Shown here: piece after piece, positions 1-64,000 of the stretch
How the letters are laid out: each line of letters begins with the position of its first letter
Position numbering within the stretch: position 1 is the first letter of the stretch
Translations under genes and position numbers: made by a program
Assembly: GCA_907163375.1 (NCBI GenBank)
Contig: CAJQUW010000464.1
Span: 1 to 64,000, forward strand
Length of the DNA: 64,000 nt
Origin: Prostheceraeus crozeri
Taxonomy: Eukaryota; Platyhelminthes; Polycladida; Euryleptidae
Reading direction: 5' to 3'
The notes under the pieces: generated by a model
What the model saw: the letters and a program-made list of their open reading frames with translations, nothing else
Databases searched by the model: none
Told to the model about the DNA's origin: nothing

Positions 1-1412
1 GGTGGGTGCAGGTAAGCAACGTTTTTCTCACTGCACGATAAGTGAGTATATGGAAGACTTTCCTAGACCCAACATTTGCCAAAACGTACCGAATTTGCAT
101 CTCCATTTTTTCCATCCGAGGCCCTTCCCCTTCATTCATTTGATGCGAAAAATGACTTTTGTCCTCATCCCAGAAAACCTCCAAAACCCTGACTTTTCCA
201 ACTCTGACGGTTTCTTGCCATTTTCCTCCCTGAAAATCCCAAGAAAATGAGTCCAAACTGAGCTAATTCCACATGCCTTTTTCTCATTTCTCAGCTTTCA
301 AATGAGCTGATGGCACGACTTTCTACCATCTCTACAACCAAAGTTGGAAGTGTGACCAGGAGGGGCGGTGGTGGGTGCGGGTGGTGGGGTGGGGTCAGAA
401 CTTTTCTCTCCGATTGAGTTGGAAGTATTTAGCCGTTCCTAGACGCTAAAATTGGCGAAAACGTTCCGAAATTGTGACGTCACTCTCATTTTCCGCATCC
501 AACAGCACTTTCCCTTCATGACAAAAAATGGACTGTTCTCATCCCAAAACCGCCAAAACCTGACTTTTTCCAACTACTGACAGTTTCCTGCCAATTTTTC
601 CTCCCTAAACCCAATAGAAAATGAGTCCCAAACTGAGCTTTCCACTGCCTTTTTCTCATTCTCAGCTTTCAAATGAGCTATGGCACGACTTTCTACCATC
701 TCTACAACCAAAGTTGGAAGTGTGACAGGAGGGGGTGGGGGTGCGGGTGGTGGGGTGGGGGTCAGAACTTTTTCTCTCCGATTGAGTTGGGAAGACGTTC
801 CTAGACCCAAAATTGGCCAAAACGTCCGAATTTGCACTCCATTTTCCCATCCAAGCACTCCTTCATGTCGAAAAACGACTTTTCTCATCCCAAAACCACC
901 AAAACCTGACTTTTTCCAACTCTGACAGCTTCTTTCCATTTTCCTCCCTAAACCCAAGAAAATGAGTCCAAACTGAGCTTTCCACTGCCTTTTTCTCATT
1001 CTCAGCTTTCAAACGAGCTATTGCACGACTTTCTACCATCTCTACAACCAAAGTTGGAAGTGTGACAGGAGGGGGTGGGGGTCAGAATTTTTTCTCTCCG
1101 ATTGAGTTGGGAAGACCTTCCTAGACCCAACTTTGACCAAAGCGTCCGAATGTGCACTCCATTTTCCAATCCGAGCACTCCTTCATGTCGAAAAAAGACT
1201 TTTCTCATCCCAAAACCACCAAAACCTGACTTTTTCCAACTCTGACAGCTTCTGCCATTTTCCTCCCTAAACCCAAGAAAATGAGTCCAAACTGAGCTTT
1301 CCACTGCCTTTTTCTCATTCTCAGCTTTCAAATGAGCTATGGCACGACTTTCTACCATCTCTACAACCAAAGTTAGAAGTGTGACAGGAGGGGGTGGGGG
1401 TGGCGGCTGAGT
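1..1412. repeat. Tandem satellite array, ~320-370 bp units
   Basis: A recurring block containing TCAGCTTTCAAA starts near 291, 662, 1002 and 1321, so unit lengths are about 371, 340 and 319 bp. Each unit has a G-rich stretch (gggggtggg), a 'ctctccgattgagttgg' segment and a 'cctgactttttccaac' segment. The core 'ctttcaaacgagctattgcacga' type sequence also occurs reverse-complemented in the arrays at 2795-3773, 32197-33350 and 50675-52950, so this is one dispersed satellite family in opposite orientation here. Open frames through the array on both strands are by-products of low stop density. The left edge of the window cuts the array. Confidence 0.85.
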
Positions 1413-1549
1413 CAGCATTTCACATTTTGTCCTTGCGCCTGCAATGGGGTTACTACTACTGAGTATGCTTGTAGATTGGTTGAATCGCTCTGGTGTGCTT
1501 GTTCGAAACCTCTGGTTGCCTGATGCTTCTGGAAGTTCTGAATACGAAT
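1413..1549 (-). CDS. Probable host exon (unrecognised gene), 3' piece
   Basis: On the minus strand a pyrimidine-rich acceptor (TTTTACTTCAG) ends at 1550 and an open reading frame begins at 1549, starting in phase 1 so that it joins the upstream exon at 2505-2756 with a shared Asp codon. It encodes a Ser/Thr/Pro-rich, low-complexity stretch (for example SELPEASGNQ, ending CEMLTQ). No donor is visible before the satellite begins at about 1412, so the exon may be interrupted by the satellite or be terminal. I do not recognise the protein. Phase compatibility and the acceptor are the only support. Confidence 0.45.
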
Positions 1550-2504
1550 CTGAAGTAAAAAAATCAATCGACTGGTGGATAACGGAAACATAAAATGCAA
1601 TTTCTTTTAAATAACGTCGCAGCATACCTATACTGCACATTCTCCAGCTGAGAAACAGTAATAAATAACGACTACATGTTCACCCTCAATAAATGTGATA
1701 TTTGTCATCAATCTTTGTATATATTCCCTTGTATGATTCCTGAGAATCTGGCAAATATATCATTATCATTATTTACATATTTGATGCTCATGAAAAATAT
1801 CTACAAACAAATTAAAATTGACTGAAGTAAGTACATATTTAGTCGATAGTTTGACTTGGTCATTCTGAAATTATTTACACAAAACAAATAAGGAGCTTTT
1901 TGCTGTAGGCCTACCATTTTTTGCAAATAGTTAGAAATCCCAATAGACCGATGAAATTTCCTGAAATTACATATTTACCCAAACTCTTTTAAATATCGAT
2001 ATATTTATGTCATTCCACTAAATTTCTCGGCAGTTTACTGACTCTGTTGTAATTTCGAATTTCATAAGCAGTTTCCTTAAATTATTGAATCCGGATGTTC
2101 AACGAAAGGAATTCAGTTATTTAGACAATTGACGTCAGTTACTAGTATAATTGACGTCAATCACTTTGTCGCTGATTTTAACCCCCCTCATCCCCAGTTG
2201 TCACCCTAAGTCAACTTTGGCACAGCTCCCTCCCTTCCCAGTTGACGTCAACTATCTCTACTGCTGCTATCAACTTGCTGTTCATGTCTATAGATTTGAG
2301 TATCCCATTAATCTGATTAGCTCGTCCTTAAGATGTTATTTTGACTTCTGTTTGGTTACTTTTTATATTTGAAGTTGATTTTTGAAGAAATTTGACACGG
2401 TATGATCGTATCTTCGTTGATAAAACTTCTGTGGAAATGTTATGAACGACCCCTTAAGTACAACCCATCACAAAACAGTATTTCTGCGTAAAAAGGAAAT
2501 GTAC

Positions 2505-2756
2505 CTGAGATAATGTCACTGCGAAAGGTTTCCGAACTGGGTAAAGGGGGTAATTTGGCGGAGGTCGTAGGCAACACAGGTGGAGAAACTGCCTCTGATG
2601 GATGATTGATTGTTGACTTCCTTTTCGGCGTCAATTGTTTCGACTCGATAAAGAAATCAGTTCGTTTTCGTTGCCGCGGTTGCTCGTAGTCCGTCGACGC
2701 CAAATAATTGAATTCGATGAGGTTCCTGCAACGCTTGCGGACCGTCAGTAAATCAT
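2505..2756 (-). CDS. Probable host exon (unrecognised gene), 5' piece
   Basis: A 252-bp open exon on the minus strand. It is preceded by a strong acceptor (GGCTCTTTTCAG ending at 2757) and followed by a donor (CTCAG|GTAC, intron from 2504). The peptide begins DDLLTVRKRCRNLIEF, continues through a basic Pro/Ser-rich region and ends SETFRSDIIS. It splices in phase to 1549-1413 across a ~955-nt intron (1550-2504) that otherwise looks like ordinary non-coding AT-rich DNA. Codon use and base composition differ from the transposons. The left end of family-2 copy C starts 38 bp upstream at 2795, so that element sits in an intron of this gene. Function unknown. Confidence 0.5.
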
Positions 2757-2794
2757 CTGAAAAGAGCCAAGAAACATGATCTTAGCAGTGCGAT

Positions 2795-3773
2795 AGTAGT
2801 AAGAAAACGGCGAACACTCCACCGGCGCGACCCCCCTCTGGAACGACAGAGGTCTGTCGTGGTCGGCCGCCGTGGTGCTTCGAGTCTGACCCCCCCCCCT
2901 CTGGAACGACAGAGGTCTGTCGTGGTCGGCCGCCGTGGTGCTTCGAGTCTGACCCCCCCCTCTGGAACGACAGAGGTTTGTCGTGGTGTGCCGGCCAGGT
3001 TGGTCAACAAAATGTTCGCTGACGTCCCCCCCCGATAAAACGACAGAGTGTCGTGGTGGACTTGGGCGACCGCCAGGTTTTGATTTGAGGCTATAGTGTG
3101 TTATGATTTTCGTGAAATCTGATGAATGTTGGGTTGAAACTGCGATGTTTCGAGTGGAAGCAGTGCTCGGATGGGAAAACGGAGGCCAGATTCGGATTCA
3201 GTGTGAAATTCTGCCTCTGTATGGTGAATTTGAAAGCAATCGGAGAGAAAAAGTTTCGCTGACGTCCCCCCCCTCGGCACCGACCTTCCAACTTTGCTTC
3301 TAGTGGACGGATTTTGTCGTGCAATAGCTCGTTTGAAAGCTAAGAGTGAGACACATTCACTGAAAGAATCGGCTTGTTCATATCTGTCTTCGTTTAGATG
3401 TGAGACGCCATTTAAGATTTTGGGAGATTGGCGAAAAACGACAGAGTTAGAATTTTGGACGTTTTGGGCTCTAGCGTCAAAACGAAGCATCGGATGGGAA
3501 AACGGATTTCAGATTTGGAATCAGCATGAAATTCTCTATCAACATGGTGAGTTTCAAGTCAATCGGAGAGAAAATTTTCAACATTTTTCGAAAAAACGAC
3601 AGTTAGAATTTTTGCGATGGCTGTGGGCTGTAGAGCCAAAACGAAGCATCGGATGGGAAGACGGAGGCCAGATTCGGATTCAGCGTCAAATTCTGCATGA
3701 AAATGGTGTATTTCCAGCTTAATCGGAGCACTAGAACCGGAGATAGACGGATTTAAAGATTTGGATGATGGGT
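2795..3773. repeat. Left-end composite satellite array of family-2 copy C
   Basis: Starts with AGTAGTAAGAAAACGGCG, the same terminus found at 50675 (copy B) and, diverged, at 32197 (copy A). The flanks diverge immediately outside it, so this marks the element end. It holds about three ~60-bp units with the palindromic core ACGACAGAG-(G)T(C)TGTCGT and C-runs, then longer satellite units with 'gtggacggattttgtcgtgc' and 'agctcgtttgaaagctaag'. Polinton-1 inserted immediately after it, separating it from the rest of copy C at 23664 onward. Confidence 0.75.
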
Positions 3774-3914
3774 ATTACGAGTAATGGGCAAAAGACCGTT
3801 CCAGGACACCATAAAATTCAAAAAAATAGTATCTTTAAAAACGACATAAATTCATGAATTTAGACCCTTTTTCAGGTATTTAAGACCTAAATTCATAAAT
3901 TTAGGCGTTTTTAA

Positions 3915-4900
3915 CCTTCCCCCGACGAAGCGGGGTAAAAAAATACCCCAGAGGTATTTGATAATCGATATTTATGATTTGTACTTATTTTTCATTGGCA
4001 ATATTTTACATATTTAAAGTACCAAACACACTTTAAAAAATAAATGATTTGCCTGATGATCAACGTAATGTATATAAATGAAAAAATGGCCTTAACGTCA
4101 CTGGGGTATTTTATTACCCCACTTCGTCGGCTACGTCGGTGTTTTTCTCTTATTAAAATGGTCTTAGTTTTGTAATTATTTTGTCTTTAGATCATATGTT
4201 CTTCTGAATTAATGATTTCTTTAGTATTCTAGTATACTCCTACAATTAATTTAGCAACGTAAAGCAAGCAAATGCATGGAGTGACGAGTAAGAAATGAAA
4301 AAAACGACGCTTTTATTTGTTCTCATGCGCTTCTCTCTCTATATACAGAGTGTTCAAAAAGTGACTGTGCACCTATTAATCTTAATATAAAATCAAAACA
4401 AATGATTCCAAATCAAGTAATTTGTGTATTAATGATAACCAAGTAACAAAAAGATGTGGCAGCAGTCAAAGAAATTGCTGAAAATGACCTCCGCTTTCTC
4501 GAATACACAATTCAATCCGTTTTTTCATGTTGTTGAACACTGAAGCCAATTCTTCCTGAGTTATGACCTGAATGATTTCACTGATGTGCTGTTGAATTTC
4601 TTCTAAGTTGCGTGGCTTCCTTTTGAACACTTTTTCTTTAACGGTTCCCCATAGGTAGAAATCTAAGGGGTACTTGTTACAGTGTTACTTGTTCTCTATG
4701 CAGTTCTGATGTGCAGCTCTGATGTGCAGTTCCCAGTTCATTTTTTTACTGAGTTTTGTTATTAAAAGAACTTGATCCTATAAATGTGTTTTCTTTTTAA
4801 AAACATATTTCTACGAAATTAAATAGAGAAATTCGAATGGGGTAAAAAAATACCCCGCTTCGTCGGTGATGTCGCAAAAAATGTCTTCGTCGGGGGAAGG
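3915..4900. mobile_element. piggyBac-type non-autonomous element in the TIR
   Basis: Perfect 16-bp inverted ends, CCTTCCCCCGACGAAG at 3915-3930 and its inverse at 4885-4900, flanked by TTAA at 3911-3914 and 4901-4904. The empty site in the right TIR has a single TTAA at this place, which proves insertion. TTAA duplication with CC-start termini is the piggyBac signature. It has no transposase of its own. Inside are three GGGGTA...TACCCC palindromic stretches (near 3932, 4103 and 4840) and a Tc1/mariner fragment. Confidence 0.9.
4466..4670 (-). pseudogene. C-terminal fragment of a Tc1/mariner-type transposase
   Basis: The minus strand reads PLDFYLWGTVKEKVF, then about 45 residues rich in NLEEIQQHISEI, ending in RGGHFQQFL and a stop at 4466-4468. 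'PLDF-LWG' is the hallmark block near the third catalytic residue of many IS630/Tc1/mariner transposases. Everything upstream of the block is missing. A terminus-like 'cagagtgttcaaaaagt' follows the stop at about 4346. This is a dead fragment captured inside the piggyBac-type element. Confidence 0.65.
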
Positions 4901-5509
4901 TTAAAAATACCCAATTTTCAAATTTTTCAAAATCTCAAATTTGAGAATTACAATTTTACACCCTTAAAATCGTGACCGTTCCAGGACACCGAAAATCATA
5001 AAAGTTAAGAATCTCAAATTTGTGAATTACAATTTTCTCGCTTAAATCATGACCGTTCCAGGACACGGAAAAAATCATAAAAGTTAAGAATCTCAAATTT
5101 GAGAATTACAATTTTTACCTTGTAAATCATGACCGTTCCAGGACACCGAAAATCATAAAAGTTGAGTATTTCAAATTCATGAATTTTATCCATCTTTCAG
5201 GTTTTTAAAATATATCATGTGACTAATAATATTTCTTTAAGAATGTAACACAATCTCTTACAATGCCTATTATTGTTACTGCTTTGCACTCTGATGAACC
5301 TCCCAATTGTAGGGAACAGCTGCTCCCGCATACATGACATAAATGCAGTTGCTTCTGGCATTCCTGAACCATTGAATTACAGAACAAGCAGCTGTTACCC
5401 TATTAAAGATTAAAACGACGTGGAATATATTGCAGCATGTAGGAAGTAAGTCTTCATTTTACAATTCCATTAATCATAACTAGTGACTGTTTTCTTTCTT
5501 CCTTGCAAA

Positions 5510-6115
5510 ATGCCAAAACGTACTGCCGCGGAAGCTTTTTCGTTTTACATGCCGATTTTACTGAACTTAATTAAAGAAGAGCACAAGGAAACTGCGAATA
5601 AATACTTTGAAGAGTGGAAGTTAGAAATTCAATCGAGAAAGAAGAACAAATTGGACTCTCAAAAACAAGTGGAGGTTATTACAGTAAAAATAGAACAGTA
5701 TCTGACCACTACTACAATTCCTCAGTTCAATGTTACAAAAGAACATTTCATTACCATCGAGGATAGTGCTACTATGATTTCAAAACTGATTGCAAGTGAT
5801 AAAGTACACCATGGGTCGTTGCTGAGAAGTGCTGCTTATCAAGGTTATGGATTTAAAAGAATTCTGGAATTGAGTGACAATAAAAAGAACAGATTTGTGG
5901 CAAACTTGGAACTATTTAGAATTTCCTATAACGTAAGTTATTGTTATTTCTTGATGAACTTATCAGATCTAATTCTATCACACGTTTTATTTTTAAATTC
6001 ATCAATGCCCATTAGTTTTGTTAGAAAACATTTTAAAGAATTCAAAATTTCTATAGAAAAATTGAATCAACCGACAACTATAGAAGAAATGAGGTTTGGT
6101 TCCCAAGATAAATGA
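5510..6115 (+). CDS. Unrecognised Polinton-1 protein, left-end gene
   Basis: First open frame inside the left TIR. I place the start at the ATG at 5510 (MPKRTAAEAF), which follows a pyrimidine-rich tract. A frame-internal start at 5483 is also possible. The first ~140 residues look like a genuine charged, helical protein (KYFEEWKLEIQSRKKN). After a GTAAGT at 5935 the composition changes to hydrophobic, so the true exon may end there or the tail may be intron read-through. No domain is recognisable. It is transcribed in the same direction as the protease downstream. Confidence 0.45.
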   Translation: MPKRTAAEAFSFYMPILLNLIKEEHKETANKYFEEWKLEIQSRKKNKLDSQKQVEVITVKIEQYLTTTTIPQFNVTKEHFITIEDSATMISKLIASDKVHHGSLLRSAAYQGYGFKRILELSDNKKNRFVANLELFRISYNVSYCYFLMNLSDLILSHVLFLNSSMPISFVRKHFKEFKISIEKLNQPTTIEEMRFGSQDK

Positions 6116-6201
6116 ACATTAACTGTGTTGTTTCACTTTTTAAGATATGTGCAATGTACATACATATTTGATGCATACATATTTATGAAGACTTCTTTAT
6201 A

Positions 6202-6411
6202 AGTAGTAACGCATTTTGGATTATTTTGAAATGCAATTAAATTTTCTTTTGTTCTCCAGTCTACTGATAGTAGACTGCCATTGTATAGATCTATATTTCA
6301 GTATGTAACATAATCTTTGTTATTTAAGCATGATTCATGGAACTTAGTAGTAACGTATTTTGGATTATTTTGAAATGCAATTAAATTTTCTTTTGTTCTC
6401 CGGTCTACTGC
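6202..6411. repeat. Direct repeat, ~66 bp, two copies 144 bp apart
   Basis: 'agtagtaacg' followed by 'attttggattattttgaaa' and 'ttttgttctcc' occurs at 6202-6267 and again at 6346-6411 with only a few substitutions. It lies in the gap between the left-end gene and the protease copies. The protease N-terminus is also duplicated just downstream, so this small region appears to have undergone local tandem duplication. Confidence 0.7.
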
Positions 6412-6554
6412 CATGAGACTCTGCTATTGTACAATTGTGTGATAAGATTGATTGTTGTATTATTACATTTGATGCAAAATACACTGCCGTTGTTTTTATT
6501 TTTCTGTACAAGAAGTAGACATTATTGCAGTTATTGGAATTTATTTCCTTTAAA

Positions 6555-6812
6555 ATGAATGATGAAAATCCGACAGTTATACTGAGTAATAATATAGGCG
6601 ATATATGTCCTCAGGTTTTTAACATGACTAAGTTTTTAAAATTATACGGCAAACAAACAACTACGATTTTCGATTTAAATGAGATCGCTAATCAATTGGG
6701 AATAAAGAATTTTCACCTATTGTTGAGGGATGAAATACTATTGATAAAAGATGTGCTAAGCACTAACTCTGCTAATAAACTGATTCCTTACCATGTACTT
6801 TTTTTAATTTAG
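6555..6812 (+). pseudogene. Partial duplicate of protease gene (N-terminus)
   Basis: Starts ATG at 6555 (MNDENPTVIL). From 'KLYGKQTTTIFDLNEIANQL' on, the peptide matches the N-terminal part of the protease copy at 6937-7382 (same ANQLGIKNFH block) but diverges at the ends. The reading frame stops before any catalytic residue, so it cannot be an active protease. It may be a tandem duplication remnant. A shared N-terminal domain on a different short protein is a less likely alternative. Confidence 0.6.
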
Positions 6813-6936
6813 ATTAAATTAAATCATTTCAAAATCGAATAAGTAGTAGGGAAAGTCATCATTGTGGAACAGTTTTAAAGCAATACCCCCCCTTCTGACT
6901 TCTAGGGGACGCTATAAGAAATTTTTTTATTATAAA

Positions 6937-7382
6937 ATGAGCAACATAAATGATTTTTTAATTTATATGGAACACAAACAACAACGAATTTTGATCTAAA
7001 GAAAATCGCAAATCAATTGGGAATAAAGAATTTTCACATATTGATGAGGGACGAATTACAATTGATTAAAGATAAGCCAACAATAACTATAAATTTCATA
7101 ACAAATCTTCATACGTCAGATGAAAAAGGAGTACATTGGTCTGCAGGTACGTCTAATAAAAATGGAGATAATTATTATTTTGACTCTTATGGACTTCCAC
7201 CTACAAATGAAGTTTAAAAATTACTTGGCAATGGAACTTATAATACATTTCAAATTCAAAAACCAGGAACCACTTATTGCGGTCAATTATGTCTTTATGT
7301 TTTATTTAAATTACAAAAAGGAGTGCCATTTCTTGATATTATGTTAGAATTGAACAAGGGAATTTCGTTCCCGAAACGTTAG
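6937..7382 (+). pseudogene. Adenain-like maturation cysteine protease (PRO)
   Basis: In the adenovirus-protease family (C5/C48-like Ulp1 fold), which processes capsid proteins in Polintons. Visible catalytic blocks are His in GVHWSA (~7129), Asp in YYFDSYG (~7177) and Cys in TYCGQLCLYV (~7278), in the right order and spacing. The natural start is probably ATG 6937. The frame shifts once in a T-run near 6950, and an in-frame TAA at 7215-7217 interrupts the region between Asp and Cys. The frame then stays open to TAG 7380-7382. It is a ~150-residue gene, shorter than adenain, and dead as it stands. It converges with the integrase, which ends 28 bp away on the other strand. Confidence 0.85.
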
Positions 7383-7409
7383 TTCCAATAATAATAATAA
7401 TAATGATAA

Positions 7410-8629
7410 TTAAGAATCGCTTCGTTGTAATTCATTTTGATAAAATCGGCCTCTGATATCTTCATTATTTAAATCTTTGATTTCGTAAGTAATTGGATAA
7501 GTTTGATTTATTTTACAAACTTCAAATATCTCTTTCGTCCAATAGCCCACGAAGCCTTTTTCAAATTTATTCTTATACTTAAATATTCTAACTCTATCAC
7601 CAATTTTAAATTTCGGCTTAAGTTTCTGCAAATTCGGATTACTCTTATTCGAATCATTATTCTCGAATATTTTCTTTCGTATTAAATCAGGGTCGTCAGA
7701 AGCATTCTTTGGGGTTTCTTCAATACCAGAATGAACTTTATTATTGTACTGCTCTACAACTCCTGGTAATATCTTCAACCATTTCTGATTTCTTTGCTCA
7801 GTAAATTTCTTGAATAATTTATTTTTTAACGTCCGATTGAATCTTTCTATCACTACGGCCTTCCCTGCATTTTCAGTTGAATACACAGTTTCAAATAGTG
7901 GCTGAACGTTTCGGTTATAAAATTCCGACCCTTTATCAACAAACAATTTCCTTGGCTTTCTCTTACTTTCTTGAAAGATTTCTTCAAACGCATATTTAAC
8001 TGACAGACAACTTTTGTTTTTTAAAGGCTTTACCCAAGCGTATCGTGTATATAAATCTATAACGGTCAATTCGTATTTGTAGTCCCTTTCATTCGGCATA
8101 TGAATAAGATCAGCACACCAAATATCATCTTTATTAAATACTTCTACTTTCAATAAATATTTAGGCTTTCTATATTCTTTATGAATTTCAGAGGCGTAGG
8201 TTCGAGCGTTGCTCTCAGACAGCTTTGCTGTCGTTTCATTTAAACCCTGACCGAATAATATTTTAGCTTGTAAAGCTTTCTTAACAAACATTCTTTCAAT
8301 TTTTTCTCTAAATGTAGGATTTTGAATACTATCTAATTCTTGAATCATCTTCTCATCAGCTGCATTTCGAAAACTTAGATCATGATTTCGATAAGCTAAA
8401 TCATGCCTGTAAGCTGCGGCATCTACTCTATTTATTGGTTCTTCACCTGGTTTTGGATTATTATTCTCATCTAGTCTTATATCTAATCGAGTTCCGGGAC
8501 CGGTATATGAATGACCAGGAAGATGTTTTTCTTTCGAATATTTACTCCAAATAAATCCAGGAAAGTTTTCTAATGCTTTTTGTATGTCGTTACCTTCATA
8601 AATTTTACAATTTGAGTTTTTATTTTTGT
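7410..8629 (-). pseudogene. PLA2-like domain fused in frame to rve integrase
   Basis: The C-terminal part is a Polinton DDE integrase. Asp is seen in WCADLIHM, Asp in LFVDKGSEF and Glu in VIERFNRTLK, with a C-terminal SH3-like/chromo-type tail. The gap between the second Asp and Glu is 29 residues, shorter than the usual 35. Reading upstream without a stop (8349 to ~8629) gives a parvovirus-type phospholipase A2-like domain, with the calcium-loop block SYTGPGTRLD and the His-Asp block AAAYRHDLAY followed by its usual helical tail (FVKKALQAKILFGQGL). Both domains share one frame. A piggyBac copy entered at TTAA 8630-8633. The missing N-terminus may begin at an ATG at 10329-10327 beyond it. PLA2 domains in small viruses breach endosomal membranes, and integrase inserts the element. 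Confidence 0.85.
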
Positions 8630-8763
8630 TTAACCCTTTCAGTCCGGCAACCTTTTTTTTCTTTGAAAAAAATCTTTCTCCTCAGAGATAGTCTTCTTAG
8701 ACCTCAAATAACATCATTTGAATAGAGAAAACGTTTTTGTGATTTTAGTTACGAGTTAGGACC

Positions 8764-8783
8764 ATGTATCATATATGATACAT
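8764..8783. repeat. Perfect 20-bp palindrome
   Basis: ATGTATCATA followed directly by its exact reverse complement, ~130 bp inside the piggyBac terminus. Sub-terminal inverted repeats are a usual binding feature for piggyBac transposases. The role here is inferred. Confidence 0.7.
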
Positions 8784-9115
8784 CCGGACTCAACGGGATC
8801 TTTACATAAATTCCAGTTTTAAAAGTTAATCTATGAGTTTGAGAAGAAATTTGTTATTGTTACATGTTTTTATTATTTGCAAACTATTTTCGAGTTATAT
8901 CATTGTATCTCCGCAATAAAGGTGAAAATTCATAAATGAAGTTGAGGCTATAATTCAACTGAACAAACAAATTCAACCAAAAAAACATTACTTTTCATCA
9001 GAAAATGATGAAAAATAAGGTTAGTTCACTAAGTTATTTACCTATTGTGAAAAAGTTTATAACAATTGCGATTTGGTCGAATGCACAGAAATATAGTACA
9101 TTTCTCACATCTTGT

Positions 9116-10268
9116 CTAAGTCAATGTATGGCAAACTTTGCACCGCTGTCTTTGGTCAGCTGTCACCAGCTCCGGCCAATGAGCGACCTGATCGGATCGA
9201 ATGTCAGTTTGAGGTATGATGGCAGAACGACGTCGTGTTTTTGCTGGAGAAATTGCTCCGTCCCCGACTCGGCATGGTCGACCTCGCTTTCGTGGGGTGC
9301 TGAGCATTTCGGGTGTCTTACCTTGGAGACATAATGAGTTTGACACCTTCGCAGAAAACGACAAAAGATCTAATCGACCTCTTGCCGCAACATCAAGTTG
9401 ATCACAATCTCTTTTATAATGAATCCAAGCGTTTACTAGACACAGGTTGATACTCTAAAAGAAGACAGGTTTGTAAAATTTCCTGGTTTTATGATCGCAG
9501 CGATAAAGTGACATCAGCATGTCGAATTTATCGACACCACACCCATATGTTGATGTAATGAGTGACAATCGCAGGTCATGGCACTTGAACCCTCTTCTCT
9601 GCCTTTCGATCAAATCGCTGAACATTTGTTATCGGGTCAACTGAAACATAAGAATAACTCAGCTGAATTGATCTGTTGTCGAACCAGCGGACGATAGAAA
9701 TATTTGTTTTCTTTTCTTGACGGCAATCAAACGAACCACGACCCGTAGTCTGAAGCTCCTTTTCCGATTTCAAAGGACATCCGCGCAAACGATTGGCTTG
9801 CAATGTACCAGCTGATTCTATACCGAAGTCTCTCTTCAACATAATCTGAAGTTCAATGAAATTGAAAAAATTGTCAAAATATACTATATGGTTTGCATGG
9901 CAAGGTAGCATTTCGCACACTTTCAAAACCATATCACCAGGCTGATATCCACATGATGACGATCTCAATTTCAAGGGCGAGCCATCATAAAAGTAGAAAT
10001 CATGTGTAAATCCATCCACTCGATTTCGAGAAATAACTTTGAAACCCCAACGATGAGGTATTTTCGGCAAGTATTGCTTCAGACTGGTTTTACCTTTAAA
10101 TGGTATGATTTGCTCGTCGACACTTTGGTGTTGTAGAGGCTCCGATTTCAAGCATGATCGACGAATGAATTCGAGCAATGTTCTGACCTTGAAGAGTCGG
10201 TCAAATTCATCACTATTTCGGTCCATCACAATGTCATTGTTGTCCGCAAAATGAATGAATTTATTCAA
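9116..10268 (-). pseudogene. piggyBac transposase remnant (DDE_Tnp_1_7)
   Basis: The 9576-10268 segment contains HFADNND, KVRTLLEFIRR, then the diagnostic SVDEQIIPFKGKTSLKQYLP and WGFKVISR, with the catalytic Asp in VDEQ and a second Asp in IVYFDNFFN. After a break, 9116-9364 has a basic stretch (RKRGRP) and then RQRCKVCHT, which looks like the start of the C-terminal Cys-rich finger that reads TTAA ends. The N-terminal third is absent and the two pieces are in different frames, so it is inactive. Confidence 0.85.
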
Positions 10269-10351
10269 TAAGAAAATCTAAATTAGCAATTTTTAATTTA
10301 ATTAAATTTTCGGAATTTGTAGAATTCATTTTAAAAGATAAAATAAAGGTT

Positions 10352-10694
10352 TTACCTTATCATACTAGGACTTAGATATATTCCAGAACCATCTTTTGTT
10401 TCTTTAATTTCAATTAAATCATCAACATTGTGGAGAATATTTTTAAGAAATCGTTTTCCTTCATCAACTAATTTTAATTTACTAAGCTGCTATGCCACCT
10501 ATTATTAGTGGAATTAATGGGAGAATCCCGCCATTCTTTTCTTCTTGTAATTGAATATTCTCTATCATTGGTTTACTTATGTAATACTTTTTTTTGTTAA
10601 TCGTAATAGTTTTAGGTGTATTTTTGTCAACAATATTACGTAATTTTAATTCAACAGTTTTATTATTATTATTATTACTTTTCGCTTGCGACAT
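10352..10694 (-). pseudogene. pX-like minor virion peptide of Polinton-1
   Basis: ATG at 10694 (MSQAKSNNNNN). A basic, Asn-rich N-terminus leads into a hydrophobic Gly-rich block GGILPLIPLIIGGIAA, the type of amphipathic segment seen in adenovirus pX and in Polinton/adintovirus pX-like proteins. The first frame ends at 10482. Shifting one base gives a continuing charged segment and the block GSGIYLSPSM, which commonly follows in this family, ending at TAA 10352. I therefore read one gene with a single-base frameshift. It lies just upstream of the PLA2-integrase gene and in the same direction. Confidence 0.6.
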
Positions 10695-10699
10695 TTTTA

Positions 10700-10830
10700 A
10701 TAAAAAAATTTTAAGTTATCAAAAATTTTAATCTATTCTAGTTATGAATAAGTTTTAATCTAAGAATTTTTTTAATCTATTCTAGTTGTCAAAATTTTAA
10801 GTTATCAAAAAAAATTAATTAATCCTTGCC
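10700..10830. repeat. AT-rich short repeats upstream of pX-like gene
   Basis: Blocks 'ttttaagttatcaaaa' (two copies) and 'taatctattctagtt' (two copies) fill the intergenic space between the capsid gene's 3' end and the pX-like start. Comparable short repeats precede the capsid gene and the pVI-like gene, so they may be promoter elements. Confidence 0.5.
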
Positions 10831-10870
10831 ATCTTTCCATTAAGAATTTCAATAGAATATTTTACATCTT

Positions 10871-12147
10871 CTAGCAATAAACCAAAGCCATCAATGAAGT
10901 TGTGGAATCTTTCTTTTCAATATTAATTGTTACATCACAACCAGTCTTGATAATATCTTCAGATTGTGCACTTAAATAGAAACAGAAAACAGGATATAAA
11001 TGTCTCCAATCTCCAGGAGTTAATTGTGGTTCAACTGCAAATTCTATACAAAGATTTCGATAAGAATCATATCCTTCCATAAATTGATTATTGGTATCAT
11101 CGAATCTCAATGGATCAATTGGATATCGGGTTTGATTTAATGAAACTTGTAAACTTCGAATTGTATTAATATGAAAAAGATTGTTGTTCTTATCAAAACT
11201 TGGAGAATTATTTCTTTGAAATGTTAGTAATAAATATCTTGGAGTATTCGAAGTTCTAGTAAAATGCCAGTTAAATCTTTGTTCTGAAAAAGTTACTGAA
11301 CTAGCAGTACGCTTTAGAAAATTTACTGGAATTGGTTTGTTAGTATTTAATCTTTTTGCAATAGCTGTTTCAATCTCTAAACTAGGAGTAATATGCTTAA
11401 TCCACCAATCAAGTCTATCAATTTTTAAATATGCTTTTTTTCCAGTCTTACCAAAAAAGATTAATTCATTATTTGCTGTGCGATGAATTATTAATTTAAA
11501 TTTTAATTGATATGATATTTTATCATAACCTAAATATCCGAATAATGGAGACAATGACCAATTTACTGTCTGTTTACTTTTCTTGTTAAATTCACGTCTT
11601 TCTTTATATGCACTATTGTTTGTTTTATTTAAATGTTTTGCAATATTTTCTACATCTTTCGCAATTCCTGCTGCATCTGTTCCAGCGTGAGTTAAATCAT
11701 CAACAATTATACCATCATTAGTATCAGGAAACCAACCTTCGATTTCATACTTTTTATTATTTTCACCAATTGTTACAAATCTAAGCATTGTATCAATTAC
11801 ACCTGGAGAATCACTTATTGTTTCTATATTTTGAGTTGCAACATCTAAACGCATTTGTGTAAATAATTTTGGAAAAAATTATTCTCTAGTGCAATATTAT
11901 CGGTTTCTGGTAATGGTGTTGTAAAATTAGCATCACTATATAAAGAATATTCACAGTGTAAAAACGAATCGGATAAATATATATAACTTTGTTGATTATC
12001 AACTTCAAAAATTAAATCACCTCCAGTATTCACTCTACTAGAAGATCCGGGATTCATAGCAATTCTTATATAGTCATTCTTTTTTTGATTGTAACTAACA
12101 CCTGGTGGTTTATCTAATTCAAATTTATTTTCAATTTGCAAAGACAT
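10871..12147 (-). pseudogene. MCP: Polinton-1 major capsid protein (double jelly roll)
   Basis: N-terminal piece starts at ATG 12147 (MSLQIENKFEL) and includes YIRIAMNPGSSSRV and IYLSDSFLHCEYSLY, typical of the first jelly-roll strand region of Polinton capsid proteins. The longer piece (to 10871) contains ETISDSPGVIDTML, SLSPLFGYLGYDKI, FNWHFTRTSNTPRYLLLTFQ and DWRHLYPVFCFYLSAQSE, all characteristic of the family. The two are separated by one frameshift in a six-base homopolymer at 11873-11878. Total ~420 codons, a normal length. The protein forms the hexon-like shell. Upstream lies an unusual AT-rich tandem array. Confidence 0.85.
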
Positions 12148-12189
12148 TTTTATAAAAAATAATTTGACTTTTTGTTTTTTCTCACACAC

Positions 12190-12310
12190 AGAAAAAATTT
12201 TGCTAAAAATTTTACTAAAAAAATTTTACTAAAATAATTTTACTAAAAAAAATTTTACTAAAAAAATTTTACTAAAAAAAATTTTGCTAAAAAATTTTAC
12301 TAAAAAATAT
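12190..12310. repeat. Tandem ~16-bp repeats upstream of the capsid gene
   Basis: About eight copies of a unit like 'aaaattttactaaaaa' fill the whole space between the pVI-like gene and the capsid gene start. They sit where the capsid promoter should be. The repeat could be regulatory or simple expansion. Confidence 0.75.
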
Positions 12311-12313
12311 ATT

Positions 12314-12814
12314 TTAGAATTTTGCTAGACCAGCTCCGCTGCTCACGCCATTACCTCTTATTTCTTCAATTGAACGTTTTATGGCTACGCCTGATTTCTT
12401 CTTATGTTTACTATCAGACGGAGCTCCGCTCCTCAAGGTTTCCCCCACAGCTATGTTAGCAATTTTGTTTTTTGTTTCCTCTGAAAGTTTTTTTAAATTT
12501 TTTAGTTCTTCAGAATCATTCCTAAGTTTACGAATAGCTTCTAGTTGTTTTAATTCGTTTTGAGACTTAACAGCATTTGATATTGCACTAGCTGTACTAC
12601 CTATAGCAGCTGCTCCTTTTGCAGCAGATGTAATCAAATCTTTATTATTTATAATTAAGTTAACGATACTTCCAATACCAGAAAAGATGCCAGCCCCTTC
12701 TTTTTGAATTGTTTCTACACTGTCATAATGGTAAACAGATTTCATAGATGGTTCATGAGCAATTTTTTGATTTGAAGGAAAATGTTTAAGATTGTGTTTA
12801 TAAATTATAGGCAT
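12314..12814 (-). CDS. Small virion protein, possibly pVI-like
   Basis: An intact 166-residue frame (MPIIYKHNLKHF). It carries a Gly-rich amphipathic stretch (GAGIFSGIGSIVNLI) and an Ala-rich helix (SAAKGAAAIGSTASAI), a charged coiled segment and a basic tail. The position next to the capsid gene and the amphipathic helix recall adenovirus pVI, a membrane-lytic capsid cement protein. This is an inference from context and composition. Two GC-rich mini-hairpins (12328-12342 and 12420-12432) are translated inside its C-terminal third. Confidence 0.5.
   Translation of the reverse strand: MPIIYKHNLKHFPSNQKIAHEPSMKSVYHYDSVETIQKEGAGIFSGIGSIVNLIINNKDLITSAAKGAAAIGSTASAISNAVKSQNELKQLEAIRKLRNDSEELKNLKKLSEETKNKIANIAVGETLRSGAPSDSKHKKKSGVAIKRSIEEIRGNGVSSGAGLAKF
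12328..12342 (-). repeat. GC-rich mini-hairpin in pVI-like gene
   Basis: On the minus strand CAGC-GGA-GCTG, a 4-bp stem with a GGA loop, in an otherwise AT-rich gene. Translated as part of SSGAGL. Related by its GGA loop to the hairpins at 12420 and 21487. Confidence 0.5.
12420..12432 (-). repeat. GC-rich mini-hairpin in pVI-like gene
   Basis: GGAGC-GGA-GCTCC on the minus strand, a perfect 5-bp stem, read as LRSGAPS in the protein. Local GC content contrasts sharply with the flanks. Confidence 0.6.
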
Positions 12815-12886
12815 TTTTTAGGATTAAATTTGACTTTACGGAAAAAATATTTACGTTAATATTTGCGCTAAGATTTACGTTTATGA
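12815..12886. repeat. 'atttacgtt' short repeats
   Basis: Four near copies of 'atttacgtt' or 'tttacg' occur in the 72-bp gap upstream of the pVI-like gene. They may be a promoter-associated repeat, as upstream of the capsid and pX-like genes. Confidence 0.5.
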
Positions 12887-13774
12887 TCAAGATTTACGTT
12901 TGTGAATGGACAACAACTTCGAGATAGCTTTATTAAATGTCTGTTGCACTTTATCTATTGCTTCAAGTAGCGTGTGATGTACTTTAATTTCTTTTCTATT
13001 AACTTGCATTTTCTGCTGATTAATCTTCAACGCCGTTTTAAGAGCATTTAACTTAATTTTAAGAACATCTAATCGTCTTTTAACAGCATCTAACTGTTCT
13101 TTATTTTCTTTAGAGTTTTCTTGTAAATTTTTCTTTAATTCATTTTCTAAATTGATCTTAAGTTTTTTCATTTTATCAACTTTTTCATTAAGTGAGTTTA
13201 ATTCATTTATTATTCTATTCATCTTTTTCATTTGTTGAGTAATTTTTGAACTTAATTCATCAACACTTTTTTGGAATGTAGTTTGTAACTGCTTTAAATT
13301 TTTTTTAATTCTTTCAGGTAGTTTTTCTATTTCATCTTCTAATTGTTCTTTCAATAATTTTATCTGATGTTTATTTTTAATGACTGCAGATTTTAAATTT
13401 AAAGAAAGTAATATTAAAATTTTTCATTGTTCAGAATTTTTTTTAAAAAGTTTTGCTATATCTGCTTCTATCTCTCTATCCTTTTTATCAAGTTTTAATA
13501 ATTTTTCGTTTAATGATTTGTCATTAAGTTTTAGCAACTTCAATTCATTCATCAGTAGAATCAAAACATCGTTTATATATTTTTCTCTTAAGTCATTGAT
13601 TTGTGTATCAACATATTGTTTATTTGTTAACTCTGTATTTTGTTGCGGAAGAATAGAAAGATGCAATGGACCAGATAAAACGTCTCCAGTTTTCATGATA
13701 TAATTTTCTATCTCTATTTCTAATTCACGATTATTCGGGATATATGCACCTCCACCAACATTTGGTACCATCAT
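12887..13774 (-). pseudogene. Fibre-like coiled-coil protein with phage-tail-fibre motif
   Basis: One 296-codon frame interrupted by a single TGA at 13424-13426; the two halves are in the same frame. The N-terminus (MMVPNVGGGAYIP) is followed by MKTGDVLSGPLHLSILP and TNKQYVDTQIND, closely resembling the 'TGDxMxGPLxL...TKQYVD' collar motif of phage tail and fibre proteins. The rest is a continuous heptad-rich coiled coil (LNEKLLKLDKKDREI, INELNSLNEKVDKMKKL), ending basic. I infer a trimeric spike or fibre shaft. There is no terminal knob. Confidence 0.6.
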
Positions 13775-13819
13775 TTTTTTACAATAAAAAAATAAATTTT
13801 TTTCTAATAAAAATAAAAA

Positions 13820-15236
13820 ATGGAAAAAGCAAATTTAAAAAAAATTATGTTCGCCCGCATCATCCTGTTCTTCTTATTCGACGAGACCAACGGGATTTGA
13901 AAATAAATGTTTTGATAATAATAATTCATGTATAGATGTTAATCTTTTGTTTCAATTACAAGCCGAAATATTTAGAGAACAGACTAAAGGTTTACCTTCT
14001 ATTGAAACTTATTATTGTATTTTTCAAGGTGATCCATTTATAAAATTTATGGAGATTGTAAGTAAATATAATGATGTTGCGTATGTAGAATTAAATAAAG
14101 AAAATATGGTAGTGATTGGTCATAATAATGTTTACGGATTCATTAGAGCAGTTTTACCTATTAGTAATACTGAGTGGATAGAAAATAAAATTATTAATTA
14201 TATCAATATTAAAGAATTAGTTAAAAAATTAAAATATTTTTCCAAAGAAAAAATAAGATTATTTGCTGATGAACAAAACCAATATAACATTCACATAGAG
14301 AGTAAAACACACAATGAAGAATTATTATGTCAAGTATATTATAGAGATACAATTTATAAACAAGAAACATTAGAAATGCCCCAAAGATATGATGATGATA
14401 CATGTATAGGATTATATTCAAATTTAAATATTAATTTATTAAAATCTTACATAAATGGTTTAGCTCAACAAGAGAAAATTTATATGTGGACTACACCTTA
14501 TACTATTAACAATGACCATAATCATAATCATAATAAACGAACCGAAGGTTCTAGGGCTTTGCCCGATCTTAAAGAATCTGCTAATAATAATTTTAAAGAA
14601 TCTTATAATAATAATGATGATGATAATATAGATGATGATAACATAGACGATGATTCTGAAACATCTGAAAAAGGTGTAAATGGTAACAAAGATTATAAAA
14701 ATATTAGTAATTATAAAAATTTAAGTGAAGAAAAATTTATATCTCAACATGATATTAATACTATATATAATCAGAATTTATCTAAATATCATTTTCTTAC
14801 AATTGAAAATAATAATGATGGTATAGTTGAAGATACTGTTAGACAACTATGTGTCGGGTCTACAAAATTTAAATTAGGATTTACATCTAATCAACTTAAA
14901 ATTGTATCATCTTTAATAAAAACGAAAAGTGATTCAGATTATGGTGGTGTTATTAAATTTTCCAGAAGAGATCAAAGACCAATATTTTTCTCTATTATAT
15001 TATTATCAGATAAAAAATATAATTTAGAATTAGATATTCCCATCAGGGAATGGTATCCTATCAAGGAATGGCATCCTATACCAAAAAGTGTAATTTATGA
15101 TGTTGAAGAATCAATTAATGATGATGATGAAGAATCAATTGATGATGATGATGAAGAATCAATAGTTAGTGAAAATAAATTTAAATTATCTTTTGATAAA
15201 ACGTTATATGATAAAACGTTATATGATAAAACTTAA
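13820..15236 (+). CDS. Unrecognised protein, possibly sliding-clamp-like
   Basis: The open frame runs from ~13947 to 15236 (429 codons). The natural start may be the ATG at 13820, with a small frame change near a GC-rich hairpin-like patch (13851-13898). The N-terminal block (NDVAYVELNKENMVVI) and the late block (STKFKLGFTSNQLKIVSSL) faintly recall PCNA-type clamp repeats, and the gene is next to DNA polymerase B, but this is weak. The middle is low-complexity (NHNHNHNK, poly-Asn/Asp) and carries the double-hairpin insertion at 14538. The C-terminus repeats DDDEESI and 'gataaaacgttatat' units. No confident function. Confidence 0.4.
14538..14565 (+). repeat. Double-hairpin element, in-frame insertion
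   Basis: CGAACC-GAA-GGTTC (first hairpin), then TA, then GGGC-TTT-GCCC-G (second hairpin). Translated RTEGSRALPD inside the clamp-like gene's low-complexity region. Same family as 15635, 17058 and, with a different first hairpin, 18525 and 21487. Confidence 0.85.
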
Positions 15237-15265
15237 TGTGATAAAACTTAATGTGATAAAGAAAA
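15180..15265. repeat. 15-bp tandem repeats at a gene's 3' end
   Basis: 'gataaaacgttatat' and then 'gataaaacttaatgt' occur in a run of about five units across the stop codon of the clamp-like gene. Confidence 0.7.
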
Positions 15266-15634
15266 TAAAATAACTTAAGAACGTGAAATATATAATAATA
15301 TATAATAACTCTCAAGACCTTGTTATTAGAATGTTTATATCTAAAATTAAAACACAAATTTTTTCTTTAAAAAATAAAAAAATGGAAAATACCAAGTTTT
15401 ATTGTGTATTATGTAAAAAAAAAGTTGCAAACAAAAAGAAGTTATCAATCTCATTTAAATAGTAAATTGCATTTACAAAATGTAGATCGAGTTGATGAAG
15501 GAAATATATTAAAATTAAATAATTATAAAAACTATCTAGAAACATTGCCTACTGATATAAAAGTTAAAAAAATGTTTGATGATTATTCACATTCAGAATA
15601 TAAAAAAATTTTTAATAGTGAAGATGAACATGTA

Positions 15635-15662
15635 CGAACCGAAGGTTCTAGGGCTTCGCCCG
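15635..15662 (+). repeat. Double-hairpin element, in-frame insertion
   Basis: CGAACC-GAA-GGTTC then TA then GGGC-TTC-GCCCG, with an extra outer stem (GTACG...CGTAC). Translated RTEGSRASPV in the polymerase N-terminal region. Confidence 0.85.
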
Positions 15663-17057
15663 TACCAGATGGAAGATATTTATTTAGCGATACTGATGAA
15701 TTTAACGAAATAGATGAATTAAACGATAAGAAATTCATAATGTAAATGATATACAACCCATAATTGAACAAATGATACTTAAATTAGAAAATTGTATAAT
15801 TGAAGCCCAGTTACGTGAATCTGGTTGGAGATTTGTTAAAATACTATCTAAGAAAATAGTAATTGATAAATATAAAAATAATACTGGTGGTAGTTATGTT
15901 ATATAAAAAATGAAGATGATTATTGTTTTCTGTGGAGTATTATAGCACATTTACATCCTGCAGAATATAATAAAGAAAGACTAAGTCATTACAATAATGA
16001 AGAATACATAAATGAATTTGATCTTTCTGATGGCTTAGATGAATTTCCATATGATTATAATAGGTTAAAAAAGTTTCATAAAAAGAATAAAAATTTAATA
16101 GAAGTAAATGTTTTTGAATTAAATGTGAATTATGTTTCTATTGGTAAAATTACTCCACTTTACTCAGATTCAAAAAAATTTTATTTGAATAATAAAAATT
16201 TATGTCAATCAGAAATAGTGTATAATGATAGAGGAAATTACATGCATCATAATATTTTTTACCAAGGAAATATAATATGTACCGAAAAATTTCAAATTGT
16301 TAAAACATTATCATCAATAATGATTAATCATAATAATTATAAAGGACGTAATTATAATTATGATTTTGATACCGATTATTTATCTTTATCTTTAGAATAT
16401 CAACAAAAATTACAAAATTTACATGAAATTTTACAAAAATGTAAAACAGATTATGAACAACAAACAAAAATATTAGTACAAGAATATGGCCATAAATATC
16501 AAAATAAGATAGAAACGATTCAAGAATTAAATAAAGACAATAAAGAATTGAATAATGAAGAAAATGAAACCAATCAAAAAATAAATGAATGTTTAAAAAA
16601 ATGTCAACAACAATATAAAGAACAATATGATAAAGAATATATTTATCAGCTACAAATATTAAATCAAAATTTTCATCGAAATACATTTAATCTTACAAAA
16701 GAAATTGATGAAAAACATGAAATATATAAAGATAAATTTGAAAAATTAAAACTAACAAAGCAACCAGCACAAGCGAATATATTATATTATCAGGGTCATT
16801 TTATATTGTGTAAAGATGTTTCTACATTTACAGAAACTTCAGAAAATACAAATTTTCCTTGTCTTCAATGTATGACAAGTTTTAGAACTTTAGAAGAAAT
16901 GAATAGACATTTGGAGAATTGTCAACAAAATGAAGCAGTTGAAAATACTTTTCCTAAAGATGATTATTTATTATATAATAGACATTATTTGAAAAATAAA
17001 GTACCCTTTACTATTTATTGTGATTTCGAAGCATATAATGTTAACATGACACAAAAT

Positions 17058-17085
17058 CGAACCGAAGGTTCTAGGTATTCGCCCG
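17058..17085 (+). repeat. Double-hairpin element, in-frame insertion
   Basis: CGAACC-GAA-GGTTC then TA, followed by a decayed second hairpin (GGTATTCGCCCG), enclosed by an outer ATCG...CGAT pair. Translated RTEGSRYSPD shortly after the ExoI motif of the polymerase. Confidence 0.8.
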
Positions 17086-17426
17086 ATTCTGATAATTGTA
17101 AATATAAAAAAAGTGCAGCTGAACAAAGTAAAGAAAAATATTTATTTGAACAAAAACCATTATGTTGGGGAATGTACATTCATTCAAATTATCCTGAATT
17201 ATTTAAATCAGAATATTATCAATACTATGGTGAAGATAGTTCAGAAATGTTTACAAAGAAAGTAGAAGAATTACAAGGACGATTTTCACAATTGCTTGAA
17301 ACAAATATACCAATGATGCCATTAACAGAAAAAGAAAAATTAACTTTTATTAATGAAACCAAATGTTTTTACTGTGGAAAAGAATTTGCAAAAAATTATA
17401 AAAATGGCAAAGGTAGATATCTTGAT

Positions 17427-17448
17427 AAGCGAAGCGGCGGCTCTGCCG
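17427..17448 (+). repeat. GC-rich hairpin element in polymerase
   Basis: GC-GAA-GC followed by CGGC-GGCTCT-GCCG. Read as KRSGGSADK, just before the conserved KVKDHDHLDG zinc patch, where the family-2 polymerase shows no such block. Confidence 0.6.
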
Positions 17449-18524
17449 ACAAAGTAAAAGATCATGATCATCTAGATGGATTATATAGAGGTGCAGCACA
17501 TAATTCTTGTAATCTTAATGCTAATAAATTTAAATATAACTTTGTTCCTCTATATTTCTATAATGGTTCTAAATATGATTTCCATTTAATAATGAAAGAT
17601 TTATTTCATCTGAAAAATTACAACAACAACAAATAAATGTACTATGTAAAACAGAAGAAGAATATTTTTCAATGCAATTAGGTTGTATTAGAATTTTAGA
17701 TGCATTTAGATTTTTTACTCCTTATTCATAGGATGTCATGGGAAAAACTTTGAAATCTAAACAATGTAAAATACTAAATAAATATAATTTAAAACCTTTA
17801 AAAGGCATATTTCCGTATGAATATCTAACCTGTGGTTCACAGTCGAAGACTGGTTTAACTGGAGATTTTAATTCTGTGAATAAAATTATGGAAGAACAGA
17901 AACTTCCTCCAATAAATAAATTTAAATCAACATTAAAACAATCACAATTATCTGAAGAAGACTATGAAGAAGCTGAAAAGAATTGGAGAGAGTTAAATTG
18001 TAGAACAATGTATGATTATACAATGAAATATCTTCAGATAGATGTATTAATCCTTGCTGATCTTTTTGAAAACTTTCGTGATATGTGTTTAGAATATTAC
18101 GGAATAGATCCATGTTATTGTTATTCTACACCAGGTTTAACATGGTTAGCAGGATTAAAACATACTGGTGTTAAACTTAAACATAATAAAGAGAATACAT
18201 ATGATAAATTATTATTTTTTGAATCTGGAATTAGAGGTGGAGTTTCATCAGTTTTAGGTAATCGTTATGTATAGTATTACAATAAAAAAGTAAATCCTGA
18301 TGATTATGGAATAATGAAACCTTTATCTCCAGAAGAAAGCGATCAGTTTATAAAATTGTTTAGTCAAAATATAGAAGGACTTATATCAAATGAAGATAGT
18401 CAAGCAGCAGTTGATGAAATCATGAGAGAAAACTATTTGTTATATTATGATTTTAATAGCTTATATTCTTCTTGCATGATACAAGAATTACCAACAGGTG
18501 AGATGGAATGGTGTAATATTCGTA

Positions 18525-18557
18525 CGACATCAGAGATGTCTACTAGGGCTTCGCCCG
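18525..18557 (+). repeat. Double-hairpin element, variant first hairpin
   Basis: GACATC-AGA-GATGTC, short spacer, then AGGGC-TTC-GCCCG. The second hairpin equals that of the elements at 14538 and 15635, and the first equals that at 21487. Located after polymerase motif A (STRASPV). Confidence 0.8.
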
Positions 18558-19790
18558 TTCTAGATTATCAAAAATAATATGATGGAAATTATAATCATGG
18601 TTATATATATGAAGTTGATTTAGTATACCCTGATGAAATAAAAGATAAAACAAAATATTTTCCTTTCTGTCCCGAAAACAAAATTCCCAATATAGAAGAT
18701 TTTTCAGATTATCAAAAATCTATAATTCCTAAGAAATACAGACCAACAAAAAACTTATGTTAACACAAAGCAATAAAGGAAAGTATGTTGTTGAAGGAAG
18801 AATGTTAGATTGGTATTTAGATCATGGAATGATTCTCACAAAAATTCACCGGAAACTAGTGTATAGAAAATCTAGGTGGTTAAAAGATTATATAGAGTTC
18901 AATATTGAAAAACGTAAAATAGCTAAAGGAAATAAAGATGATTTTGGAAACGTGTTCTTCAAATTAATGAATATTGCATTTTATGGTAAGACTTTAGAAA
19001 ATGTGCGTAATGGACAAAATATTGAAATAGTTTATGATAGAGATAGGTTTCAAAATTTAACAAGGAAACCTACATATAAAAGAACTACTAGATTTAGTGA
19101 TAATCTATGTGCTGTACATTTACGTCGAATTAGCGTAAAACATGATAAGTTTAATTTTATTGGATTCACTATATTAGAATTAGCTAAACTATTTATGTAT
19201 AGATTTATATATGATTATTTAGCACCTGCTTATGGCAAAAACTATAAATTACACTTTACAGATACCGATTCTGTTTTCTTAGAATTAACAATACCGTATA
19301 ATTCTTCACTTGATGAAGAAATTAATAAAATAAAAGATATCATTCATCCTTCTGATTTATGTAAAGTAAAAGATGAATTAGAAGGAAATGAAGATTTCAT
19401 AACAGAAGCTATATTTTTAAAATCTAAATGTTATTGTTATAACACAACTAATAATATTAAAACACATAAAACATTAAAAGGAATTTCAAAGGCATCAGTG
19501 GCTAATCAAATAACATTTCAAGATTATAAAAATGTATTATTTAATAATGAAATAAAAACAGCATGTAATTATAGACTTAGATCAAAGAAACATAAAATGT
19601 ATTTAAAAGAAGAACATAAATTAGCATTAGATCCATTTGATGATAAAAGAAAAATTTTACCTGATGGAATAACTACTGAACCTTTTTAATTTTCTAATTT
19701 CTAAGATAGACCAATTTGATATATATAAAATTAAAAAAAATATTGTAACACTATATTTGTATATTTCTTATCACTCGGCAAACAAAGGTT

Positions 19791-20535
19791 CTATAACTCT
19801 ATCATGAATTTTTTATCAATATTAATTGTAATGAAGCCATAATCTTTTGACCAAGCATTGTTACACGATTGTTTAAATTCATCTTTATTTCTTACACATA
19901 AATCTCTTAACAAAACACTTAAGTTTCTTGCATTTATTTCAAATAGTATAAATATATTTGCATTCTTTCTAATAACACTTCCGTCTAATGAATACATACT
20001 TTGTGTTAAATAAAAAACACTACAGTTATTATGTCTACCTCTTGTGAAATAATTTCTCTGAACTGACTGATTTCTATCATTAACACAATCATCAAAAATT
20101 ACACAATGTTTCATTGTTTTATCTAGTTTACTAGGATCTTGCATATTACCACTATCATCTATTAATTGTATCTTTATATGCTTATTTTTATTGGATTCAA
20201 CTAACTGATTATTTTTTGCTGCTTCTTCACACCACGAACTTATTTCTTCTTCATCTTCAGATTTTTCATACTCTTTGAATAATGCAGCAATTGGTTTTTT
20301 TAAGATTATTTTCAAATCCATATTTTAAAAATTGATAGACGGGTTGTTCTGCCGTTGTTGTATAAATTATAAGATTGTTATAATCCAAAAAATTTGGAGT
20401 CGTTAAAATTTTAAATAATGGATACGTTTTTCCACAACCTGATCTTCCACAAATAACTGACAAAACTTTATTAGATAAATTTTGATGATGATTAAATTTG
20501 AGTTTTTTTTTATTTAATGGTAGTACTTCACTCAT
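19791..20535 (-). pseudogene. Packaging ATPase (FtsK/HerA, A32-like), frameshifted
   Basis: The 5' piece (ATG 20535, MSEVLPLNKKKLKF) holds a Walker A motif GRSGCGKT at about residue 34, as in the genome-packaging ATPases of Polintons and NCLDV-type viruses. The 3' piece (to 19791) has the Walker B HCVIFDDC, then RNYFTRGRHNNCSVFYLTQS (sensor region) and ARNLSVLLRDL. The frames change within 20266-20321, near a T-run at about 20299-20306. Total length ~245 codons, normal for the family. It pumps element DNA into capsids. Confidence 0.85.
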
Positions 20536-20600
20536 TTTTTAATAAAAAAATTTATTTTTATTTCAAAAGAAGAAGAAGAAAATTAAACTTCTCTAGCTTC

Positions 20601-20647
20601 GCGTGGGAGTTTATACCTCTCGAACGGGAGTTTATACCTCCCGAACC
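20601..20647. repeat. Two tandem 21-bp hairpin units
   Basis: GGGAG-TTTATAC-CTCYC-GAAC twice in a row (20605-20625 and 20626-20646). Each copy can fold as GGGAG/CTCCC (one mismatch in the first). They lie across the C-terminus and stop of the penton gene. GC-rich against the background, and probably of the same class as the double-hairpin elements. Confidence 0.7.
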
Positions 20648-21419
20648 AAAAGATCTATCATAATCTCTTCACCTCCAAAATTTATTTCTTGTCCTTTCTC
20701 ATCAGTGATTCTAATGCCAATGTTGTTAATAGTTTTTCTTGTAATAGGAAAATATATTAATGTTTGGGGAAATACATTTAATCTATAACCAATGGGTACA
20801 GTAAAAGCTGGAAAACTGAATATTAAATTTGACAATTTACCATTTATATATCCTCCTTCAATAATGTCACAATGTACAACAATTGAATTTATTTCAGTTA
20901 TTTTTGGAATCTTCTCACCTAAATGATAACCTTGACTATAGGTTTGTTTATTAAATCCTAATAGCTTTGACAATGATCTATCATGATTAAAATCAACTTC
21001 ATGATTTTCGTCTAAAGTAAGAGAAAATTTATTAACTGCCGGTTCAACTGCAAAATGTAATTGTTTCTTATCTTTAAATGGTATACCTAAATGTCTCTTA
21101 ATTTCATTTGATATTGATTCAACTTCGTAAGAACCAGGAAGAAAAGTTTGTATTTTCCATGTTTTGCCTTTATCAGTAGAATATCTAAATTGATCATTCA
21201 CATCTTTTATAACATTTTGAATAGTGTTAAATGTGGAGAAACTAGTCAATGCAATTTGATAATTTTTATTTTGTTCCAAATGTAGAATGGGTTCTAAATT
21301 ACAAGTGTGTGATGAAGTAGTTGTTATAATTTTTAACGTCGTACTAAATTTTGATGAACCCAAATCTCTGTCAAATTTTCTAAATGATTATTAATTTTGT
21401 CTAAATCTGCTGAACACAT
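20632..21419 (-). pseudogene. mCP: Polinton-1 penton-like minor capsid protein
   Basis: Start probably ATG 21419-21417 (MCSADLDKIN), with a one-base frameshift near 21363 into the long frame (KFSTTLKIITT). The family signatures are YQIALTSFSTFNTIQNV, LLGFNKQTYSQG, GGYINGKLSNLIFSFP and GYRLNVFPQTLIYFPITRK, ending in GQEINFGGEEIMIDL. These identify the single-jelly-roll vertex protein of Polintons. The C-terminus runs into the hairpin units at 20605-20646. It lies between the ATPase and the coiled-coil gene, all on the minus strand. Confidence 0.85.
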
Positions 21420-21483
21420 TTTTTAGTTACAATTTTGAATAAATATCTTTCATAAAAAAATTAAAAACAACAACATATTTCAG

Positions 21484-22329
21484 CTACGGGCGAAGCCCTG
21501 GAAGACATCTCCGATGTCCCGTTATACTTTTATAATCCTCTTCATTTAGAATCTTCTTTTCTAACAGTCTTTTCAATATAGCATGAATTTCATTGAAACT
21601 AGAATTATGACCTTCTTTTATTGCAGATATTAAAATATTTAATCTATTTAGTAATTCTTGTGGATCATCTGGTAAAAATACAGTTGTTTCAGTTTTCTGT
21701 TTTTCAGATAAACCTTTCCCTACTTTAACTCCCGTTGATAATAAATTTTCTAATTGTTTATAACGTCTAAGAGATTTTACTGCACCAACTCTGTCTAACA
21801 TAGCTTTATATTTTATGAGATCTTCTACAGCATAATTATTTAAATCTGCTCCTCTTAAAAGATTAACAAAATTTCTATCTAAATTAAAAGGAGATTTATC
21901 TGGTGAAAAAATTAAACCTCGAAAAGGTTGTGGAAATATTTCTTTTTGTCCGAGATAAAATCTAGGTATTGTTTTTCCATCTATAAATGAAATAGAATGT
22001 TCAAATTGCATAGATTTTGGTAATTTCTTATTAATGTTTGATTCTAGTAATCCATAGTCATCTAATATAGTTTTGTGCTCTGGATCTCTTATATCAATTT
22101 GTTTATCATTATTTGTAAGTTCTTTTTCAAGAGTTTTAAATGGTTTCATAATTTTTTCAAAATCAGTTTTTACTTGCTCGGTTTGCTGCATTTTTTCAAA
22201 CATATCAGATTGAATACCAGCTTTTATCATTCTATGTTGAAGATGATTTTCTTTCATAATATTTCTTTGTTTTATTAACTCTTCTAATTGTTTTATTCTT
22301 TTAAAATTATCAGCTCTAATTTTATCCAT
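21484..22329 (-). CDS. Conserved-looking coiled-coil protein, unknown role
   Basis: An intact frame. I take ATG 22329 (MDKIRADNFKRIKQ) as the start because the 22 residues upstream look non-coding. The N-terminal ~90 residues are charged and helical. The centre has FIDGKTIPRFYLG and FPQPFRGLIFSPD, and a block DLIKYKAMLDRVGAVKSLRRYK. The extreme C-terminus (TGHRRCLPGLRP) is encoded by the double-hairpin element at 21487-21520, so the natural end was probably changed by that insertion. Polintons often carry such a gene beside the penton gene, but I do not know its function. Confidence 0.65.
   Translation of the reverse strand: MDKIRADNFKRIKQLEELIKQRNIMKENHLQHRMIKAGIQSDMFEKMQQTEQVKTDFEKIMKPFKTLEKELTNNDKQIDIRDPEHKTILDDYGLLESNINKKLPKSMQFEHSISFIDGKTIPRFYLGQKEIFPQPFRGLIFSPDKSPFNLDRNFVNLLRGADLNNYAVEDLIKYKAMLDRVGAVKSLRRYKQLENLLSTGVKVGKGLSEKQKTETTVFLPDDPQELLNRLNILISAIKEGHNSSFNEIHAILKRLLEKKILNEEDYKSITGHRRCLPGLRP
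21487..21520 (-). repeat. Double-hairpin element at a gene terminus
   Basis: On the minus strand GGGACATC-GGA-GATGTC, spacer TTCC, then AGGGC-TTC-GCCCG. Same two-hairpin design as at 18525 but in the opposite orientation. It supplies the last codons of the coiled-coil gene. Confidence 0.8.
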
Positions 22330-22585
22330 TTTTAAAATATAATATTTGAATTTTGTGGTAACTTTGGAATACAGCAAAAACATTTTACTGAACAAATTAT
22401 TTTTTTATTGCTTTGTTGTCTGACATCTTTTCGTTTAAAGTTTTCTCGTTTTAAGTTTTTATCTAATAAGGTTTTGTTTGATAAAGTTTTGCTTAAATTT
22501 TCGCTTAAAGTTTTTAGCTCTTCTAAAAAAAATTTGTCATTTTCTTCATTAGAAATTTTACCATCAATAAAAGTTTTATCATCCT

Positions 22586-23161
22586 TTATTTTTTATCACC
22601 AACTTTTTCTGACTGTAATTGAAATGATATTTTATTAGCGTCATTAGCTATTTGATCAAATTTTTCAATCTCATCTAACGTAATAACATTATCATCACAT
22701 ACTCTTTGAAAGTAGTAGTGTAATTTGTCATAAACTTCTTTAATATGTAAATGCTTAGTTTTTAATGATTTTCGTTTCTTAGTTATTAATGATTTATCTA
22801 ACATTGTAACAGGTGAAGTTGCAAAAACACCCGTACCTGTTAAAGCTGTAGCAACTACTGGAATTACTAAAACACCAGAAGATATAACAATAGTGAGAGC
22901 GCCTAAACTTATTGTTAAGAATATGCCAATTCCTTGTGTTACATTCTTAACTTTAGTCCATCTCTTTCTTAATTTTTTATAATGCTCTAATCTTAATAAT
23001 AATTGAGATTCCTTATCTTTCATATAACGTACTCTATCTTTGTGTTTTTCTTTATTCATTTTTTCAATGTCCATTAAAGTAGAACTACGTTCATATGATA
23101 ACGAAGGATATATTCTTGCGGTTTTTTCCATTTTTGTTTCATCCACTTTTGTTTCTTCCAT
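22586..23161 (-). CDS. Two-helix membrane protein of Polinton-1
   Basis: A 191-residue frame beginning MEETKVDETKME at the inner edge of the right TIR. After a charged helical region come two adjacent hydrophobic segments (IGIFLTISLGALTIVI and VLVIPVVATALTGTGVF), predicted membrane helices in a hairpin, then a basic cluster (TKKRKSLKTK) and a helical tail. Past the stop at 22586 another frame continues with a charged coiled segment (to about 22400), so the original protein may have been longer and lost its end to a frameshift in an A-run. Possible virion-membrane or holin-like role; not identified. Confidence 0.55.
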   Translation of the reverse strand: MEETKVDETKMEKTARIYPSLSYERSSTLMDIEKMNKEKHKDRVRYMKDKESQLLLRLEHYKKLRKRWTKVKNVTQGIGIFLTISLGALTIVISSGVLVIPVVATALTGTGVFATSPVTMLDKSLITKKRKSLKTKHLHIKEVYDKLHYYFQRVCDDNVITLDEIEKFDQIANDANKISFQLQSEKVGDKK

Positions 23162-23163
23162 TT

Positions 23164-23663
23164 TTAAAGAAATATTATTAGTCGCATGATATATTTTAAA
23201 AACCTGAAAGATGGATAAAATTCATGAATTTGAAATTCTCAACTTTTATGATTTTCGGTGTCCTGGAACGATCATGATTTACAAGGTAAAAATTGTAATT
23301 CTCAAATTTGAGATTCTTAACTTTTATGATTTTTTCGGTGTCCTGGAACGGTCATGATTTTAAGGGTGAAAATTGTAATTCTCAAATTTGAGATTTTGAA
23401 AAATTTGAAAATTGGGTATTTTTAAAAACGCCTAAATTTATGAATTTAGGTCTTCATAACCTGAAAAATGACCAAAATTCATGAATTTAGACCATTTAAA
23501 AGTACCATTTTTTTGAAAAATCGGTATCTTTAAAAACGTCTAAGTTCATGAATTTAGGACTTAAAAACCTGAAAAAGGGTCAAAATTCATGAATTTATGT
23601 CGTTTTTAAAGATACTATTTTTTGAATTTTATGGTGTCCTGGAACGGTCTTTTGCCCATTACT
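23164..23663 (-). repeat. Right TIR of Polinton-1
   Basis: Reverse complement of the left TIR, intact, with three copies of 'gtgtcctggaacg'. Its uninterrupted 'gcgtttttaaaaatacc' equivalent shows the pre-insertion sequence at the site where the left TIR took in the TTAA element. The inner edge lies directly at the start codon of the membrane-protein gene (23161), so that gene's promoter must lie within the TIR. Confidence 0.9.
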
Positions 23664-23691
23664 ATTACGTCATCAGCTGATCGCCACACAC

Positions 23692-23699
23692 TATATATG
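23692..23699 (+). promoter_or_regulatory. TATA box of copy C leader
   Basis: TATATATG in the position equivalent to the TATATAAA at 33491 and 53132, about 50 bp before a GTAAG donor at 23746. Confidence 0.6.
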
Positions 23700-23745
23700 C
23701 TGGGAACCGACAGAGACTTGTCATTAAGACGAGGGATTGCCAACG

Positions 23746-24809
23746 GTAAGTCGTCTCTCTGAGCTCCGATGATAGCTTCGGAATTTCCAAATTTCAGGTC
23801 TCTGTAAGAAACCGACTTAGAAAATTTCATTGCTGATATCAGCTAAGGCGTCAGACTTAGAGGTTAGCCAGGAGATGGCCTTCGTCTCCAGGCCATAAAA
23901 GACTCCAAAACTTTAAAGGATTGCAACTTTGCTTCTACAAGTCCGTTTGACTTTATTCCAAAAAGGTTCGGTCGCTATTGACCTGCCCTAAGTGATAGAC
24001 TACTTATAAATTTCATAAGTAGTGCTAAAAAGTTGAAAAATTTAAATTCACTAGTTTTGGAGGTTTTCTGGGGTTTTCGACCCTGCTGAAGTCAATGAAA
24101 GCATTTTTAATGATGTCTGAGCCAGTCTTCTCATGGTATAAACGGCTTTTCACTGAAAGCGAGCAAGACACGGAGAATTTTGCTGTAATATTCCACTGAC
24201 AGGGTGTTCCTTCGGGACGGCGGACGATGCCGTAGTGATAAGTGTGGCAAGGGAGTGTGTCATATTTCAGACCGAAACCGCTGGGGCAACTCATGTCTCA
24301 TGTTGGGCATTTGACACAGTTCTCAACGTAGCACTTTGAACGCCAATCGGTTGAGTCTTAGCTATCTTGTCATGGGTGGCCTCTAAACATCTCCATTGCA
24401 AAACGCTGGTGAATCAAGCTCTCTACGGCTTGCTATCAAGCTAATCAAAGCAATGACTTGGGATGTTTCCTCAAGGTTTTCAAGTATGCTGAGTTCAAAT
24501 CTGCTATCAGATTTCAAATTTAACTAAGTCTAAGGCACCTTTGAGGGGTTAGATCCAAGCTACTGATCACTACCTTTGACTCGGCGTTGCTGTTACCACT
24601 TCGGGGCAGTGACAATGATGTCTTCAGCTGTAAAGAGCGGGTATCGGGGAAGATCTCTCACTTCCCTAGTGATCAGTACAAGGCCTTCGGGCTGTCGACG
24701 GGATCGAGTGCCACTCACTACACTCAAATCTATCATTCCTCACTAAGTGTAATGCTTTAGGCTGTATACTACATGATTCCAAATTTATACAAATTTCATT
24801 ATCTTACAG
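23746..24809 (+). other. Leader intron, copy C (predicted)
   Basis: Donor CG|GTAAGT at 23746 and acceptor TTATCTTACAG ending at 24809, matching the leader introns of copies A (33540-34103) and B (53181-53713). It is longer because 23880-24460 contains sequence not found in A or B. In this copy the acceptor precedes the 88-aa gene rather than the coiled-coil gene. Confidence 0.6.
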
Positions 24810-24828
24810 TTAACGAGAAATCTCAATC

Positions 24829-25095
24829 ATGCAGACGCCGAACACTCAAGCCAGCTCTCCTCGTGGACCGCAGTTAAGACCGCGAAATTTATTTCATGAA
24901 TTTTTTAGACTAGAGGAGCAAGACAGAGTCCACAACAATCTTGCTCGGATTGGCAATCCGATGACAGCAAGTGTTACCAATCCAATTGAATGGCGCTACA
25001 TTCCACCCTCCACTCACATGCCAACTAGCGTGGAAGTCGACACTGCTACCATGGAGAGAGTCAAAGACTCTCTCAGCAGAATCGGTAGGCTGTAA
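24829..25095 (+). CDS. Family-2 88-aa protein, copy C
   Basis: ATG at 24829, 88 codons to TAA at 25093-25095. Close to the 88-aa proteins at 35586 and 55207: shared QLRPRN, RLEEQDRVHNNLARIGNPM, EWRYIP and the C-terminal RVKDSLSRIGR. Intact although the rest of the element is deleted. No known domain. It has a basic Pro-rich start, an acidic/basic helix and a conserved amphipathic end. Here it sits 19 bp behind the leader acceptor that in A and B serves another gene, so it would be expressed from the leader promoter. A histone-like hairpin follows the stop by 34 bp. Confidence 0.7.
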   Translation: MQTPNTQASSPRGPQLRPRNLFHEFFRLEEQDRVHNNLARIGNPMTASVTNPIEWRYIPPSTHMPTSVEVDTATMERVKDSLSRIGRL

Positions 25096-25129
25096 GATGA
25101 CTGATGACAACCACCGAGAACGAACCACC

Positions 25130-25145
25130 GGCTCTCTTAAGGGCC
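25130..25145 (+). terminator. Histone-type 3' stem-loop, copy C
   Basis: GGCTCT-CTTA-AGGGCC: 6-bp stem, 4-nt loop, then ACC, 34 nt after the stop codon of the 88-aa gene. Followed by a purine-rich 'ggggaagatttgatagaa'. Confidence 0.6.
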
Positions 25146-25322
25146 ACCATGGGGAAGATTTGATAGAACCTCCTCGCGGTTTGCCCTGGGCAGTCTTCAG
25201 ACTGGCGAATACTATCATTAAGTTGAATCTGCTATCAGTCAACTTGAACGTCGCAAATGAAGTTCGGTGTAATACTTCCTTTCGACGGGCGTTCCTGTAA
25301 AGGGCGGCGGTGAAAAAATTTA

Positions 25323-25420
25323 TTACGGCATGTATTTTAAAAGGTCTTCATCGTCAATATCGTCCCAGAGTCTGACTTCACACAGATCACAAAAAAAGTT
25401 CGCTCGCTTCAATCGCCTCT
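25323..25420 (-). pseudogene. Fragment of the family-2 130/145-aa gene
   Basis: Equivalent to the last ~30 codons and stop of the genes at 37334 and 56954 (WDDIDDEDLLKYMP region). The 5' part has been lost in the deletion that formed copy C. Confidence 0.65.
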
Positions 25421-25539
25421 ACATCTACTGACTATACATTTGTCCTGCTATCAGGTTGTTTTGACTTGCTATCTAGTTGAATAGTCTCTTGCTATCAAGA
25501 GATTCACTTCTGCTCATAAAGCACATCATCGCTGTAATA

Positions 25540-26600
25540 CCTCCTTTGCTTTATTTATTAACTTTATTTATAACGTACACATTATTGAAACTTCATTTTT
25601 AACTTTTAAACTGGTGAAACTTTATTTCATTTCTGACATTCATGCAGATAGAACTTTATTCTTAACATACACACTATTGAAACTTCATTTTTAACTTGTA
25701 AACTCTTGAAACTTTATTTTGATATACAAACAGCGAAAACTTTATTTCTAACGTATATACTATTGAAACTTTATTTCTAACTTGTAAACTCTTTAAACTT
25801 TATTTTCATATACAAACAGCTGAAACTTTATTTCTAACGTATACACCATTGAAACTTTATTTTTTAACTTGTAAACTCTTGAAACTTTGTTTTTGATATA
25901 CAAACAGCTAAAACTTTATTTCTAACGTACACACTATTGAAAATTTATTTCTAACTTGTAAACTCTTGAAACAGTTATAATTTTATTTTTAATTTACACT
26001 TAGTCTAACTTGTAAACTAGTAAATCTTGCGATCTTATTTTTACAAACAGTTGCACCTTTATTTCTAACATATACACTATTGAAACTTTATTTCTAACTT
26101 GTAAACTCTTGAAACTTTATTTTGATATACAAACAGCTAAAACTTTATTTCTAACGTATATACTATTGAAACTTTATTTCTAACTTGTAAACTCTTGAAA
26201 CTTTATTTTGATATACAAACAGCTAAAACTTTATTTCTAACGTACACACTCTTGAAACTTTATTTTTAACTTGCAAACAGCTAAAACTTTATTTCTAACG
26301 TACACACTATTGAAACTTTATTTTTAACTTGTAAACTGGTGAAACTTTATTTTTTATCTTGTAAACTCTTGAAACTTTATTTTGTTTCTAACATACAAGC
26401 AGATAAAGCTTTATTTCTAACATACACACTATTGAAACTTTGTTTCTAACTTGTGCACTGATGAAACTTTATTTTTAACTTGTTAACTGATGAAACTTTC
26501 TTTTAACATACAAACAGATAAAACTTTATTTCTGACGTACACACTGTTGAAACTTTATTTTTAATCTGTAAACTGTTGAAACTATATCTTTCATTTACAA
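25540..26600. repeat. Higher-order minisatellite, ~28-bp monomers
   Basis: About 35-40 monomers of the form 'aactttatttctaacnn' plus a variable second half. Three monomer types (ending 'cacactattga', 'gtaaactcttga', 'tacaaacagctaa') recur in order, giving a ~85-bp higher-order unit. No coding potential. Confidence 0.85.
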
Positions 26601-27230
26601 ATAGTAGAACGCGTAGTCTAACTTGTAAATCTTATAACACTTCATATGGGTGATAATGGTAGGTGAAATAGTGTTAAATAAAATTAAGATAGCTTACACG
26701 ATTCTGGGATAGCAATCGACTGCGATCCATGTGTAAAGAGCTTGTTAGACTACGAAAGAGAGAAGTGTGTTATGTTGCGTGTGGCGCGTGAGTGTCCTCC
26801 CATTTCATTCCATTCATCAATTCGTCTCATTGATAGAGACAGGTAGAACTCATGGTTCTCATAACGTATGCAATGGAAAGTTTATAAGGCAACCTTCGAC
26901 AGTTGGCTAAATGTCGCCCTGGCGCGAATGCATACTACGTTGAGACAGAGGCAATCACTTGCAAACATGACGCAGAGAGGTTTAACAAGATTGACCATTG
27001 CTGAATGTCCCTTGCGGTATACATAATTAGAGATGACAAAGAATCAAACTGTTAAAGCGAGTGCTTTTCATTCAAACTAGTTTATGCAAATTGCTTTCAT
27101 TAGAAAAACTCCCGAAAAAAACTCTACGATAAAAGATTGATAGGTGACTCATATATTGACAGCTGTGTTGACTACCAAAGCTCCGTTGCCGCGTTGCCTA
27201 CTTTGAACTCATGTCATGCAAGACGACATC

Positions 27231-27269
27231 AGGGAGTTCTAAAGAACTGTTTGTACTTTAGAACTCCCT
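27231..27269. repeat. Perfect 14-bp inverted repeat
   Basis: AGGGAGTTCTAAAG, an 11-nt loop, then the exact inverse CTTTAGAACTCCCT. An isolated hairpin with no gene next to it. Confidence 0.75.
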
Positions 27270-29249
27270 GTACCACATGTTTGGGCATTAAAGTTGCAAT
27301 ACCCACATATTTCTAGTCATTTGACAATTTTCAAAGCAGTTTTACAATCTCTGATTTTCCTTTGATAAGAAAATGCTTCCTTCCATATTTATTTTCAAAC
27401 TACTCGCGGGGTAGAGTTCTTCCTCTTCTTTGCCTGAAAACATGTTTCAACTCTTCGTGTCATTACATTGATTAGGTTCAAATAAATTTCATTCAAATGA
27501 TTTGCCCTAATCATGATGAAAGTTTACCTTGCTATTAGACCTACCGAAGAATTGCTTCATGATGTTCTGCTGAAAGTTCTCCCTAGATGGTATGTCCGCA
27601 GACTTTTACGGACTTTTAAAGTTCAGTCCGAAAAGAACTCAGTAAACCTAAATTGTCTGCAAGTCTATCATTCCCCTGTCTTAGTGTGCGAGTCATCCGT
27701 GACACCATTCTTCGCACATTTCACTTGGAGTTCTGAAGATGTTCTCGGAATCAATTTCAATAAACGGAATTTGACCACCTCGCTCTGATCATTTCCGTAA
27801 TCATCCGCAGTTGCAGCGGTGGTCATGAAACTAGCCTGTCTCTCATCGAGTATCATTATGATACGACTGACAAGCGTGGCTCATTTCAAGTACAACAGCA
27901 ACTTCACTGTGACATATTATTTTATCATTTTCTAACGGGTGGCGACTTGTACTCAGCGCATCCAATTGAACATGCCTATCAAACGCACCGAGGAGTCAAG
28001 TTTATGATTAAAACATAGGAATGTGAAGCTAATTCTCAAAAATTGATGATACTGATATGTAGGCCGGACCATATGCCACGATCAATTTTACCAATCGATT
28101 TCGTATTGAAATCTCAATGACGCTAAAGCGGACAATGTGACGTTGCACTGTAAGATAAACAGGATGCTGAACTGTGTCAAACGTCTAATTTGATGTCAAA
28201 GTCATGATAACGCCACGCCAGTAAAGAGATTATGACACAGAATACCAGCAATCATGAATGAAGCATATATTTCGATAATTAATTCTTGAAAAAACAATAG
28301 CCTATCAGAGAAATTCAATTACAGTTCGAAGCTCATTTTTGCGGGTTTTTTCAAAAGTTTCACGACCATTTGCGTTACTGCTGTCACGGTATCACGCATC
28401 TGTCAGAGATAAAAATCAATTCAACCAAAAATCAGGAGGAAACCTTCAGACATGCTTAATAGCAGTTAGAACACACACAAACAACATGCAACAGATGAAT
28501 TCCAAGGTGAACACTGACATATTGAAAAGGCTACCAGACCTAGCCTGACATCCCTCACATTGATACCGGTACACCACCTGGACTCTCTACACAGAGCGTT
28601 CAGGTTCTTCGCGCAACAGGCGCATCTCTTTTTAGAATTCCTGAAAACGAGCGCCGAAGTCAGGACCAGGCACGACAGATTCGAGGTTGACAACGCGCCT
28701 GCAGTACATACGTAGATATACTATAAGACTTTCTAAAAAAGATAACCAGTTCGTTGAGGCTGGCCATCTGACGCCTGTCTCTCACTTCTCAATAGCATCC
28801 CATGTACAGATTCCAGCTCGGATTACAATTTGAATTTACTAACCACAACCTCTGCCTTGGATGCTATAGAGAATTAAAACGTGTTTTGACAATCGTTTCG
28901 CAAGCAGTGGACACCGGTATGGGGCTTGAAAAGCACCCTTCATATTACAATCATTTGAAACTACACAACATATAAAAATTGCAATATGAATAGAATTCTA
29001 AAGACGGCAAAAATGCCTACAGTGCTGAAGTGGTGTTAAAATGCAAGCCTACACCATGTTCTTCATCAGTGAATCACTCAAATCGACAAAAAATACATGA
29101 ACACCTGGTACCTGTATTTAATTTCATTGAATCCAACAGCAATATTCGTTATGTCAGGGAATTTATCGAAACTCAACTTTCACTTGACGCGGCTTGCTCC
29201 GATGTGAATTCGTGCAATTTACTGCGGCACAGTAGCCCAATTAAAAAGA

Positions 29250-29425
29250 TAACGTTGAATCAACGGTGAAAAAACGTTGATGTTCAACGAGATTTTGGTT
29301 GATAAACGGTTAATTCAACGTTGATGGATGGTTGATATCGTGACGCTTTGGCCGCTGATGTAACGCTGATTCAACGTTACTTAAAAACGTTGAAGAAAGT
29401 GGGGTGATCAACGTTTTATCAACTA
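29250..29425. repeat. CAACGTTGA palindromic repeat patch
   Basis: Many overlapping 'aacgttga' and 'tcaacgtt' half-sites within ~175 bp, in both orientations. This looks like the end of a MITE-like repeat. No TSD could be assigned. Confidence 0.65.
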
Positions 29426-32196
29426 GTTTCTGTTAATATAAAACCTCTTTTAAAATGATTTTCAACCTTACATCCCCATTACCCATTCAACGATATAAGT
29501 AAGGAAAATATCACAATTGTTGATAGGCATATTTATTTACATTTCCATGACGTAATTTGACATGAGCAAAATGACATAAAACTGGAATCACAAACTGCTA
29601 GCTCACTTAGAGCATCCGCTGAAAATATCGGGCTTCATGCAATATGGAGTCATGCATTAAACACATAAAATCATCCTATATCCGTACCTATTATGGTGAT
29701 TGAACATAAAAATGCAATTAAGTAATTTGCAGCAGAATTGTAAATTAATCTTGTAATGTTTTGACCGGGAATTGGTAGAATAGTTGCAAAAGAAAATGTT
29801 TCATATTTGAGGTTCATAAACTCTTACATGCTCTCAATTTAGCTGATCATTGCTTATATGACAATTATGTGACTTAAAACGAAAATGAAACAAGGTGAGC
29901 TACATAAAACGGAAAATTTGGAAAAACCGGGGTTTGAATGCGTAAATTTGAAATTTTCACATTAGTTTAATTTCGTAAAAAACGGAAAATTGCGATCCCT
30001 GATAACAAGCGTATATAAAATGGCAGTGCAAACGGTTATTCGGAAAGTGCTACTCTGAAATATTCTTTAGATATTTACTTGATGCAGCCTTGTCGATCGC
30101 AAGGGTGCCATCACAGTTTATTGAGTAATATAGTAAAAGATATTTGAAATTTGAATAAAAAACGATTGAACAATCATTCAGCTTATGGGATTTTCTTCTG
30201 ATTAAAACAAATATATTATGGTACGATGTGCTTCCTTTAAAGCTATAGGGCCTACAGAATATAGCGCTTTAAACTGAAGTAAGTGTTCTTTATTCAAATT
30301 TCAAATATGATCGTCTTTCCGCACAATGGTAACCTCGTAGTAGAACAGTAGTTAGGCCTATACATTTGGTAAAATATTCCTACTAAAATTTTACTTTGTA
30401 GGATAACATTCATCAAGATTACAAAAACTGAGCCCTGCTATCCCAAGTAAACAGCAGAAGGGATGGACATCTTTCAAAAACACAATTTTTCATCTACAAA
30501 GAATTTAGCAAATGAAGAAAGCTTTACCACCATGCAATATGACGTTTATATAGTAGCACACATCGAACGATCAGATACAAATAATCTTGATGAAGATCAC
30601 TTTTATCAACGTATATGGGAAATTTCTCTATCCGGATTTGATCATCCTTCATTTGAAAATCCTTCCAAACAGATAACATGCCCACAGCCCGAATGCGTAT
30701 TTCACGTCATCTGGAACACTGTCATTTTGAATCGAACACCGTCGCGCCGTTATCAGTCACATTTTTAAGAATAGAGGTGATGCCACTTTCTCTGTTACAA
30801 TTCAACAGAGAAACATTCACTACTCAAATGAAATTTGAGGCGATGATGCGAGGTCACTCAATAGTATCTATGGTTGGATCACCAGGCGCTTGTCCGAATC
30901 TGATGATCACTTGGACGTTGCGAGTATAACAGACTAATGGGTAAATAAAATTCCAGTAGCTTTCGGGGCTAATTAGCTCAAATAACAAGACAGAAAAACA
31001 GCCGAACGAAGGTCAGGTCTCGAGTCATCGATGCACAGATAAGACGAGCTTGCACAGCCTCAGCAATCAACACCTGTAAAAAGAAGACAACTTTTGTGCT
31101 GATGTGCAGAACAGAATTATCAAACTTAACTACCTCAATTAACATTCCCTGGGTAAGCCTACTCAAAGTTTAAAGGAGAAATCATTCATAGTAATATTAG
31201 GTGTTATAGTAAAGATAATTAAGAAAATTGCTTTTGGATCATTTAATCTTTGACAATTTGGCATGCGATATTCACAGGAATTTTGATAGCAAATGAAGAA
31301 ATTCAGGAGTGGCCGAATTGTGATCATTATCAATTTATTAATAATTTTCTAATCAATGCGCGTAGTATTTATCAATTTCATTCTGATATTCAAGTTACTT
31401 TTTTTTAGAAAAATGTGATTTGCAAATAAAAACGGAGTATGTAGCCTATTGCCGACCGGTTTTGCAACAGTTTATGCGATGAAGATATTCAGGAGCGCTT
31501 GAATTTTTATTATAAAATTGATACATGTAAATTCATTTTGATATCCAAACAGTTTTTTTAAAAATACAATCTACAAACACATACACACATAATATCCTCT
31601 TGTCTCTACTATTTATATGACATCTCTTCAGGTAATTCATGGTGACATATGTGCATACAGCAAACATGTGACCATAATACCTAGGCCTACGATTATATTG
31701 AAAAGTGCGAAGCATGATGTGTAATCACAATGTAATGAGTCAACACAAATTCAGATGAAAGAGTAGCAATGAGTTTGCATTTTGATTGTTTTATACTGGT
31801 CGTAAAGCATGAAGAATTATTGATTAAATTGCACAACTAAACCCATTGTAGGGCTTTAACACAAAACTAGTCTTGTGCGCATAACTATACGGTGTGCATG
31901 TAGCCGTATACAACGTGTAGTTCGTGGTGTAGCATTTATACCTTCAGTGTGCTTGATTATTTTTCTTAAACGACTCGAAATATCAAATTGATGGTACTTT
32001 TTTAAATGTGGCAATTCTGAAATAAATAATTACCACAGGCGATAGCTACAGGTTTTCAATTCAATATAAATTAAAATGGAAATAATGACCTGTTTAAACA
32101 TGTTTCCTTGATAGATGTATCTTTAAGAAACAATAGAAAAATTATACAACTTAAGCAGAAATCGAATAGCAATAATAATTTTCTTTTCACGACACA

Positions 32197-33350
32197 AGTA
32201 GTAAGCAAAACTCCACCACTGGACCGCGCAAGATGGCCGCCGTCGCTGACGTCCCCCCCCTCTGGAACGCCAGAGTGTCGTGGTCGGCCGCCGTGTTGCT
32301 TCGAGTCCGACTCCCCCCCTCTGGAACGACAGAGTGTCGTGGTCGGCCGCCGTGGTGCTTCGAGTCTGACTCCCCCCCCTCTGGAACGACAGAGTGTCGT
32401 GGTGGTCTTGGGCGACCGCCAGGTTTTGTCTTGAGGCTATAGTGTGTGATGTTTTTCGTGCAATCTGATGAATTTTGGGTTGAAAATGGGCTGTTTCGAG
32501 TGGAAGCATCGGATGAGAAAACGGAGGCCAGATTCGGATTCAGCGTGAAATTCTGCATCGGTATGGTGAATTTGAACGCAATCGGAGAGAAAAATTTTCG
32601 CTGACGTCCCCCCCCTCGGGAGAGCTCGCTTCGATTTTTGCTTCCAGTGGACGGATTTTGTCGTGCCATAGCTCGTTTGAAAGCTAAGAGTGAGACAAAT
32701 TCAGTGAAAGAATCGACTTGTTCATATCTGTCTTCGTTTAGATGTGAGACGCCATTTAAGATTTTAGGTCGGAGCTCACCTGAAAAAATCCTAAGTGTCA
32801 GAGTGGCTTTGTATGGGCAAAATTTTGAAAATTTTCCAAAGTGGCGCATTTCGACCTGGGACCTTTACCAAAACATTTTTCATCAAATTTCGCTGACCCC
32901 CCCGACAGCGATCTTCTAACTTTGGTTCTAGTGGACAGATTTTGTCTTACAGCTACTCGTTTGAAAGAGGAGAAAAAACTGCTGGATGACATTTTTTGCC
33001 GCGAGTCAATCGGACCAACCGTTCAAAAGTTAGACCTGTTACAAGATTTTAGGTCGGAGCTCACCTGAAAAAATCCTAAGTGTCAGAGTGACTTTGTATG
33101 GGCAAAATTTTGAAAATTTTCCAAAGTGTCGAATTTCGACCTGGGACCTTCACCAAAACATTTTTCATCAAATTTCTCTGAACGAGGGGGGGGGATGGGG
33201 GGAGTCAGTGAAATTTGATGAAAAATGTTTTGGTAAAGGTCCCAGGTCGAAATTCGGAAGTTTTAAATTTTTCAAAATTTTCACCACACTGGAGCTCTCA
33301 CACTTAGGAATTTTTTCACTTGTGGCATGTTACATGGACATGTGCTGACG
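32197..33350. repeat. Left-end composite satellite array, copy A
   Basis: Three ~60-bp units (32250-32420) with the palindrome ACGACA-GAG-TGTCGT, then ~300-bp satellite units, ending in an inverted repeat at about 33130-33260 (a 'cctggga..ccaaaacatttttcatcaaattt' arm and its inverse around a G-run). Confidence 0.8.
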
Positions 33351-33490
33351 GACCAACTTCCCGTGGTCATAAGACAATGGTTGAGGTGTCATATGATAGA
33401 CAATGATGAGACAAATCGTTTGCAACAAACCGCATGTCGCTACGATGAATACTTTCGGAGATAGAGCCATTTTAAGTTTTCTTCCGAGCA

Positions 33491-33498
33491 TATATAAA
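33491..33498 (+). promoter_or_regulatory. TATA box, leader promoter, copy A
   Basis: TATATAAA about 49 bp upstream of a GTAAGC donor at 33540. Conserved with 53132-53139. Confidence 0.75.
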
Positions 33499-33539
33499 CC
33501 CCCGACAACGTAACTCTGATCACTTCATCGAAAGACGAG

Positions 33540-34103
33540 GTAAGCGACGGTCGTCGCCCTGAGCTCCCGATATCGGGTGTTTCAAAGGACTCTATCTTTT
33601 GAAGTAGGCAAGCTATCTTCTTACTTCAAAGTTTGTATGATAGAGTTTGATAGTGTCTTTACTACTGATAAAATTTTTTAAAAAGTAGTATGAGTAGTAA
33701 AATGCGGAATTTTTTAAAAATTCTTAATTTTCAGTTTTTTCAAAGTTTTAACATATAGACTAAGGTTTTCAAGTATGCTGAGTTCAAATCTGCTATCAGA
33801 TTTGAAATTTAACTAAGTCTAAGGCACCTTTGAGGGGTTAGATCCCAGCTACTGATCACTACCTTTGACTCGGTGTTGCTGTTACCACTTCGGGGCAGTG
33901 ACAATGATGTCTTCAGCTGTAAAGAGCGGGTATCGGGGAAGATCTCTCACTTCCCTAGTGATCAGTACAAGGCCTTCGGGCTGTCGACGGGATCGAGTGC
34001 CACTCACTATACTCAAATCTATCATTCCTGACTAAGTGTAATGCTTTAGGAATATGACTGTACTACATGATTCCAAACTTATACAAATTTCATTATCTTA
34101 CAG
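33540..34103 (+). other. Leader intron of the coiled-coil gene, copy A (predicted)
   Basis: Donor GACGAG|GTAAGC, acceptor TTATCTTACAG ending at 34103, 19 bp before the ATG at 34123. The same boundaries are conserved in copy B. It contains the 10-bp-stem CTAT hairpin at 33783-33806. Confidence 0.7.
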
Positions 34104-34122
34104 TTAACAAGAAATCTCAGGC

Positions 34123-35289
34123 ATGGCTAATGACAGGAACCGCAAATTCCATATTAAGATGTGTACATGTGGGCGAATCAATCGCAGTGCGGACGCCAAG
34201 GCTCATATCAAGAAGGCGGGCACCGACCACATGATTATCCTGAATAGGGTTGCGTGTGTGAAGTGCAGAGTGTTGAAGGGTGATGAGGATGAGGCGCGTT
34301 TCTACAGAGTGCATGCTGACTGTAGTGGAGGTTTGGTGAATGACGGGCGATTCACGCAGTTGATTGTTAAAGAGAGGGAGCGAATGTTGGCGATCGAGCG
34401 AGAGGGTAAGGTTGAGAATGTTGTTGAGAATGTTGTTGAGAATGATGAGTTGGCGAGAGCAGTTGCGTCGTTGGAGGCTGAGATTGAGCGAAAGAGAGTG
34501 CTTGAGAGTGATGATGAGGATGATGTGGATTTAGATAGGGAGCGTGTGAGGAAGTTGAGCTCTTCGTCGTCGGAGGTGTCAAACATTGTCATCACCGACC
34601 CCCCGAAGAGCTCATCTTCCCCAAAAGTGAAGAGTGGTGGGATTCATATGCAGTCGGCGAGGTGGTTGAAGGATGAAGAGAAGAAGCATGTTTCACAGCA
34701 GATGGTGCATCATTTGTTGGTGAATAAGTATGACAGTTTGAAGAAGGTGAAGGATGAAGTTGTGAAGGAGTTGGATGAGTTGAAAAAGAAGGAACTGAAG
34801 TCGAAGGAGGTAGCGGATGAGAATATACGAATGAGGCGTAGTGTGACTGATTTGAAGAATAAGACGCGAGAGTTGGAAGAGAAGAATGATGAGTGTGAGA
34901 AGAGGGCGAGTGATGCGGAGAGAAGAATTAGAGATGCAGAAGCGAAGTTTGAGGAGATGATGAAGGAGATGAGTGTGTTGAGAGCGAGGAATGTTGAGTC
35001 GGAGAGGAATGTGGCTCGACGGGGTGATGAGAGGCAGGCGTATGAGAAGTTGGAGCGCATGAGGGATGAGTGGAATCGTGTGAATGAGGATCGTTTGTTT
35101 GAGTTTCACATCCCTATTCGGGATAATCATTTGGACGGCGAAGTACTCGTCAATCAAAATCTGCACGAGTCCATCCTATGTTATAACGGCCATCCGACGA
35201 AAAAATGTCTCCATGCCAGCCTGAGAATGCGCGGCCATCTGCACAAATTTTCTATTCGGAAGCGCGCGAGACTGCCAAAGGATGGCTAA
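34123..35289 (+). CDS. Family-2 Cys/His plus coiled-coil protein, 388 aa, copy A
   Basis: Starts MANDRNRKFHIK at the first ATG after the leader acceptor. Residues ~10-70 are rich in Cys and His (MCTCGRINR, VACVKCRVLKG, HADCSGG), suggesting one or two zinc-binding sites. An acidic region (ESDDEDDVD), a Ser-rich linker and then ~150 residues of strongly charged coiled coil (ELKSKEVADENIR, RELEEKNDECEKR) follow, with a shorter C-terminal domain (HPTKKCLHASLRMRGH). Nearly identical to copy B (53731). No family known to me; perhaps a DNA-binding or structural early protein. A 60-nt intron lies in the 3' UTR and a histone-like hairpin follows it. The antisense frames across this gene are shadows. 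Confidence 0.75.
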   Translation: MANDRNRKFHIKMCTCGRINRSADAKAHIKKAGTDHMIILNRVACVKCRVLKGDEDEARFYRVHADCSGGLVNDGRFTQLIVKERERMLAIEREGKVENVVENVVENDELARAVASLEAEIERKRVLESDDEDDVDLDRERVRKLSSSSSEVSNIVITDPPKSSSSPKVKSGGIHMQSARWLKDEEKKHVSQQMVHHLLVNKYDSLKKVKDEVVKELDELKKKELKSKEVADENIRMRRSVTDLKNKTRELEEKNDECEKRASDAERRIRDAEAKFEEMMKEMSVLRARNVESERNVARRGDERQAYEKLERMRDEWNRVNEDRLFEFHIPIRDNHLDGEVLVNQNLHESILCYNGHPTKKCLHASLRMRGHLHKFSIRKRARLPKDG

Positions 35290-35293
35290 CTTG

Positions 35294-35353
35294 GTAAGTA
35301 AAAAGTAAATAAGATAGTATATCCTATTCTAATACATATCATTTTCATTGCAG
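35294..35353 (+). other. 3'-UTR mini-intron, copy A (predicted)
   Basis: CTTG|GTAAGT ... TTTTCATTGCAG, 60 nt, four bases after the stop codon. Conserved in copy B (54914-54974). Confidence 0.6.
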
Positions 35354-35405
35354 ATCTTTGCCCGCCTTCACCACCCCATCACGTCACTCCCGAGAACGAA
35401 CCATC

Positions 35406-35421
35406 GGCTCTCTTAAGGGCC
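35406..35421 (+). terminator. Histone-type 3' stem-loop after 388-aa gene, copy A
   Basis: GGCTCT-CTTA-AGGGCC followed by ACC and, ten bases on, CAAGACA. About 56 nt after the stop once the 60-nt intron is removed. Start of a ~140-bp cassette. Confidence 0.6.
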
Positions 35422-35546
35422 ACCTAGGGGCAAGACATGATAGAACCTCCACGCGGTTTGCCCTGGGCAGTCTTTGGACTGGCGAATACTATCATTAAGT
35501 TGAATCTGCTATCAGTCAACTACAACGTTGCGTCGCGTTAGAGGGG

Positions 35547-35554
35547 TATATAAA
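35547..35554 (+). promoter_or_regulatory. TATA box of 88-aa gene, copy A
   Basis: TATATAAA 39 bp before the ATG at 35586, so the 5' UTR would be only a few bases ('catttcatttcaatc'). Confidence 0.75.
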
Positions 35555-35585
35555 CCAATGCCTCTCATTTCATTTCATTTCAATC

Positions 35586-35852
35586 ATGCAGACGCCGAAC
35601 AGTCAAGTCAGCTCTCCTCGCGGACCGCAGTTAAGGCCGCGAAATATATTTGAGGAGTTTGTCAGGCTAGAGGAGCAAGACAGAGTCCACAATAATCTTG
35701 CTCGGATTGGCAATCCGATGACAGCAACTGCTGTCAATCCAACGGAATGGCGCTACATTCCACTTTTTAGCCATGTACCAGTTAGTGTGGAATTCGAAAG
35801 TGCTACCAAAGAGAGAGTCAAAGACTCTCTCAGCAGAATTGGTAGGGTGTAA
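35586..35852 (+). CDS. Family-2 88-aa protein, copy A
   Basis: MQTPNSQVSSPRGPQ to SLSRIGRV. Present in all three copies of the element with only scattered substitutions, so the frame is under constraint or very recent. The Pro/Ser-rich basic start precedes a conserved FEEFVRLEEQDRV helix and a C-terminal amphipathic helix. It has its own TATA box upstream and a histone-like hairpin 30 nt downstream of the stop. Unrecognised; the compact, promoter-to-hairpin unit looks like a highly expressed small viral gene. Confidence 0.75.
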   Translation: MQTPNSQVSSPRGPQLRPRNIFEEFVRLEEQDRVHNNLARIGNPMTATAVNPTEWRYIPLFSHVPVSVEFESATKERVKDSLSRIGRV

Positions 35853-35881
35853 GATGACGTTACTCCCGAGAACGAACCACC

Positions 35882-35897
35882 GGCTCTCTTAAGGGCC
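35882..35897 (+). terminator. Histone-type 3' stem-loop after 88-aa gene, copy A
   Basis: GGCTCT-CTTA-AGGGCC, ACC, 30 nt after the stop. The downstream purine stretch here reads CAAAATTTGATAG. Confidence 0.6.
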
Positions 35898-36070
35898 ACC
35901 ATGGGGCAAAATTTGATAGAACCTCCTCGCGGTTTGCCCTGGGCAGTCTTCGGACTGGCGAATACTATCATTAAGTTGAATCTGCTATCAGTCAACTTGA
36001 ACGTTATGCAGTCGATTGCTATCCCTGAAGCATTCTGATTCGCTGTTGAGCAATTCATTGTTGAAAACCC

Positions 36071-36078
36071 TATGTAAG
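36071..36078 (+). promoter_or_regulatory. Degenerate TATA box of 84-aa gene, copy A
   Basis: TATGTAAG where copy B has TATATAAG (55692). 41 bp before the ATG at 36119. Confidence 0.6.
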
Positions 36079-36118
36079 CCAGAAGATTGTAGCGCTTCTC
36101 ATTCAATTTCAAGTCACG

Positions 36119-36373
36119 ATGGAAGCGACATCTGCCGACAACATTCCCGTCTTCATCGATGAAGACAATGCTATTCCCGAGTTCGTCATCCTCGACGAGT
36201 GGGATGAAGAGGATGATAAGAAGGGGAAGATCGAGAAGATTGTTTGGACGGATGGGGTGTGGACTCCAAATACCACTCGCATCCGAAAGGTGCCAGATGC
36301 ACCAGCACGACCTCGGCGGTATAGGGTCTATGACAACCTAACCGTCATACCCATTGACTATTCCAGCCAATAG
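36119..36373 (+). CDS. Family-2 84-aa acidic protein, copy A
   Basis: MEATSADNIPVFID..., with an acidic first half (PEFVILDEWDEEDDKKGK), a central IVWTDGVWTPNTTRIRK and a basic second half (PARPRRYRVYDNL). Conserved with copy B (55740). Same unit organisation as the 88-aa gene: TATA box, short leader, short ORF, histone-like hairpin 34 nt after the stop. No recognisable family. The acidic/basic layout could suit a regulatory or chromatin-interacting protein. Confidence 0.7.
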   Translation: MEATSADNIPVFIDEDNAIPEFVILDEWDEEDDKKGKIEKIVWTDGVWTPNTTRIRKVPDAPARPRRYRVYDNLTVIPIDYSSQ

Positions 36374-36407
36374 TCAACTTAAATTCACACCCCGAGAACG
36401 AACCATC

Positions 36408-36423
36408 GGCTCTCTTAAGGGCC
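36408..36423 (+). terminator. Histone-type 3' stem-loop after 84-aa gene, copy A
   Basis: GGCTCT-CTTA-AGGGCC, ACC, then CAAGACA ten bases on. 34 nt after the stop of the 84-aa gene. Confidence 0.6.
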
Positions 36424-37333
36424 ACCATGGGGCAAGACATGATAGAACCTCCTCGCGGTTTGCCCTGGGCAGTCTTCGGACTGGCGAATACTATCATTAA
36501 GTTGAATCTGCTATCAGTAAACTTGAACGTTGCAAATGAAGTTCGGTGTAATACTTCCTTTCGACAGGCGTTCCTGTAAAGGGCGGCGGTGAAACCCGTA
36601 GCTATGTATACCGCAAGGGACATTCGGCAATGGTCAATCTTGTTTAACCTCTCTGAGTCATGTTTGCAAGTGATTGCCTCTGTCTCAACGTATTATGCAT
36701 TCGCGCCAGGGCGACATTTAGCCAACTGTCGAAGGTTGCCTAAAATTTTCCATTGCATACGTTATGAGAACCATGAGTTCTACCTGTCTCTATCAATGAG
36801 ACGAATTGATGAATAGAATGAAATGGGAGGACACTCACGCGCCACACGCAACATAACACACTTCTCTCTTTCGTAGTCTAACAAGCTCTTTACACATGGA
36901 TCGCAGTCGATTGCTATCCCTGTATAAGTGTAAGCTATCTTAATTTTATTTAACACTATTTCATCTATTATCATCATCATCGTCCATATGAAATGTTTTA
37001 AGATTTACAAGTTAGACCGAGCGTGCTACTATTTCCAAATGAAAAAGTATACATGGTTAAATCATCCACTTAAGCCCATCCGTAGTCTAACAAGCTCTTT
37101 ACACATGGATCGCAGTCGATTGCTATCCCTGTATCAGAAGTGTAAGCTATCTTAATTTTATTTGACACTATTTCATCTATCATCATCGTCCATATGAAAT
37201 GTTTTAAGATTTACAAGTTAGACTAAGCGTGCTACTATTTCCAAATGAAAATGTATACATGGTTAAATCATCCACTGAAGCCCCGTTCAAGTAAGTCAGT
37301 ATGAAAGGAAAGATAATACGAAATAAAAATTTA
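36424..37333. repeat. Non-coding spacer with ~200-bp tandem duplication, copy A
   Basis: 'cgtagtctaacaagctc' through 'gattgctatccctgta' and 'ttacaagttaga' occurs at 36875-37020 and again at 37081-37225. The first part (36580-36860) also occurs inverted in copy C (26640-27030). Short ORFs on either strand here are not conserved; copy B has a stop in the + frame. Confidence 0.7.
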
Positions 37334-37726
37334 TTATGGCATGTATTTCAAAAGGTCTTCATCGTCAATATCGTCCCAGAGTCTGGCTTCACATAGATAA
37401 CAAAAACAGTTCACTTGCTTTAATCGTTTTTCCACTGCGAGCCTCACTTTGTCAATATACTCCCACTCCGCCATAGTTCGTGGCTGGGAGTTAGGGGTGT
37501 ACCACTCCCATAATTGGTGGAGGAACTTGGTGCTGGTGATCTCCATCACATCGTCAGTATCGTACTGGAGATACTTCCACCTCACGCCTGTTAAGTTGGG
37601 ACACTCCTTCTCACATACACTCTCTTCGTTGTCCGCTGGTAATGACACCTCTACCTTCGTTGGAGCGTTTGGTGTTGAGGATGGAGAAGAGAATTTTGTG
37701 TTTGGTGTTGTCGGAGGGCTTGTCAT
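37334..37726 (-). CDS. Family-2 130-aa protein, copy A
   Basis: MTSPPTTPNTKFSSP: a Thr/Pro-rich variable N-terminus, then a conserved C-terminal domain, LTGVRWKYLQYD, LHQLWEWYTPNSQPRT, a Cys cluster CFCYLCEARLW, and IDDEDLLKYMP. Copy B (56954) has a different-length linker but the same domain, so it is a real protein under selection. The CxCxxC cluster could bind metal. It is transcribed away from the polymerase gene, sharing the 37727-37983 region as a divergent promoter. Function unknown. Confidence 0.7.
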   Translation of the reverse strand: MTSPPTTPNTKFSSPSSTPNAPTKVEVSLPADNEESVCEKECPNLTGVRWKYLQYDTDDVMEITSTKFLHQLWEWYTPNSQPRTMAEWEYIDKVRLAVEKRLKQVNCFCYLCEARLWDDIDDEDLLKYMP

Positions 37727-37823
37727 GTTGACTGTGAATAATAACTTTGAAATGTTTTCTAATTCTTAAGTATCAACAAGCAACCAATCAGAATGAACAG
37801 CCAATGAATGATGAATACGAAAG

Positions 37824-37831
37824 TATATATG
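37824..37831 (+). promoter_or_regulatory. TATA box of polymerase gene, copy A
   Basis: TATATATG 160 bp before the ATG-only first coding exon at 37984. Copy B has TATATAAG at the same place (57505). Confidence 0.65.
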
Positions 37832-37983
37832 TAAAGTGACATTCGTGTCATTTCACTCTGTCTTTGTGACATATAAGTGAAGTGTTCTCTGACGAATTCT
37901 ATATTTGAGGCGTACAAGTGAACTGCTCTCTCGTGAAGTCTCTATCTTGTTGAAGTATCAACCTTAAACTCGATTTCGTTGAA

Positions 37984-40900
37984 ATGGTAAGTTAAAGATT
38001 TCCTCTCTCATCTCCCTCAAACGTGTGGCTAATAGCATCTTCCTCAATTTCAGGCATCAACTTCATCACCAACGCCCTCCCTTCTCGAGGAAAGTTTAGA
38101 GTTGTTGAGTCAAAGTAGGTTGTAACAATACACTGAGACTTGAACAGAGATGATAGAATGATTTCTCTTTCAGGTGATGTGAGTTCCAGCTCAGGACTCT
38201 CGCGACAAGGCAACGAGTGGGAATGTGCCGACTGCGGACATATGTTTACAAGGAAGCACAGTCTCCTTCGACACATCAAACAACGTGTGTGTCAACGCAA
38301 AGCGGCGTCAATCTCCGGAGGTGAAGTTGATTCTGACGATGACATCTCCTTTCCTTGCGATTTGTGCCCTCTTTCTTTTGATATTCACTTTCAGTGATCT
38401 TCGCACAGACTTCAACACACGCATGCAAATGATCACTACACCAACGGTACCTCTACCATCTCCCTCATTAATGTTTCACATAATAATTTAGTACGCGACT
38501 ACTTCATGGAGTCCAATACTCAAATAGTAGATTTTCCTGAGTGGCTCCTTCAAAATTCTAACATTATCGAAGCGCTCTTCAACAATTTAGACAATTTTAG
38601 AATGACGGCGCTCATCTACCTTAAACTAAAATATATTAAGACAGATTTTCAAACGGGTCAAGTGACGGAGAGAATACAGTTTCATGTTCCTTCCTCTTCC
38701 GCAACCGAAGTTGTAGACTGCGAGTCTTGGCTAAATTTTCACATTCAATGTTTAAAATCAAATGTAGATAAATTCAATAAACGCGACAGCGCTCTCATTT
38801 TTGATGGTGTGGACTCAGCCATATTCAAAATTTCACTATTAGAAAGTCATGCAGCTCGAGGTACATTTAAACTACCAAAAACGTTGTATAATAAGAAAGC
38901 TGTCATCAATGTCGATTGTAAATCACAGTGTTTCAAATATGCAGTCCTATCCATCCTTCACTATAATGATATCAACGCGCACCGAGATCACACCTATAGC
39001 TATAGACAGTGGGAGGATGAACTAGACTTTGAAGGTTGTGATAGTAACAACATGAAAATCAAAGATGTAGAAACGTTCGAAAAACATAATAAGATTAAAA
39101 TTGTAGTTCACGTGTGGGAGAAGGGGTTGAAGGGTGCCCGCTATAATTCACGTTCAACTTGTTATGAACGTGTAGTCAACCTCTTATTAGTAAAACAAGA
39201 TGATAGCGAGGAATGGCACTGCTGTGGTATTCCCAAAATCTCTCGCTTGTACACTCACTTGGGGCATTCTAAAAGAGGTGAACATTTTGTATGCGATCGC
39301 TGCATCCGCTCCTTTTGGAGTAAAGATAAATTTGAAACTCACTATGAATGGTGCAAGCGAGGTAAATTACAAATGGAACGCATGCCCAAAGATAAAATAT
39401 TTTCACATAGGGATAATGGTGACGATTTAAGTCCCCTGCGTGTCATTTACGCAGACATAGAATGCTACATTGATGATATCATCCACAAGCCAGCAGCCAT
39501 ATCCTGCTATGAAGTATGGCATGACCACTTTTGGAATAGACAAAACAAAATGCATACTTGGCAAGGTGAAGATTGCATTTCAAAATTTCTAGAATTTCTC
39601 GATAAAGCTGCTAAATTTCAACAATCATCTGATTCCCAATTGCAGCGTAAGTCACTACATATGTCAGATGAAGACAAACAAAAATTTGAAAGTTGCACAT
39701 CCTGACCTAAATGTCATAAAACGTTTGAAGACGATAAAATTAAGAAAGTGCGTGATCATGATCACATCACTGGTAAATTTAGAAACGCACTCTGCTCCAA
39801 ATGTAACTTTTCACTTAGGTTGAGACGTCGTGTACTACCCGTCATTTTTCATAACTTTAAGGGCTATGACAGTCATATGCTCATAAAAGGAGGGTTGAGC
39901 CAGATGAAATCGTGGCAGTTTAATGTAATAGCAGAAACGAGAGAAAAATTCATGGCAATGACAGCAAAAGTACCAGTAGATAAAACTAAAGAAAATAAGA
40001 CAGTCTTCTTCGAAATAAAATTTTTAGATTCATTCCAATTCATGTCAGCGTCACTAGCTTCTCTCGTTCGTAATCTCAAGTTTCTTCCCCATAGTCAAAC
40101 TTTGAAGAAACACTATCCAAACTTAACGGATGAAATAATCACTCGCAAAGGAGTCTTTCCTTATGCGTATTTTAGCTCAATGTCTAAACTAAATGAAACA
40201 ACCCTTCCTTCTATTGACAAATTCCAAAACGATTTGACGGGTGAAGATTGTCCAGTAGAAGATTATGAACATGCTCAAGAGGCATGGTTAAAATTTGAAT
40301 GTAAAACGTTTGGCGATTATATGATCGCTTACTTAGAATTAGATGTCATTTTGCTGGCTGATGACTTTCAGGAATTTCGACGAGTGGCATTAGAAGAAGA
40401 CAAATTAGATCCTGTCCACTTTGTCAGTCTACCAGCCATGTCCTTTAAATCAGCCTTTAAAATGACTGGTGAGACCATTCATCTCTTACAAGACCCGGAG
40501 ATGTATAATATATTTGAGCGCGGAATACGCGGTGGTCTCACATTTGTAAATAAACATCATATAAAATCTGAAACAGTAGGTGATGATCATATCCACCTAA
40601 AGTACTATGACCAAAATAATTTATATGGCAGTTCACTGTCTAAACCACTACCTCATTCCGAGTTTAGTTGGTTAAATCAAGATGAGCTTGAGTATTACTC
40701 TAACCCTTCAAACATACTGAAGATACCAGATGAAGGTGATTGGGGATATTATTTTGAAGTGGATTTGATTTATCCAAATGGCATTAAAAATAAAACTGCT
40801 GATTTCCCACTCGCACCTGAATCTGGTGAAGTGACTGAAGATATGTTTTCACCATTCATGTCACAATTTCATAATAACTTAACAGAGTGTGGACAGCCAA

Positions 40901-41958
40901 GGTACAAACCATGCCGCAAACTTTTACTCACCCAATATGATAAGAAAAATTATCTCGTACACTTCTGCATACTAAAATTCTATTTAGAAATGGGCATGCT
41001 TCTAAAGTCAGTTCACCGCATTATCAAATTTAGACAAAAAGCCTTCCTCAAACCCTACATAGATAGTAACAGTCAAAAACGTGCACTCGCCCAAAATAAT
41101 TTTGAAAAGGATTTTTATAAATATAAGAATAACAGTCTTTTCGGAAAGACCATGGAGGATGTTAGAAAACGTATAAACTACAAACTAGTCGTTGATGAAC
41201 AAAAATATCACAAATTGACCTCATCATCTCTTTTCATTGATAGAGAGATCATCGATGAGGATCTTGTAGGTGTTAAAATGATAAAATCAGAAGTTGAGTT
41301 GTGCAAACCCATCTATATTGGGCAAGCCGTTTTAGATTATTCCAAGCTTGAAATGTATCAAATCTTCTACAAAATATTAAAACCATGCCCTCTCGTAAAA
41401 GAGGTTCGCTTGCTGGGTGGTGATACAGATAGTTTCTTTTTAGGAATTACCACTCAAAAAGATTTAAATTTTAATGAAGTAGGCAAGTCATTAGAAAAAT
41501 ATTTCGACACATCTAACTACAATCCCACTCATCCACTCTATTCCATGCAGAATAAAGCCAAACTTGGTTGTTTTAAGGATGAAACAGCAGGAAAGGAAAT
41601 AGATGAAATGATTCTCCTCCGTCCTAAAATGTATTCCATGAAATTAAAAGAATGTGCAGATAGTATTAAGCATGCTAAAGGTATATCAAAATCCATTGTT
41701 CAGAAAATGAAACATCGGTCCTATAAGAAGGCCTATAAAAATAAAACTATAACGTTTGTCAATATGACAATCTTAAAATCTCAAGTTCATACTGTGAAAA
41801 CGTACACGTTCAAGAAACGAGCACTTTCAGCATGGGAAGATAAGAGGTGTTGGATAGGACATAACACATCTCTTCCACATGGACATCCTGACACAAACAT
41901 ACCTCCACCCAAAAGAATAAAACTCACGCTACCACATTCAGGAGATGTATTGACATAA
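37984..41958 (+). pseudogene. polB: Family-2 DNA polymerase B, copy A (two stops)
   Basis: Exons: ATG alone at 37984-37986, 38054-38114, and 38174-41958, joined by introns 37987-38053 and 38115-38173 with standard GT/AG ends, as in copy B. The long exon is interrupted twice in frame, by TGA at 38395-38397 (within the second C2H2 finger) and TGA at 39703-39705 (where copy B has a Cys codon of the zinc patch). Otherwise all catalytic blocks remain: VIYADIECYID, FHNFKGYDSHML, YLELDVILLAD, YYDQNNLYG, NNSLFGKTM, GGDTDSFF. A protein-primed family-B enzyme. The protein differs from copy B at many positions although both flanks are nearly identical. Confidence 0.9.
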
Positions 41959-42094
41959 TCAACGCTAACTCAGTATTTTGATGTTGCTTTTGTAGATATA
42001 CATGGTTGTTTTATGTATCGCATGAGATCGTTTCTTCCTTGTGAATATATGCCTACAGTTAGCTCATTCCCCCTATATCTGTGAAAAGACTTTT

Positions 42095-43186
42095 TCATAT
42101 ACATATTTTTATTTCAATAAACATATCACAATGACTTAACTTTGTTTTCCGAAACACTAAAGTTACGAGGGATTTAGTATCTTTCACATGGATGCACTCT
42201 TGTAAACCATTGGTAATTTTGATAGCAATAGAGGGTATAGTTTGTTTGACGACGGGATGATAGAAAATAGATTCAAACATCTTCTCGACTATTCCATATG
42301 AAGCGTCTTTATCATGAATGAAATCGCGTAAAATGTATTCTTTTTTCTCACCAACAGAAATAGGTAGAATCAAATCACTTTGAATGGTTGGAAAGAAATA
42401 AACTGTAAGTTTGTCATTATATTTCTGAATAACCAACTTATTCTTGTCCGCCATAAATTTCTCTCCATACTTCTTACCCACAGTCTCATCCCATCGTTTT
42501 ACTAACTCAATAAGTGATAAAGGTTGAACACCACGCTTTTTCAAAATGATGCGTTCTTCGCATTCTACAACATCTTCATCAAATATTTTAAATCTATAAT
42601 GAAATTTGTTGATTCGATTTGAATAAACTTTTTTAACATTTGCAGTAGCAATTGACGTTAGATGTAGTCCATGACCAAAACCAAGATGTGGATAGAATTC
42701 ACTATCCAACCTCAGCGTAAGACCTTTAGTAAAAGAATGAAAGCGGAGGAACTGTCTCCCACTCCAATGATAGATAGTAAACTCATAAACTTTCTGATCC
42801 TTATTCTTCATGATGGAAGTATTACCACTATTGAATGCCTTAATAATTTTCTCATTCCCAAATGGTTCATAAGAATCTGATTTTATCTGAATCCATTCAT
42901 AGTTCCACTTTCCATCTGATGTTAAATTGTATGGGAACTGGAATGCATTATTCATCGTTATTCCATCATGGGTGCGAGGAGTCAATATCATTTCTTCCAA
43001 ATCATTCACATTCTGAATATTGCTATCATAGCAAATACTAGAAACGCCAACCTCCCATTCACCTTCTAAATGTAGTGGCCGATTTAATTCTACTCGATAG
43101 TCTGATGGTTTATTTTTAGGAAATTTATTCATAGAAGCATTACTTGGCAAGTAGATTAGAAACGAGTCCTTATTTTCACTTTCCAT
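42095..43186 (-). pseudogene. Penton-like protein 1, copy A, internal deletion
   Basis: The start is probably MESENKDSFLIYLPS (43186). The block PSDYRVELNRPLHLEGEWEVGVSSI is shared with many invertebrate Polinton proteins and resembles the opening of the penton-like minor capsid protein. Compared with copy B, an in-frame 471-bp segment (157 codons) is missing at about 42385, between KLTVYF and the late QSDLILPISVG block. The copy-B stop codon TGA is TTA here, adding 14 residues. The protein would lack its central domain and is probably non-functional. It follows penton-like protein 2 on the same strand. Confidence 0.7.
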
Positions 43187-43225
43187 ATTATTCACATTGG
43201 AAAAATATATTAGCATACTTTTGCA

Positions 43226-44626
43226 TTAACTCTTCATTCGGAAATGGAGTGTGATACTTGTCACAGCATCTTTATGAAAAGGAATCAACGCACCAGCATC
43301 GTCATAAATTGCAATATCAATTTGTGGGATGTAGTTTGATTTCAGCTTTGTATAATGCACTTTCTTGAAAGTATGCTCAGATAAAATACTGCAGCTTTTT
43401 GGCTGGTATGGTATCATTGCTAGCAATGGAGCTTCAACATCTCCCACACGTACATCTTCACCAATATTGGAATATATCTGAAAATAGTTAATACGACGCG
43501 ATAGCGACATGTCTGCGCTAGCTTTGGTTACAGTACCACTTTTAAAGATATTTTGATCAAAACCCAAAATGTCCATTAGAGTTTTATCCATAATTAGTTC
43601 AATACCTTTTCCACTTATAGTGAGAGACAAAGTACCTTCTTTTTCAGAAAATGAAATATGTTGCTCATTAATCACTTCATTTAAATAATCTACAACCAAT
43701 TTAACCGAAGTAATAATGCGAGGCATCAACACTCTTGTTTCATGTAAGATACCACCGAAAGGCTCTACACACTTCCTGTATAAAGATACGGTCCATTCTG
43801 TATCAACTTGATTTGATCCATCACATTTTAAATAGCGCATATCAAATTTTCCATGAACAGCTGCAGAACGATGTCGTAAGAACTGATGAAAATCTTCTGA
43901 ACAAACTAATACTAGATCATCATCATCATCTAATTTACTAATGACGATTTGATCCGTTGATTTCGTATAAGTCAATGTTGCCACTTGTTTACCATCAACT
44001 CGAAGGAGATAATTAAATTTCTTCAATAATGTTTCAGGAGTCATGTTTGTCTTTCTTGGCTTAATCACAATCTTCTTCACCAACGTCTTCTCATTTCTTG
44101 GAATAAGATCTACATAATAAGCTTTCTCTTTGTAAATCAAATCTTTACAACCACTTGGGTGGTAATTAACGTTATAATTATCATAGCTTGTTAAGGCGCT
44201 AGCGAGGTAACCTAAATCATTTCTTAAACTTGGACTTAAACCAACAATCCAATCTTTCTCAACTACATGATGTACATAATTATAATCATCATTGTGCGGA
44301 GTAAATTGGACAATATGTTTACACGCTTTATTCAAGAAATCATATATAAACTTTTTACATGATAATAGATCTTTCTTTGGCCACTGTGGAATGTATACTC
44401 GGCACCCCTTTTCACATTGATAAGCAGCTGTACGCCTCATATTAATAGTCATCACCTCATGATCAAAAGTATAGACACAGTTGCTATAAACAAGTTGAGT
44501 GACACCCACTTCCCAATTTCCATTTAGCTGTTGTGCATGATCAATGGGAGTAGAAAAGAGTGCAGCTCGATTACTAGTAAATCTCTTTGTAGCCGCATTG
44601 CTAAGCAAAATATGATAAAACGACAT
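43226..44626 (-). CDS. Penton-like protein 2, copy A
   Basis: Intact, 466 residues from ATG 44626 (MSFYHILLSNAATK). Opening SNAATKRFTSNRAALF and LNGNWEVGVTQLVYSN parallels the LEGEWEVGVSSICYD of penton-like protein 1, so the two are tandem paralogues. The C-terminal part (LMDILGFDQNIFKSG, INYFQIYSNIGEDVRVGD, and a tail IDIAIYDDAGALIPF) matches the design of the Polinton-1 penton (LLGFNKQ..., ITDEKGQEINF). I infer a vertex or minor capsid protein. The partial gene at the window's right edge (63457-64000) is its counterpart in copy B. Confidence 0.7.
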   Translation of the reverse strand: MSFYHILLSNAATKRFTSNRAALFSTPIDHAQQLNGNWEVGVTQLVYSNCVYTFDHEVMTINMRRTAAYQCEKGCRVYIPQWPKKDLLSCKKFIYDFLNKACKHIVQFTPHNDDYNYVHHVVEKDWIVGLSPSLRNDLGYLASALTSYDNYNVNYHPSGCKDLIYKEKAYYVDLIPRNEKTLVKKIVIKPRKTNMTPETLLKKFNYLLRVDGKQVATLTYTKSTDQIVISKLDDDDDLVLVCSEDFHQFLRHRSAAVHGKFDMRYLKCDGSNQVDTEWTVSLYRKCVEPFGGILHETRVLMPRIITSVKLVVDYLNEVINEQHISFSEKEGTLSLTISGKGIELIMDKTLMDILGFDQNIFKSGTVTKASADMSLSRRINYFQIYSNIGEDVRVGDVEAPLLAMIPYQPKSCSILSEHTFKKVHYTKLKSNYIPQIDIAIYDDAGALIPFHKDAVTSITLHFRMKS

Positions 44627-44661
44627 TTTTATATTGCTGATCTGCAACTTTGCATAACATC

Positions 44662-44955
44662 ATGAAGACTTGGATTTTGGACTCTCTACAATATATCAGA
44701 GTTGATCGTAATGGAAACGTACATTTCAAAAATTCTCATGGTCATTCATCAAGAGGTATTACATTAACATGGCGACAATTTGTCAACCTCAATGATATCA
44801 TGAGGGATTTGGAATATTTTGAAACATTAAGATTCATCTCCTTGGGTGATCAAGTTTGGCTTCAACGTCGCAACAATGAAATTCAAATCTGCCATTCTCA
44901 TTTCGCAAATACAATTGGGAGAAGTATAGAAGATACATACATCGCTGCATCATGA
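44662..44955 (+). CDS. Small PC4-like protein 1
   Basis: 97 residues (MKTWILDSLQYIRV). The pattern NGNVHFKNSHGHSSRGITLTW followed by FVNLNDIMRDLEYF resembles the strand-rich then helical core of the transcription coactivator PC4/Sub1 family (charged strand, 'GI-L', helix), which binds single-stranded DNA. A second copy with the same pattern follows at 45022. It starts 36 bp from, and diverges from, penton-like gene 2. The family assignment is my inference from pattern and needs profile support. Confidence 0.4.
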   Translation: MKTWILDSLQYIRVDRNGNVHFKNSHGHSSRGITLTWRQFVNLNDIMRDLEYFETLRFISLGDQVWLQRRNNEIQICHSHFANTIGRSIEDTYIAAS

Positions 44956-45021
44956 CATTTATTCGTCGTGAGTTCATCGCCCTACTATGCAAATCTTAAT
45001 CAGACATGACTACCACGCACC

Positions 45022-45672
45022 ATGAGTTGGAAATTAGATTCCCTACAACGTATTGAAACGGATCATGATCGAAACGTCTATTTCAAAGATTCAACTGGAA
45101 ATGTGAGAAGAGAGTTTGCTTTATCTTATCGCCATTTTCAATCTCTACATCATATCATGAAGGATTTGAAATACTTCTATATGAAAAGACATTCACGTAT
45201 TGGAAATCGCATCTGGCTGCGCGTTAACAAACGGCGAATTCAACTCTATCATTCCCAACTTCATATTAACTTCACATTTCATCAAGGTAGTTGGGAAAAG
45301 TATAAAAGGAAGGTACATCGCTCAATTTACTCATTCTTTCATCATGAAGCGCCATCGCTACACCATCGTCAACATTCTCCGTCGCTTCAGACTCTACACC
45401 AAAATCGATCTCGCAACATTACACCAACACCTTCCCAACAGCAAGTATTACCCGGGCCGACCTCAAATGTTAGTGGTGAAGATGAACAATTCACGGAATC
45501 TTCAACTCTTCCCAAATGGGACTGTACAGATTCTCGGCGCCCTTTCTCATTCATCGGCGCAGTCAATGCGCTTAGAGCTACAAAGACTTCTACGTCGGAT
45601 ATGGAAGAGGGAGAGGTGTGTGATGTCGAATCTGACTGTGGACAATATGGTGATCTCTACTCAATTGAGTGA
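45022..45672 (+). CDS. Small PC4-like protein 2 (long overlapping tail)
   Basis: MSWKLDSLQRIETDHDRNVY, paralogous to the preceding protein (same YFKDSTGNVRREFALSYRHF then HHIMKDLKYF pattern). The PC4-like part ends near 45290. The frame then stays open for another ~125 codons with His/Ser/Pro-rich composition while overlapping the TBP-like gene in another frame. I think the tail is either a genuine dual-coding extension or a chance open frame. The duplicated domain supports only the first ~90 residues. Confidence 0.4.
   Translation: MSWKLDSLQRIETDHDRNVYFKDSTGNVRREFALSYRHFQSLHHIMKDLKYFYMKRHSRIGNRIWLRVNKRRIQLYHSQLHINFTFHQGSWEKYKRKVHRSIYSFFHHEAPSLHHRQHSPSLQTLHQNRSRNITPTPSQQQVLPGPTSNVSGEDEQFTESSTLPKWDCTDSRRPFSFIGAVNALRATKTSTSDMEEGEVCDVESDCGQYGDLYSIE
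45301..45308 (+). promoter_or_regulatory. TATA box of the TBP-like gene
   Basis: TATAAAAG 43 bp before the ATG at 45344, within the overlapping PC4-like frame. Confidence 0.6.
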
Positions 45673-45886
45673 CAGTGTATCATTTTTGAAGATTCGTACC
45701 AGCAGTTACAATTTGTGTTATGAACCCGAACTTTTTCCTGCAGCTCTCATTAGTTGTTGATTACCTGTGCATGTGGCAATCTTTCATAATAGTAAAGTGA
45801 TCATTACTGGACTAAAATCTCATGTACAAGCAAATGTGATCCTAGACTATCTCATCGAGTATGTACGCACCCAGCGGATTGTATAA
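45344..45886 (+). pseudogene. TATA-binding-protein-like gene with one internal TGA
   Basis: Frame from ATG 45344 (MKRHRYTIVN) with TGA at codon 139 (45758-45760); the same frame then runs on for 41 codons to TAA 45884-45886. Repeat 1: KIDLATLHQHLPNSKYYPGR, then MLVVKM, NGTVQILGA and a Ser/Ala-rich helix LELQRLLRRI. Repeat 2: NLTVDNMVIS, then CYEPELFPAALI, and after the TGA NSKVIITGLKS and a final helix. Order and spacing match the two direct repeats of TBP, and YEPELFP is a signature of the second repeat. At 180 codons it is the size of a bare TBP core. The conserved DNA-kinking Phe residues are mostly not evident. Either a recent nonsense mutation or read-through. Expected role: recruiting Pol II to the element's TATA promoters. 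Confidence 0.7.
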
Positions 45887-45915
45887 TAAAAAACAATTTT
45901 TCCAACATGATGTTT

Positions 45916-46377
45916 TTATTTCAAATCATGATAGAACTTACAAATCATTTTTTCATTAGAGGATTGATTACATGAAAAGTTTTGAATAACAGATACAAAT
46001 CGAGATACATGTAAACGTTTTAAGATGAAGTACAGTACAAAAGCACCACACGTTGATGAAAGTGGATGTTGTAGTATGCGTTCATTTCGCTGATATTGAC
46101 GCGCATGTTTTCTCAACCACTGCTGTGTTGGTATATTTGGAGGTTGAGCAAGAGAGTCAAATAGTTCACCACGTCGGTCTTCTCCAATAAAGATCGCTTT
46201 CCAATGCTCACCGCCTAAATTCTGAGAATGAGTGTTTAGCACAATAAAGATGGGATAGTGATTTACTGCAGGTGGTAAGGTATCGAGTGAATAGACATTA
46301 TCGAAAGCTTTCAACGTCGCTTCGTCTGCATTACGCTGCACTTTAGTCTTAATATCGTCAGCAGTCAACCAACTCAT
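45916..46377 (-). CDS. Adenain-like protease, family 2
   Basis: Intact 153 residues (MSWLTADDIKTKV). Catalytic blocks of the adenovirus-protease fold: His58 in GEHWKAIFI, Asp74 in GELFDSLAQPP and Cys110 in SSTCGAFVLYF. The length is short relative to adenain (~204), as in Polinton proteases. Its ATG overlaps the capsid stop codon as TAATG, implying translational coupling from one mRNA. It converges with the TBP-like gene; an AATAAA on each strand lies in the 30-bp gap. It would mature capsid precursors. Confidence 0.85.
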   Translation of the reverse strand: MSWLTADDIKTKVQRNADEATLKAFDNVYSLDTLPPAVNHYPIFIVLNTHSQNLGGEHWKAIFIGEDRRGELFDSLAQPPNIPTQQWLRKHARQYQRNERILQHPLSSTCGAFVLYFILKRLHVSRFVSVIQNFSCNQSSNEKMICKFYHDLK

Positions 46378-47600
46378 TAACGATTATACTGAAGAATCAC
46401 GTCACGATACTTTGTAATTTCAATGTTTGAATCGAAGACTGCATAAATTAATACATTGATCGTCTCAGGTAGTGTTCTTTTGAACGTCAAATCCAAACGA
46501 ATATTATGAGGCACGTTCGATTGACGATAGGGGGCACTAATATCGCTGTCAGCAGTCAAATCAAATGCATAAATAGTATATCCACTCTTCAACTCTTTCA
46601 TAGTGAGTCTGTTGGTGTCATCCGTATTGTAAAAGCCAAAGACATCCATAAAATCAACATAACTGCGCATAAATTGATCCGCAGCAAAATCTAGTTTGTA
46701 GGGTGGACCATGATGACTCACACAATTTACACGTAAAGCAATTTCACTTAACTGATTGTGTATAAAATTGAAAGGATTCTTCTTTATATTACCATTAAAT
46801 GCATCATTTTCAACCATTGCCACCATGAGGAGCTTCGGTGCTTCCGATGGAAAGAGGCCATCTTTCATGAAACTCTCTTGATCTTTAGGAATTGTAAAGG
46901 TGAGAAGCTTTGTATGCTGAACGGGGTAAATGGCATTTTGGCGGTTAAGACCTTCAGCATGTCCTCTAATGACACTTGGATTCGGTACTACTCGACGAAT
47001 GTAAAGTGCAATATCTTCCACATGAATTCTAAAATTGTCAACTTTAGCAAATGCATTCAGCACAAATTCAGGCTTATTCAATGTCAGCTTGAGTCGCATG
47101 CTGGTATTACAGAGTAAAAACTTTGACTGTCTAAAGAAGTCTAAATTTAGCGGACCATATAGCTGACATACTCTACTATCGTTAATCATAGCAGATCGCT
47201 TTACAAAACCACTGTTTGTTTCAACATCAAATTTTCCTGCTTCATCTCTGTACCATCCCATGGCTTCCATATGACTTTTTTGTGCTGCTGGATGAAACTG
47301 TGATACATGATTGAAATATGATTTATAGGGATAATCGCTTTGACCACCTTCCACCTGCTGCTCTCCAATCGTTAGAGAAACATCGCGAAGTAATGTAGTC
47401 AATGGTAAATTGTTCAGTCCAACTTTATGTGCATCGTCAATAGCAGTTCCATCTGCTTGCTGAATTCTAAACCTCAAATCAACCATCGCATAACTCAAAT
47501 CTATGTAGTCATCACTACCACCAGGAATAACAAATTCAATGGGGCCAGCATTCTCAGCTGTTCGAGGATGATAATCTACCCTATCAACCACAAAAGTCGC
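46377..47600 (-). pseudogene. MCP: Major capsid protein, F54H12.2 type, 5' end replaced
   Basis: The frame contains AGPIEFVIPGGSDDYIDLS, DVSLTIGEQQVEG, YPYKSYFNHVSQF, SKFLLCNTSMRLKL, VRRVVPNPSVIRGH-type (IRRVVPNPSVIRGH), KDGLFPSEAPKLLMVAMV, NPFNFIHNQL, GYTIYAFDLT and LPETINVLIYAVFDSNIEI, all typical of the Maverick capsid family annotated as F54H12.2 in C. elegans. The open frame continues to 47690, but upstream of VDYHP it is encoded by the GC-rich repeat, so the natural N-terminal ~20-30 codons are missing. Double-jelly-roll hexon-like shell protein, unrelated in detail to the Polinton-1 capsid. Confidence 0.85.
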
Positions 47601-47745
47601 CCAGCGGTCGCCGCGACAGCCCTCGGCGTCGCCGAAGTCGCCGCCGCCCGGCGACTCCTGGTGGCGGTCGCCTCGACTGTATGTGGGCAACCGTTGCCCG
47701 GCGACCGCTGTCAGCAGTTGCCTCGAGTGTCAACGGCGACCTTCA
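47600..47745. repeat. GC-rich repeat truncating copy A
   Basis: ~145 bp of very GC-rich sequence built from 'ggcgac', 'gtcgcc' and 'cggcgaccgctg' blocks in both orientations. It joins the capsid gene abruptly and is followed by unrelated AT-rich DNA. It looks like the terminus of another repeat family or a recombination scar. Confidence 0.65.
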
Positions 47746-50674
47746 TCATATGTCTGGTTTTAGCATTTAACTACCTCCATGATGTCAGAAAGGCAATATT
47801 CCGGCTTCGCAAAACTGATAAATTGCAAAAATTTCGGCAATCAGCTTCAGAGTTTCTAATTAAGACTCAAATGTAGAATGCTTGTGGAAAAAGATGCTTC
47901 TGATGCAGAAATTCGAACGCATTTAATCAAACTAGATCGATGCATTTCCCGCGAGAAAATGAGTCGTGGGTCCCTCGTCAAAAAGTCTTGGGCCACATGA
48001 AAGAATTGGGACCAACAAATTTTTCGAAAAATGGCTTATTTGGAAGTAAAAATGCATGATCATATCAATTTGTGACCGCTCTCATCGAAAAATGACGTGA
48101 AATGTGATGTCTTGAAGTCGAGGTTTGGGCCCCCCCCCCAATTTTCACGTTTATTTTTTTGACAGGGACTGGTCGTGAGTCAGCCCTTAAATTCACACGA
48201 GCTAATTTTGAAATAGAACGACCCCAGAGTTGTCACACACATTGAGCAGCGAATTTGTTGTGATTTCTAAGAAAATCGTATCTCCACTGTTAGTGGACTT
48301 GCCCGAAACTGTCATCGATCGGCTGTCTGGCACATCTGGGCAAGTTTTTCCCTTGGAATAAATAACCTTAGCTCTCATTTCTCTCAGTGATTTTCGCTAC
48401 ATGATGATGATGCATTCAATCGTGAAATGTTGCGTCAAACATCTTTGGTTGCAATGCTTCATATATATTTGCATGACGCATCGATGACAATGAAAAAAAT
48501 TGCTCAAAATTCTTGACTTGACCGTGAACTTTATATCATTCTGACCATGATTCTGACTATGCCTGAATTTCACCGCTTGTCAATTTTTTGGTCAATCAAG
48601 GTTGCAAGTTGTATTATTGTTCATTCATTAAATTGTGAATGAATGGAAGAATCCTCAATGAGTGTTGCATAATATCTCGGTCGCTTCAAGCCTGTGATAC
48701 AGTGAGGGAGAGAAGGGAGAGAGAGAATTCTATTAATAGAAGAGCGCTTTGTCCAGTCCAGCCCGATAGCAGATAACTTTCTCGTGCGCCTTCGATAGCG
48801 CAGCGCAATCGGAAGATCACATTTCAACTCGAGGGGTGAAATAGAGGTCATCGCTTCATTCCACAAAAAGAAATAGCGCAGAATAATCTGGAAGTTTCAT
48901 TCGTGTCTCTACACTGTTAGGCAAAATGGTCCGTATTACAGGTAGGAAAGGGTCCGTATTACAGGTAGGAAAGGGTCCGTATTACGATGGTCCGAAATTA
49001 TTTTGAGAAAAATTCTGTCACGTGTGTTATTTATTACTGATTAATGCTTGCATACCTGAAAAATTGCTAACAATAAGGTTTAAAGAAAAAAGCGAAGTTG
49101 ATTTTATTCAATATTGCATGAAATCTTTAGAGGGTCCGTATTCACAATATATGTGAAGGTCCGAAATATGGTCTGCAATATTTCATAGGGTCCGTAGGCC
49201 ACACTGGTTGACAAAATTGCGGAAAAATTGCAATATATATCCGATAATACAGAAATAGTACAATTTATAATTTGATGATATAAAACTATTACGATTTATA
49301 TATAAACTGAAAAATTGCAGTTTCTGAAAGTTATATATATTGCAATAAAATCATATGAAATGCAAATTATGAAAAGTATTGTAGAGGGCGCTCAAAGAGA
49401 TCAATGACTTAGAATATGGTTAGAATAGAATGTATGAATCAGATTGTCTGTAGGTGCGGTGACTTATTATTTTACGCCCGTATTATAAGACGCATAACAT
49501 TTCGAGAGGCTCTTACTGACTTAAAATGACTGTATCACTCAACGTCTTTTGGAATTCATTGCAATGCAGTTGTAACATCTCAATGTCAGCTTAATGACGT
49601 AAGCAAGTTAACAATGAGTGACATTCAGCGGGTGCTCCATCCATCCACTTCTTCAGCAATTAAAAGATTCATCAATTATTCTCCTATCACCCACCCCATC
49701 AATGTCTTCATTTCTCATTCACATTCATTAACATTAACATATGGGAAACTAGCAGAGCGTTGATTTGAGAATCACCTGCTCCATCTCAATCATCATTCGT
49801 TGATTTTAACTTGTAAAACTTTAACATTTCTGTACATGTGATTGATTTCACTGAGAAGAAAATGAATATATATATATTTGGTTTTGAGTTCTAGAGCAAT
49901 GAAAAGTTATGCTTTGAAGCGTAAATCAAGGATTTAGATATCATTTGTGGATTAAGGGACATTTGAAATGATCTTCAGATCAGAAAAGGAATGAAACATT
50001 CAACACAAGTGACAAACTTAATCATACGAAAGAGTCAGCGCTCCTTTTTAATTGGCTTAAATTTGATGATAGACCAATGAGAATACGCCGACTGCTTTCA
50101 ACGGATAATGAAATTAGAATTTGCTGTCTTCGACGAGTGAGAACTGCAAAACTTACGCTCCTGTTCTTTCAAATGAACTACACGTCTGTCGCATCGTTTT
50201 TTATGTGATTACCATTGAGTGAAATGGTATGTGAATAAGACATAAATAATATTCAACGTTCGCATAAATTTAAACCATTGATAATTATTTATGTAACATA
50301 TTTCTGTGAATACCCCGGAATACCCTTGAATTATGAGAATGTTATGCTGTACCTTTAAAATGTAGAATTATGGTTAATAATTATTTTTGAATTGAGACTC
50401 GAAACAGTAAGAGTCGCATTTTAATAACCTGTATTATTCATATTATAAATTGCATTGGATAGGTAAGAATATGTTTAGGGAGGAGAAAAGTGAAGACCTC
50501 GTGGCCTCGACATGTCGCTCGCCATGTCCATCAAAATCAAAACTCGAGTTCGGTAGACGAGAGTTATTAGAAAGTTATCTTGAAGGTTTATTCGACTCAC
50601 GCACGGCGAAAAGAAGTTAAAAACTGTATTCCTTAGCATTAATTTCCTATTACACATAGGGAAGAATAGGCAAT
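47746..50674. other. Intergenic region with no supported gene
   Basis: AT-rich DNA without convincing coding potential. It contains a C-run at about 48131 and a 23-bp tandem repeat at 48928-48985 ('ggtccgtattacaggtagg' unit, two and a half copies). No Polinton-type gene fragments were seen. Confidence 0.6.
48928..48985. repeat. 23-bp tandem repeat
   Basis: 'ggtccgtattacaggtagg' plus 'aaag' starts at 48928, 48951 and 48974. Further 'ggtccg' half-units occur nearby (48990, 49133, 49156). Confidence 0.75.
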
Positions 50675-52950
50675 AGTAGTAAGAAAACGGCGAACACCAG
50701 ATAGCGCAAGATGGCCGCCATCGCTGACGTCCCCCCCCCTCTGGAACGGCGGAGTGCCGTGGTCGGCCGCCGTGGTGCTTCGGGTCTGAGTCCCCCCCTC
50801 TGGAACGATAGAGTGTCGTGGTGGACTTGGGCGACCGCCAGGATTAGTCTTGAGGCTATAGTGTGTGATGTTTTTCGTGCAATCTGCTGAATGTTGGGTT
50901 GTAAAATGGGTTGTTTCGAGTGGAAGGAGTGGTCGGATGAGAAAACGGAGGTCGGATTCGTATTCAGCGTGAAATTCTGCATCGGTAGGGTGAGTTTCAA
51001 GGCAATCGGAGAGAAAAAATTTTCGGCTGACGTCCCCCCCCCTGGACAGCTTGCTTCGATTTTGGCTTCCAGTGGACGGATTTTGTCGTGCGATAGCTCG
51101 TTTGAAAGCTAAGAGTGAGACAAATTCAGTGAAAGAAACGGCTTGTTCATATCTGTCTTCATTCAAAAGTTAGAGCGGTTACAAGATTTTAGGTCGGAGC
51201 TCGCTCACCTAAAAAAATCCTAAGTGTCAGAGTGACTTTGTATGGGTAAAATTTTGAAAATTTTCCAAAGTGTGGAATTTCGACCTGGGACCGTCACCAA
51301 AACATTTTTCATCAAATTTCACTGACCTCCCCCCCCCTCTGGACAGCTTGCTTCGATCTTGGCTTCCAGTGGACGGATTTTGTCGTGCGATAGCTCGTTT
51401 GAAAGCTAAGAGTGAGACAAATTCAGTGAAAGAATCGGCTTGTTCCTATCTGTCTTCATTCAAAAGTTAGAGCGGTTACAAGATTTTAGGTCGGAGCTCG
51501 CTCACCTGAAAAAATCCTAAGTGTCAGAGTGGCTTTGTATGGGTAAAATTTTGAAAATTTTCCAAAGTGTGGAATTTCGACCTGGGACCGTCACCAAAAC
51601 ATTTTTCATCAAATTTTGAAATTTCACTGACGTCCCCCCCCTCTGGACAGCTTGCTTCGATCTTGGCTTCCAGTGGACGGATTTTGTCGTGCGATAGCTC
51701 GTTTGAAAGCTAAGAGTGAGACAAATTCAGTGAAAGAAACGGCTAGTTCCTATCTGTCTTCATTCAAAAGTTAGAGCGGTTACAAGATTTTAGGTTGGAG
51801 CTCGCTCACCTGAAAAAATCCTAAGTGTCAGAGTGACTTTGTATGGGTAAAATTTTGAAAATTTTCCAAAGTGTGGAATTTCGACCTGGGACCGTCACCA
51901 AAACATTTTTCATCAAATTTTGAAATTTCACTGACGTCCCCCCCCCTCTGGACAGCTTGCTTCGATCTTGGCTTCCAGTGGACGGATTTTGTCGTGCGAT
52001 AGCTCGTTTGAAAGCTAAGAGTGAGACAAATTCAGTGAAAGAAACGGCTTGTTCCTATCTGTCTTCATTCAAAAGTTAGAGCGGTTACAAGATTTTAGGT
52101 CGGAGCTCGCTCACCTGAAAAAATCCTAAGTGTCAGAGTGACTTTGTATGGGTAAAATTTTGAAAATTTTCCAAAGTGTGGAATTTCGACCTGGGACCGT
52201 CACCAAAACATTTTTCATCAAATTTCACTGACCTCCCCCCCCCTCTGGACAGCTAGCTTCGATCTTGGCTTCTAGTGGACGGATTTTGTCGTGCGATAGC
52301 TCGTTTGAAAGCTAAGAGTGAGACAAATTCAGTGAAAGAAACGGCTTGTTCCTATCTGTCTTCGTTCAAAAGTTAGAGCGGTTACAAGATTTTAGGTCGG
52401 AGCTCGCTCACCTGAAAAAATCCTAAGTGTCAGAGTGACTTTGTATGGGTAAAATTTTGAAAATTTTCCAAAGTGTGGAATTTCGACCTGGGACCGTCAC
52501 CAAAACATTTTTCATCAAATTTCACTGACCTCCCCCCCCTCTGGACAGCTAGCTTCGATCTTGGCTTCTAGTGGACGGATTTTGTCGTGCAATAGCTCGT
52601 TTGAAAGCTAAGAGTGAGACAAATTCAGTGAAAGAAACGGCTTGTTCATATCTGTCTTCATTCAAAAGTTAGAGCGGTTACAAGATTTTAGGTCGGAGCT
52701 CGCTCACCTGAAAAAATCCTAAGTGTCAGAGTGGCTTTGTATGGGTAAAATTTTGAAAATTTTCCAAAGTGTGGAATTTCGACCTGGGACCGTCACCAAA
52801 ACATTTTTCATCAAATTTCTCTGAACGAGGGGGGGAGGGGGGGAGTCAGTGAAATTTGATGAAAAATGTTTTGGTAAAGGTCCCAGGTCGAAATTCGGAA
52901 GTTTTAAATTTTTCAAAATTTTCACCACACTGGAGCTCTCACACTTAGGA
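50675..52950. repeat. Left-end satellite array, copy B (~300-bp units)
   Basis: Two ~60-bp palindromic units (about 50735-50840), then six ~300-bp units whose 'ctggacagct' anchors fall near 51044, 51341, 51645, 51950, 52247 and 52543 (periods about 296-305 bp). It ends with the same inverted-repeat arm (about 52780-52900) as copy A. Copies A, B and C have different unit numbers. Confidence 0.9.
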
Positions 52951-53131
52951 ATTTTTTCACTTGTGGCATGTTACATGGACATGTGCTGACGGACCAACTT
53001 CCCGTGATCATATGAGAATGGTTCAGGTGTCATATTGTAAAGAATGATGAGACGAATCGTTTGCAACAAACCGCATGTCGCTACGATGAATACTTTCGGA
53101 GATAGAGCCATTTTAAGTTTTCTTCCGAGCA

Positions 53132-53139
53132 TATATAAA
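53132..53139 (+). promoter_or_regulatory. TATA box, leader promoter, copy B
   Basis: TATATAAA 49 bp before the donor at 53181, identical in context to copy A. Confidence 0.75.
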
Positions 53140-53180
53140 CCCCCGACAACGTAAGTCTGATCACTTCATCGAAAGACGAG

Positions 53181-53713
53181 GTAAGCGACGGTCGTCGCTC
53201 TGAGCTCCCGATATCGGGTGTTTCAAAGGACTCTATCTTTTGAAGTAGGCAAGCTATCTTCTTACTTCAAAGTTTGTATGATAGAGTTTGATAGTGTCTT
53301 TACTACTGATAAAATTTTTTAAAAGTAGTATGAGTAGTAAAATGCGGAATTTTTTAAAAATTCTTAATTTTCACTTTTTTCAAAGTTTTAACATATAGAC
53401 TAAGGTTTTCAAGTATCCTGAGTTCAAATATGCTATCAGATTTGAAATTTAACTAAGTCTAAGGCAGCTTTGAGGGGTTAGATCCCAGCTACTGATCACT
53501 ACCTTTGACTCGGCGTTCCTGTTACCACTTCGGGGCAGTGACAATGATGTCTTCAGCTGTAAAGAGCGGGTATCGGGGAAGATCTCTCACTTCCCTAGTG
53601 ATCAGTACAAGGCCTTCGGGCTGTTGACGGGATCGAGTGCCACTCACTACACTCTTTAGGAATATGACTGTACTACATGATTCCAAACTTATACAAATTT
53701 CATTATCTTACAG
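53181..53713 (+). other. Leader intron, copy B (predicted)
   Basis: GACGAG|GTAAGC donor and TTATCTTACAG acceptor ending at 53713, 17 bp before the ATG at 53731. Confidence 0.7.
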
Positions 53714-53730
53714 CTAACGATAAATCTAAC

Positions 53731-54909
53731 ATGGCTAATGACAGGAACCGCAAATACCATATTAAAATGTGCTCATGTGGGCGAGTTAATCGCAGTGCGG
53801 ACGCCAAGGCTCATGTCAAGAAGGCGGGCACCGGCCACATGATTATCTTGAATAGGGTTGCGTGCGTGAAGTGTAGAGTGCTGAAGGGTGATGAGGATGA
53901 GGCGCGTTTTTACAGAGTGCATGCTGACTGTAGTGGTGGTTTAGTGACTGATTTGAGATTTACGCAGTTGATTGTGGAAGAGAGGGAGCGAATGTTGGCG
54001 ATCGAGCGAGAGGGTAAGGCTGAGAATGTTGTTGAGAATGTTGTTGAGAATGATGAGTTGGCGAGAGCGGTTGCGTCGTTGGAGGGTGAGATTGAGCGAA
54101 AGAGAGTGCTTGAGAGTGATGATGAGGATGATGTGGATTTAGATAGGGAGCGTGTGAGGAAGCGTGTGAGGAAGTTGAGCTCTTCGTCATCGGAGGTGTC
54201 AAACATCGTCATCACCGACCCCCCGAAGAGCTCATCTTCCCCAAAAGTGAAGAGTGGTGGGATTCGTGTGCAGTCGGCGAGGTGGTTGAAGGATGAAGAG
54301 AAGAGGCATGTTTCGCAGCAGATGGCGCATGATTTGTTGGTGAATAAGTATGAGAGTTTGAAGAAAGTGAAGGATGAAGTTGTGAAGGAGTTGGATGAGT
54401 TGAAAAAGAAGGAACTGAAGTCGAAGGAGGTGGCGGATGAAAACATTAGAATGAGGCGTTGTGTGACTGATTTGAAGAATAAGACGCGAGAGTTGGAAGA
54501 GAAGAATGATGAGTGTGAGAAGAGGGCGAGTGCTGCGGAGAGAAGAATGAGAGATGCAGAAGCGAAGTTTGAGGAGATGATGAAGGAGATGAGTGTGTTG
54601 AGAGCGAGGAATGTTGAGTTGGAGAGGACTGTGGCTCGGCGGGGTGATGAGAGGCAGGCGTATGAGAAGTTGGAGCGCATGAGGGATGAGTGGGAACGTG
54701 TGAATGAGGATCGTTTGTTTGAGTTTCACATCCCTATTCGGGATAATCATTTGGCCGGCGAAGTACTCGTCAATCAAAATCTGGACGAGTCCATCCTATG
54801 TTATAACGGTCATCCGACGAAAAAATGCCTCCACGCCAGCCTACGAATGCGCGGCCATCTCCACAAATTTTCGATTCGGAAACGCGCGAGACTGCCAAAG
54901 GATGACTAA
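53731..54909 (+). CDS. Family-2 Cys/His plus coiled-coil protein, 392 aa, copy B
   Basis: MANDRNRKYHIKMCSCGRVN. I choose this ATG rather than the in-frame one at 53677 because the latter lies in the predicted leader intron. Same architecture as copy A: Cys/His-rich N-terminus, acidic DDEDD patch, a slightly longer RKRVRKLSSSS linker (one extra RVRK unit), a long coiled coil and a C-terminal KCLHASLRMRGHLHKF. The substitutions relative to copy A are scattered and the frame is open in both, favouring real coding. Unknown function. Confidence 0.75.
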   Translation: MANDRNRKYHIKMCSCGRVNRSADAKAHVKKAGTGHMIILNRVACVKCRVLKGDEDEARFYRVHADCSGGLVTDLRFTQLIVEERERMLAIEREGKAENVVENVVENDELARAVASLEGEIERKRVLESDDEDDVDLDRERVRKRVRKLSSSSSEVSNIVITDPPKSSSSPKVKSGGIRVQSARWLKDEEKRHVSQQMAHDLLVNKYESLKKVKDEVVKELDELKKKELKSKEVADENIRMRRCVTDLKNKTRELEEKNDECEKRASAAERRMRDAEAKFEEMMKEMSVLRARNVELERTVARRGDERQAYEKLERMRDEWERVNEDRLFEFHIPIRDNHLAGEVLVNQNLDESILCYNGHPTKKCLHASLRMRGHLHKFSIRKRARLPKDD

Positions 54910-54913
54910 CTTG

Positions 54914-54974
54914 GTAAGTGAAAAAGTAAATAAGATAGTATATCCTATTCTAATACATATCATTTTCATTGCAG
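54914..54974 (+). other. 3'-UTR mini-intron, copy B (predicted)
   Basis: CTTG|GTAAGT to CATTGCAG, 61 nt, just after the stop. Counterpart of 35294-35353. Confidence 0.6.
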
Positions 54975-55026
54975 ATCTTTGCCCGCCTTCACCACCCCAT
55001 CACGTCACTCCCGAGAACGAACCATC

Positions 55027-55042
55027 GGCTCTCTTAAGGGCC
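55027..55042 (+). terminator. Histone-type 3' stem-loop after 392-aa gene, copy B
   Basis: GGCTCT-CTTA-AGGGCC then ACC; CAAGACA follows. Confidence 0.6.
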
Positions 55043-55167
55043 ACCTAGGGGCAAGACATGATAGAACCTCCACGCGGTTTGCCCTGGGCAGTCTTCGGAC
55101 TGGCGAATACTATCATTAAGTTGAAACTGCTATCAGTCAACTTGAACGTTGCGTCGCGTTAGAGGGG

Positions 55168-55175
55168 TATATAAA
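55168..55175 (+). promoter_or_regulatory. TATA box of 88-aa gene, copy B
   Basis: TATATAAA 39 bp before the ATG at 55207. Confidence 0.75.
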
Positions 55176-55206
55176 CCACTGCCTCTCATTTCATTTCATT
55201 TCAATC

Positions 55207-55473
55207 ATGCAGACGCCGAACAGTCAAGTCAGCTCTCCTCGCGGACCGCAGTTAAGGCCGCGAAATTTATTTGAGGAGTTTGTCAGGCTAGAGGAGCAAG
55301 ACAGAGTTTTTAATAATCTTGCTCGGATTGGCAATCCGATGACAGCAACTGCTGTCAATCCAACGGAATGGCGCTACATTCCACTTTTTAGCCATGTACC
55401 AGTTAGTGTGGAAGTCGACAGTGCTACCAAAGAGAGAGTCAAAGACTCTCTCAGCAGAATTGGTAGGGTGTAA
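55207..55473 (+). CDS. Family-2 88-aa protein, copy B
   Basis: Same length and sequence pattern as 35586-35852 with a handful of substitutions (for example RVFNNLARIG for RVHNNLARIG, VEVDSATKER for VEFESATKER). It occupies the same TATA-ORF-hairpin unit. The hairpin begins 30 nt after the stop. Confidence 0.75.
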   Translation: MQTPNSQVSSPRGPQLRPRNLFEEFVRLEEQDRVFNNLARIGNPMTATAVNPTEWRYIPLFSHVPVSVEVDSATKERVKDSLSRIGRV

Positions 55474-55502
55474 GATGACGTTACTCCCGAGAATGAACCA
55501 TC

Positions 55503-55518
55503 GGCTCTCTTAAGGGCC
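55503..55518 (+). terminator. Histone-type 3' stem-loop after 88-aa gene, copy B
   Basis: GGCTCT-CTTA-AGGGCC, ACC, CAAGACA. 30 nt after the stop. Confidence 0.6.
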
Positions 55519-55691
55519 ACCATGGGGCAAGACATGATAGAACCTCCTCGCGGTTTGCCCTGGGCAGTCTTCGGACTGGCGAATACTATCATTAAGTTGA
55601 ATCTGCTATCAGTCAACTTGAACATTATGCAGTCGATTGCTATCCCTGAAGCATTCTGATTCGCTGTTGAGCAATTCATTGTTGAAAACCC

Positions 55692-55699
55692 TATATAAG
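55692..55699 (+). promoter_or_regulatory. TATA box of 84-aa gene, copy B
   Basis: TATATAAG 41 bp before the ATG at 55740. Confidence 0.75.
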
Positions 55700-55739
55700 C
55701 CAGAAGATTGTAGCGCTTCTCATTCAATTTGAAGTCACG

Positions 55740-55994
55740 ATGGAAGCGACATCTACCGACAACATTCCCGTCTTCACCGATGAAGACAACGCCATTCCCG
55801 AGTTCGTCATCCTCGACGAGTGGGATGAGGAGGATGAGAAGAAGGGGAAGATCAAGAGGATCGTTTGGACGGATGAGGTGTGGACTCCAAATACCACCCG
55901 CATCCGAAAGGTGCCAGATGCACCAGTACGACCTCGGCGGTATAGGGTATACGAGAACCTAACCGTCATACCCATTGACTATTCAAGCCAATAG
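55740..55994 (+). CDS. Family-2 84-aa acidic protein, copy B
   Basis: MEATSTDNIPVFTDED with the same acidic LDEWDEEDEKKGK stretch, IVWTDEVWTPNTTRIRK and basic PVRPRRYRVYENL. Same position as 36119-36373, with a histone-like hairpin 31 nt beyond the stop. Confidence 0.7.
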   Translation: MEATSTDNIPVFTDEDNAIPEFVILDEWDEEDEKKGKIKRIVWTDEVWTPNTTRIRKVPDAPVRPRRYRVYENLTVIPIDYSSQ

Positions 55995-56024
55995 TCATCT
56001 TGTTACTCCCGAGAACGAACCATC

Positions 56025-56040
56025 GGCTCTCTTAAGGGCC
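56025..56040 (+). terminator. Histone-type 3' stem-loop after 84-aa gene, copy B
   Basis: GGCTCT-CTTA-AGGGCC, ACC, CAAGACA. Third cassette of copy B. Confidence 0.6.
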
Positions 56041-56953
56041 ACCATGGGGCAAGACATGATAGAACCTCCTCGCGGTTTGCCCTGGGCAGTCTTCGGACTG
56101 GCGAATACTATCATTAAGTTGAATCTGCTATCAGTCAACTTGAACGTTGCAAATGAAGTTCGGTGTAATACTTCCTTTCGACGGGCGTTCCTGTAAAGGG
56201 CGGCGGTGAAACCCGTAGCTATGTATACCGCAAGGGACATTCGGCAATGGTCAATCTTGTTAAACCTCTCTGCGTCATGTTTGCAAGTGATTGCCTCTGT
56301 CTCAACGTAGTATGCATTCGCGTCAGGGCGACATTTAGCCAACTGTCGAAGGTTGCCTAAAACTTTCCATTGCATACGTTATGAGAACCATGAGTTCTAC
56401 CTGTCTCTATCAATGAGACGAATTGATGAATGGAATGAAATGGGAGGACACTCACGCGCCACACGCAACATAACACACTTCTCTCTTCCGTAGTCTAACA
56501 AGCTCTTTACACATGGATCGCAGTCGATTGCTATCCCTGTATCAGAAGTGTAAGCTATCTTAATTTTATTTGACACTATTTCATCTATTATCATCATCAT
56601 CGTCCATATGAAATGTTTTAAGATTTACAAGTTAGACTAAGCGTGCTACTATTTCCAAATGAAAAAGTATACATGGTTAAATCATCCACTTAAGCCCATC
56701 CGTAGTCTAACAAGCTCTTTACACATGGATCGCAGTCGATTGCTATCCCTGTATCAGAAGTGTAAGCTATCTTAATTTTATTTGACACTATTTCATCTAC
56801 CATTATCACCCATATGAAATGTTATAAGATTTGCAAGTTAAACTAAGCGTGCTACTATTTCCAAATGAAAAAGTATACATGGTTAAATTATTCACTAAAG
56901 CCCCATTCAAGTAAGTCAGTATGAAAGCAAAGATAATACGAAATAAACATTTA
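56041..56953. repeat. Non-coding spacer with ~200-bp tandem duplication, copy B
   Basis: Counterpart of 36424-37333. The 'cgtagtctaacaagctc' unit starts near 56490 and 56701. Antisense ORFs that read back through the hairpin cassette are not credible genes. Confidence 0.7.
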
Positions 56954-57391
56954 TTATGGCATGTATTTCAAAAGGTCTTCATCGTCAATATCGTCCCAGA
57001 GTCTGACTTCACATAGATCACAAAAACAGTTGAGCTGCTTTAAACGTTCTTCTGCAGCGTCCCTCACTTTCTCAATGTACGCCCACTCCGCCACGGTTCG
57101 CGGTTGGGAGTTAGGGGTGTACCACTCCCATATTTGATGCAAGTGCGACTTGCTGGTCATCTCCATCACCCCTTCGGCATCATATTGTAAATATTTCCAC
57201 CGTATGCCTGTTAGGTCGGGCAACTCCTCTTCATCGTCCTCCGATAATGATAACTTTCGTATATTGTCGAGATTGTATGTCTTCTCCACCTTCGCCTTTC
57301 TTGGTGCATTTGGTGTAACGAGCACCTTTGCTGATGTACATGGAGAGGAGAACTCCAATGCGGTATTTGGTGTTGTTGGAGGACTTGTCAT
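56954..57391 (-). CDS. Family-2 145-aa protein, copy B
   Basis: MTSPPTTPNTALEFSSP. The N-terminal half differs strongly from copy A, while the C-terminal domain (LTGIRWKYLQYD, IWEWYTPNSQPRT, CFCDLCEVRLWDDIDDEDLL) is shared. Divergent from the polymerase gene across 57392-57616. Unknown function. Confidence 0.7.
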   Translation of the reverse strand: MTSPPTTPNTALEFSSPCTSAKVLVTPNAPRKAKVEKTYNLDNIRKLSLSEDDEEELPDLTGIRWKYLQYDAEGVMEMTSKSHLHQIWEWYTPNSQPRTVAEWAYIEKVRDAAEERLKQLNCFCDLCEVRLWDDIDDEDLLKYMP

Positions 57392-57504
57392 GTTGTCTTT
57401 GAAATGCTGACTTTGAATAATGATAACTTTAACATTTTTCTAATTCTTAAGTATACACAAGCAGCCAATCAGAATGAACATCCAATGAATGAAGAGAATG
57501 AAAG

Positions 57505-57512
57505 TATATAAG
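57505..57512 (+). promoter_or_regulatory. TATA box of polymerase gene, copy B
   Basis: TATATAAG 112 bp upstream of the ATG-only exon at 57617. Confidence 0.7.
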
Positions 57513-57616
57513 CAAAGTGACATTCATGTCATTTCATTTAATCTGTGAATCATAAAAGTGACGAACGCACGATCTCTCTCTTTGACTATTATTCTGTCTG
57601 ATCATATTTCATTAAA

Positions 57617-60600
57617 ATGGTAAGTTAAAGATTTCCTCTCTCATCTCCCTCAAACGTGTGACTAATAGCATCTTCCTCAATTTCAGGCATCAACTTCATC
57701 ACCAACGCCCTCCCTTCTCGAGGAAAGTTTAGAGTTATTGAGTCAAGGTAGGTTGTAACACTACACTGAGGCTTGAACAGAGATGATAGAATGATTTCTC
57801 TTTCAGGTGATGTGAGTTCCAGCTCAGAACTGTCGCGACATGGCAACGAGTGGGAATGTGCTGACTGTGGGCACATCTTCACGAGGAAATGGGATCTCAC
57901 CCGACACATCAAGCGAGGTGTTTGTCGACCTAAGCCGGCATCAATCTCCGGAGGTGGGGATGATTCTGTTAACGTCGTCTCCTTTTCTTGCGACTTGTGC
58001 GCTCAGTCTTTCGAGACACGTTTTGAACTATCTTCGCACAGACTTCAACATACACACACGAACGATACCTACACCAACGGTACCTCCTCTATCCGACTCA
58101 CTGAAGTGTCCATAAATAATTTAGTGAGGAACTACCAGATGGACTCCTCAGAAACCATTGCTAACTTTGAGGAATGGTTTCATCAAAATTCATCATTGAT
58201 AGAAGCGCTCTTCAACAATTTAGACAATTTTAGGATGAAGGCGCTCATCTATCTTAAAATAAAATATGTAAAAATCGACCACCATACTGGACAAATAATA
58301 GAGAGGTTGGAGTTTCACATACCCTCCTCTCCTGCAACCGAGGTTGTAGACTATGAGTCTTGGATAAATTTTCACATCCAAGGATTAAAATTAAATATTG
58401 ATAAATTTAACGAGCGCGATAGCGGTCTCATTTTTGACGGCATTGAGTCCGCCTTATTTAAAATCAGTTTATTAGGAAATCATAGTGGTCGAGGCTCCTT
58501 TAAACTTCCAAAAATTTTAAAAAACAAAACAGCAGTCATTAATGTCGATTGCGAATCGCAATGTTTTAAATATGCTGTCCTCTCCATTCTCCACTATAAT
58601 GATATCAATGCGAATCGAAATCGCGCATATAGCTATAGGCAGTGGGAGAATGAATTAAACTTCGATGACTGTAATAGTGACGATATGAAAATTAAAGATA
58701 TAGAAAAATTTGAAAAATTGAACAACATTAAAATAGTTCTCCATGTTTGGGAAAAGGGATTGAAGGGTGTGCGCTACAACTCGCGTTCGAGTTGTTATGA
58801 CCACGTTGTCAACCTTTTATTAGTAAGACAGGATGATAGTGAGGAATGGCACTACTGCGGCATTCCCAAAATTTCTCGCTTATACCACCACTTAAGAAAT
58901 TCTACCTCATCAGAGATTTATTACTGTGACAGATGCATTCGGAACTTTAGGAGTAAAAACAAATTTGAAACTCATTATGAGTGGTGTAAGCGAGGTAAAC
59001 TGCAAATGGAACGCATGCCCAAAGATAAGGAGTTTTCATATAGAGAGAATGGCGATGAACTAAGTCCTCTTCGTGTCATCTATGCTGACATCGAATGTTA
59101 TATCGATGATAACATCCATCGACCAGCAGCCATTTCCTGCTATGAAGTATGGCATGACCATTTCCAAAATAGAAAAAATAAAATGCACGTCTGGCAAGGT
59201 GAGGATTGTATTTACCAATTCCTACAATTCCTCAAACAGGCTGTAAAATTTCAGCAAAAGTATGATGGTGAACTCTATCGCAGATCATTGCATATGACAG
59301 CAGATGATCAAGTAAAATTTGATAGTTGCAACGTTTGCCCCAACTGTAGGAAAACATTTGATGATGATAAGATTAAGAAAGTGCGCGACCATGATCACAT
59401 CACTGGTAAATTTAGAAACGCACTATGTTCAAAATGCAATTTTTCACTTAGGATGAAACGGCGTACATTACCCGTCATTTTCCATAATTTCAAGGGCTAC
59501 GATAGCCATATGATAATAAAAGGAGGTTTAGGTCAAATGAAAGAGTGGAAGCTTGATGTAATAGCACAAACGAGAGAGAAGTTTATGGCCATGACAGCAA
59601 AAGTGCCTGTCGATAAAACTAAAGAAAATAAGACGGTCTATTTTGATATAAAATTTTTAGATTCCTACCAATTTATGACTGCATCACTGGCCTCTCTCGT
59701 ACAAAATCTAAAGTCTCTTCCACTAACACAAAATCTTAAGAAACAATATCCAAATCTAACCGATGAAGTCATCACACGGAAAGGAGTCTTTCCATATGCA
59801 TATTTTGATGCGATTAGTAAACTCGGCGAGACTTCTCTTCCGCCCATAGATAAATTTAAAAATGATTTGATCGGCGCAGAATGTAAGACCGAAGATTATG
59901 AACATGCACAAGATGCATGGATAAAATTTGACTGCCATACATTTGGCGAATATATGATTGCCTATCTTAAGTTAGATGTATTTTTGCTGGCTGATGTATT
60001 TCAGGAGTTTCGACGAGTGGCATTAGAAGAAGATAAGTTAGATCCCGTCCACTTTGTCAGTCTACCAGCCATGTCATTTAAGTCTGCTTTTAAAATGACT
60101 GGTGAGACCATTCATCTCTTACAAGATCCAGAGATGTATAATTTATTTGAGCGAGGAATTCGCGGTGGTCTCACATTTGTAAATAAACATAGGTTAAAAT
60201 CAAAAATAGTAGGCGATGATCAGACTCATCTTAAGTATTATGACCAAAATAATTTGTATGGTAGTTCATTATCCAAACCGCTACCTCACTCTGAGTTTAG
60301 CTGGTTAGATGATAGTGAAATTCAACATTTCTCCAACCCTTCTAACATACTAGCAATCCCAGATGAAGGTGATTGGGGATATTATTTTGAGATAGATCTA
60401 ATCTATCCAAATAATATTAAACATAAAACCGTAGATTTTCCACTCGCACCCGAATCAGGTGAAGTGAGTAAAGATATGTTTTCCGACTTTATGAAACAAT
60501 TTCATAAAGATTTAGAATCATGTGGACAACCCAAGTATAAGCCTTGCCGCAAACTTTTGCTCACTCAATATGATAAAGAAAACTATCTAGTTCACTTTAG

Positions 60601-61591
60601 CATCTTAAAATTTTATTTAGAAATGGGCATGATTTTAAAAAGAGTTCACCGCATTATTAAATTTAGACAGAAAGCCTTCCTCAAACCCTACATAGATAGT
60701 AACAGCCAGAAACGTGCACTAGCCCAAAATAATTTTGAAAAAGATTTTTATAAATATAAGAACAACAGTCTATTTGGTAAGACGATGGAGGATGTTAGAA
60801 AGCGCGTAAACTACAAACTAGTTAATGATGATCAAAAGTATCACAAATTGACCTCATCACCTCTATTCATCGATAGAGACATTATCGATGAGGATCTTGT
60901 AGGTATTAAAATGATAAAATCTGAAGTTGAGTTGTGCAAACCCATCTATATTGGTCAAGCTGTTCTAGATTACTCCAAGCTTGAAATGTATCAACTCTTC
61001 TATAAAATACTAAAACCGTGTCCTCTCGTAAAAGAGGTTCGTTTGTTGGGTGGTGACACAGATAGTTTCTTCTTAGGTATTACCACTCAAAAAGATTTAA
61101 ATTTTAATGAAGTAGGAAAATCTTTAGAAAGATATTTTGATACATCAAATTATCCTACTGATCATCCACTATACTCCATCAAAAATAAGGCCAAACTTGG
61201 TTGTTTTAAGGATGAGACAGCAGGGAAGGAGATAGCTGAAATGATTCTCCTCCGCCCTAAAATGTATTCTATGAAATTAAAGGATAGTGATGATAGCATT
61301 AAGCGCGCTAAAGGCATATCAAGATCATTGGTCTCTAACATGAAACATAAAAATTTCAAGGGAGCCTATAGAAATAAAAATATAACGTTTGTCAATATGA
61401 CAATCTTAAAATCTAAGTCGCATGAGATCAAAACTCATACTTTTAGGAAACGGGCGCTTTCAGCATGGGAGGATAAGAGGTGCTGGCTAGAACACAACAT
61501 ATCTCTTCCACATGGACATCCTGACACAAACATACCACCACCCAAAAGAATTAAACTCACACTACCACATTCAGGAGACGTCTTAGCATAA
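57617..61591 (+). CDS. polB: Family-2 protein-primed DNA polymerase B, intact, spliced
   Basis: Exon 1 codes only the ATG (57617-57619|GTAAGT). Exon 2 is 57687-57747. Exon 3 is 57807-61591. The introns are 67 and 59 nt with TTTCAG acceptors. Joined length is 3,849 nt, i.e. 1,282 residues. N-terminal C2H2 fingers: CADCGHIFTRKWDLTRHIKR, CDLCAQSFETRFELSSH, and a third at CDRCIRNFRSKNKFETH. A NVDCESQCFKYAVLSILHY region follows. Exonuclease motifs: YADIECYID (~59082), FHNFKGYDSH (~59479), YLKLDVFLLAD (~59962). A zinc patch CPNC...DHDHITGK...CSKC lies between the first two. Polymerase motifs: A YYDQNNLYG (~60237), B NNSLFGKTM (~60760), C GGDTDSFF (~61048). All key acidic residues are present, so the enzyme looks functional. 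Confidence 0.92.
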
Positions 61592-61896
61592 TCATCCTTA
61601 ACTTAGTATTTTGATGTTGATTTCTGTAGATAAACATTGTTGTTTTATGTATCGCATGAGATTGTTTTTTCCTTGTGAATATGTGTCCACATCTGTACAT
61701 TCCCCATGTGATGACTTTTCCACTGAAAGACATTTTTCCTATCCCTGTATATTTCCACCCTTCACGAAGTAAAAAGACTTTTTGTATATAGCAATGTTTA
61801 TTGAAGTGCGCTCATGTATATATTTTCAGTGGATGTTGTATAAAGTCTATTGCTTCACATTCATGTACATATTTCAATAAATGTTGTATAAAGACT
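61592..61896. other. Convergent 3' spacer between polymerase and penton gene
   Basis: Non-coding. It carries a short duplicated stretch ('catgtatatattttcagtgg' / 'catgtacatatttcaataa' type) with AATAAA-like signals ('tcaataaatgttgtataaag'), suitable for polyadenylation of one or both convergent genes. Confidence 0.5.
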
Positions 61897-63417
61897 TCAC
61901 TTTGTTTTCCGAAACACTAACGTTATGAGGGATTTAGTATCTTTCACGTGGATGCACTCTTGTAAACCATTGGTAATTTTGATAGCAATAGAGGGTATAG
62001 TTTGTTTGACGACGGGATGATAGAAAATAGATTCAAACATCTTCTCGACTATTCCATATGAAGCGTCTTTATCATGAATGAAATCACGTAAAATGTATTC
62101 TTTTTTCTCACCAACAGAAATAGGTAGAATCAAATCACTTTGAATGTAAAGGTGCTGTTCATGTTTATCAAGTGTCATTGGTGTTTCTATACCAATCGTA
62201 TGCGCAGCAGCAAACACAGTTTGTAGCATTGAAAAACCAAAGAGTTTTTTCAAATTTTTACTCAATTGACATTGAATGTCATCACCCAGTCTCAGAACAA
62301 CGCGTTGATTTTCAATTGAAAACGAAATGTGGTGTGTCTTTACATCATATTTACTTTTCATCACATGCTTCAACTTCTGTTGTATATAAGGATTTACTAC
62401 ATGAATGAAGCTTTCAACTGTATGATATAGACGCGGCATTATATTGATAGCAACTTTAGATTCTTCATAAGACTGGTAAATTTTCTTGATGCGATCGCCA
62501 TAGATGTCCACCCACCATTCATCATTAACTGAATCAGCTTTAGTGTGATATTCATGAGAACCATACACCACACCGCTTCCAATAATAGGTGTATAATGTC
62601 TTACAAAATGACGCAAGGTTGGAGAGAAATAAACTGTAAGTTTGTCATTATATTTCTGAATAACCAACTTATTTTTGTTCGCCATAATTTTCTCTCCATA
62701 CTTCTTACCCACAGTCTCATTCCATCGTTTTACTAACTCAATAAGTGATAAAGGTTGAACACCACGCTTTTTCAAAATGATGCGTTCTTCACATTCTACA
62801 ACATCTTCATCAAATATTTTAAATCTATAATGAAATTTGTTGATTCGATTTGAATAAACTTTTTTAACATTTGCAGTAGCAATTGACGTTAGATGTAGTC
62901 CATGACCAAAACCAAGATGTGGATAGAATTCATTATCCAACCTCAGCGTAAGACCTTTAGTAAAAGAATGAAAGCGGAGGAACTGTCTCCCACTCCAATG
63001 ATAGATAGTAAACTCATAAGCTTTCTGATTTTTATTCTTCATGATGGAAGTATTACCACTGTTGAATGCCTTAATAATTTTCTCATTCCCAAATGGTTCA
63101 TAAGAATCTGATTTTATCTGAATCCATTCATAGTTCCACTTTCCATCTGATGTTAAATTGTATGGGAACTGAAATGCATTATTCATCGTTATTCCATCAT
63201 GGGTGCGAGGAGTCAATATCATTTCTTCCAAATCATTCACATTCTGAATATTGCTATCATAGCAAATACTAGAAACGCCAACCTCCCATTCACCTTCTAA
63301 ATGCAGTGGCCGATTTAATTCTACTCGATAGTCTGATGGTTTATTTTTGGGAAATTTATTCATAGAAGCATTACTGGGCAAGTAGATTAGAAACGAGTCC
63401 TTATTTTCACTTTCCAT
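61897..63417 (-). CDS. Penton-like protein 1, copy B (full length)
   Basis: 506 residues from MESENKDSFLIYLPS. It has the DYRVELNRPLHLEGEWEVGV opening, FHYRFKIFDEDVVECEERII, a central domain absent from copy A (LRHFVRHYTPIIGSGVVYG, WWVDIYGDRIKKIYQ, LKKLFGFSMLQTVFAA) and the late QSDLILPISVGEKKEYILRD. The central LFGF... block is the counterpart of the LGFDQN block of penton-like protein 2, supporting paralogy. Predicted vertex or minor capsid protein. Confidence 0.75.
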   Translation of the reverse strand: MESENKDSFLIYLPSNASMNKFPKNKPSDYRVELNRPLHLEGEWEVGVSSICYDSNIQNVNDLEEMILTPRTHDGITMNNAFQFPYNLTSDGKWNYEWIQIKSDSYEPFGNEKIIKAFNSGNTSIMKNKNQKAYEFTIYHWSGRQFLRFHSFTKGLTLRLDNEFYPHLGFGHGLHLTSIATANVKKVYSNRINKFHYRFKIFDEDVVECEERIILKKRGVQPLSLIELVKRWNETVGKKYGEKIMANKNKLVIQKYNDKLTVYFSPTLRHFVRHYTPIIGSGVVYGSHEYHTKADSVNDEWWVDIYGDRIKKIYQSYEESKVAINIMPRLYHTVESFIHVVNPYIQQKLKHVMKSKYDVKTHHISFSIENQRVVLRLGDDIQCQLSKNLKKLFGFSMLQTVFAAAHTIGIETPMTLDKHEQHLYIQSDLILPISVGEKKEYILRDFIHDKDASYGIVEKMFESIFYHPVVKQTIPSIAIKITNGLQECIHVKDTKSLITLVFRKTK

Positions 63418-63456
63418 ATTATTCACATTGGAAAAATATATTAGCATACGTTTGCA

Positions 63457-64000
63457 TTAACTCTTCATTCGGAAATGGAGTGTGATACTTGTCACAGCAT
63501 CTTTATGAAAAGGAATCAACGCACCAGCATCGTCATAAATGGCAATATCAATTTGTGGGATGTAGTTTGATTTCAGCTTTGTATAATGCACTTTCTTGAA
63601 AGTATGCTCAGATAAAATACTGCAGCTTTTTGGCTGGTATGGTATCATTGCTAGCAATGGAGCTTCAACATCTCCCACACGTACATCTTCACCAATATTG
63701 GAATATATCTGAAAATAGTTAATACGACGCGATAGTGACATGTCTGCGCTAGCTTTGGTTACAGTACCACTTTTAAAGATATTTTGATCAAAACCCAAAA
63801 TGTCCATTAGAGTTTTATCCATAATTAGTTCAATACCTTTTCCACTTATAGTGAGAGACAAAGTACCTTCTTTTTCAGAAAATGAAATATGTTGCTCATT
63901 AATCACTTCATTTAAATAATCTACAACCAATTTAACCGAAGTAATAATGCGAGGCATCAACACTCTTGTTTCATGTAAGATACCACCTAAAGACTCTACA
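63457..64000 (-). CDS. Penton-like protein 2, copy B (partial, runs off window)
   Basis: C-terminal ~180 codons, apparently identical in protein to copy A (43226-43769) over the part seen from LMPRIITSVKLVVDYLNEV to LHFRMKS. The start lies beyond base 64000. It ends 40 bp upstream of the start of penton-like gene 1 on the same strand. Confidence 0.8.
   Translation of the reverse strand, partial: VESLGGILHETRVLMPRIITSVKLVVDYLNEVINEQHISFSEKEGTLSLTISGKGIELIMDKTLMDILGFDQNIFKSGTVTKASADMSLSRRINYFQIYSNIGEDVRVGDVEAPLLAMIPYQPKSCSILSEHTFKKVHYTKLKSNYIPQIDIAIYDDAGALIPFHKDAVTSITLHFRMKS

Follow-up and report, generated by a model that had tools for sequence, protein, structure and literature searches.

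Mimics of the TATA-binding protein (TBP) are described from beta- and gammaherpesviruses (EBV BcRF1, MHV-68/KSHV ORF24, HCMV UL87), where they act on the TATT boxes of late genes, the early genes having canonical TATA boxes (PMC4893493, PMC12529657). The sequence identity of these mimics with TBP is given as about 10%, and KSHV ORF24 reportedly lacks the TFIIB-contacting glutamates and depends on five partner proteins and an additional C-terminal domain (PMC4893493, PMC12529657). TBP genes are also reported from mirusviruses (PMC10132985) and from mirus-like elements of Cymbomonas (PMC10675990). Finally, pB263R of African swine fever virus, which has an RNA polymerase of its own (PMC7458399), is predicted to be TBP-like by remote homology and modelling (PMC5825884).

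Here we describe a TBP homologue carried by what its genes indicate to be a Maverick/Polinton element of the flatworm Prostheceraeus crozeri. Like the herpesvirus mimics, it is a TBP-like protein with a variant box standing where a TATA box would; in contrast to what is described of them, its homology to TBP is plain, its TFIIB-contacting stirrup is kept and it consists of the TBP core only, and its box reads GCAAA as against the herpesvirus TATTWAA. This comparison is functional only and is drawn from the papers. With the mirusviruses it has in common that an integrated element or DNA virus of eukaryotes encodes a TBP homologue; these, however, are described as large plankton viruses of the HK97 fold, not animal Mavericks. 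pB263R, too, is a predicted TBP-like protein, of a DNA virus, but its assignment rests on remote homology and modelling. With cellular TBP and TRF2/TBPL1 it has in common the PF00352 domain, the two repeats and both central asparagines, and it differs from them by a proline in place of F99, a changed repeat 1 and its position in a separate, long-branched clade.

The element shares with described Maverick/Polinton elements and adintoviruses an integrase with rve and chromo domains and putative polymerase, protease, capsid and ATPase genes. No report of a TBP or a TATA box in Polintons, Mavericks or adintoviruses was found in the literature searched, which included a minority of the subscription papers, and a Maverick-encoded TBP is likely to be new. 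Ideas on how many eukaryotic DNA viruses originated give Mavericks a central place, yet to our knowledge the timing of their gene expression has not been described. Our main reading, to which we give a probability of roughly 0.55, is that a family of animal Mavericks encodes a TBP of its own whose DNA-reading face is altered, and that this protein serves the elements as a transcription switch. If true, this would offer a first handle on Maverick transcription, a natural experiment on changes in TBP specificity and an independent parallel to late-gene control in herpesviruses; the system would be directly testable, because there are many near-identical copies and 331 relatives.

A divergent TBP homologue

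The window, i.e. the whole stretch of DNA that was analysed (64,000 nucleotides, positions 1 to 64,000 of contig CAJQUW010000464.1), contains the following gene:

45344..45886, plus strand: TBP homologue gene, matching PF00352 on pieces searched apart; frame broken by a TGA at 45758-45760 in this copy

The original prediction, a Maverick-encoded TBP-like frame with two repeats and a single interrupting TGA, is borne out. Indeed, the 138-residue piece before the TGA (45344-45757) matches PF00352 in two stretches (Pfam; E 7.6e-16, 58.2 bits, cut-off 22.9 bits); the 41-residue piece after the TGA stays below the cut-off (E 0.014, 15.7 bits), aligning to the second part of the repeat. Neither piece matches any Pfam family other than TBP at E <= 1. 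A profile built from 34 relatives, all of which match PF00352, gives the two pieces 179 and 47 bits and the next open reading frame of the window 7.6 bits, and it matches the solved TBP of M. jannaschii over its whole length (E 1.2e-24). Among solved structures, the first piece matches 35 distinct chains at E <= 1, all of them TBPs or TBP-containing fusions (one carries only the name ECU04_1440). The TBP homology of the frame is thus far above chance. The TGA is a decay mark of this copy, because all 29 other copies fetched from the same clade have an open frame of 181 codons.

Residues were compared using the numbering of yeast TBP, in which the stirrup glutamates are E186 and E188. The nine aligned family members all keep both central asparagines, F116, F190, F207, P191, T215, L189 and the second stirrup glutamate, and eight keep the first, which is an aspartate in the ninth. 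By contrast with cellular TBP, F99, the first intercalating phenylalanine, is a proline in all nine, and a pattern search finds the same proline in all 122 readable sequences among 136 relatives retrieved. T124 is replaced by Leu or Met (9/9), L114 by Gln (8/9) and L205 by Ala or Thr (9/9). Because F99 is a proline and only three of the four intercalating phenylalanines are kept, the protein is to be classed, from its residues, as a divergent TBP homologue and not as a canonical TBP; repeat 2 and the TFIIB face look near-canonical, repeat 1 does not.

A single query finds 42 related public proteins and a profile finds 331 at E <= 1e-6, of which the best 120 were listed; these are known from proteins alone. 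Some come from contigs of 15-25 kb, and no DNA locus of a relative came from viral contigs (one encoded relative counted) or from phage records. A 28-row tree unites the 22 family members (three from elements of this genome and 19 public) in one clade with 100/100 support, parted by a very long branch from four cellular and two archaeal TBPs; no donor of the element TBP can be named from these 28 rows. The host TBP groups with human TBP in the same tree. The element TBP is 25% identical to the host TBP (37/150 columns), as against 41% between the host and an archaeal TBP (63/152 columns).

At least seven public relatives measure 88-90 residues (P0018, P0023, P0025, P0026, P0030, P0031 and P0034); the two that were read start at the same inner methionine and comprise the second repeat only. 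They may represent broken copies, genes with introns or a short form.

The Maverick setting

The surrounding genome assembly comprises 2.05 Gb in 14,165 contigs. The window itself holds one TBP-less Maverick and two copies of the TBP-type element, starting at about 33 kb and 53 kb. The second copy is cut by the window's end before the position of TBP; the first is damaged: TBP carries its stop, the polymerase is interrupted and one capsid-like gene is truncated at its start. The neighbours of TBP in this first copy are listed below; capsid, ATPase and polymerase names in the TBP-bearing clades are putative, from motifs and recall.

38398..41958, plus strand: putative protein-primed DNA polymerase, interrupted here; motifs seen by eye, pieces searched apart
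42095..43186, minus strand: putative capsid-related gene 'cap3', the name being a guess; no Pfam match
43226..44626, minus strand: putative capsid-related gene 'cap2', the name being a guess; no Pfam match over threshold
45916..46377, minus strand: putative protease of adenovirus/Ulp1 type; PF02902 at E 7.6e-4, just below the cut-off, and PF00770 at E 0.043
46377..47729, minus strand: putative major capsid gene, presumably of F54H12.2 type; start damaged in this copy, no Pfam support

The only Pfam matches of the putative polymerase are to Endonuclease_7. The putative capsid and ATPase genes of the TBP-bearing clades have no match in Pfam, the Walker A motif being recognised by eye. The TBP-bearing element is nevertheless assigned, from its gene content, to the Mavericks/Polintons, because an integrase with rve and chromo domains adjoins TBP both in another clade-A copy (L039; rve E 5.3e-11, Chromo E 6.2e-7) and in a clade-B element (L040; rve E 1.5e-13, Chromo E 1.5e-7). 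In clade B, a homologue of the putative major capsid gene also adjoins TBP.

Copies, clades and constraint

The TBP type of the window (clade A) was found with the first TBP piece in at least 150 places at 99-100% identity, the window's own included. Judged by eye among the matches listed, the frame is open over at least 230 codons in 137 of 150 places, the intact frame with its upstream extension being 234 codons long. The 29 copies fetched are those most like TBP residues 1-138, a ranking that favours intact copies, so that they give no estimate of the intact share. In DNA they are 97.6-99.6% identical to the window's TBP, and the spread of the clade-A element is therefore recent. A second group, clade C, occupies at least 150 places at 95-100% identity to its query, and a third, clade B, was found in L004, L005 and L007; the gene is thus present in hundreds of copies in this genome, in addition to its large public family. 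The clades share 80/177 (A-C), 77/178 (A-B) and 94/176 (B-C) TBP residues. Among the 29 copies, pN/pS is 0.24 in codons 139-180, which lie outside the query that picked them, and 0.07 and 0.08 in the parts inside that query.

Gene order differs in clade C, where TBP and the upstream gene ov (see below) lie on the minus strand and adjoin the end of the polymerase gene (L048, L065; contig C3151); no capsid-type gene was recognised in the stretches read. The host's own TBP gene lies in separate exons on contig C9306 (L001, L003), about 15 kb apart, and the same contig carries two copies of the element TBP gene. Another locus of this genome (L002) seemingly holds a TRF2/TBPL1-like gene.

The TBP gene overlaps an upstream gene

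Two related frames precede TBP, the second of which runs into it:

44662..44955, plus strand: upstream paralogue of ov's first part, 39-41% identical to ov (alignments A3/A4); no Pfam match
45022..45672, plus strand: ov gene, 216 codons, of which the last 109 or so overlap TBP in another frame

That the TBP gene overlaps the tail of the upstream ov gene in another frame is a new observation. The frame two bases on from TBP is open and continuous with ov for 108 codons in clade A, 101 (from the Met) in B and 112 in C. Equal openness arises in random synonymous recodings of TBP with P 1.5e-4, 1.55e-3 and 1.5e-4, respectively. The 216-codon frame persists in 25 of the 30 clade-A copies, in one of them lacking the Met, and five of the six public relatives of ov match its whole length at 51-98% identity. 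The case for the overlap rests on the open frame and on these relatives, since reduced synonymous change was not seen when codon identity among identical residues was compared for the three clade pairs (overlap/rest: A-B 0.50/0.45, A-C 0.45/0.54, B-C 0.57/0.58). Identity in the ov frame clearly exceeds its null only for B-C (P 5e-4; A-C 0.048, A-B 0.44), which points to weak constraint on the sequence of the ov tail itself.

Both frames had been labelled PC4-like, ov being the second of the two, and this label found no support: for seven proteins of the ov/paralogue type no PC4 domain (PF02229) appears in Pfam at E <= 10, nor does a profile search find a PC4 chain among solved structures at E <= 10. 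The best structure match in that check, adiponectin (E 0.002), was rejected as three weak copies of one chance match.

A TATA box for TBP and an altered box for other genes

The window holds the canonical box TATAAAAG, the altered box TATGCAAA and one weaker altered site, placed as follows:

43211..43217, minus strand: weaker altered box, TATGCTA, 31 bp ahead of the start at 43186
44649..44656, minus strand: altered box TATGCAAA, 30 bp ahead of the capsid-related gene starting at 44626
44986..44993, plus strand: altered box TATGCAAA, 36 bp before the ov start
45301..45308, plus strand: canonical TATA box TATAAAAG, 43 bp before the TBP start, inside ov

For the start at 43186 the motif finder preferred another site, at -42, over TATGCTA.

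The TATA box predicted 43 bp upstream of TBP is indeed there, and the same sequence precedes TBP at -43, -46 and -43 in clades A, B and C, respectively. Among 18 relatives with a long N-terminal extension, 14 have Ile-Lys or Ile-Asn 13-15 codons before the start, which is what a TATAAA near -43 would encode. Note that 45301-45308 doubles as ov codons (Lys-Tyr-Lys-Arg region) and may be kept for two reasons, as promoter and as coding sequence of ov.

Canonical boxes are not enriched in the element overall: of 62 ORF starts, 4 have a perfect TATAWAWR in the 160 bp upstream, namely TBP in the three clades and one TA repeat, against 202 of 3368 background stretches (6%). The starts tested are those of ORFs conserved between clades, some of them redundant, cut or doubtful. 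The suggestion that the protein acts on other TATA boxes of the element accordingly found no support.

A different motif precedes other genes. De novo search upstream of 16 non-TBP genes of clade A gave TTATGCAAA (log-likelihood 41.8, random maximum 34.6), and of 14 such genes of clade B gave TTTAAGCAA (34.4, random maximum 31.4), the real set exceeding all 20 random sets in each clade with equal numbers of restarts. The clade-A motif scores above random on clade B (P 2.5e-4), and the clade-B motif on clade A was equalled in 0 of 20,000 draws. TBP genes score low with these motifs and lack the altered box.

For counting, the pattern [TC]A[TAG]GC[AT]A was fixed after the motifs had been seen and was sought at -50 to -24. 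It precedes 7/16 non-TBP starts in clade A, 5/14 in B and 2/5 in C, 14/35 in total, with a background of 1.6%, 1.6% and 1.0%; on the reverse strand the counts are 1/16, 0/14 and 0/5. The clade-A genes concerned are the putative penton, ATPase and core genes, two capsid-related genes, one unknown gene and ov. The fixed pattern is absent from the other 21 non-TBP starts of the 35, among which are those of the putative major capsid, integrase and protease genes; some of the genes without it closely follow a box-bearing gene and may share its transcript. In the TBP-less Maverick the altered box is not significantly enriched (16 starts, P 0.053 and 0.10), a weak control consisting of one element with uncertain starts. 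One gene with a TATA box, TBP, thus stands against many with the box TA(T/A/G)GC(A/T)A, a split that is new.

A proposed transcription switch and its alternatives

The proposed switch would work in two steps. Host TBP would recognise the canonical TATAAAAG inside ov and start the element's TBP gene. The element TBP, with its near-canonical repeat 2 and stirrup, its proline for the first intercalating phenylalanine and its other repeat-1 changes, would then bind the TA(T/A/G)GC(A/T)A box that stands about 30-48 bp ahead of many of the element's other genes, several putative particle genes among them, and there recruit host TFIIB and RNA polymerase II through the kept stirrup. When TBP is bound to DNA, the 5' half of the box is read by repeat 2 and the 3' half by repeat 1. 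In the element, the altered box has a TA-rich 5' half, alongside a near-canonical repeat 2, whereas its remainder has changed, as has repeat 1; at the level of sequence this fit is suggestive.

The switch reading is supported by the homology, the Maverick setting, the way the gene is conserved among copies and clades, its overlap with ov and the division of the genes between the two boxes. Counting against it are the 21 of 35 non-TBP starts without the fixed pattern, the borderline result for the TBP-less Maverick and the likeness of the clade-A box to the POU octamer; in addition, the coding role in ov alone might keep the TATA box before TBP. The reading rests on three clades, few for comparison, and on a pattern fixed after motif discovery.

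A wider proposal, which we put forward tentatively and rate at a little under an even chance, is that this is a self-contained core-promoter system in a transposon, in which the element TBP and its box would have altered in step, with host TBP reading the element's TBP gene alone and the element TBP reading the particle genes. Such a system would have arisen independently of that of the herpesviruses, would have spread through a large Maverick family and would have its TBP encoded inside another gene.

It is also conceivable, if unlikely, that the altered box is read by another factor, either a host POU/Oct protein or the ov protein, and that the element TBP does something else. The clade-A box contains ATGCAAA, close to the POU octamer, ATGCAAAT. 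However, the boxes of clades B and C (TAAGCAA, TAGGCAA and TAAGCTA) are not octamers, and the altered box is found on one strand and at the distance of the TBP gene's own TATA box.

We regard it as distinctly improbable that the element TBP supplements host TBP on ordinary TATA boxes, a reading close to the original prediction. A two-repeat TBP that keeps three phenylalanines, both asparagines and the stirrup might do so, and TATAAAAG before its own gene would permit self-activation; yet the canonical boxes are not enriched at the other genes, three of the four found being those of TBP itself, and repeat 1 is changed at F99, T124 and L114.

Viruses often interfere with host transcription, and the kept TFIIB stirrup would suit a protein that shuts down or diverts it by tying up TFIIB or promoters. 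Such a role, which would leave the altered boxes and their position unexplained, appears very improbable to us. That the gene was captured from the host recently, or is a functionless relic, as the broken copy of the window could suggest, is barely credible in view of its 25% identity to host TBP (against 41% between host and archaeal TBPs), its separate and fully supported clade, the open frame in 29/29 other fetched copies with a pN/pS of 0.24, and its 331 public relatives.

Other features of the window

The TBP-less Maverick is bounded by inverted arms of 205 bp at 5044-5248 and 23156-23360, arms having been seen for this element only, and it has a double-jelly-roll match and an rve integrase match. 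A single frame in it (7413-8681, minus strand) combines a phospholipase A2-like match (PF08398, E 8.5e-9) with an rve core (E 6.2e-9), and may be either a fusion or a set of joined remnants. Another match inside it, at 9579-10277 (minus strand), is to the piggyBac-type PF13843 (DDE_Tnp_1_7, E 2.9e-29), and a piggyBac-type transposon seems to be nested there. An array of overlapping repeats, spaced at 29 and 57 bp, lies in three blocks at 25559-26648. Six tandem units of about 300 bp, at 51034-52832, immediately precede the third Maverick copy, and the unit is related to sequence near 32.6 kb and 3.2 kb.
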